Shown: piece after piece, positions 1 to 33,263 of the stretch
Position numbering within the stretch: position 1 is the first letter of the stretch
Layout: each line of letters begins with the position of its first letter
Assembly (NCBI GenBank): GCA_019694855.1
Contig: JAIBBD010000003.1
Span: forward strand, 1 to 33,263
Length of the DNA stretch: 33,263 bases
Source: Dehalococcoidia bacterium
GTDB taxonomy: Bacteria > Chloroflexota > Dehalococcoidia > UBA2979
Direction: 5' to 3'
Notes under the pieces: model-generated
What the model was told of the DNA's origin: nothing
What the model saw: the letters and a program-made list of their open reading frames with translations, nothing else
Database searches by the model: none
Translations under genes and position numbers: made by a program

Positions 1-190
1 CGAGCGCGTCCTCGGCCTGTACCGACTCCGGCTTGCTCGTGATCTTCTGTTCCTGTGTCAGCACGCCGCTCAACCCGGCGCCGGCGATACCCATGCCGGC
101 GACGAGGATGACGGCCCAGATCGCAATAGTGAGCCATGGCTTGCGAGCAGCCGCCCGCGCCAGACCACCGGTAGACAACGGCGATGCCAT
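1..190 (-). CDS. MMPL/RND-family exporter, N-terminal fragment
   Basis: Only the first 63 codons are in the window; the gene continues past position 1. The ATG at 190-188 follows the tetR stop (193-195) by 2 bp, so the two are co-transcribed. The peptide begins MASPLSTGGLARAAARKPW, a short cytoplasmic arginine-rich lead, followed by one hydrophobic helix at about residues 20-41 (LTIAIWAVILVAGMGIAGAG) and then a polar stretch with Q, E, K and S. This is the usual beginning of MMPL proteins, proton-driven inner-membrane exporters of lipids or drugs. The tetR-mmpL pairing is common for such pumps and supports the call. The substrate cannot be told from this fragment; the FadR-like operators upstream of tetR hint at a lipid or acyl compound. 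Confidence 0.72.
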   Translation of the reverse strand, partial: MASPLSTGGLARAAARKPWLTIAIWAVILVAGMGIAGAGLSGVLTQEQKITSKPESVQAEDAL

Positions 191-192
191 CC

Positions 193-816
193 CTAGTTCT
201 CCTCCCGAACAGGCATGAAGCCGCGCAGCATCCGGTTGAGAATCTCCAATACGCCCTCCGTCTCGATCTGCTCGTCGAACTCAACGAACAACATCCGCAG
301 GCCCTGCACCGCCGACAGGATCGTCAGCGCGAGCGCGTGCGGGTCGATGTCACGTCGCAGCTCACCCGCATCCTGGATCTGCCGCACGAACGACTCGATC
401 CGATCCAGCACGTCCGTGTGCATGCGCCGCATTTCGCCGCCAAGCGGGTCGTCCTCGCGGCTCCCCGCCAGCGTCGCCGCCAGCCGTACCGCGAAACGGT
501 CGCGTGCGCCCGGCTCCCCGAACTCGTCCCAGACCGTGCGGCCCACTCCCACGAACGCCTCGAGCAGCGACGCTCCCTCCGGGCGTCTATCCTCAAAGAG
601 CGCCCGGTTCTCCTCACGGCAGTACTCGAAGACCGCCTGAACGAGCTGATCCTTGCTCTCGAAGTAGCGGTAGATCGCCCCCGCGCTCATGCCGGCCTCG
701 GAAGCGATGTCCTGCATCGTGGCGGCGTTGATCCCCTTGCGCACGAACACACGCATCGCGGCGTCCCGGATCTCGGTCGTCCGCGCCTCGAGGTATGCGC
801 CCGGCATCCGGCTCAT
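193..816 (-). CDS. TetR/AcrR-family repressor (FadR-like operator)
   Basis: This 207-residue protein has the normal TetR length. The N-terminal helix-turn-helix domain covers about residues 12-58, with the hallmark run AATMQDIASEAGMSAGAIYR then YFESKDQLVQAVF. The C-terminal two thirds is a helical ligand-binding domain with no signature for a particular ligand. ATG 816-814 is preceded by GAGGGG at 4 nt. Its promoter region carries two palindromes, one lying over the -10 and the other just after the start of transcription, so negative autoregulation is likely. The arms TGAATGA/TCATTCA match, from memory, the consensus of Bacillus subtilis FadR, an acyl-CoA-responsive TetR repressor. The neighbours, MaoC hot-dog proteins upstream and an MMPL pump downstream, fit control by a fatty-acyl signal. 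The ligand is inferred, not shown. Confidence 0.93.
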   Translation of the reverse strand: MSRMPGAYLEARTTEIRDAAMRVFVRKGINAATMQDIASEAGMSAGAIYRYFESKDQLVQAVFEYCREENRALFEDRRPEGASLLEAFVGVGRTVWDEFGEPGARDRFAVRLAATLAGSREDDPLGGEMRRMHTDVLDRIESFVRQIQDAGELRRDIDPHALALTILSAVQGLRMLFVEFDEQIETEGVLEILNRMLRGFMPVREEN

Positions 817-843
817 GCCGCCCCTCGCATCTCGCGATCCAGA

Positions 844-857
844 AATGAACGTTCATT
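844..857. promoter_or_regulatory. TetR operator O1, 14-bp perfect palindrome
   Basis: AATGAACGTTCATT is its own reverse complement. It lies just after the expected tetR transcription start and 24 bp (centre to centre) from the second palindrome. Its right half GTTCATTCA continues into the same half-site as O2, so both are copies of one site. Confidence 0.8.
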
Positions 858-865
858 CATGACCG

Positions 866-883
866 TGAATGATTGTTCATTCA
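866..883. promoter_or_regulatory. TetR operator O2, TGAATGA-N4-TCATTCA
   Basis: The sequence TGAATGATTGTTCATTCA has two perfect 7-bp arms around a 4-bp centre. It overlaps the proposed -10 and part of the spacer of the tetR promoter, where a bound repressor would block RNA polymerase. The arms equal those I recall for the FadR consensus of Bacillus subtilis. Confidence 0.82.
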
Positions 884-898
884 CATTGCGATTGTCAA
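869..898 (-). promoter_or_regulatory. Putative promoter of tetR-mmpL
   Basis: On the minus strand a perfect TTGACA (898-893) is followed after 18 bp by AATCAT (874-869), four of six matches to TATAAT. Transcription would start near 862, leaving a leader of about 45 nt before the tetR ATG. Both TetR palindromes overlap or touch this element. Confidence 0.6.
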
Positions 899-969
899 CG
901 GTCAAGTGTCAGTCTTGTGGAGCCGTCATGGGAACGACGCGCGAACGGCGCCGGGATCGACCATCTCAA

Positions 970-988
970 GAGGCGGTCAGGACGCCTC
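970..988 (-). terminator. Weak hairpin after the MaoC/men gene string
   Basis: GAGGCG and CGCCTC pair around a 7-nt loop, 25 bp beyond the MaoC stop codon on the minus strand. The following bases on that strand are only mildly T-rich (TTGAG). It could separate the long upstream transcript from tetR, but it is a weak candidate. Confidence 0.3.
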
Positions 989-1012
989 CCACGAAGCGAA
1001 CAACGTCGGTAG

Positions 1013-1447
1013 CTACGGGCGCAGCGGCAGCTCCACCACGGCGACACCCTGGAGCGGCCGCTCGCCGCGCTCGTTCTCGATGTACACGTCGAGCTTCACG
1101 AGGCCGCCGCCCTCCGCTTGCTTCTCGGTGTCCGTCACCAGAGCGAGCGCGCGTAGTTGGTCGTCGCGGTATACAGGCCGCCGGTAGCTCGCCGAGATGC
1201 TGCGCAGCCGTCCGCGCGATCCCATCCAATCGGTCACGAGGCGGCTCAGCACCGCGAGACTCATCGAACCCGGGACGATCGGCCGCTCGAAGCCCGGTCG
1301 CACCCGCTCGGGCCCATCCTCGATCTCCGGCAACCCGGAGGCAAGGCGGCGGGTGGCCATGAACTCCGCCACCGCTTCCGGCGTCGCATCCCATGGCGTC
1401 TCGATCTCATCGCCGGGCTCGACGTCCTCGAAGTACCGCTGATCCAT
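1013..1447 (-). CDS. MaoC-like hot-dog protein (probable dehydratase subunit)
   Basis: A 144-residue single hot-dog protein. It starts MDQRYFEDVEPGDEIE, the usual opening of MaoC-type enoyl-CoA hydratase domains, and the segment PIVPGSMSLAVLSRLVTDW matches the hot-dog helix region (family form 'vhG.l..all'). The canonical Asp/His hydratase pair is not evident: the segment reads RPIVPGS where active members usually have a His-Gly motif. This ATG abuts the stop codon of the neighbouring hot-dog gene directly (TAG ATG), so the two are translated together and probably form one heteromeric enzyme, like HadA/HadB of mycobacteria. The substrate is probably an acyl-CoA or acyl-ACP. It follows menaquinone genes but no menaquinone step needs such an enzyme, so its pathway is unknown. 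Confidence 0.75.
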   Translation of the reverse strand: MDQRYFEDVEPGDEIETPWDATPEAVAEFMATRRLASGLPEIEDGPERVRPGFERPIVPGSMSLAVLSRLVTDWMGSRGRLRSISASYRRPVYRDDQLRALALVTDTEKQAEGGGLVKLDVYIENERGERPLQGVAVVELPLRP

Positions 1448-1906
1448 CTACGCCTGCCGGAAGACCCGCGCGAACTCCTCGAACGCTACCGGCTCGTCCC
1501 GCTGATTGCGATAGCGGGACTGGTACACGGCGAACACCATCGTGCCGGAGCGGCCGGTCTTCGCGTACACCTCTTTCACCAGCGCTGACACGTGGATCGT
1601 GTCCCCTGCTCGCACCGGCTCGTAGTATTCGAACTTCGTCCCGGCCGCATACGAGGTGTTTCCGAACCGCACGTCGGGGTCGGGCCGCGGCTCCATCAGG
1701 AGCCCGCTCAGCATGCTCGGTGGCGCGATGATTGCCCCGTACGGCCCCTCCGCCGCAGCCGCGTCATCGAGGTAGAGCGGATTGGTCTCGCCCACTGCCG
1801 CGCAGTAGCGAGCGATGTGCTCCTTTGTGATCGTCGCCTGCCCGACCTCGAACTCGACGCCGAGGATGTCCCGGTCGTACTCGAACTCGGCATCCGCGTC
1901 GTCCAC
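1448..1906 (-). CDS. MaoC N-terminal-type (FAS1-like dehydratase) hot-dog protein
   Basis: A 152-residue protein. Residues about 15-150 resemble the FAS1-like dehydratase/MaoC_dehydrat_N domain: ITKEHIARYCAAVGETNPLY, then GAIIAPPSMLSGLL, then FEYYEPVRAGDTIHVSALVK and a C-terminal strand with RYRNQ. In the family this 'dead' half supports an active partner half, matching the adjacent hot-dog gene. The start is GTG at 1906-1904, overlapping the PHP-domain stop by 1 nt (TAGTG). Both subunits are cytoplasmic. A heterodimeric (3R)-hydroxyacyl dehydratase or enoyl hydratase is the best guess; the natural substrate is not visible. Confidence 0.78.
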   Translation of the reverse strand: MDDADAEFEYDRDILGVEFEVGQATITKEHIARYCAAVGETNPLYLDDAAAAEGPYGAIIAPPSMLSGLLMEPRPDPDVRFGNTSYAAGTKFEYYEPVRAGDTIHVSALVKEVYAKTGRSGTMVFAVYQSRYRNQRDEPVAFEEFARVFRQA

Positions 1907-2565
1907 TACCCCGCGTCCACGCGTTGCGTCTGCTCGACGGTCACCGGGAAGTAATCGCCCCCGGCCAGCTCCTCCACGAGCGCCTGGATCGAGGTGATCG
2001 GCCGGCGGAACGCCGTCAGGCAGCGCCCGATCGCGCTCACGAAGTGCGCGTCGGACCCCCCGACACAGCGGAACCCGTATTCCTCCGCCAGCTCGAGCGC
2101 CCGCCCGTTTTCTTCCGAGGAGCTTCCGCCGTTTAACTGCTCGATCACCTCAATGCCGTCCGGCGTCAGGCCGCGCTCGTGCACGTGGTGCGCGAGGCCG
2201 ATACGCGGCCGCCCGGCGTGCGCGCCCACCGCGAATCCACCCGTGTCACGCGCCACCTCGAACAACTCCCGGTGCGGCAACGCCACCGAGGAGAAGTCGA
2301 ACCGCTTCGCCAGCTCCGGGCTGACTCCATACACGAGCACGTGCCCGATGTCGGTCTCCAGCTCCGCGCCCCGCAAGACCGTCACGCCGTACTGCTCCGC
2401 CAGCGCCGAGTAATCCACCGTCGGGTCGAACTCGCGGTGCTCCGTGAGCACGAACCCATGGATGCGGAAGCCACGCTTGCGGCGCGCCACGATCCATTTG
2501 AGGTACCCCTCGACCGTCCCCCCGGCGTCATCCGAGGCGTCGGCGGAATGCGAGTGCAGGTCCAT
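1906..2565 (-). CDS. PHP-domain metal-dependent phosphoesterase
   Basis: A 219-residue protein opening MDLHSHSADASDDAGGTVE, the first metal-binding motif (HxH) of the polymerase and histidinol phosphatase (PHP) fold. Further conserved metal residues are visible: LTEHREF, GAELETDIGH, GAHAGRP and the late GGSDAHF. The length suits the small stand-alone PHP phosphoesterases (TrpH/YciV-like), which hydrolyse phosphate esters such as 3',5'-nucleoside bisphosphates. There is no ATG, GTG or TTG between the upstream in-frame stop and 2565, so that start is firm even though it leaves only the M before the motif. The gene lies 148 bp after menC and runs directly into the hot-dog genes. Its substrate is unknown. 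Confidence 0.85.
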   Translation of the reverse strand: MDLHSHSADASDDAGGTVEGYLKWIVARRKRGFRIHGFVLTEHREFDPTVDYSALAEQYGVTVLRGAELETDIGHVLVYGVSPELAKRFDFSSVALPHRELFEVARDTGGFAVGAHAGRPRIGLAHHVHERGLTPDGIEVIEQLNGGSSSEENGRALELAEEYGFRCVGGSDAHFVSAIGRCLTAFRRPITSIQALVEELAGGDYFPVTVEQTQRVDAG

Positions 2566-2713
2566 ATACCAGCGCCCCGCATCCGGGGCGGCTGAAGAGG
2601 GGTCGGTGGCGTCGATGGCGGTCGTCTCGCTGATGATCGTGTCCTGCCCGCTGGTCGTCGGGTGGCTATGCGCGATGCGCGCTTCTCATTCTCGCGAGCG
2701 CCCTCGAACAGCG

Positions 2714-3907
2714 TCAACGCCGCCCGGCACGCGCCTCGCGCCAGGGCCCCGTCGCGAGGCGCTCCAGCGCGGCGGTGCTCACCGTCACGCCGAGGCCCGG
2801 GCGTGAGGGAAGCCGTAGCCGCCCGTGCCGCGGACGCAACGGCCGGGCGACCAGGTCGGCCGCGAGGTGGTCGGCCGTCGAGAGCCCGTCCGCTGGCCGC
2901 CCGGCCCCGAGCGCCGCCGCCAGCTGCAGCGCCGCGGCCGTCCCGATGCTCGAATCGAAGGTCGTCGTAACGAACGACGGGATGCTCGCCGCTACCCCGA
3001 GCTGCGCCAGGTCAAGGCTCCGGCGTATCCCGCCCAGTCGCATCGGCTTCAGCACGAGGTAGTCCGCGGCGCCCTGGTCGACGATTGCCTCGACGACGCC
3101 GGGGACGCTCAGCGCTTCGTCCGCCGCGACCCTCGTAAGCCGCTTCCGCCGCAGCTTCCCCAGCGCCCGCACCGCCGGGGCACGCACCGGCTGCTCGATC
3201 AGCTCCACATCGAGGGGCGCGAATGCCTCGAGCGCAGCCACAGCCTGTGCTTCGGTCCACGCTCCATTCGCGTCGAGGCGGATACGGACAGCCGGGTTGG
3301 CGCGCCGCACCGCCTCGATCCGCGCGACGTCCGCATCGAGGTCACCCGCCCCGACCTTGAACTTCAGCACCCCGTAGCCGGACGTGACGGCCTCAGCGGC
3401 GAAGCGCACGGTCGCTTCGACATCCCCGCTTCCGACAACGGCGTTCACCGAGACCGACCGACCGACGCGGTCCGCGAGCAGACGAGCCACCGGTACCCCT
3501 CGCCGCTGCCCCTCGAGGTCGAGCAGCGCCGTGTCGAGGCCACAGGCGAGCGCGGCCGCCCCCGGCCCTATCCCGGCGTCGCCGGCTCGGCCGCTGCCCC
3601 CTCCGAGGATCGTGGGGACAACGCCGGCTCCGCCCATAAGCGCAGCCAGCACGTCGTCGGGCGTCCGCACGATCGCTCCCGCGTGCGCTTCGAGCATCGC
3701 GAGGACGTCCTCGACCGTGCCGTCCCCAAGCGACGGCATCGGAGACGCCTCGCCGATCCCGATCAGCCCATCGGACGAATGGAGTTCGATCAGCACACCG
3801 AGGCGGTCGGCGAGCGCGCCGTGGGCGGCCTCGAAGCGGTGCCGCAGGGGCAGCCGAAACGGGCGCCAGCGCACCACGAGGAGGCGCGCCGGACGCCCGG
3901 CGCTCAT
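2714..3907 (-). CDS. menC: o-succinylbenzoate synthase (MenC)
   Basis: A 397-residue enolase-superfamily enzyme that dehydrates SHCHC to o-succinylbenzoate in menaquinone synthesis. The catalytic set is complete: K182-x-K184 (LKFKVG), metal ligands D212 (LDANGAW), E238 (LIEQP) and D263 (AADEAL), and K287 (VLKPMRLGG) on the opposite face. It is somewhat longer than usual because of a Gly/Ala-rich insert near residues 92-120. ATG 3907 lies 7 bp after the menA stop. Sequence alone could also fit N-acylamino-acid racemase or dipeptide epimerase, but its place in a menF-D-H-A run makes MenC by far the best call. Confidence 0.93.
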   Translation of the reverse strand: MSAGRPARLLVVRWRPFRLPLRHRFEAAHGALADRLGVLIELHSSDGLIGIGEASPMPSLGDGTVEDVLAMLEAHAGAIVRTPDDVLAALMGGAGVVPTILGGGSGRAGDAGIGPGAAALACGLDTALLDLEGQRRGVPVARLLADRVGRSVSVNAVVGSGDVEATVRFAAEAVTSGYGVLKFKVGAGDLDADVARIEAVRRANPAVRIRLDANGAWTEAQAVAALEAFAPLDVELIEQPVRAPAVRALGKLRRKRLTRVAADEALSVPGVVEAIVDQGAADYLVLKPMRLGGIRRSLDLAQLGVAASIPSFVTTTFDSSIGTAAALQLAAALGAGRPADGLSTADHLAADLVARPLRPRHGRLRLPSRPGLGVTVSTAALERLATGPWREARAGRR

Positions 3908-3914
3908 CGGGCTC

Positions 3915-4835
3915 TTACGCCCCGGTGACCCGGCTCGCTGCCAGGCCGACCGACAACAGCAGCGCGAACACGAGGTGGAGGCGTGCCGTCGCCTTCAGCG
4001 CGAGGTTCAGCGAGGGCCCGTCGACCCGCGACAGCACAGCCTCGGCAGGGGCGACCGCGAGCGGGGCGCTCAACCAGGCCAGCAGCGTCCACCACGGGAA
4101 GCCGCCGAACACCCAGAGTGCCGCGGCGGCGAGGTACGCTCCCGCGACGATCGCGACGAAGAAGATGCGCGCACGCTCGCGCCCCAGCACGACGGCCAGC
4201 GTCCGCTTCCCCGCCATGCGGTCTGTGTCGATGTCGCGGACGTTGTTGACGACCAGGATCGCGGTCACGGTGAACCCGACAGGCACGGACGCCGCGAGCG
4301 CCGAGGCAGTTAGCTCCTGCGCCTGCACGTAGTACGTGCCCACAACCGCGACGACGCCGAAGAACAGGAACGTGAACAGCTCGCCAAGCGCCCGGTAGCC
4401 GAACGGCCACGGCCCGCCGGTGTAGGCGACCGCCGCCGCCATCGAGGCGAGGCCGATCGCGATCACCGCCCACCCCGCCACCCACGTCAGGTACAGCCCC
4501 ATCAACGTGGCGAAGAGGAAGACCGCGACCACGCCGCCCGCGACCTGGCGCTCGGACAGCAGCCCGCGCTGCGTCACCCTCGGCGGCCCGAGGCGATGGA
4601 TCGTGTCCGCCCCCCGGCGGAAATCCGAAAGGTCGTTCGCGAGGTTTGCGCCCGCCTGGATCGCCAGCGCTCCGATCAGCGCCGCGAGCGCCGGCCCGGC
4701 CGAGAACGCATGCTCGCGCACCGCAACCGCGGACCCGACGATGACCGGCGCCACGGCGGCCGTCAGTGTCGGGGGGCGGATCGCGAGGATCCACGTGCGC
4801 AGCGCGCTCGGATTCGCCGGCACAGCCTCCGTCAT
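3915..4835 (-). CDS. menA: 1,4-dihydroxy-2-naphthoate polyprenyltransferase (MenA)
   Basis: A 306-residue UbiA-superfamily membrane enzyme that attaches the polyprenyl tail to 1,4-dihydroxy-2-naphthoate. The first Asp-rich site NDLSDFRRGADT (about residues 67-78) and the second site NNVRDIDTDRMAGKRT (about 193-208) are both present. About eight or nine hydrophobic helices separate them, as expected. The N-terminus has the family pattern LAIRPPTLTAAVAPVIVGSA. ATG 4835 comes 21 bp after the menH stop. The signature GxDxxHR of DHNA prenyltransferases is matched loosely by GADTIHRLGPPRVTQRGL. Integral inner-membrane protein. Confidence 0.94.
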   Translation of the reverse strand: MTEAVPANPSALRTWILAIRPPTLTAAVAPVIVGSAVAVREHAFSAGPALAALIGALAIQAGANLANDLSDFRRGADTIHRLGPPRVTQRGLLSERQVAGGVVAVFLFATLMGLYLTWVAGWAVIAIGLASMAAAVAYTGGPWPFGYRALGELFTFLFFGVVAVVGTYYVQAQELTASALAASVPVGFTVTAILVVNNVRDIDTDRMAGKRTLAVVLGRERARIFFVAIVAGAYLAAAALWVFGGFPWWTLLAWLSAPLAVAPAEAVLSRVDGPSLNLALKATARLHLVFALLLSVGLAASRVTGA

Positions 4836-4856
4836 CGTCCCTGGCCGATCGTCATC

Positions 4857-5702
4857 TCAGACCCTCGTCGTGTCGCCGCTCACGATGCCCCTGGACTCGT
4901 GCACGCCCCGAAGAAAGTCGAGTACGACAGAGTGCACAGCCTGCGGGCGCTCGAGGTGCGCGGCGTGACCCGCGCCCTCCACCACCTGCATCGTAGCGTC
5001 CGGCAGCACACGCGCCATCTCGCGGCCAATCTCGACGAACTTCGTGTCCAGCTCGCCGGTCACGATCAGCACGGGCACATCCACTCGGCCCAGCTCCTCG
5101 TGCAGTGCGCGCTGCGCGCCTGTCCCCATCCCCCGCAGTGAGTGAGCCAGCCCCGTCACTGTCGAGGCGACGCGGCCCAGCCTCAGCCGATCGCGCAGCT
5201 CGACGGACTGGGTCGAGAACAGGGGGATCGCCTCCCAGTAGGCGACGAACGCCTCGACGCCATCGCGTTCGATGCGCTCGGCAAGCGCCTCATCCGACCG
5301 CACACGAGCCTCGCGTTCCTCGGCCGTGGCGAGCCCCGGGCTCCCGCTTTCGAGGATGAGCGCGCCTACCGCCTCGGGACGCCGCGCCGCCACCTGCAGG
5401 GCCGTCCGCGCCCCCATCGAGTAGCCGAACCACGTCGCGCGCTCGTATCCCGCGAGGCGTACCGCCCGCACGAGGTCGTCCACGCACTGCTCCATGCGGT
5501 AGTGGTCGAGCGCCGTCGGAGCATCGGACTTGCCGTGGCCGATGATGTCGATGGCGACCGTCGTATAGGCGGTCCCAAGCGCCTCCACCGTCTCGCGCCA
5601 GCCGGCGGCCGATCCCGTGAAGCCGTGCAGCAGCACGACGGGCGGCCCGCTTCCGGCCACCTCGAGGTTCAGGAATACGCCTCCAACGTCGACACGCGTC
5701 AC
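4857..5702 (-). CDS. menH: SHCHC synthase, alpha/beta hydrolase (MenH)
   Basis: This 281-residue alpha/beta hydrolase removes pyruvate from the MenD product SEPHCHC to give SHCHC. The oxyanion loop LLHGFTGS (residues 24-31), nucleophile elbow GYSMGA with Ser95, the acid in VTGELDTKF and the His in GAGHAAHLERP complete the triad. I chose GTG 5702-5700, which overlaps the menD stop as GTGA and gives a normal N-terminus (TRVDVGGVFLNLEV). The same frame stays open up to 6068, but that extension would lie over the conserved end of menD and is rejected. The frame is not ATG-started, typical of coupled genes here. On sequence alone other alpha/beta hydrolases are possible; context decides. Confidence 0.92.
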   Translation of the reverse strand: MTRVDVGGVFLNLEVAGSGPPVVLLHGFTGSAAGWRETVEALGTAYTTVAIDIIGHGKSDAPTALDHYRMEQCVDDLVRAVRLAGYERATWFGYSMGARTALQVAARRPEAVGALILESGSPGLATAEEREARVRSDEALAERIERDGVEAFVAYWEAIPLFSTQSVELRDRLRLGRVASTVTGLAHSLRGMGTGAQRALHEELGRVDVPVLIVTGELDTKFVEIGREMARVLPDATMQVVEGAGHAAHLERPQAVHSVVLDFLRGVHESRGIVSGDTTRV

Positions 5703-7522
5703 GGCAGCACGCCCGCGGCTCGCGACGCCTCGAGCGAGGCATGCACCGCCCGCGCGACGTGCGCCCAGACCTGCCGGTGCAGCTGCACGTTGCGCTGTCG
5801 CTCCGTCCGCAGCTGCAGCACGGTCAACCCTGCGCGCCCGAGCGCCGTGCGCAGCTGCGTCTCCCAGCCGCGCGTCCCCTCCACCGTCTCGAAGTGCCCG
5901 CCGTGCATCTCCACTGCGGGCCGGAAGTCGAGCCCGTGCGGCGTGCCGAACCACGGCTCGAACTGGTCCGGGGCGGCCTCGGCCTGCGGCAGGAAGTGAA
6001 AGATGCCTCCGCCATCGTTGTTGACGAGCAGGACCGTTAGCGACAGCCCGTGCCGTTTCAGCGCCCACAGCCCGTTCAGGTCATGGAAGAAGGAGAGGTC
6101 GCCGATCGTCAGCACCACCGGTCCCGTCCCGGCCGCCGCTGCGCCCGCCGCCGTCGAGACGACGCCATCGATCCCGGATGCGCCCCGCGTCCCCACCACC
6201 CGCACGTCCCGAGGTACCAGCGGGAAAAACGCATCCATGTCGCGCACGGGCATCGAGTTCCCGACCACCAGCGTCGATCCGGCGGGCAGCACCGAGGCCA
6301 GCTCCACCGGTACGCGCCCCTCGAATGGCTCCTCGATGGCGTCGACCGCCTCGCGCAGCGCCAGCCGTGTCGCGAGGTTCGCGTTCAGCCAGAGGTCCGC
6401 CCAGTCGCGGTCCGGCGGAGGTGCGGCGCCGCGCATCGGGTCGTCCGCGGCGCCGGTGCCCGTGCTCGGTCGCCGGCGTGCGATGGCCGCGCCGAGGAGA
6501 GCGCAGAACACCCCCGGGTCGGACTGCACGAAGATGGACCCATTCGCGTCGGCGTCCCGCCAGCCGCCGGCCACGTCGACAACCACCTGCGTCGCCTCGG
6601 TCAGGCCCGCGAGGTACTGCATGAGCGGCTTCGAGGTCGGCATCGCCCCGAACCGCAGTACGACCTCTGGGCGCGCCGCCTGCACGAACTCCGGCACGCG
6701 CAGCAATGCCTCGTACGCCTCGACGATGTGCCCCTGCCGGTGCCGTCCCGCGCGCAGACCGGACAGTGGGTCGGCGAGCACGGGCCACCCGAGCAGCCGT
6801 GCGAGGTCGGTGATCGCTTCGGCGGGCAGCCCGTATGCCTCCGGCCCGCACACGACAATCCCCCGCCCGAGGCAGAGCGGGATCAGCCGCGCCAGCACGT
6901 CGCCCGAGGGCCGGCCGGCGTCAGCCGGGGCGACGGCGAGCCCCTCACCGTCCGGCAGCGACAGCGGCGGCGAACCATCCAGCAGCGGCTCGCGGAACGG
7001 CACGTTGACGTGCACCGGCCCGGCCGGCGCGCTCGTCGCGTTCGCCACCGCGCGCGCCGCCGTCGTGGCGGTGTGCCGCAGCAGCGGCTCGCTGCCGTCC
7101 GCGATGGGCGTCGAGGCCGTCCACTTCACGTGCGTGCCGTACAGCCGCGCCTGGTCGATCGTCTGGTTTGCCCCCACGTCATACAGCTCGGGCGGCCGGT
7201 CGGCCGTCAGCACCACGAGCGGCACCCGCGAGAGGTACGCCTCGATCACCGCGGGCATGAAGTTCGCCGCCGCCGTGCCCGAGGTGCAGACAAGCGCCAC
7301 TGGAGCCCGCAGCTGCCGGGCGAGACCGAGCGCGAAATACCCTGCCGACCGCTCATCGAGGTGCAGCCAGCACCGGAACTGCTCGTCACGCGCGAACGCC
7401 AGCGTCAGCGGCGTCGACCTCGATCCGGGCGCGATGACGACGTGCTCGACGCCGCTCCGCCGCAACTGGCGAGTGAACACGCGGACGGCCTGCTCGGTGT
7501 AGGCGGCGGACGTAGGCGGCAC
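5699..7522 (-). CDS. menD: SEPHCHC synthase (MenD), thiamine-diphosphate enzyme
   Basis: This 607-residue enzyme adds the succinic semialdehyde unit from 2-oxoglutarate to isochorismate, the first committed menaquinone step. The N-terminal Pyr domain has PGSRSTPL and the catalytic Glu57 (HLDERSAGYFALG), followed by CTSGTAAANFMPAVIEA and the ADRPPEL motif. The C-terminal PP domain carries the ThDP/Mg motif GDLSFFHDLNG then LLVNNDGGGIFHFLPQ. Length and domain order are normal. ATG 7522 is 7 bp after the menF stop, and menH overlaps its end by 4 bp, so it sits centrally in one operon. Confidence 0.97.
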   Translation of the reverse strand: MPPTSAAYTEQAVRVFTRQLRRSGVEHVVIAPGSRSTPLTLAFARDEQFRCWLHLDERSAGYFALGLARQLRAPVALVCTSGTAAANFMPAVIEAYLSRVPLVVLTADRPPELYDVGANQTIDQARLYGTHVKWTASTPIADGSEPLLRHTATTAARAVANATSAPAGPVHVNVPFREPLLDGSPPLSLPDGEGLAVAPADAGRPSGDVLARLIPLCLGRGIVVCGPEAYGLPAEAITDLARLLGWPVLADPLSGLRAGRHRQGHIVEAYEALLRVPEFVQAARPEVVLRFGAMPTSKPLMQYLAGLTEATQVVVDVAGGWRDADANGSIFVQSDPGVFCALLGAAIARRRPSTGTGAADDPMRGAAPPPDRDWADLWLNANLATRLALREAVDAIEEPFEGRVPVELASVLPAGSTLVVGNSMPVRDMDAFFPLVPRDVRVVGTRGASGIDGVVSTAAGAAAAGTGPVVLTIGDLSFFHDLNGLWALKRHGLSLTVLLVNNDGGGIFHFLPQAEAAPDQFEPWFGTPHGLDFRPAVEMHGGHFETVEGTRGWETQLRTALGRAGLTVLQLRTERQRNVQLHRQVWAHVARAVHASLEASRAAGVLP

Positions 7523-7529
7523 GATGGGC

Positions 7530-8915
7530 CTAGCGGCTCACCCCGGCGCCGCCGAGCGCGACGCTGAGGGGCGTGAACTTCCACTCGATCTCGGCCAGCT
7601 CTGCCTCGGGCGCCGAGTCGCCCATGATCCCTGCGCCGGCGAAGAGCCACGCACGCCGCCCTCGCACCAGCGCCGAGCGCAGCGCGACCGCGAACTCCCC
7701 CTCCCCGGACGCATCCATCCACCCGACCGGACCGGCGTACCACCCCCGATCGAACGTCTCGTGCCGGCGGATCACCTCGATCGCCGTCTCGGTCGGCCAT
7801 CCGCACACCGCCGGACGAGGATGCAGCCGCCCGACGAGTTCGAGAATGTCGACACCCGCGCGCGCGCGCCCGGACACGTCCGTCGCAAGGTGCTGGATGT
7901 TCGGGAGCCGCAGCAGTCCCGGCTCGTCGGCCGCCTCGAGGTCCGTCGTCACCGGCGCCAGGTCGTCACGCAGCGTCCGCACGACGATCTCGTGCTCGAC
8001 GCGGTTCTTGCGGCTCGAGAGCAGTTCCTCGCCCAGCCGCTCGTCGTCCGCCGTGCTCTGACCACGGGGCGCCGAGCCGGCGAGGCCGAGCGCCGACACA
8101 ACGCCGCCACGCAGGCTCACGAGCAGCTCCGGCGTCGCTCCGAGGAACGTCGCGCCCCCGCCGCTCACCGTAAACAGATGGCAGTGCGCATACCCGGCAC
8201 GGAGCCGCTCCAGCGTACCGCCCACGTCGAGGCTCGACTCAGCCTCGATCTCCCGGCTGGCCGCCAGGACTACCTTCTCGTAGCGGCCGGCCCGGATGTC
8301 GGCGGCCACCTCGCTCACGGCGGACAGCCATCCGGCCCGGTCGATGTCGCGCGCCACGCGCACCTCGGCCAGACAGCGCTCGTCGCTCCGGCCCTTCAGG
8401 CCGAGTGCCTCGATCTCGGCCGGTTCGACGCCCGGGGCGACGACCACGCCCGTGACGCCGCCGTCACGTACGAACAGCAGCCTCGGCAGGACCAGCGAGC
8501 CGGCCGCGAATCCAGCCCACGGCCCGGTTGGCGCATGCGCGACGTCGAAGGCGAACCCGCCGAGCAGACGCGGACGCAGTTCCGGCGCCTCGCTCACGAC
8601 CTCTGCGCGAAGCAGAGCGCGCACCTGCTCGCGCACTGCCTGGGGCACCTCGCCTGGCTGTGCGTCGGCCCGCCCCGCCTCACCCACCGCGACGAGCGCG
8701 AGCCCGCCGTCGGGTCGCTCGTACGACGCCACCACCTGGTTCGCGACCACGTCGTGCAGCAGGTCGACCGGGTTGAACGAGGAAGGCAGACGGATGCCGA
8801 GGAAACAACCCGACCCTGCGCGCGCACGGATCCCGGCGACCTGCGCCGCGATTTCCGGGAGTGCCGGGACGGTTACCACGGAGTCACTCGGACCTCTGGC
8901 TGGCTGCCTGGACAC
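7530..8915 (-). CDS. menF: Isochorismate synthase (MenF)
   Basis: A 461-residue chorismate-utilising enzyme converting chorismate to isochorismate, the entry of the menaquinone route. The catalytic C-terminal domain begins near residue 195 and shows the general-base region YEKVVLAASRE, then GATPELLVSL, GLAGSAPRG, SRKNRVEHEIVV, LHPRPAVCGWP, YAGPVGWM and GEGEFAVALRSALV, then the late AGAGIMGDSAPEAELAEIEWK, which provides Mg ligands. The start is GTG 8915-8913, with no clear Shine-Dalgarno; a second in-frame GTG lies near 8879, so the first dozen residues are uncertain. It heads the men operon behind a good -10 box. EntC-type siderophore use is unlikely because menD follows. Confidence 0.94.
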   Translation of the reverse strand: MSRQPARGPSDSVVTVPALPEIAAQVAGIRARAGSGCFLGIRLPSSFNPVDLLHDVVANQVVASYERPDGGLALVAVGEAGRADAQPGEVPQAVREQVRALLRAEVVSEAPELRPRLLGGFAFDVAHAPTGPWAGFAAGSLVLPRLLFVRDGGVTGVVVAPGVEPAEIEALGLKGRSDERCLAEVRVARDIDRAGWLSAVSEVAADIRAGRYEKVVLAASREIEAESSLDVGGTLERLRAGYAHCHLFTVSGGGATFLGATPELLVSLRGGVVSALGLAGSAPRGQSTADDERLGEELLSSRKNRVEHEIVVRTLRDDLAPVTTDLEAADEPGLLRLPNIQHLATDVSGRARAGVDILELVGRLHPRPAVCGWPTETAIEVIRRHETFDRGWYAGPVGWMDASGEGEFAVALRSALVRGRRAWLFAGAGIMGDSAPEAELAEIEWKFTPLSVALGGAGVSR

Positions 8916-8966
8916 GCGATAACGGCGCGGACCATGCGTTCCTCTGCGGGTGCGGCAGCCGGTTGG

Positions 8967-8984
8967 ACAGTACCTGTAAGTATA
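8967..8984 (-). promoter_or_regulatory. Putative men operon promoter with a small palindrome
   Basis: On the minus strand TATACT (8984-8979) is a near-consensus -10 about 63 bp before menF. No clear -35 is seen. Immediately downstream, overlapping the likely start of transcription, ACAG-GTA-CTGT (8977-8967) forms a short inverted repeat that could be an operator, though it is short enough to be chance. Confidence 0.45.
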
Positions 8985-9014
8985 AAGCCAGCGGACGTAC
9001 GCGCTGTAGTCGCG

Positions 9015-9521
9015 CTACCGGCGTCGGACGGCGCCCGCGCCGAGCGCCTCCTGCAGCTTCCGCAGGAGCCAGGCCGCCTCGAGGTCGCGTTCGTTGATCT
9101 CGTGCAGGTACTGCAGCAGCGGCACCCGACCGCGATACGGGTGCTCGCCCGCATGCTCCCAGGCATCGCTCCACTCGAGGGACCAGAGCAGCGACTCCCG
9201 TTCCGTCATGAAGTCCCATACCAGCTCGTCGATCGACTCATCGAGGTAGTCGTGCTCACCCGGCGCGAGGTACGCCCGCCGCTCCTCGATTGGGGCGCCG
9301 TCCCGCCGCAAAATCGCCTCGACCGCCCGCAGGTCCTCCCGCTCGCTTTCGAGCAGGAAGGCCGCCACCTCCTTGGCGCACCAGTCGCCATCTTCCGGCC
9401 GCCAGCGCAGCTCGCTCTCATCCATGCTCGTCAGCAGCTCGTGAATCTCATGCGGGACCTCGCGCAGGGCCTTGGTCAGCCAGCGGGCATTCGAGCCGTA
9501 CTGCCGGGTCAGATAAGGCAT
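9015..9521 (-). CDS. DinB-like four-helix protein lacking the usual metal histidines
   Basis: A 168-residue all-helical protein. The pattern LLTSMDESELRWRPEDGDWCAKEVAAFLLESEREDLRAVEAIL closely follows DinB/YfiT-type proteins (helix 2 normally reads EV.aHL.e.E), and the late LQYLHEINERDLEAAWLL is the last-helix motif. Two of the three usual His ligands look replaced (Phe where AHL is expected, Asn in NERD), so it probably does not bind the typical Ni/Zn ion. ATG 9521 starts at the natural MPYLTRQYGSNARWL; the same frame extends to 9584 but adds a low-complexity lead. It is followed by 99 bp and the men operon. Function unknown. Confidence 0.75.
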   Translation of the reverse strand: MPYLTRQYGSNARWLTKALREVPHEIHELLTSMDESELRWRPEDGDWCAKEVAAFLLESEREDLRAVEAILRRDGAPIEERRAYLAPGEHDYLDESIDELVWDFMTERESLLWSLEWSDAWEHAGEHPYRGRVPLLQYLHEINERDLEAAWLLRKLQEALGAGAVRRR

Positions 9522-9635
9522 ACCTGCATCGTGATCGCCGTTCGCCCGGCCTGTCAACGCCGAACTGTCCACCCCGCCTGACACGCCTCCCGTGCGTTGA
9601 CCACCCGCGACAGGCTCTCTACGATCCGGACTCCC

Positions 9636-10469
9636 GTGAGCGCCGATTCCCTCCCCTACACCCTGTTGATCCTGCTGGTCGAACTTGCAGTCGGCTCACT
9701 CGCCGTGACCGTCTTCTTCGACCAGCGCCGCATGGTCACGCGAGGTTATGTCCAGATGGGTGCGATGGTCGTCGTTCCGACGGCGTTGCTCGCGCTCTTG
9801 GTCGCCTTCGGCGTACGCGTCGAGGCGGAGATCGATGGCTACTTCTTCAGCACTGGCTGGTTCGATCCGTTCCGCTGGAGCCTCGTCATGTTCCTCGTGA
9901 CGAGCGCGGCGTTCATGGTCGCGGCCTTCGCCGGGCGCCGCGACGTTGGACTGATGCTCGGCGCTGCCGGCATCGCGGTCGGGGTCGTCGTCCTGGTACT
10001 GCTCGCCGGCCTCGTCGCCCCTCCCGCGTGGTCGTTCCCGGGCGTCATTGCGAGCATGCTCGCGGCGGCGCTCGCCCTCGGCGGCTCGCTCATGGCGATG
10101 TCCTGGGGCCACTGGTATCTCACGAACTCTGGCCTCCCGAAGGAGCCGCTCGAGCAGATGTCACTGCTCGTCGTCGGCGCGTTGGGGCTCCAGCTCGTGT
10201 TGCTCGTCGTGGGTGTGATCGCACCGGTCCGCGAGGTGCCGCTCACCGAGTCCGCCTTCGGCGTCTCGCTCGGCGCGAACCCGGCCTTCTGGCTGCGCGT
10301 CGCGGTCGGGCTCCTGTTCCCCCTCTTCCTCTCCGTCCTCGCCTGGAAGGCCGCGAGCATCCGAGGCATGATGTCCGCCACCGGCCTGCTGTACATCGCC
10401 ACCGGCGCGGTCCTGGCTGGCGAGGTGCTCGCCCGCGGGCTCCTGTTCGCGACGGGGATCACCCTCTGA
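9636..10469 (+). CDS. Polytopic membrane protein of unknown function
   Basis: The 277-residue reading from GTG 9636 contains about eight hydrophobic helices and almost no soluble domain. Visible features are a first helix PYTLLILLVELAVGSLAVTV, a central GGSLMAMSWGHWYLTNSGLPKEPLEQM and an acidic residue within the last helix (LAGEVLARGLLF). The central HWY with charged loop recalls membrane subunits of respiratory or NrfD-like complexes, but I cannot place it in a family. The frame is also open from TTG 9597; I prefer 9636 because the first helix then begins at residue 6 and TACGAT at 9620-9625 could be its -10. It is divergent from the DinB-like gene and precedes the sigma operon by 80 bp. 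Confidence 0.75.
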   Translation: MSADSLPYTLLILLVELAVGSLAVTVFFDQRRMVTRGYVQMGAMVVVPTALLALLVAFGVRVEAEIDGYFFSTGWFDPFRWSLVMFLVTSAAFMVAAFAGRRDVGLMLGAAGIAVGVVVLVLLAGLVAPPAWSFPGVIASMLAAALALGGSLMAMSWGHWYLTNSGLPKEPLEQMSLLVVGALGLQLVLLVVGVIAPVREVPLTESAFGVSLGANPAFWLRVAVGLLFPLFLSVLAWKAASIRGMMSATGLLYIATGAVLAGEVLARGLLFATGITL

Positions 10470-10479
10470 CCCCGGACCC

Positions 10480-10509
10480 TAGACCATCACGTCAGTCGTA
10501 GACTAGAAT
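10480..10509 (+). promoter_or_regulatory. Putative promoter of the ECF sigma operon
   Basis: TAGACC (10480-10485, four of six to TTGACA) is followed after 18 bp by TAGAAT (10504-10509, five of six to TATAAT). A housekeeping-type promoter is thus possible; no duplicated motif suggesting autoregulation by the ECF factor was noticed. Confidence 0.45.
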
Positions 10510-10532
10510 CACCGCTTCCACTCGGCGCCTGG

Positions 10533-10549
10533 GGGATGGGGGGCATCCC
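10533..10549 (+). promoter_or_regulatory. G-rich hairpin abutting the sigma factor start codon
   Basis: GGGATG and CATCCC form a perfect 6-bp stem around a GGGGG loop. The stem ends exactly one base before the TTG start at 10550, so it would hold the only G-rich ribosome-binding candidate in a hairpin. A role in translational control is inference. Confidence 0.4.
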
Positions 10550-11188
10550 TTGGCTGACCCTGAACCACTGCCAATCCGTGCTCGCTTCCCGAACGTATCA
10601 CGAGTAGAGCGGCTCGACGCGACCGATGACGAGCTGATCGCGAGCCTCACCGCTGGCGACATCTCCGCCCTCGAGGTCCTGTACGACCGCTACTCGACCC
10701 TCGTGTACTCGGTGAGCCTGCGTGTCCTCTACGACCGCCAGCTCGCCGAGGACGTCACGCAGGAGGTGTTCCTTCGTCTCTGGCGGCGGCCGCAGTCGTT
10801 CGACCCTAGCCGCGGCCGGCTCCTCAGCTGGCTCATGTCGGTGACCCGCAACCGCGCCATCGATGAGCGTCGCAAGCTCGCTCGACGCGCCCGCACCGAG
10901 GACACCGCGGACGATCCGCTGCCAGACCGAAGCGACACCGACGGCGGGGACGACCCGCAACTCGCGCTCGTCCTGACCGAACTGCGTTGGAAGGTGCGCG
11001 CCGCCATGCAGAGCCTCCCACCGGCTCAGCGCCAGGTCATCGAGCTCGGCTACTTCAGCGGCCTCACACAGGTCGAGATCGCGGAGCGCACCGGACTCCC
11101 CCTGGGCACCGTGAAGACGCGCGTCCGGCTCGCGATGAACAAGCTGCGCGCCGAGCTCAACGACTTCCAGCAGGAGTCATCCCGATGA
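10550..11188 (+). CDS. ECF RNA polymerase sigma factor (SigK-like group)
   Basis: A 212-residue group 4 sigma factor. Region 2 spans about residues 30-100 (ISALEVLYDRYSTLVYSVS, then AEDVTQEVFLRLWRRP and the -10-recognising LLSWLMSVTRNRAIDERRK). A variable acidic linker follows (TEDTADDPLPDRSDTDGGDD), then region 4 at about 147-200 with QRQVIELGYFSGLTQVEIAE and GLPLGTVKTRVRLAMNKLR. The only plausible start is TTG 10550; there is no in-frame ATG before residue 105. The stop overlaps the start of the anti-sigma gene as ATGA, the classic ECF/anti-sigma arrangement. The signal sensed is unknown. Confidence 0.96.
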   Translation: MADPEPLPIRARFPNVSRVERLDATDDELIASLTAGDISALEVLYDRYSTLVYSVSLRVLYDRQLAEDVTQEVFLRLWRRPQSFDPSRGRLLSWLMSVTRNRAIDERRKLARRARTEDTADDPLPDRSDTDGGDDPQLALVLTELRWKVRAAMQSLPPAQRQVIELGYFSGLTQVEIAERTGLPLGTVKTRVRLAMNKLRAELNDFQQESSR

Positions 11189-12033
11189 CTCCCGAGGAAC
11201 GCGAGGAGCTGCTCGCCGCCTACGCGCTCGGCACCCTCAGCGCCCCGGACGCCGCGGCCGTAGAACAGCTCGTGCGCAGCGACAGCGCGGCCGCGGCCGA
11301 CCTCGCCGCCTACCACGAGATGGTCGACCTGATCGCTGTCAGCGCTCCCCTTCGCCGCGCCGACCCCTCGCTGCGCGAGCGCGTGTTGCGCGCGGCGCGC
11401 CGCGCCAACCTCGCCGGCCCCGACCGAGGCGGCTGGCTGCGCTCCTGGAAGCCGTTCGCGGCCGCGGCCGCCGCCATCGCTGCCGGACTCGTCCTGATGT
11501 GGGGCGTCAACTTGCAGCGCACCATCGACCGCCAGGCCGAAAACAACGCCACCATCGCCGCCGTCGTCGAGGCCAGCGCGAAGCAGATTCAGCAGCTCGC
11601 CTCGGCCGGCGTCAGCATGCAGGCGTCCGAGGACCTCCGGCAGCAGCTCCAGACCGCGGTCGCCGACCAGGAGACCGTGATCGCGATCAGCGCCGACCCG
11701 CGCGCCCAGATCAGTGATCTCGACGCCACCTCTGCCGGCCACGGGGCCGGCGCGCGCTTCCTCTGGAGTGGCGCGGCCGGCGCGGGCGTCCTCATTGCAC
11801 GCAGCCTGCCCGACCTTCCGCTCGACAGCGTCTACCAGGTCTGGGTCGATGACGGCGCCTCGCTCGTCTCCGCCGGCACCTTCCTCCCCGACGAACGGGG
11901 CGGCGCGCAGAAGGTCGTTCGCCCCGCGAGCAACATGGGCGTCCCCCTGCGCGTGTCCGTCTCGGTCGTCCCCGCGGGCGGCGCCACCACGATCGGCCCG
12001 CTCGTCGTACTCAGCGGCGCTGTCAACCGCTAG
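11185..12033 (+). CDS. RskA-type membrane anti-sigma factor
   Basis: A 282-residue single-pass membrane protein. Residues 1-45 (PEEREELLAAYALGTLSAPD then AAAVEQLVRSD) are the anti-sigma domain, in the form without the HxxxCxxC zinc motif. One transmembrane helix lies at about 91-110 (FAAAAAAIAAGLVLMWGV), then a helical Gln-rich linker, and from about residue 165 the extracytoplasmic RskA C-terminal domain (LDSVYQVWVDDGASLVSAGTF, ending GPLVVLSGAV). It should hold the preceding sigma factor at the membrane until regulated proteolysis releases it. ATG 11185 overlaps the sigma stop by 4 bp; the frame is open upstream but inside the sigma gene. Confidence 0.93.
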   Translation: MTPEEREELLAAYALGTLSAPDAAAVEQLVRSDSAAAADLAAYHEMVDLIAVSAPLRRADPSLRERVLRAARRANLAGPDRGGWLRSWKPFAAAAAAIAAGLVLMWGVNLQRTIDRQAENNATIAAVVEASAKQIQQLASAGVSMQASEDLRQQLQTAVADQETVIAISADPRAQISDLDATSAGHGAGARFLWSGAAGAGVLIARSLPDLPLDSVYQVWVDDGASLVSAGTFLPDERGGAQKVVRPASNMGVPLRVSVSVVPAGGATTIGPLVVLSGAVNR

Positions 12034-12102
12034 CGAGACCGTACCGCTCCTCGACCGCGACGCATCGCCTATCCTCGATTGCGCGTCGCGAGGAGGCAGA
12101 TC

Positions 12103-12504
12103 ATGGCGCCGGTCGAACACCTGAACCCCGAGGGCATGCACCACAACCCGGCCTTCAGTCAGGCCGTCGTGGTTTCGGGACCGTCTCGCACGGTCTACGT
12201 GGGCGGCCAGAACGCCGTCGACGCCGCCGGTCACATCGTGGGTGAGGACATCGAGACGCAGACGCGTCAGGCGTTCGCGAACCTCAAGCGGGTGCTGGGA
12301 GCGGCAGGCGGCGGGATTGAGCACGTGGTGAAGTGGACAATCTACATCGTCGCCGGGCAGCCGCTCGCGCCCGGGTTCGCGGTGTTTCAGCAGGAGTGGG
12401 GCACCAGGCCAAACCCGCCTGCGATCACCGGGCTGTTCGTCTCCGCGCTCGCGAATCCCGCCTTCCTCGTCGAGATCGACGCCGTCGCCGTTATCCCCGA
12501 GTAG
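12103..12504 (+). CDS. Rid (YjgF/YER057c/UK114) family protein
   Basis: A 133-residue trimer-forming Rid-family protein. The segments VYVGGQNAVDAAGHIVGEDIETQTRQAFANLKRVL and HVVKWTIYIV are diagnostic. ATG 12103 has an ideal AGGAGG at 12091-12096. The Arg that binds the substrate carboxylate in RidA enamine/imine deaminases (in P-A-R-S-x-V-x-V) is not seen: the matching stretch reads PAITGLFVSAL. It therefore belongs to another Rid subgroup and may not be a 2-aminoacrylate deaminase. It follows the anti-sigma gene by 69 bp and ends at a strong terminator. Confidence 0.88.
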   Translation: MAPVEHLNPEGMHHNPAFSQAVVVSGPSRTVYVGGQNAVDAAGHIVGEDIETQTRQAFANLKRVLGAAGGGIEHVVKWTIYIVAGQPLAPGFAVFQQEWGTRPNPPAITGLFVSALANPAFLVEIDAVAVIPE

Positions 12505-12553
12505 CCGCACCCCAACGGTCAGGCTCGGAGGCCACCCTGCTGGGCTTTGAACG

Positions 12554-12581
12554 AAGAGGCCGCCCTTGCGGGCGGCCTCTT
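12554..12581 (+). terminator. Strong hairpin terminator between convergent genes
   Basis: AAGAGGCCGCCC pairs perfectly with GGGCGGCCTCTT, a 12-bp stem with loop TTGC. It sits between the convergent Rid gene (ends 12504) and the acyl-CoA dehydrogenase gene (ends 12605). The stem ends in TT on both strands, so it could stop transcription from either side, although long T tracts are absent. Confidence 0.85.
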
Positions 12582-12604
12582 GTGTTCGGGACTCGGACCT
12601 GGAA

Positions 12605-13714
12605 CTAGATGCCGAGCTGCTGCGCCACCAACTCGCGGTGGTGGTCGCCGTCGCCCCACGCCAGCTCAGAGCGCTTCTGGCGGCGGTAGAACAGCTGGAT
12701 CTTGTAGTCCTTGGTGAAGCCGATACCACCGTGGATCTGCTGGCCGTGCGCGACCACGCGCCGAGTCGCCTCGGACGTCCACGCCTTCGCCATGTTCACG
12801 GCCATCTGCTGGTCGCTCTGGTCGGTGTTCAGCGACCAGGCGGCCTTGTACATGATGAACCGCGAGCCGTCCACGTCGGTGACCATGTCGGCGCACTTGT
12901 GCTGGATCGCCTGGAACGAGCCGATCGGGCGGCCGAACTGCACGCGCTCCTTGGCGTAGTCCACGGAAATCTCGAAGTCCATCTGCGCCAGCCCGACGAG
13001 GTACGCGCACTCGCCGACCGCGTAGCGGTTCAGGATCTCCTGCACGGCCGCCCAGCCCTGGCCTTCCTGGCCGAGGAGCTCGCCGGTCGCGTTGTTCAGC
13101 ACAACCTCGCACTGCTTGTCGCGCGCGATAGTCAGCAGCTGCCGCACCTGCACGCCCGCCTGGTTCGTCGGGACGATGGCCAGCGTGACGCCACCCGCGG
13201 AGCGGGCCGCCACGACCATGTGCGTCGCGACGTTCGCGTCCGGGACGAACAGCTTCGTGCCGCTGATCGTGACCTGGTTGCCGGACACGGTGGCCTGCGC
13301 CTGCACGCCCTGCTCGTCGAACCGGGCCGAGGGCTCGGTCAGCGCCAGCGTGAAGATCGCCTCACCCGAGGCGATCAGCGGCAGGCACGCCTGCTTCTGC
13401 TCCTCGGAGCCGGCGACGAGCAGCGGCACCACGCCGCCGAGGACGGTCGAAAGGAACGGGCCGGGCACCAGCGCGCGCCCGAACTCCTCGAGCAGCACAC
13501 ACAGGTCGAGGAAGTCGAGGCCGGCGCCGCCGTACTGCTCGGGGATCATCAGCCCCTGCCAGCCCTGCTCCGCCATCTTGTTCCACAGCTGCGGCGAGTA
13601 CCCCTGCGGGTCCTCTTCCATCTCGCGAACGTGCGACTCGGGGCACTCGTTCTCGAGGAACTCACGCGCTGCGTTCTTGAGCAGCTCCTGCGTCTCAGTC
13701 AGTCCCAGGTCCAT
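12605..13714 (-). CDS. Acyl-CoA dehydrogenase-family flavoprotein
   Basis: A 369-residue ACAD-fold protein: N-terminal helical domain (LTETQELLKNAAREFLENE), middle beta domain beginning IFTLALTEPSARFDE, and C-terminal helices with RVQFGRPIGSFQAIQHKCAD and HGGIGFTKDYKIQLFYRR. FAD should bind between the subunits. The catalytic Glu usual in short/medium-chain enzymes (in I-Y-E-G-T) is not seen; that place reads AWGDGDHH, typical of the CaiA/FadE28-like branch, whose members often work as half of a heteromer. I start at ATG 13714, which has AAAGGA 7 nt upstream; GTG 13720 is possible. No partner dehydrogenase gene is adjacent. The acyl substrate is unknown. Confidence 0.92.
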   Translation of the reverse strand: MDLGLTETQELLKNAAREFLENECPESHVREMEEDPQGYSPQLWNKMAEQGWQGLMIPEQYGGAGLDFLDLCVLLEEFGRALVPGPFLSTVLGGVVPLLVAGSEEQKQACLPLIASGEAIFTLALTEPSARFDEQGVQAQATVSGNQVTISGTKLFVPDANVATHMVVAARSAGGVTLAIVPTNQAGVQVRQLLTIARDKQCEVVLNNATGELLGQEGQGWAAVQEILNRYAVGECAYLVGLAQMDFEISVDYAKERVQFGRPIGSFQAIQHKCADMVTDVDGSRFIMYKAAWSLNTDQSDQQMAVNMAKAWTSEATRRVVAHGQQIHGGIGFTKDYKIQLFYRRQKRSELAWGDGDHHRELVAQQLGI

Positions 13715-13803
13715 CCTCACGTCCTTTCCACTAAGTCCTCTGTTCGCCCCGCCCAGGGGTCGGATGAGGGGACTCTCGATGCTGACCGTAATTCTCGTTC
13801 CCC

Positions 13804-13809
13804 TTTATA
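13804..13809 (-). promoter_or_regulatory. Possible -10 of the acyl-CoA dehydrogenase gene
   Basis: TATAAA on the minus strand (13809-13804), in an unusually AT-rich patch of the 155-bp gap, lies 90 bp before the start codon. No good -35 is visible. Confidence 0.35.
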
Positions 13810-13869
13810 CACATCGGGGGACTCCACGCCTAGATGCGCGGCGACTATTTTTTCCCGCTTCCGTTATGG

Positions 13870-14862
13870 TCAGTCGCCATCCCCCACCTGCAGCACGATC
13901 TTCCCGAAGTTCGCGTTCGCCTCCATGTGTCGATGTGCCTCCGCCACTTCCTCGAGCGGATACACCGCATCGATGACCGGGACCAGCCGCCCCGAAGCGA
14001 ACAGCGGCAGCATCCGCCGCGCAAACTCCTGAGTGAGCGTGGCTTTCTCCTCGAGAGACCGCGACCGCAGCATCGTGCCGTGCACACGCAGCCGCTTCCC
14101 CATGAGCGCGCCGAGGTCGACCTCGAGCTTCGAGCCACTCATCGTCCCGACGATCACCATTCGCCCTCTCGGGGCCAGCGACTGCAGATTGCGCGCCCAG
14201 TACTCAGCCCCGATGACGTCGAGGATCACGTCCACGCCGCGGCCGCCCGTGCGCTCGGCGATCACCTCGGCGAAGTCCGCGTCGTGGTAGTTCACACCCA
14301 CGTCCAGGCCCAGCTCCGCGGCCTTCGCGAGCTTTTCGTCGCTACCGGCGGTCCCGAAGGTTTCACAGCCGACGACCGAGGCCATCTGGACCGCCGCTGT
14401 CCCCACCCCGGAGCCCGCGGCGTGCACGAGGAAGCGCTCGCCCGGCTGCAGCCCGCACTGGAGGAACATCGCGTCGAACGCCGTTAGGAACACCTCGGGA
14501 ATCGACGCCGCCTGCTCGAACGTCATCCCCTCCGGCACAGGCATCAGCATCCGCTCGTGCACCGCCACGCGCGAGGCGTAGCCACCGCCTCCGAGGAGCG
14601 CCATCACCTGGTCGCCGGGCTTGAACGCGGTCACCCGCTCGCCGGTCTCGATTACCGTCCCCGCCATTTCCAGGCCCGGCACGTCGCCCCGGATGCCCAC
14701 CGGTACTGGATACCGACCGCGCCGCTGCAACAGGTCCGCCCGGTTCAGGGCCGTCGCCTCGACGGCGACCAGCGCCTCCTCGGGTCCCGGCTGTGGATCC
14801 TCGATCTCCTGCACCGCGAACACCTCGGGGCCGCCGGGGCCTGTAACCACCGCTGCGCGCAT
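13870..14862 (-). CDS. NADPH:quinone oxidoreductase / zinc-free MDR reductase
   Basis: A 330-residue medium-chain dehydrogenase/reductase of the quinone oxidoreductase (PIG3/QorA-like) type. The catalytic-domain pattern is VEATALNRADLLQRRGRYP with the following GDVPGLEMAGTV; the Rossmann fold starts at LVHAAGSGVGTAAVQMASVVG (AxGxVG-like loop), and the end reads VIDAVYPLEEVAEAHRHME. No structural or catalytic zinc Cys cluster is present. ATG 14862 has GGGAGG four bases upstream; the frame continues to 14925 without a better start. It probably reduces quinones or enals with NADPH in the cytoplasm. It follows the Lon gene divergently and may share regulation with the acyl-CoA dehydrogenase downstream. 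Confidence 0.92.
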   Translation of the reverse strand: MRAAVVTGPGGPEVFAVQEIEDPQPGPEEALVAVEATALNRADLLQRRGRYPVPVGIRGDVPGLEMAGTVIETGERVTAFKPGDQVMALLGGGGYASRVAVHERMLMPVPEGMTFEQAASIPEVFLTAFDAMFLQCGLQPGERFLVHAAGSGVGTAAVQMASVVGCETFGTAGSDEKLAKAAELGLDVGVNYHDADFAEVIAERTGGRGVDVILDVIGAEYWARNLQSLAPRGRMVIVGTMSGSKLEVDLGALMGKRLRVHGTMLRSRSLEEKATLTQEFARRMLPLFASGRLVPVIDAVYPLEEVAEAHRHMEANANFGKIVLQVGDGD

Positions 14863-14947
14863 AATTCCTCCCGCAAACGCTCTCAGGACAACGCGCCCGA
14901 TGCTACCACGGGCCCTCGCCGGCACGGCTCCGGCGGCCCGCCCGGTG

Positions 14948-14953
14948 TACGAT
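14948..14953 (+). promoter_or_regulatory. Possible -10 (TACGAT) of the lon operon
   Basis: TACGAT lies 55 bp before the Lon start in the 146-bp divergent gap. The same hexamer occurs before the tRNA gene and before the membrane-protein gene at 9636, which is why I mention it; the -35 is not obvious. Confidence 0.3.
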
Positions 14954-15008
14954 CGGGCTACCCCGGCGGCAGGTTCGGCCGCCTCGACGGAACAGGAGCC
15001 GCCGGCCG

Positions 15009-17513
15009 ATGACGGACCTCCGCGCCACTCGCCTCGTCAATGTCGAGGACCTCACCGCCCACTGCGACCCCGCCGCCCTCCCCTTCAAGAGCACCGAGGA
15101 CCTCCATCCCCTCGACGCCGTCTTCGGCCAGGAACGCGCAGTCCGCGCCATCGAGTTCGCCCTCGGCGTTGACGCGCTCGGCTACAACCTCTACGCCGCC
15201 GGCCCGGAGGGCATCGGCAAGGCCACGATCGTCGAGGCATTCCTGCGCCAGCGCGCCGCCAGCCTGCCGACGCCGCCCGACTGGGTTTACGTCTACAACT
15301 TCGAGGATCCCGACCGCCCGAACGGCGTATCCCTGCCCGCGGGCGAGGGCCGTGCCTTCGCCGAGGCTGTCGATCATGCGGTCCAACTCGCTGCCGACGC
15401 GCTCCAGCGTGCCTTCGACTCCGATTCCTACGCTCGCCAGCGCCAGGACATCGGCCGCGAGTTGGATACGCGCCGGGGCACCCTCCTCGAGGACCTGCGC
15501 GTCCAGGCGGAGCGCCGCGGTTTCGCCCTCTCCATGACCCCGAGTGGGATCACCTCCGCCCCGCTCCTCAACGGCAAGCCCGTCACGGACGAGGAGTACG
15601 AAGCGCTCCCGCAGCAGCAGAAGGACGATATCCAGGAGGGGGCGCGCAAACTCGAGCAGGTCGTCGGCGAGGCGATGCTTTCGATGCGCTCGCTGGAACG
15701 CACCGCCCAGGATCAGCTCCAGCGGCTCGACGCCGAAGTCGCCACCAGCGCCGTCGCCGGGCACATCTCCCCGCTCATGGAGCGCTGGGGCCAGAACGCC
15801 GAGGTACGGCGCTTCCTCATCGACGTCAGCTCAGACCTCGTCCGCGAGCAGGAACGCTTCCGTACGCAGGCCGCGCCGCAGGTGATGCCGGGGATGTCCT
15901 CGCCGCAGCAGGCGCGCGACGCGATCCTCGCCCGCTACGAGGTCAACGTCTTCGTCTCACGCGACCCCAACGCCGGCGCCCCGGTCGTCGTCGAACGCCA
16001 CCCCACCTACTACAACCTGATTGGCCGCATCGAGTACTTCGGCCAGTTCGGCACGATGACCACCAACCACCGCATGATTAAGCCGGGGTCGCTCTCGCTC
16101 GCTAGCGGCGGCTTCATGATCCTGCGGCTCCGCGACCTGCTCCAGAACGCGAATGCCTACGACGGCCTGAAGCGAGCCCTTGCCGCCGGCGCCATCTCCA
16201 TCGAGACCCTGCCGGAAACCCTCGGCCTCGTTGCCACCAGCGGCCTTCGTCCCGAAGCGATGCCACTCAAGACCAAGGTCGCCCTTACGGGCGATTCCAC
16301 GCTCTTCTCGGCCCTCTACCGCCTCGACCCGGACTTCCGAGAGCTGTTCCGCGTGAAGGCGGACTTCGAACCGGACTTCCCGCGCAACCGCGACAACATG
16401 CTCGGCCTGGCCGCGGTCACGCGCGCGCAGTGCGACAGCGGCGGCATGCGGTGCGTCAGCGCCGGCGCCATGGCCCGCTTGATCGAGCACTCATCGAGAC
16501 TCGCCGAGGACCAGCGCCGCCTGTCCGCCAACATCGGCGCCTTCACTGACCTCGTCCGCCAGTCGGAGTTCTGGGCCGCCCAGGACGGCTCCCCGATGAT
16601 CGAGGCGAAACACGTCGAACGCGCCCTCGAGGAGCTCGAGTACCGCTCCTCGCTGCTGCGCGATCGCATCCAGATGATGATCGACGACGGCACCCTGTTC
16701 ATCGACACCTCCGGCGAGGCCGTCGGCCAGATCAATGCACTCTCCGTCTATGACCTCGGCGACACGATCTTCGGCCGGCCGTCGCGTATCACATGCGTCA
16801 CGGCCGCCGGACGCGGCACGATCGTGAACGTGGAGCGCGAGGCCGACATGGCCGGGCGCATCCACAACAAAGGCTTCGCGATCCTCCGCGGCCTGCTCGC
16901 CGACCGCTTTGGTCAGGACAAGGCCCTCTCGCTCCACGCAAGCCTGACCTTCGAGCAGCTCTACGGCGATATCGATGGCGACTCGGCCTCTTCCACCGAG
17001 GTGTACGCCATCCTCTCCGCGCTCTCCGGCGTGCCCATCACGCAGTCGATCGCCGTCACCGGCTCGGTGAACCAGCGTGGCGAGATTCAGCCCATCGGTG
17101 GCGCCACCCACAAAATCGAGGGCTTCTACGAAGTCTGTCGCGCACGCGGGCTGGACGGCACGCAGGGAGTCATGATCCCCGAGGCCAACGTCCCCAACGT
17201 CGTCCTCCGCCCCGACGTCGCCGCCGCCATCGAGGCCGGCAAGTTCCACGTCTGGTCCGTCCAGACCATCGAGCAGGGCATCGAGCTCCTCACTGGCGTG
17301 CCCGCCGGCGCAAGAGACGAAGACGGGCGCTACCCCGAGGGCTCCGTGTTCCGCCGCGTCGAGGACCGCCTCGACGCGTACTATCACGCCCTCGAGCAGC
17401 ACCGCGATGCCGGGCTCACGGAGCAGCCGCACGCCGCGGCGCGCGAGGTCCCCCAGCCCCAGCCGCCCGGTACTCCGCCGGAGCCTCCGCCCCCGCCCCC
17501 CATCCAGGTATGA
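15009..17513 (+). CDS. Lon-family ATP-dependent protease (AAA_32/LonB-like type)
   Basis: An 834-residue protein with an AAA module at the N-terminus and a Lon-type Ser-Lys protease domain at the C-terminus. The early segment FGQERAVRAIEFALGVDALG and the P-loop GPEGIGKAT (residues 65-73) open the AAA domain; the central helical region (about 110-290) is the family insert. In the protease domain Ser659 (GDSASST) and Lys702 (GGATHKIEG) are 43 residues apart, the spacing of the E. coli Lon Ser679/Lys722 dyad. Residue 72 after the P-loop Lys is Ala rather than Thr/Ser. The tail is proline-rich (PQPQPPGTPPEPPPPPP). It is not classical Lon: the LAN substrate domain is missing. The stop overlaps the next start (ATGA). 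Confidence 0.92.
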   Translation: MTDLRATRLVNVEDLTAHCDPAALPFKSTEDLHPLDAVFGQERAVRAIEFALGVDALGYNLYAAGPEGIGKATIVEAFLRQRAASLPTPPDWVYVYNFEDPDRPNGVSLPAGEGRAFAEAVDHAVQLAADALQRAFDSDSYARQRQDIGRELDTRRGTLLEDLRVQAERRGFALSMTPSGITSAPLLNGKPVTDEEYEALPQQQKDDIQEGARKLEQVVGEAMLSMRSLERTAQDQLQRLDAEVATSAVAGHISPLMERWGQNAEVRRFLIDVSSDLVREQERFRTQAAPQVMPGMSSPQQARDAILARYEVNVFVSRDPNAGAPVVVERHPTYYNLIGRIEYFGQFGTMTTNHRMIKPGSLSLASGGFMILRLRDLLQNANAYDGLKRALAAGAISIETLPETLGLVATSGLRPEAMPLKTKVALTGDSTLFSALYRLDPDFRELFRVKADFEPDFPRNRDNMLGLAAVTRAQCDSGGMRCVSAGAMARLIEHSSRLAEDQRRLSANIGAFTDLVRQSEFWAAQDGSPMIEAKHVERALEELEYRSSLLRDRIQMMIDDGTLFIDTSGEAVGQINALSVYDLGDTIFGRPSRITCVTAAGRGTIVNVEREADMAGRIHNKGFAILRGLLADRFGQDKALSLHASLTFEQLYGDIDGDSASSTEVYAILSALSGVPITQSIAVTGSVNQRGEIQPIGGATHKIEGFYEVCRARGLDGTQGVMIPEANVPNVVLRPDVAAAIEAGKFHVWSVQTIEQGIELLTGVPAGARDEDGRYPEGSVFRRVEDRLDAYYHALEQHRDAGLTEQPHAAAREVPQPQPPGTPPEPPPPPPIQV

Positions 17514-18094
17514 CGGTCCGACCGGTCACCACCCTCGACTTCGATGGCGTGATCTGCCGCCCCATCCTCGGCTGGAACGTCGGCATCAGCCGCGAGTTCC
17601 TCGATCCCGAGGCAGCCCCACGGCCCGCGAGCGTCCCCCCGCGCTGGTTCTCGCGTCCCGCGGACTACCTCCGCTTCAACTTCCGCCGCCCCCTGCCTGG
17701 CGTGGCACGTGCCCTCGAGGAGCTCCACGACATTCGCGAGGTCGTCATCCTCACCGGCCGCCGGACCGACCCCGGACCCTGGCTACGCCGCCATGGTCTC
17801 GAGGGCTCCATCGACCGCATCGTGGTGAACAGCACCGAGCTGCGCAGCGCGCACTTCAAACTCCACATGGTCAGGCAACTCGAGGCCGCGGAGCACCTCG
17901 ACGACGACGGCCGTACCGTGCAGCTGCTGGCGCAGCGCTCCCCCACGCGGATCTATCTGCGTGACTGGCCTCGCAACCGAGGCCTGCCGTTCACCGCTGG
18001 CGTCACCCGCGTCGCCGACCTCGCCGACTTCGTCCGCCGCCTCGGCGCCCAGACCGCCGACGCCTCGCGTGCCTCCGAGCGAAACGTCTCGTGA
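17510..18094 (+). CDS. HAD-like hydrolase
   Basis: A 194-residue protein starting with HAD motif [12 protein letters not shown] (Asp10, Asp12), and carrying motif II in [10 protein letters not shown] and a possible motif III Lys in SAHFKLHMV. The fourth motif is unclear ([10 protein letters not shown] could serve). The size and the early cap-like segment [24 protein letters not shown] suggest a small-molecule phosphatase, but the substrate is not deducible. It overlaps both neighbours by 4 bp (ATGA with lon, GTGA with pgi), so it is firmly embedded in this operon. Being directly joined to phosphoglucose isomerase, a sugar-phosphate substrate is an inference only. Confidence 0.82.
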
Positions 18095-19716
18095 CGCCGC
18101 TCCTCACCGACCGCCCCGAGTGGCAGGCACTCGTCCACCACTACGAGGCCGTCCGTGACCTCCACCTCCGCGACCTGTTCGCCGCAGACCCCTCGCGAGG
18201 TCCGCGGCTCACGATCGAGGCCGAGGGCATCGCCTTCGACTACTCGAAGCACCGCGTCACCGACGAGACGCTGCGCCTCCTGCTCGCCCTCGCCGACGCA
18301 TGCGACGTCCGTGGCCGCTTCGAGGCAATGTTCCGAGGCGATGTCATCAACGTCACCGAGCGCCGTGCGGCCCTCCACGTCGCGCTCCGCGCCCCCCGCA
18401 CCGCCTCGATCGTCGTGGACGGCGTCGACGTCATCCCGGCCGTCCACGAGGTGCTCGACCGTATGTCCACGTTCGCGACGCAGGTTCGCGAGGGCTCGTG
18501 GCGCGGCCATACCGGCCGCCCGATACGCAATATCGTCAACATAGGCATCGGTGGCTCCGACCTCGGCCCCCGGATGGCGTACGAGGCGCTCCGTGCCTAC
18601 GCCGACCCGGCGCTTACCGTCCGCTTCCTCTCGAACGTCGACGGCGCTGATTTCATCGAGGCAACCCGCGGTCTGGATGCCGCCGAGACGCTCTTCATCG
18701 TCTGCTCGAAGACATTCACCACCCTCGAGACGATGACCAACGCCCGCACCGCCCGCGACTGGCTGCTCGCCGCCCTCGGCGACCCCGCCGCCACCTCGCG
18801 GCATTTCGTGGCGGTCTCGACCAACGAGGACGCCGTGCGCGCCTTCGGCATCGACCCGGCGAACATGTTCGGCTTCTGGGACTGGGTCGGTGGTCGCTAC
18901 TCGATGGACTCCGCCATCGGCCTCTCCCTCATGCTCGCCATCGGCGCCCGGCAGTTTGGCGAACTCCTCGAGGGCTTCCGCTCCATCGATGAGCACGTGC
19001 GGACGGCGCCGCTCGAGCGCAACATCCCCGTGCTCATGGCGCTGCTCACGATCTGGTACACCGGCTGCTTCGGCGTCGAGACCCACGGCGTGATGCCGTA
19101 CGCGCAGTATCTCGCTTCGTTCCCCGCCTATCTCCAACAACTCACGATGGAGAGCAACGGCAAGCGCGTGACCGCCGAGGGCAAAGCGATCCCTTACCCC
19201 ACCGGCCCCGTCGTCTGGGGTGAGCCGGGCACGAACAGCCAGCACTCGTTCTTCCAGCTGTTGCACCAGGGCACACGCCTCGTCCCGGTCGACTTCATCG
19301 GCTTCCGCCGGGCTGTCGAGGACGTCGGCGAGCACCAGGACCTGTTGACCGCCAACCTGTTCGCTCAGGCCGCCGCCCTCGCCTTCGGCCGTACTCCCGA
19401 GGAGTTGCGCGACCGCGGCGTCCCTGAGCGCCTCGTCCCCCACCGGGCGAGCGAGGGCAACCGCCCCTCGAGCGTTCTCCTCCTCGACCGTCTCACGCCC
19501 GCGGCCCTCGGCCAGCTCATCGCCCTGTACGAGCACAGGGTCTACGTCGAGGGCGTGCTGTGGGACATCGATTCGTTCGACCAGTGGGGGGTTGAGCTGG
19601 GCAAGGAAATCGCCGGACAGATCCTCCCCGCCCTTCGGGGTGAGACCTCAACGACCGCCTACGACAGCTCGACCGCCGCGCTCATCGAGCGGTACCGCAC
19701 CGCCCGCGAGCGCTGA
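18091..19716 (+). CDS. pgi: Glucose-6-phosphate isomerase
   Basis: A 541-residue phosphoglucose isomerase that interconverts glucose-6-P and fructose-6-P in the cytoplasm. Both family signatures are present: [11 protein letters not shown] and [12 protein letters not shown] (catalytic Lys at its end). Also visible are the phosphate-binding region [23 protein letters not shown], the catalytic Glu in MESNGKRV and the His in [14 protein letters not shown]. It is of the long E. coli/eukaryote type, not the short bifunctional PGI/PMI type. GTG 18091 overlaps the HAD-like stop. The product feeds both glycolysis and amino-sugar synthesis. Confidence 0.97.
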
Positions 19717-19795
19717 GCCCGAGGTCACCGCGGCCCTCGACCGGGGTGCTACCATGCGCCCGTCCGCGAGGTGGCCGGCACCTGAGGCGCCAACC

Positions 19796-20173
19796 ATGAC
19801 GGAACAGCTCACCGCCGACGGCGTGAACGGGCTCGTGGAGCTCGATGGCGACACCGTGCGCATCTGGGTCAAGGGCGCGCTCTCCCTCGTCAATCCCGAC
19901 ATGATGCGCTGCAAAGAGATCTACCTCGGCGACATCGCGTCCATTCAGTACCGCGACGCCGGCCTCCTCACCCACGGCTACATCCAGTTCACACACTTCG
20001 GCGGCGGACCGCGCGCCCGCGTCGACGAAGCCGTCCGCGACGGCAGCGCCGTGATGTTCCGCCGCCGCCATCAGGCCGACTTCGATGCCATCTACGACGC
20101 CATCGAGGCGGCCCGTCGCGACCTGCGTTCGAGAATGGTCCGCTCGAACGACGCTCCGCCGCCCGAGGGCTGA
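19796..20173 (+). CDS. Small PH-like (DUF4429-type) protein
   Basis: A 125-residue protein reading VNGLVELDGDTVRIWVKGAL then EIYLGDIASIQYRDAGLLTHGYIQF, FRRRHQADFDAIYDAIEAAR. The alternating strands with a final amphipathic helix match the bacterial PH-like DUF4429 pattern, which often appears near membranes or signalling proteins. There is no signal peptide or membrane helix. I chose ATG 19796; an in-frame ATG at 19754 would add 14 proline-rich residues. It sits 79 bp after pgi and ends 25 bp before the convergent deacetylase, with a 5-bp stem (GGGCT/AGCCC, 20167-20181) over its stop codon. Function unknown. Confidence 0.8.
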   Translation: MTEQLTADGVNGLVELDGDTVRIWVKGALSLVNPDMMRCKEIYLGDIASIQYRDAGLLTHGYIQFTHFGGGPRARVDEAVRDGSAVMFRRRHQADFDAIYDAIEAARRDLRSRMVRSNDAPPPEG

Positions 20174-20198
20174 GCGAGCCCGGCCGCCGCATCACTCG

Positions 20199-21410
20199 TC
20201 AGCAGTGATCGAGGTATCCCGGGCCGCCCAGGAGCCGGTCGAGCGTGACCGGTTGCAGTCCTCGCTCCCGCAGTCCGTCGAGAATCAACGGCAGCGCGTC
20301 GATCAGCACCGACCGGTCCGCACCGGGCAGCCCGTCGATCCCGTCATGCAGCAGCACGATGGCCCCCGGATGCACCTGGTCGAGGATCGAGCGCGCCAGC
20401 CGCGCCGCATCGGTTTCTTTCCAGTCGTTCGCCTGCACCTCCCACGTCACCATGTGCATGCCTCGGTCGCGCAGGAGCCTTGATATGAATGGCGTGTGAG
20501 CGCCGTGGGGAGGCCGGTAGTAGGTGGGACAACGCCCGGTCACCCGCTCGATGGCGGCTTCAGTGCGGTCGAGTTCCGGGTACCGCGGGTCGAGGTAGCC
20601 CCACCGCGTGTGCTCGTATGAATGGTTGCCGACCAGGTCGCCGTCCTCGATCAGCGTTCGCACGACCTCCGGCTGCTCCTCGACCGTGCGACCGACGACG
20701 AAAAAAGTGCCCCTGGCATCGTGTGCCGCGAGGATTGCCGCGAGTCGCAGCGTGTCGTCACCGTTCGGGCCGTCGTCGAAGGTCAACGCGACGTACGGCT
20801 GGTCGCGGGGTCCGTCGCTCACCAGCGCTCCGAACCACGAGGCCTGCGCCGAGTTCGCCCCAACCCAGCCGAACGAGAGCAGCATCAACGGCAGCAGGAG
20901 CACCGCAAGCCCGACGCGAGCGGCACGCTCGCCCGTCGCCTCCCCGGTTCCGAGCTCCCCCGCCGCCACGAGGACGAGCGTGCCGCTCGCGAGCTCCAGC
21001 GCGCCCTCGCCTAACCAGGCGCGCAGCCCGAGGAGCCCGATCGCCGCCAGCAGCGACCCTCCGAGGCTCCGCGCGAGACGCTCGGGCGGCAGCAACAGCC
21101 CGACCGCGACCCCGAACAGCAGGCTCGTCCCCGTCGCCCCCGCCAGGTCGGAAACCCAGGGGTACAGCAGGATCGCGAGCAACCCGCAAACCCCGGCGAG
21201 TACCGCGTCGCCCGCCCGCGCCCGCGTCAACCTGCGGACCGCGATCGCTACGGCTACGGCGCCAGCGCTCGTCGCCGCCCCCTGCATCGAGGACGCCCGT
21301 GCCGGCCCCGAAGTGAGCGCAAACGCCGGCACAACCGCCAGAGCAAGCACTAGCGAGCGCGCGGTCGCCGCGCGTGCGGCCCGAGAGCCGGGAGTCGTGA
21401 TACGTTTCAT
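20199..21410 (-). CDS. Membrane-anchored polysaccharide deacetylase (NodB), paralog A
   Basis: A 403-residue protein. Residues 1-200 form a Leu/Ala-rich region with about six predicted membrane helices; the NodB/CE4 domain follows from about residue 205. Its five motifs are visible: TFDDGPN (Asp212 base, Asp213 metal), HSYEH (metal histidines), RPPHG, the Trp-containing DW motif in QANDWKETD, and IVLLHDG. It should remove N-acetyl (or O-acetyl) groups from a surface glycan outside the membrane. It shares the same architecture and the ending LLGGPxYL..C with the deacetylase at 28883-30091. It lies divergently 45 bp from the response regulator gene. Confidence 0.92.
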   Translation of the reverse strand: MKRITTPGSRAARAATARSLVLALAVVPAFALTSGPARASSMQGAATSAGAVAVAIAVRRLTRARAGDAVLAGVCGLLAILLYPWVSDLAGATGTSLLFGVAVGLLLPPERLARSLGGSLLAAIGLLGLRAWLGEGALELASGTLVLVAAGELGTGEATGERAARVGLAVLLLPLMLLSFGWVGANSAQASWFGALVSDGPRDQPYVALTFDDGPNGDDTLRLAAILAAHDARGTFFVVGRTVEEQPEVVRTLIEDGDLVGNHSYEHTRWGYLDPRYPELDRTEAAIERVTGRCPTYYRPPHGAHTPFISRLLRDRGMHMVTWEVQANDWKETDAARLARSILDQVHPGAIVLLHDGIDGLPGADRSVLIDALPLILDGLRERGLQPVTLDRLLGGPGYLDHC

Positions 21411-21420
21411 GGAGGTCGCT

Positions 21421-21440
21421 TCGCCGTGCCGCTACGGCGA
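21421..21440. promoter_or_regulatory. Inverted repeat in the divergent deacetylase/regulator gap
   Basis: TCGCCGT and ACGGCGA pair perfectly around GCCGCT. It fills most of the 45-bp gap between deacetylase A and the response regulator, and could be an operator or a leader hairpin just ahead of the regulator start at 21456. Confidence 0.35.
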
Positions 21441-21455
21441 GCGTGAGAAGCCATC

Positions 21456-22130
21456 ATGCCGCTCGTGCCCACACGCATCCTCATCGTTGACGACAACCCG
21501 GAGCTGCTCTCCCTGCTGAAGCGGGCCTTGCTCCAGGAAGGGTACGAGGTCGTTGCCTGCCCCGACGGTGAGAGTGCCCTCGCCGCCGTCTCCGCGCAGC
21601 TGCCCGACCTCATCGTCCTCGATCTCCTGCTCCCCGATGTCGACGGCCTCGACCTCTGCTTCATGATCCAGGAGATCAGCGATGCGCCCATCTTGATGCT
21701 CACCTCGCGCGACACGGTCGACGACCGTGTCGAGGGGTTTCGTGTCGGCGCCGCGGATTATGTCATCAAGCCATTCGCCATGCGCGAGCTGCTCGCCCGC
21801 ATCGAGGCGCTCGTCCGGCGGCGGCCCGCCGGCGCGCGCCGCATCGAGTACAAAGACCTCGTCGTCGACTTCGATAGCCGCCGCGTCACGCGCGGGGAAG
21901 CCGAGGTCGCGCTCACCCCGAAGGAGTTTCAGCTCCTGATCGCCGTCGCGCGCAACCCGGATCGCGTCGTCACGCGCGAGTCTCTGTTCACCGCCCTTTG
22001 GCCCGACGCCGACACGATCGACGAGAACCTGCTCGATGCGCACATGACGAAGCTGCGCCAGAAGCTCGAGAACAACGGGCAGCCCCGCCTCATCCAGACC
22101 GTCCGAGGCGTCGGATTCGTGCTCCGATGA
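21456..22130 (+). CDS. OmpR/PhoB-family response regulator
   Basis: A 224-residue two-domain regulator. The receiver has Asp12/Asp13, phospho-acceptor Asp56 (LIVLDLLLPD), Thr83 and Lys105 (YVIKPF). The C-terminal winged-helix domain (about 128-224) has ALTPKEFQLLIAVARNPDRV and the ending LIQTVRGVGFVLR. OmpR-family proteins bind direct repeats spaced by 10-11 bp; three TTCAGG repeats at 11-bp spacing lie about 1.4 kb downstream, ahead of the aminotransferase operon. The stop overlaps the histidine kinase start as ATGA. The start 21456 follows GAGAAG; GTG 21465 is also possible. Confidence 0.96.
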   Translation: MPLVPTRILIVDDNPELLSLLKRALLQEGYEVVACPDGESALAAVSAQLPDLIVLDLLLPDVDGLDLCFMIQEISDAPILMLTSRDTVDDRVEGFRVGAADYVIKPFAMRELLARIEALVRRRPAGARRIEYKDLVVDFDSRRVTRGEAEVALTPKEFQLLIAVARNPDRVVTRESLFTALWPDADTIDENLLDAHMTKLRQKLENNGQPRLIQTVRGVGFVLR

Positions 22131-23506
22131 AGGTCCGCTGGCCGCGCCGGCTGTCCACCCGCCTCAGCCTTTCGCTGACGGCCTTGTTCTTCGTCACCTT
22201 CGTATCCGTGGCGCTCTTCGCCGTCTACAACGTCAACCGCATCTACGAACGCTCAGTCGACTCGAACCTCCTCGGCATCGCACACACGGTCGACGAACGA
22301 CTCGCATCGCCCGAGGACACGCCCACTGGCGTCGTCGACGACCTCTCGACCGCCGCTGTCTCCATCGAGCTGATCGGGGCAACTGGCTCCCGCATCGCCT
22401 ACTCCGCGCCGCTGGCGACACATCCGCTCTGGGCCCCTCGCTCACTCAATCCGGCCCCGCCGGATCACGAGGTGTTCCGGACCTCGCGGTTTAACAAGAG
22501 CAGCACGCGTGTGCTGGTGATGCCCTCCCAGCATGCGGAGGACGGCGTCGCCGCGATCGCCGTGAGCAGCCTCGCCCCCGAGTTCCAGGACTCCATCGCG
22601 CGCCTCCTCCTCATCGTCGGCGGCGCGGGCCTCCTCGGTCTGCTCATCACGGTCGGCGGTACGCTCTGGCTCTCCCGTCGTTCGACGCGCGCCCTCCAGC
22701 AACTCGCTGGCAACGTCAGCGCGGCCGCTGCCGCGGGATTCGAGGGCGAGCTGGCCACCCCGGCCGGTGGCGGCCTCGAGGTGGAACAGCTCAGTACGGC
22801 TCTGCACGACCTGGTCCGTCGCCAGCACGACTACCTCCGCCGCGAGCGCGCCTTCTTCGCCGATTCCTCCCACGTCCTGCGCACGCCGCTGGCCATCATC
22901 AGAGGCAACACCGAGCTCCTGGAACGCGACGCCGACACCCCTGAGCGCACGGAGGCCCTCCAGGCCATCAGCCGCGCTGGCGAGACCATGGCCCGGACTC
23001 TCGACGGCCTGCTGCTTCTCTCGAGGGAGGACTCGTCCTCCACCGCGACCTGGGAGGCGTTCTCGCTCTCGGACCTGCTGCAGGTCCTCGCCGGAGAGAC
23101 GCGGATCCTCAACGCCGGGGCCCGCGTCGTGACCGACATCGAACCGAACCTCGACATGGCCGGCGACCCGAGGCAGATCCGCAACCTCCTCTTCGCCGTC
23201 ATTGAGAACGCCGCCCATTACATCCCTGGCGAGGGCACCATCGAGATCGTCGCCCATCGCCGCGAGGACGACCGTGCCGAGGTCGCCGTGCTCGACGACG
23301 GCATCGGCATCACCCCCGACGAAGCCGCGGTCGCCACCGAGCGGTTCCGGCGCGGCCTGCGCGCCCGGCGCCTCAATCCGCCTGGCTCCGGCCTCGGCCT
23401 GGCGATCGCCTCGCGCATCGCCCGCCTCCACGGTGGCAACCTCGCCATCGCCCCCCGTGAGCCGCGGGGCACCACGGTGCGCATCGTGCTTCCGCTGCTC
23501 GGCTAG
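22127..23506 (+). CDS. Membrane sensor histidine kinase
   Basis: A 459-residue kinase. One membrane helix at about 13-35 and a second at about 159-182 bracket an extracytoplasmic sensing domain of some 120 residues with no recognised fold. A HAMP-like linker leads to the HisKA box FFADSSHVLRTPLAII (His249), then the N-box FAVIENAAHYIPGEG, G1 VLDDGIGI and G2 GSGLGLAIASRIARLHGG. The residue after His249 is Val, where Glu/Asp is usual. It starts at ATG 22127, overlapping the regulator stop by 4 bp. The signal is unknown; the setting suggests envelope or glycan status. Confidence 0.95.
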   Translation: MKVRWPRRLSTRLSLSLTALFFVTFVSVALFAVYNVNRIYERSVDSNLLGIAHTVDERLASPEDTPTGVVDDLSTAAVSIELIGATGSRIAYSAPLATHPLWAPRSLNPAPPDHEVFRTSRFNKSSTRVLVMPSQHAEDGVAAIAVSSLAPEFQDSIARLLLIVGGAGLLGLLITVGGTLWLSRRSTRALQQLAGNVSAAAAAGFEGELATPAGGGLEVEQLSTALHDLVRRQHDYLRRERAFFADSSHVLRTPLAIIRGNTELLERDADTPERTEALQAISRAGETMARTLDGLLLLSREDSSSTATWEAFSLSDLLQVLAGETRILNAGARVVTDIEPNLDMAGDPRQIRNLLFAVIENAAHYIPGEGTIEIVAHRREDDRAEVAVLDDGIGITPDEAAVATERFRRGLRARRLNPPGSGLGLAIASRIARLHGGNLAIAPREPRGTTVRIVLPLLG

Positions 23507-23517
23507 CCGATAACGCC

Positions 23518-23545
23518 TTCAGGTTTTCTTCAGGTTTCGTTCAGG
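23518..23545 (+). promoter_or_regulatory. Three 11-bp-spaced TTCAGG repeats (probable response-regulator box)
   Basis: TTCAGG occurs at 23518, 23529 and 23540, exactly 11 bp apart, the first two inside TTCAGGTTT. One-turn direct repeats are the normal binding pattern of OmpR/PhoB-type regulators. The array fills the start of the 90-bp gap between the kinase stop (23506) and the aminotransferase ATG (23597). A CACGAT at 23566-23571 could be the -10 of an activated promoter. I infer that the adjacent response regulator binds here. Confidence 0.7.
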
Positions 23546-23596
23546 CTACCAACCGTCGCAGGTGACACGATCCCCGCCAACAAGGGGAGGGGCCGC

Positions 23597-24715
23597 ATGC
23601 GTGTTCCAGCTGCTTCGATCGTGTTCAACGATGACGACATCGCCGAGGCGCTATCGCTGATCGAATCCAGCCTCCGCAGCGGACAGCTCACCCTCGGCAA
23701 GCACGGCCAGGCTTTCGAGGAGTCCTTCGCCCAGCGTTGCGGGCGCGCCCACGCCGTCGCCGTCAGCAGCGGCACCAGCGCAATCGAAATCGTGCTGCGC
23801 GCCTGCGGCATCGAATCTGGCGAGGTCATCGTCCCCGACAACACGTTCTTTGCGACCGCCGCGGCCGTCGTACATGCCGGCGCCCGGCCGGTCTTCGCGG
23901 ACACGGACCGCGACACCCTCGCGGTCGACGTCGACGATGTCCTCTCCCGTATCACCCCGCAGACGAAGGCAGTCGTTGTCGTGCACATCGGCGGCATCGT
24001 CTCGCCGGAGCTGCCACGCCTGGCCACCGAGTGCGCCGCGCGCGGCATCCAGCTCATCTGCGACGCCGCTCACGCGCACGGCGCGACCCTCGACGGCAAG
24101 GACGCCTCCAATTGGGGCATCGCCTCTACGTACTCCTTCTACCCCACGAAGGTGATGACCTCGGGCGAAGGCGGCATGATCGTCACCGACGACGAGCGCA
24201 TCGCCGACGAAGCTCGGGTCTATCGTGACCAGGGCAAGGCCGGATTCACCAGCAACTTCCACACCCGCCTCGGCGCCAACTGGCGCCTGAGCGAGGTGCA
24301 CGCGGCCATCGGGCTCGTGCAGCTGAAGCGGCTCAACGAGTTCATCGAACGCCGCCGCCAGATCGCCGCCGTGTACGACGACCTGCTGCCCCGCGAGACC
24401 AACCTCACGGCCGTCCCCTGCCAGCGCCTCGACTCGAGCAACTTCTACAAGTACGTCGCCTACCTTCCCGCCGGCGTCGACCGCGCGGCTCTGAAGGCGA
24501 CGATGCGCGAGCGCTTCGAGGTCGGCATGAGTGGCGAGGTCTACGAGTTCCCGCTCCACGCTCAGCCCGTCTTCGAGCCCTTTGTCAGCGGCTCGTACCC
24601 CGTCTCCGACGACGTCTGCGCCCGGCAGGTCTGCCTGCCGGTGAGCGCCCGCATGACCACCGACGACGCCCGCTACGTCGTCGAAAGCCTCGCACGCACC
24701 ATCTCAGGAGGGTAA
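23597..24715 (+). CDS. DegT/DnrJ/EryC1/StrS-family sugar aminotransferase
   Basis: A 372-residue PLP enzyme of the family that aminates nucleotide-linked keto-sugars. The substrate/PLP pattern shows SSGTSAIEIVL (phosphate cup), VPDNTFFATAAAV, LICDAAHAHGA (Asp156 to the PLP ring nitrogen) and the Schiff-base Lys185 in SFYPTKVMTSGEGG. Length is normal. ATG 23597 has GGGGAGG about six bases upstream. It is the first gene after the TTCAGG repeats and its 3' end carries the ribosome-binding site of the next gene. The likely product is an amino sugar nucleotide for a surface glycan; the exact sugar is unknown. Confidence 0.94.
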   Translation: MRVPAASIVFNDDDIAEALSLIESSLRSGQLTLGKHGQAFEESFAQRCGRAHAVAVSSGTSAIEIVLRACGIESGEVIVPDNTFFATAAAVVHAGARPVFADTDRDTLAVDVDDVLSRITPQTKAVVVVHIGGIVSPELPRLATECAARGIQLICDAAHAHGATLDGKDASNWGIASTYSFYPTKVMTSGEGGMIVTDDERIADEARVYRDQGKAGFTSNFHTRLGANWRLSEVHAAIGLVQLKRLNEFIERRRQIAAVYDDLLPRETNLTAVPCQRLDSSNFYKYVAYLPAGVDRAALKATMRERFEVGMSGEVYEFPLHAQPVFEPFVSGSYPVSDDVCARQVCLPVSARMTTDDARYVVESLARTISGG

Positions 24716-24719
24716 CGAG

Positions 24720-25664
24720 ATGAATTCAGCGTCCACGGAAATGCGCGTCGCCGTCACCGGGGGCGCCGGATTTATCGGCAGCCACGTCGTCGACAAGCTC
24801 GTCGAGGCCGGCCACCCCGTCACGGTGATCGACGCAATCGAGCCACACCGCCCGGACGTGGACTGGCGGCCGTGCGATGTCACCAGCTTCGACGAGGTCG
24901 CGCTCGCCGTGCGCGACGCCTCCGCCATCTACCACCTCGCGGCGATGGCCAACGTGAACGACGTCGCCGCGGCCCCCCTTGAGTCGGTCCAGCTGAACGT
25001 CATGGCGACGGCCAACCTGCTGGAGGCGGCGCGCCGCGAGGGCAACAAGCACCTCATCTTCGCCTCCACGGTATGGGTCTACGAGGCCGCTTCGGGCACC
25101 GAGGTGGACGAGGAAACGCCGCTGCGGCCCGATGGCACGAAGCATCTCTACACCGCTGAGAAGGCCGCCAGCGAGATGCTCGTTCACTCCTACAGCCAGC
25201 TCTTCGGCGTGCCGACCACCGTCCTCCGCTACGGCATCCCCTACGGCCCGCGCATGCGCGAGGCGCTCGTGATGCCGATTTTCATCAAGAAGGCGATGGC
25301 CGGCGAGCCGCTCACCGTCGCCGGGGACGGCCTGCAGTACCGCAACTTCGTCTACGTCGAGGACCTCGCCGAAGCCCACGTCCAGGTCCTGCGGCACGAG
25401 GCCACCGGCACCTTCAACCTCGAGGGCCCTCGCGAGGTCTCCATCCTCGAGATGGCCGAGACCATCAACCGCCTGATCCCGACCAGCGCCGGCATCATGC
25501 ACACCGAGGCACGCGCGGGTGACTACCAGGGCCGCGTCGTCTCCCCGGAACGCTCGGCACGAGCCCTCGGCTGGCGCCCCACCACCTCATTCGAGGACGG
25601 GCTGCGCCGCACCGTCGACTGGTTCGTCGAGAAGTGGACGCCGGTAGCCGCGGCCACCGCCTGA
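24720..25664 (+). CDS. NAD-dependent epimerase/dehydratase (extended SDR)
   Basis: A 314-residue extended SDR: NAD-binding GGAGFIGSH (residues 14-22), IYHLAAMANVNDV, catalytic FASTVWVYE (Ser/Thr 116-117) and YTAEK (Tyr144, Lys148), then RYGIPYGPRM and the C-terminal GDGLQYRNFVYVEDLAEAH of nucleotide-sugar enzymes. Reactions in this group include 4-epimerisation and 4,6-dehydration of UDP-, GDP- or dTDP-sugars. ATG 24720 follows AGGAGGG, which overlaps the aminotransferase stop. The aminotransferase needs a keto-sugar and this enzyme could supply it. Which reaction it does cannot be told from the motifs. Confidence 0.92.
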   Translation: MNSASTEMRVAVTGGAGFIGSHVVDKLVEAGHPVTVIDAIEPHRPDVDWRPCDVTSFDEVALAVRDASAIYHLAAMANVNDVAAAPLESVQLNVMATANLLEAARREGNKHLIFASTVWVYEAASGTEVDEETPLRPDGTKHLYTAEKAASEMLVHSYSQLFGVPTTVLRYGIPYGPRMREALVMPIFIKKAMAGEPLTVAGDGLQYRNFVYVEDLAEAHVQVLRHEATGTFNLEGPREVSILEMAETINRLIPTSAGIMHTEARAGDYQGRVVSPERSARALGWRPTTSFEDGLRRTVDWFVEKWTPVAAATA

Positions 25665-25689
25665 GCGCGCCACCGCCCTCCGCTCGCAC

Positions 25690-27672
25690 GTGAGGCCGCG
25701 CCTCATCGCGGTCATGCCCGCCTATGACGAGGCGAGCACGATCGAGGGCGTCCTCGATGACCTGTACCCCCGCGTTGACCGCGTCATCGTCGTCGATGAC
25801 GGCTCGACCGACGGCACCGGGCCCCTGCTCGATCGTTGGGCACAGGACCGCGATCGCTGCACGGTCGTGCACCTCTCCCCCAACCAGGGGCTCTCGGCGG
25901 CCCTGCGAGCCGGCTGGGACCGCGTGCGCGACCTCGTCGCTGAGGGCGTCATCAGCGAGGACGACATCGCCTTCTCCATCGACGCCGACGGCCAGCACGA
26001 GCCGGCGGCGCTCCACGCCCTCGCCGACCGCCTGATCGAGGGCGGCTACGCCCTCGTCATCGGCAACCGCGACCTCTCCTACCACGGTTCATACAAGCGC
26101 CTCGGCAACGGCGTCATGACCTGGATCGGCCGGCTCACCAGCGGCGCCCCGCTCCATGACATCGAGAGCGGCTACCGCATGTTTCGCGTCGGCCCGCTCC
26201 TCGAAGCCCAGCAGTATTACCGTGGCTATCGCTACAGCGAGACGGTCGAGGTGGCCGTGATCCTGGCTCGCCTCGGCCACCGCGTCGATAACGACCTCCG
26301 CATCGAGGTCCCCGTCGCTCGCACGCGCACCCGCCTCAAGGACGCCGCCGTCGACGCCTTCGCGATGCCGCTCGCCTGGTACCGCCTCGCCTGCTGGCGA
26401 GACTGCCCGCAGCCGCTGCGCTCCGTCGCGGGCGCCACCCTGGCCTTGCTGCCGTTCCTGGTGCTCGCGGCCGCGCTGCTGGTGATGCTCTCGCACCCCT
26501 ACTTCGTCGCGGACGACGCCGCGCAGTCCTACTACCACGTGCGGTACCTGAGCGAATCCCTCTTTACTCGCCACGAATGGCCCTGGCACGTCGCGACACT
26601 CGAGGGGGGCCACGCCGTGATGTTCCCCTACGCCGCCATCCCCTGGATTCCCCTCGCGTTCCTGTACCCGCTGCTCGGCGACTGGATCGTGACCGCCTCG
26701 ATGGCCGCCGGCTCGGTCTTTCTGGTCTACGGCGTGCAGCGCTGGCAGCCCGCGGTCCGGCGCCCCGTGCTCCTGGCGGTCTGCCTGCTCAACCCCATCT
26801 TCTGGAGCATAGTCCTCGAGTTTCAGCTGCCCACCGTCTGGGCCTTCGGCGCCGCCGCCTGCGGCGCGGCCTCACTCCGCGAACGACATCCGAGGGCCGC
26901 GCTGGCCCTCGGGGTCGTCGCCATCGTCGCGCACGCGATGATGGGGCTCGTCGCGCTGGTTGCCTGCGTCGCGCTGGATATCGTCACGGGCCGGACCCCG
27001 CTCCGTGCCACACCCTGGGTGGTGGCTTCGGTGCTGCTGGCGAGCCCGGCGATGTACTCCTTCGCACGCACCCCGCTCCTCGATGAGGTGCCCGCCCACG
27101 TCGTCCTGCAGTCAGCCATCGACAACATGCTCAGGCTCACGGTGCTCGCCCTGCCCGCGCTCCTCGCCGCCCGCCCGTGGCTTGCGATGCGCTGGCAGAC
27201 GCCACTGCTCGCTGCCGGCGTCGCACTCACCCTCCTCGTCCTCAGCTTCGAGCCACCCTCCGGGCTCTGGGAACGCTCACACCCTCGTTTCGCCGAGTAC
27301 CTCCAGCTCCACCCGGTCGACCCCGCGCTCGTCTACCGTGTCGTCACGACGACGAACCACGAGGATGGCATGATCGAGTTCCTCCGCGGAGGCGCCACAC
27401 TGGCCGGTGAGTTCTTCACAGAGTCCGAGGGCCATCGCAGCTTCCGCACTGCCCAGCGTTACGCCTGCTTCCTGGACTCGAACCGCGTCGGCCGCGTCGT
27501 CCTGTCCGGCGAGTACCTGCACGCGCATCACACCGACGAGGTGTCGCTGCTCGACCGGCTGGTGACATCCCGAGCGGCTGCGAAGGAATACGACGGGACG
27601 GACGGGACGGTTGCCTACCGCATCGGCGACCTCTCGTCCGTGACCGACGCGGGAGCGAACTGTGGTGGCTGA
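25690..27672 (+). CDS. GT2 glycosyltransferase fused to a polytopic membrane domain
   Basis: A 660-residue fusion. Residues 1-235 are a GT2 (DPM1-like) glycosyltransferase: MPAYDEASTIEGVLDDLYP, VVDDGSTDGT (Asp36/37), NQGLSAALRAGWD and the metal-binding FSIDADGQHEP (Asp98, Asp100). From about residue 245 the protein has some nine membrane helices and a C-terminal soluble segment of about 110 residues. This second part is homologous to the whole protein at 30103-31383: MFPYAAIPWI...PLLGDWIVTA (from 311) and EFQLPTVWAF recur there. GT2 domains of this type usually charge a polyprenyl phosphate carrier, and the membrane half may use or flip that product. Start GTG 25690, 25 bp after the SDR gene. 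The MFS start overlaps its end. Confidence 0.9.
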   Translation: MRPRLIAVMPAYDEASTIEGVLDDLYPRVDRVIVVDDGSTDGTGPLLDRWAQDRDRCTVVHLSPNQGLSAALRAGWDRVRDLVAEGVISEDDIAFSIDADGQHEPAALHALADRLIEGGYALVIGNRDLSYHGSYKRLGNGVMTWIGRLTSGAPLHDIESGYRMFRVGPLLEAQQYYRGYRYSETVEVAVILARLGHRVDNDLRIEVPVARTRTRLKDAAVDAFAMPLAWYRLACWRDCPQPLRSVAGATLALLPFLVLAAALLVMLSHPYFVADDAAQSYYHVRYLSESLFTRHEWPWHVATLEGGHAVMFPYAAIPWIPLAFLYPLLGDWIVTASMAAGSVFLVYGVQRWQPAVRRPVLLAVCLLNPIFWSIVLEFQLPTVWAFGAAACGAASLRERHPRAALALGVVAIVAHAMMGLVALVACVALDIVTGRTPLRATPWVVASVLLASPAMYSFARTPLLDEVPAHVVLQSAIDNMLRLTVLALPALLAARPWLAMRWQTPLLAAGVALTLLVLSFEPPSGLWERSHPRFAEYLQLHPVDPALVYRVVTTTNHEDGMIEFLRGGATLAGEFFTESEGHRSFRTAQRYACFLDSNRVGRVVLSGEYLHAHHTDEVSLLDRLVTSRAAAKEYDGTDGTVAYRIGDLSSVTDAGANCGG

Positions 27673-28855
27673 GCCGGCTGCGCCGGACCGCTCTCGCACC
27701 CATGCGCTGATCCTTCCCGCCACGCTGCTCGCGGTCTTGCTCCTCGACGCCGCGACAGTCGTCGTGGTCGTCTCGTACGGCCAGCCGTACCTCCTGCGCG
27801 TGCTGAAGGCACCCGAGTCGTACCCCGCCTTCGGGTTCGGCCTCTACGGCATCGCCAAGCTCGCGGGCTCGATCGCCGGGGGCCGCCTCGCCGATCGCGC
27901 CGGCCTCCGGCGCTCCACGACCTGCTCCGCGCTCCTGCAGACCAGCGGCATCCTGACAGTCGTCGTGAGCGGCAGCGCGATCGGATACCTCGTTGGCGCC
28001 GCCGTCGTCTCACTGGGCACGGCCCTCGCCTGGGTGCTCATCTTCAGCGCCGTCGGCGAAGCCAGCCACCGCGAGACACGAACCCGTGCCACTTCGTTCA
28101 TGGCCCTCGCCTCCGCCAGCGGCGTCGCGAGCGGATTTGCCGTCGGCGTGCTCGGCACCCTCGGCGGGCCGCGCTGGTGGCCATTTGTACTTGCGCTGGC
28201 CGCCTTCCTCGGCACCAATACCCTGCTCGCCACCACGGGCCGGTCGAGGCGAGACACGCGCATCCCGTCCCGCGAGCGGGCGTCCGAGGCAGCCCACCGC
28301 GAGCCGCCGATGTGGGACGTCCGCGCTCTCGCGGCTTTGCACTTCGCCTTCGTCGGCGGGCTGCTCGGGCTCTTCGGGCCGCTCCTGCTATCCCACCTCA
28401 ATCTCAGCACGGTCGCCGCCGCCTCGACGCTCGCGCCCGCGGCGTTGGCCGCCCTCGTCAGCATGCTACTCACGAGTCGGCTCGGCGCGCCGCGCCGGCA
28501 GCGCGCGACCATGTCCGTCCTGTACGGCGTCACTGGCTTCGCGCTCGTGACGCTCCTCCTCCGGATCGAAGCAGTCTGGGTCGGCGTCTGGCTCGTCCCA
28601 CTGGCGGCGGCCATCGCCGCCCTCAATCCGCTGCTCAACGCTCGCCTCATCGACGCCGCGGCAGCGACGGCCCGGCCGAGCGTGGCCATGGGCACGCTGC
28701 TCTTCGCGGAGGGTCTCGGCTCGGCCCTCGGCCCGCTCGCCGTCGGCTTCGTCATCCAGCAGGTCGGACTGCGCGCCGGCATCTGGGTCCTTGCCGCGAC
28801 CGCGGGGCTCCTCGTGACAGCGGGACTCCGCCGTCGCAGTCTCGCGCCGGCCTGA
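27662..28855 (+). CDS. MFS transporter
   Basis: A 397-residue major facilitator with about twelve hydrophobic helices. Motif A is visible in the loop after helix 2 (GGRLADRAGLRRS, about residues 75-87), and a cytoplasmic central loop rich in Arg and Glu (GRSRRDTRIPSRERASEAAHR) separates the halves. Its start GTG 27662 overlaps the GT2 fusion by 11 nt; GTG 27665 is equally possible. Its place at the end of the aminotransferase-SDR-GT2 run suggests it exports or imports a sugar-related compound, but the sequence gives no substrate. It converges on deacetylase B with a 27-bp gap. Confidence 0.9.
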   Translation: MVAEPAAPDRSRTHALILPATLLAVLLLDAATVVVVVSYGQPYLLRVLKAPESYPAFGFGLYGIAKLAGSIAGGRLADRAGLRRSTTCSALLQTSGILTVVVSGSAIGYLVGAAVVSLGTALAWVLIFSAVGEASHRETRTRATSFMALASASGVASGFAVGVLGTLGGPRWWPFVLALAAFLGTNTLLATTGRSRRDTRIPSRERASEAAHREPPMWDVRALAALHFAFVGGLLGLFGPLLLSHLNLSTVAAASTLAPAALAALVSMLLTSRLGAPRRQRATMSVLYGVTGFALVTLLLRIEAVWVGVWLVPLAAAIAALNPLLNARLIDAAAATARPSVAMGTLLFAEGLGSALGPLAVGFVIQQVGLRAGIWVLAATAGLLVTAGLRRRSLAPA

Positions 28856-28882
28856 CGCCCCGAGCCCATTGCCCGCCCCGAG

Positions 28883-30091
28883 TCAGCACGCCGGCAGGTA
28901 CGCCGGCCCGCCGATCAGGCGGTCCAGCGACACGACCTCGAGTCCCTTCGCCCTGAGTCCGTCGAGGATCGCGGGCAGCGCCCGCACGAGCACCGTCCGG
29001 TCGACGCTCGGGTCGCCGTCGAGTCCGTCGTGCAACAGGATGATCGACCCCGCCCGCGCGCGCTCGACGACCGCGGCCGCCAGCCGCTCCGCGTCCGTCG
29101 CCGCCCAGTCGCTCGCCGACACGTCCCAGCTCACGAGGCGCAGGCCATGGCGTTCGATCAGCCACGAAAGCAGCGGCGTGCGGTTGCCGTGCGGCGGGCG
29201 GAACAACGCCGGGCACACCCCGGCCACCTCCCGGATCGCTCGTTGCGTCTCATCGAGCTCCGGATACCGAGGATCGAGGTAGTCCCACTGCCCATGGGTG
29301 AACGAGTGGTTCCCCACAATGTGCCCGCGCTCCACCAGCGCACGCGTGATCTCCGGCCGCTCCTGAACCGCCCGGCCGACCTCGAAAAACGTCCCCCGCG
29401 TCCCGTGCTCCTCGAGGATGCGCGCGACCTCGAGCGTGGCCGTTTCGTTGGGCCCGTCGTCGAACGTGAGCGCCACTGCCGCCTGCTCACGTGGGCCGTG
29501 CACGACCACCGCACCGAACCACGGCACGGTCGGCGAGGTGCTGCCGACGCACCCGGCCGCCGCGAACGTGCCGATGACCACCGCCCCCCCGAGGGCAATC
29601 CCCCGGCGTCGCCTCGGCACACCGCCTCCTCGCGGGACAACGGTTCCCAGCAGCCCCAGCGCGACGACGCTTGGCAACAGGGCGCCCACGAACGCGTTCG
29701 CGAGCATTGCCAGTCCGCCGCCCGCCACCCCGAACAGCAGCACCGCATCTCGGACACGCCTTCGCGGCAGCAGCAGGCCACAGGCTGCGCCTGCGAGGAC
29801 CGCCACGACCAGCACCGACAGCACGTACGAGGCCCAGGGCAAGAGGAACAGCGCGACCGCAAGACAGCACAGGCCGACGACCGACCGCGCGCGCGATGGC
29901 GGTTCACCGCGCCCGCTGGCGAGCACCGGCACGACGGCCATCGCGAGGACGGCCCCGCCGATGGCCGCGGCCACGTGCGATGCCGACCCCCCGGGCACCC
30001 CGGCGAGCAGGCCAACCACCATCCCCGCACCGAGGACAGGAAGGACCGTATCTCGCGCGCGGATTCCTGTCGCCGAACGTGCCTTCTTCAT
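28883..30091 (-). CDS. Membrane-anchored polysaccharide deacetylase (NodB), paralog B
   Basis: A 402-residue protein with the same layout as paralog A: about six membrane helices in residues 10-185, then a NodB domain with TFDDGPN (Asp211/Asp212), HSFTH, RPPHG, SASDWAATD and IILLHDG. In the first 84 residues of the catalytic core I count 53 identities to paralog A, and both end GGPxYLxxC. The lead helices are much less similar. A possible lipobox-like GCVGST lies after the last helix (near residue 182), so processing to a lipoprotein cannot be excluded. ATG 30091 is only 11 bp from the divergent gene start. Confidence 0.92.
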   Translation of the reverse strand: MKKARSATGIRARDTVLPVLGAGMVVGLLAGVPGGSASHVAAAIGGAVLAMAVVPVLASGRGEPPSRARSVVGLCCLAVALFLLPWASYVLSVLVVAVLAGAACGLLLPRRRVRDAVLLFGVAGGGLAMLANAFVGALLPSVVALGLLGTVVPRGGGVPRRRRGIALGGAVVIGTFAAAGCVGSTSPTVPWFGAVVVHGPREQAAVALTFDDGPNETATLEVARILEEHGTRGTFFEVGRAVQERPEITRALVERGHIVGNHSFTHGQWDYLDPRYPELDETQRAIREVAGVCPALFRPPHGNRTPLLSWLIERHGLRLVSWDVSASDWAATDAERLAAAVVERARAGSIILLHDGLDGDPSVDRTVLVRALPAILDGLRAKGLEVVSLDRLIGGPAYLPAC

Positions 30092-30096
30092 ATGCT
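30091..30096 (+). promoter_or_regulatory. Possible leaderless -10 (TATGCT)
   Basis: TATGCT ends six bases before ATG 30103, which would place the transcription start on the start codon. The -35 is not clear; the only candidate, CCTGTC at 30066-30071, lies inside deacetylase B. Confidence 0.35.
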
Positions 30097-30102
30097 GTCG
30101 CG

Positions 30103-31383
30103 ATGCAACTGAGCAGCTCGGAACAACAGCACTGGATCGGTGACCGGCTGCTGCTGTACGGCGTGCTCGCCTTCTGGTGCGTCGTCCTCGGCGCGTTCTC
30201 GCTGCACCGCATCGTCGTCTCGAACGACTCCCTCAGCAACTACGCCCACGTCTGGTACATCGCGGACCGCCTCCAGACCGGGAATGGCATCCCCTATCAC
30301 TTTCCCGGCCTCGCACACGGGGAAGCGCTGACCTTCCCATACGCCGCGGTCCCGTGGTTGACCGCCGCGCTGTTGCGCCCGCTGCTGGGCGACTGGGTCG
30401 TCACCGCCTGGCTGCTGCTCGGCTTCCTCGGCCTGCTCGCGGCGGTCTGGGCCGCCTTCCCCGAGCTTCGCAGGCCGTTGCCAGCCGCGGTCTTCCTCGT
30501 AAACCCGTTCCTCATCGAGGCCGTCCTGCTCTTTCAGCTCCCCTTCGTCTGGGCGACGGCGTTCCTGTTCGCCGCGGTCGCGGCCTGGCGCCGCCAACGA
30601 GTCTTCCTGGCCACCTTGCTCGCCGCGCTCTGCCAGTCGACTCACCCCGCCGTCGCCGCGCCCCTCCTCGGTTGCCTCGTCCTCGTCGCGTTGCCCTTCG
30701 AACCGAGACGCGTCCGCCTGCTCGCGGCCTACGCCGCCGCCACAGCCCTCTCCCTCCCCGCCGCCTGGATGACCCTGAGTTCGCCGACGTTCAGCGATGC
30801 CGGATTGGGCGCAACCCTCGCCAACTTCGTCGCCACCGTGGGATTGCGCAGCGCCGTGGTCGTTGCCGGCCCGCTGCTCGCCTGGGTGTCGCCGCGACTC
30901 TCGCCTGCCGTGCTCCGAGGCGTTTTCGTTGCCTCCTGCGCCCTCAGCGCGGTGCTCGTGCCGCTGCAGCCCACCGACTACGCGTGGGGAGCCCTCCGCC
31001 GCCAGCCCGACTACGACATCGCGCCCTATCTCGCCTCGGCCGCCTTCACGCCCGGCGCGGTCTATCGCGTCCTCCGCGCCCACGATGGCAAGGTCACGAT
31101 GTATCAGGTGCTCCAGGCGGGCGGCGTCCTCGATTCCGAGTTCTTCCCCGAAAGCTTCGCCCGGCGCAGCTGGGGCTCCATCGAGGACTACCGGGCCTTC
31201 CTCGACGAGCGACAGGTCGACGTCGTCCTGCTCTTCCCGTCCTACACCGATCGCTTCCGCACGAACGAAGCCGACCTCCTCGCCGCCCTCACCGCCGAGG
31301 GCTGCGCCACCCGCCTCGCCGACGAGGATGCCTACGCCGCGATTTCAGTCACCCGTTGCCGCCAGCATCCGAACGCGCCCTGA
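30103..31383 (+). CDS. Stand-alone membrane protein homologous to the GT2-fusion C-terminus
   Basis: A 426-residue protein with about nine or ten membrane helices and a C-terminal soluble segment from about residue 305. Early motifs VSNDSLSNYAHVWYIADRLQ, TFPYAAVPWL (from residue 77), PLLGDWVVTA and LLFQLPFVWATAF match residues about 280-400 of the GT2 fusion; the shared soluble end reads PGAVYRVL and SEFFPESFARRSW against PALVYRVV and GEFFTESEGHRSF. The architecture (conserved acidic Asp after helix 1, many helices, extracytoplasmic tail) resembles GT-C glycosyltransferases, but I cannot assign a family. No GT2 domain is fused here. It ends 50 bp before the tRNA gene. Confidence 0.83.
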   Translation: MQLSSSEQQHWIGDRLLLYGVLAFWCVVLGAFSLHRIVVSNDSLSNYAHVWYIADRLQTGNGIPYHFPGLAHGEALTFPYAAVPWLTAALLRPLLGDWVVTAWLLLGFLGLLAAVWAAFPELRRPLPAAVFLVNPFLIEAVLLFQLPFVWATAFLFAAVAAWRRQRVFLATLLAALCQSTHPAVAAPLLGCLVLVALPFEPRRVRLLAAYAAATALSLPAAWMTLSSPTFSDAGLGATLANFVATVGLRSAVVVAGPLLAWVSPRLSPAVLRGVFVASCALSAVLVPLQPTDYAWGALRRQPDYDIAPYLASAAFTPGAVYRVLRAHDGKVTMYQVLQAGGVLDSEFFPESFARRSWGSIEDYRAFLDERQVDVVLLFPSYTDRFRTNEADLLAALTAEGCATRLADEDAYAAISVTRCRQHPNAP

Positions 31384-31419
31384 CCGCATCCCGCGCCCCG
31401 TACTGCCCCGCTCCACTGA

Positions 31420-31425
31420 TACGAT
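31420..31425 (+). promoter_or_regulatory. -10 (TACGAT) of the tRNA-Arg gene
   Basis: TACGAT ends 8 bp before the first base of the mature tRNA, so transcription should start about one or two bases ahead of it. No convincing -35 is seen upstream. Confidence 0.45.
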
Positions 31426-31433
31426 CACCGCAC

Positions 31434-31509
31434 GCCCCCGTAGCTCAGTGGACAGAGCAATGGACTTCTAATCCATCGGTCGGAGGTTCGAATCCTCCCG
31501 GGGGCGCCA
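31434..31509 (+). tRNA. tRNA-Arg (anticodon TCT)
   Basis: A complete 76-nt cloverleaf: acceptor GCCCCCG/CGGGGGC, D stem GCTC/GAGC, anticodon stem ATGGA/TCCAT with loop CTTCTAA (anticodon TCT, reads AGA), T stem GGAGG/CCTCC with loop TTCGAAT, discriminator G and an encoded CCA at 31507-31509. All stems are perfectly paired. Confidence 0.98.
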
Positions 31510-31711
31510 GCGACCTAATGCCACCACTCGCGCCCTTGGCGGCAGCACGTTCCGCGGTGAGCCCGACCGCCAGATTCGCGGACCCGTCAAGCCCCGCCTC
31601 GAGGGAATCACTCTGACGCCGGGTGAAACCGCCGGGTACAAGCTTCGACTGGTGAAACGACGAGTCGGCAACCCGACCCGGTTTGGCGCAACGCGCCTGA
31701 CGCGACAGCGA
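31510..31711. other. Intergenic gap, tRNA-Arg to the MoaD-like gene
   Basis: No gene was recognised. CGCCGGGT occurs twice 13 bp apart (31617, 31630), and GGCGC-AAC-GCGCC (31685-31697) is a short perfect hairpin downstream of the MoaD-like gene, without a T tract in its reading direction. An antisense frame through the tRNA is rejected below. Confidence 0.5.
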
Positions 31712-32008
31712 CTACCCTCCGGCAATGCCCACGAGGAACGTTACCTCCTCGTCCGGCGCGAGTACCTCGTTCGGGTCGCGCAGGGGGATGCCCTGCTGCA
31801 TCCCCCGCACGTGCTCGTGGAAGCGCCTGGTCACCGGGTCCCACGTGTTCGGTGGAAAGCGTTCGCCGAAGCGCTCGCCAATTGCCGCCAACAACTCACC
31901 GTAGGTGCCGCCCGCAGACAACTCGAACGGCACGAGGTCGCCCGAGCGCAGGCTGAGCGACCGCGCGAGCAGCGCCGTGAAGCGGACCGGGACTCTGACC
32001 GCGTCCAG
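31712..32008 (-). CDS. MoaD/ThiS-family sulfur-carrier-like protein
   Basis: A small beta-grasp protein of 98 residues ending in the diagnostic Gly-Gly (TFLVGIAGG). The body reads VRVPVRFTALLARSLSLRSG, ELSAGGTYGELLAAIGERFG, then NEVLAPDEEVTFLVG, the MoaD/ThiS pattern. It lies 16 bp after the aldehyde:ferredoxin oxidoreductase, a pairing well known for tungsten enzymes, where the partner probably serves pterin-cofactor sulfur supply. No in-frame ATG, GTG or TTG lies between the reductase stop and the first conserved strand. CTG 32008-32006, eight bases after GAGGAG, fits best; the only other start is TTG 32128, deep in the reductase gene. Either a CTG start or a sequence error explains it. Confidence 0.8.
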   Translation of the reverse strand: MDAVRVPVRFTALLARSLSLRSGDLVPFELSAGGTYGELLAAIGERFGERFPPNTWDPVTRRFHEHVRGMQQGIPLRDPNEVLAPDEEVTFLVGIAGG

Positions 32009-32024
32009 AGGATTGGCTCCTCGA

Positions 32025-33263
32025 CTACCGCGGCGGGTGCAGGTCCGCGACGAGGTCCTGCAGCCCGAGCCGCTCGAGGCTCTCGATGGAGGGGACCGCT
32101 GTGATCGGGTCCCAGCCCGTCGCCTCAAAGTAGGCGGTGCGCTCGGCGTCCACGTCCACGTTCACGTCCTTGAGCGGTCCCTCCCCCAGCGGCCGGCCGT
32201 CGAGGATGCGCTTCGGCATTTCGAACGTCGCCGGGTTCAGACCCTCGCGGAGATTGAACGCGTGGCGAATAACGGCGATGCGTTCCCCGACTTCCTGCAT
32301 GCGCTCGTAGGTCCACTCGATACCGGTCGCCAGACGCAGCTCCTCCGGCAGCGTCTCGGGCGCCGTCACGAACTCGGCGAACATGCAGACGCCCGCGGTG
32401 TTGCGGAGGTGTCCGGCGTTCACCAGCATCCGGTGCATCGGACCCTTGGTCCCGTAGTTGTACTTCTCAGGGCCGCCGATCGGGCCCCCGGCCTCGCCAC
32501 CCATCTCGAGGAGCCCCGTGCCACCCTGCGTGTGGCGGCCGGGAGTAGCGTCGACCTGATACGTCACGGAGAGCCCCGGCGCGAGGCGCGGGTCGTGCAT
32601 CGGCACTTCCTCTCCGTGGACGTGGACCGCGAACTCGTCTGCGCCGGCGCCGAGGCGCTCCGCGGCCTTCGCGACCCCATCGCCGAAAATCTCGCCGAGC
32701 CGGCCTTCTCGGCGGCCGAGCTTCTTTGCCATCTCGACGACCGCGTCCGAGTTCCCCCACGCGAGCTCGATGCCGTCCGTGTCCGCGCCCGTCAGGTAGC
32801 CGCGTTCGTACGCCTCCATGGCGTACGCGATGATCGAACCGGTTGTGATCGTGTCCATGCCGTAGAAGTTGCACACGTCGTTGAACTTGTGCATCGCCTC
32901 GAGGTCGTTCGACAGCGTCATGGTCCCGGCGGCGGCCAGCGTCTCGTACTCGGGACGGTGCGTCTCGACGGCGTACTTGCCCTCGGGGACCCGCATGTGC
33001 GCGCTGCACGCGATGTTGCAGTGCCAGCAGCCCGTGCGCTTTACCTTGTACTCGTCGAGGGCAACGTCGCTGATCGCGAACGCGCCCGTGAAATCGCGAA
33101 TGCCGACGCCGGCCCAGTTCTTCACGGGCGAGTCACCCGAGGCGGCGCTCGCGGCCACGCCGCCGGTCGTGCCGTACTCGGAGAACGCCTGCCACGTGGG
33201 CGAGTTTTCGGCCTTCGTCGTCTTGATCGCCGCAGCGGCGTAGAGCCGCAGGCCCTCGGCGTC
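32025..33263 (-). CDS. Aldehyde:ferredoxin oxidoreductase (AOR) family, C-terminal part
   Basis: The last 412 residues of a tungsten-pterin AOR-family enzyme; about the first 200 (cofactor-binding domain 1) lie beyond the window edge. Visible are the 4Fe-4S cluster Cys motif GCWHCNIAC (CxxCxxxC), RPEYETLAAAG, the cofactor-binding region NDLEAMHKFNDVCNFYGMDT, IAYAMEAYERG, DGVAKAAERLG and the fourth Cys candidate in NTAGVCMF. AORs oxidise aldehydes to acids with ferredoxin, and relatives act on glyceraldehyde-3-P or aromatic acids; the substrate is not deducible. A GTG at 33158 is internal to the frame, not the start. The MoaD-like gene follows 16 bp downstream. Confidence 0.94.
   Translation of the reverse strand, partial: DAEGLRLYAAAAIKTTKAENSPTWQAFSEYGTTGGVAASAASGDSPVKNWAGVGIRDFTGAFAISDVALDEYKVKRTGCWHCNIACSAHMRVPEGKYAVETHRPEYETLAAAGTMTLSNDLEAMHKFNDVCNFYGMDTITTGSIIAYAMEAYERGYLTGADTDGIELAWGNSDAVVEMAKKLGRREGRLGEIFGDGVAKAAERLGAGADEFAVHVHGEEVPMHDPRLAPGLSVTYQVDATPGRHTQGGTGLLEMGGEAGGPIGGPEKYNYGTKGPMHRMLVNAGHLRNTAGVCMFAEFVTAPETLPEELRLATGIEWTYERMQEVGERIAVIRHAFNLREGLNPATFEMPKRILDGRPLGEGPLKDVNVDVDAERTAYFEATGWDPITAVPSIESLERLGLQDLVADLHPPR

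Follow-up and report, generated by a model that had tools for sequence, protein, structure and literature searches.

Multi-component transmembrane glycosylation systems, including CsbB/GtcA/YfhO, GtlA/GtcA/GtlB and GtrA/GtrB/Gtr, have reported flippases of the GtrA/SMR, Wzx or MATE type (PMC8035078, PMC11127046). The locus described here is best read as a variant of these systems, and the general scheme is not new: like them, it would combine a GT-A polyprenyl-phosphate-sugar synthase with a GT-C transferase, leave flipping to a transporter and add the sugar outside. However, in the present locus the synthase and the transferase are fused in one chain, an MFS protein occupies the flippase slot, and the set is extended by dedicated CE4 deacetylases (in some relatives as MFS::CE4 fusions), its own amino-sugar genes, a two-component pair and a GT-C without a Pfam model. 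In its main text, the review PMC8035078 uses none of the words deacetyl-, fused, fusion or MFS.

Functionally, the closest known process appears, by analogy, to be the galactosamine decoration of arabinogalactan in mycobacteria and corynebacteria, which involves Rv3634c, PpgS (Rv3631)/Rv3632 and Rv3779, and in which flipping and deacetylation were ascribed in 2022 to 'as yet unidentified factors' (PMC9671496). Shared elements are a GalE-type epimerase (in relatives of the locus, where a second SDR gene, SDR2, matches the role of Rv3634c; PMC9671496), a PpgS-like GT2 (43 bits against the PpgS equivalog NF058614, below its cut-off of 370), a GT-C transferase and deacetylation to a free amino sugar. 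In contrast, the GT2 and the GT-C are fused here, and the locus itself includes a deacetylase and a candidate flippase; arabinogalactan is the mycobacterial acceptor. The Arn operon (ArnBCADTEF with PmrAB), which places Ara4N on lipid A (PMC12748117), has enzyme classes and two-component control in common with the locus, but possesses ArnE/ArnF where an MFS stands here. CE4 deacetylases such as Bc1960, PgdA and NodB share the catalytic fold and motifs, whereas those described here carry an N-terminal multi-TM region or an MFS fusion and are steadily linked to a GT-C. In the literature searched, which covers few subscription journals, no CE4-coupled or fused system of this kind was found, nor any characterised pathway with exactly this set, in line with what the sequence-only reading had proposed, and no homologues were found in an already characterised polymer pathway.

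The window, a stretch of 33,263 nucleotides, derives from a 2.46 Mb metagenome-assembled genome (MAG) in 130 contigs, 96% complete, which belongs to the Dehalococcoidia (Chloroflexota) and is known from environmental DNA only. Profile and ORF analysis confirmed nine genes at 20,199-31,383 with the domain types first noted (Table 1), and the codon-position G+C agrees with these ORFs. The two-component pair, aminotransferase, SDR, GT2 fusion, MFS transporter, two deacetylases (NodB1 and NodB2) and stand-alone membrane domain (MEM2) had been proposed to share one locus, and all were found there; the two kinds of part said to occur twice do so, with MEM1 and MEM2 homologous at 29-32% identity and NodB1 and NodB2 46% identical. 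The genes from the response regulator through the MFS (21456-28855) follow one another in the same direction, closely spaced or slightly overlapping, and read as a probable single operon. NodB2 and MEM2 are divergent, with 11 bases between their start codons.

Table 1. Features of the candidate glycosylation locus, in window coordinates.
Feature	Coordinates	Strand	Evidence
NodB1, CE4 polysaccharide deacetylase, N-terminal multi-TM	20199..21410	-	PF01522, 91.9 bits; motifs
OmpR/PhoB-type response regulator (RR)	21456..22130	+	PF00072 and PF00486
Membrane sensor histidine kinase (HK)	~22127..23506	+	HisKA, HATPase_c; ATG 22127 overlaps RR stop
DegT/DnrJ/EryC1/StrS sugar aminotransferase (AT)	23597..24715	+	PF01041, 343 bits
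Extended SDR on nucleotide sugar	24720..25664	+	PF01370, 168 bits
GT2 (GT-A) domain, residues 1-235	25690..26394	+	PF00535; DAD motif kept
MEM1, inferred GT-C-fold domain fused to GT2, residues 236-660	26395..27669	+	Homology to MEM2
GT2::MEM1, whole fused gene	25690-27672	+	
MFS transporter, candidate lipid-linked-sugar flippase	27662..28855	+	PF07690, 84.9 bits
NodB2, predicted CE4 deacetylase behind 7 TM helices	28883..30091	-	PF01522, 90.8 bits; AF2 model
MEM2, predicted stand-alone GT-C-fold glycosyltransferase	30103..31383	+	AF2 model; start placed at ATG 30103

Several further observations concern the layout. In 8/8 loci looked at, the predicted starts of NodB and the stand-alone GT-C are head to head and separated by no more than ~12 bases (window 30089-30105; L018 15524-15527; L074 16164-16167; L033 2357-2360), and in three of the eight the candidate ATGs overlap as a CATG palindrome, so that no space exists between them for ordinary promoters or ribosome sites. 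A promoter scan returned no consensus site, such a scan being uninformative for this GC-rich group. Just downstream of MEM2, a tRNA-Arg (TCT) at 31434-31509 could mark an integration point, and an aldehyde ferredoxin oxidoreductase gene (PF01314; 32025-33158, frame open to the window end) is a neighbour outside the system.

The favoured reading, with a probability of about 0.64, sees in the locus a regulated multi-component transmembrane glycosylation system, through which a free-amino (cationic) sugar is attached to an envelope glycan or glycoconjugate on the extracytoplasmic side. An amino nucleotide-sugar would be made by the SDR and the DegT aminotransferase, and the GT2, judging from its family, would load this sugar on polyprenyl phosphate at the cytoplasmic face. 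The lipid-linked sugar would then be flipped, most likely by the MFS, a role suggested by the conserved slot of this protein and by its fusion with the deacetylase in relatives. At the outer face, where topology places it, the membrane-anchored CE4/NodB enzyme would strip the N-acyl group from this presumed substrate, and the GT-C domain, whose fold comes from a predicted structure, would pass the sugar to the acceptor. The two-component pair, from its position, probably regulates the system. Deacetylation of lipid-linked amino sugars, raised in the sequence-only reading, appears the best-fitting mechanism.

The membrane domain (MEM) has no Pfam family match, and its profile has no sequence match in the PDB. 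MEM1 and MEM2 are 29% identical in one alignment and 32% identical over 382 residues in a search (E 4.5e-41), which marks them at the sequence level as true homologues. The AlphaFold2 model of MEM2, built with 24 homologues in the alignment and no ligand, reached a pLDDT of 91.5 and a pTM of 0.90. The suggestion to compare the shared domain with GT-C folds by structure prediction was borne out: in a Foldseek search of the PDB, the top five matches were solved GT-Cs (ALG12 with E 4e-4, AglB and AftA), and lower matches, ALG9 and GPI mannosyltransferase I, are likewise GT-C enzymes. The TM-scores are modest (0.33-0.45), so the model supports the GT-C fold class for MEM2 and stops short of a family assignment; for MEM1, the fold would follow from the MEM2 model. 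Furthermore, an aspartate (Asp42 in MEM2, Asp41 in MEM1) is invariant in all aligned rows and situated directly after TM1, the site that has been proposed for the catalytic Asp in a number of solved GT-Cs (PMC11127046). Both marks of the GT-C superfamily, a membrane fold, here a predicted one, and an acidic residue after TM1, are present in MEM.

The GT2 domain matches AglJ, PgaC/IcaA, PpgS and ArnC in NCBIfam, every one below its cut-off, and GtrB (sll0501) and ArnC weakly in the PDB; at the family level, it is probably of the polyprenyl-phosphate-sugar-synthase kind. The aminotransferase keeps the PLP-lysine motif SFYPTK in the alignment, and its PDB relatives are perosamine synthetase and ArnB, while those of the SDR are UXS and GalE. 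In the SDR, the stretch ASTVWVY is invariant in 14/14 aligned orthologues. Dehydratases and decarboxylases of the SDR family carry Asp-Glu or Ser-Glu at the position of its Val-Trp. Because Val-Trp replaces these residues while the Ser/Thr and YxxxK stay, the enzyme probably performs an oxidoreduction that feeds the transaminase, rather than a dehydration or decarboxylation. The GalE-like SDR2 is present in many full loci of relatives, and none was seen in the window. A domain search identified no N-acyltransferase or formyltransferase among the locus genes.

NodB1 (TFDDGP, HSYEH, RPPHG, DW and LHD) and NodB2 each retain all five CE4 motifs. The AF2 model of NodB2 consists of seven N-terminal helices, this helical part being of moderate confidence only, followed by the CE4 domain, whose closest Foldseek match is the peptidoglycan GlcNAc deacetylase Bc1960 (6.7e-18). 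The K/R count of NodB2, 16 inside versus 1 outside, places the CE4 domain outside, and that of NodB1 (6 versus 8 by a simple charge scan) gives no clear side. Short NodB relatives possess a single N-terminal TM and, in most of them, a basic N-terminus, and the NodB copy on C68, another contig of the same genome, starts with the lipobox-like signal VRRLLAAATVLVSLLVVACGG. Combined with the extra TM of the MFS fusions, the NodB2 charges, the TM of the short relatives and the C68 signal support a predicted location of the CE4 domain outside the membrane. These MFS::CE4 fusions, in which a complete MFS transporter precedes the CE4 domain with an extra TM helix between them, were seen at L079 (6539-8542), L080 (10649-12646) and L085 (6825-8804); the examined stretch of the L085 copy did not show the first CE4 motif. 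At L048 (963-3131), in a MAG titled Acidimicrobiales, a fusion joins the SDR with a CE4 domain that is without most of the catalytic motifs. A candidate origin of the membrane region at the NodB N-terminus, a half-MFS relic, was tried with hhalign (probability 6% against MFS, 0.5% against the GT-C control) and is not supported.

With respect to the acceptor, an Arn/NaxD-type pathway, in which an amino sugar is placed on lipid A-like phosphates, is very improbable. The enzyme classes are shared (DegT, SDR, ArnC-like GT2, ArnD-like NodB and ArnT-like GT-C), as is the two-component pair, but LpxC and a formyltransferase domain in the locus genes are absent, the catalytic Glu of the ArnA decarboxylase is missing from the SDR, and the CE4 domain is predicted outside, whereas ArnD is described as acting before translocation (PMC12748117). 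The LpxC search, positive in E. coli, gave no match in the 96% complete genome, which contains four PBP transpeptidase matches, and lipid A is therefore an unlikely acceptor. Arn-type lipid A modification was rejected on the missing LpxC and formyltransferase together with the SDR residues (an invariant Trp for Glu). For the Dehalococcoidia, a monoderm envelope bearing an S-layer has been described, with peptidoglycan in some orders (PMC10284905); the missing LpxC and the PBP matches agree with this.

The MEM domain was detected in 10/60 close relatives, in 18/294 genomes of the class and in 3/400 genomes sampled across the phylum, all three of them Dehalococcoidia. A scan of named genomes with an alignment retrieved 20 loci, among them one whose record is titled Chloroflexia and two whose records are titled Actinomycetota MAGs, MAG titles being liable to error; the same scan with MEM2 as a single protein gave zero matches. 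Profile-based synteny revealed a full arrangement, NodB< GT-C> and RR-HK-AT-SDR-GT2(::GT-C)-MFS-(NodB)-SDR2, which occurs with variations, often including the second, stand-alone GT-C, in families f16, f33, f34 and f59 and in named MAGs. A reduced arrangement, (MFS-)GT2::GT-C-NodB, without the aminotransferase, SDR and two-component genes, occurs in the window's own family, and the third GT2::GT-C and NodB pair of the window's genome, on C68, is of this reduced type without the MFS. In two MAGs titled actinobacterial, the order is GT2, NodB<, GT-C>, AT<. Gene order in relatives, the comparison proposed at the outset, thus shows a set conserved across several Dehalococcoidia families and not scattered. 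Near the third GT2::GT-C/NodB pair, a split MprF-like pair (LPG_synthase_C and LPG_synthase_TM; L020 13003-15712) was seen, another possible envelope-charge modifier.

Of 26 GT-C loci from 20 genomes, 22 have a CE4 gene no more than 2.5 kb away, where CE4 gene numbers would predict 0.2; among the remaining four, two have a CE4 gene ~5.5 kb off but still inside their gene block, and two are cut off by a contig edge. The MEM and NodB distances correlate (Mantel r 0.73, 0/5000 permutations), shared species history contributing to this value. Taken at the level of sequence and gene order, these data support one conserved system. The adjoining of unrelated systems, namely an exopolysaccharide or antibiotic-sugar operon with its MFS exporter beside separate deacetylases, is improbable: genes for MFS and DegT/SDR proteins are widespread and of varied use, and the reduced loci dispense with the aminotransferase, SDR and two-component genes, but the identical set and order recur in several families, and the set of GT2, NodB, GT-C and aminotransferase recurs in the two actinobacterial MAGs. 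Since the reduced loci do not contain the SDR/aminotransferase pair, the deacetylase in them may act on plain GlcNAc or GalNAc.

Deacetylation could also follow the transfer: NodB would then act in place on an envelope polymer to which the GT2/GT-C has added HexNAc, or on peptidoglycan. The resemblance of the CE4 fold to Bc1960, its predicted position outside and the PBPs of the genome are consistent with this order of events, which is nevertheless rather unlikely: the NodB genes stay close to those of this GT-C family and diverge in step with them, and the transporter fusion fits a membrane-lipid substrate better. In the favoured reading, where deacetylation precedes transfer, the MFS is the candidate flippase. 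It occupies a fixed slot in relatives and is fused to NodB in three; no GtrA/SMR, Wzx or MATE flippase type is found among the locus genes, and the MFS occupies that slot. The MFS is missing near many reduced loci, and three matches to GtrA-type proteins, which could flip the lipid, exist elsewhere in the window's genome.

The duplicated parts had been taken to suggest two parallel modification steps, and this holds better for the transferases than for the deacetylases. The stand-alone GT-Cs form a 100/100 clade apart from the fused type, spanning Dehalococcoidia and the two actinobacterial MAGs, and thereby MEM1 and MEM2 are, by sequence phylogeny, ancient paralogues, kept together in the window, in f16 and in L033. 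In the NodB tree, NodB2 groups with the NodBs of stand-alone GT-Cs and NodB1 with the fused-type ones of the window's family, with weak support; AU tests of this assignment gave p values of 0.09-0.43, at which the alternatives are not rejected, and a recent NodB1/NodB2 duplication gave p 0.22. Swapping the MEM-NodB pairing inside the window left the distance correlation no worse, and consequently MEM1-NodB1 and MEM2-NodB2 are not established as cognate pairs. The second NodB was found in the window's locus only, and many relatives have one GT-C and one NodB. For the transferases, two parallel steps are accordingly likely, with the two GT-C enzymes probably serving two acceptors or two linkages; for the deacetylases, they are no more than possible.

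A more specific form of the favoured reading is tentative and falls short of even odds: an undescribed GT-C family would operate in monoderm bacteria as part of a four-function glycosylation apparatus, with an MFS that flips polyprenyl-P-HexNAc, a CE4 that deacetylates it outside, and two ancient GT-C paralogues directed to two acceptors. If true, it would point to the flippase and deacetylase types missing from the mycobacterial galactosamine pathway, and the locus, together with the MFS::CE4 fusions of its relatives, offers a concrete hypothesis for both roles. MEM defines a GT-C family without a Pfam model. The addition of lipid-linked amino sugars is one way in which bacteria make their surface more positive, and the locus represents a candidate envelope modification in the Dehalococcoidia, a class with few cultured members.
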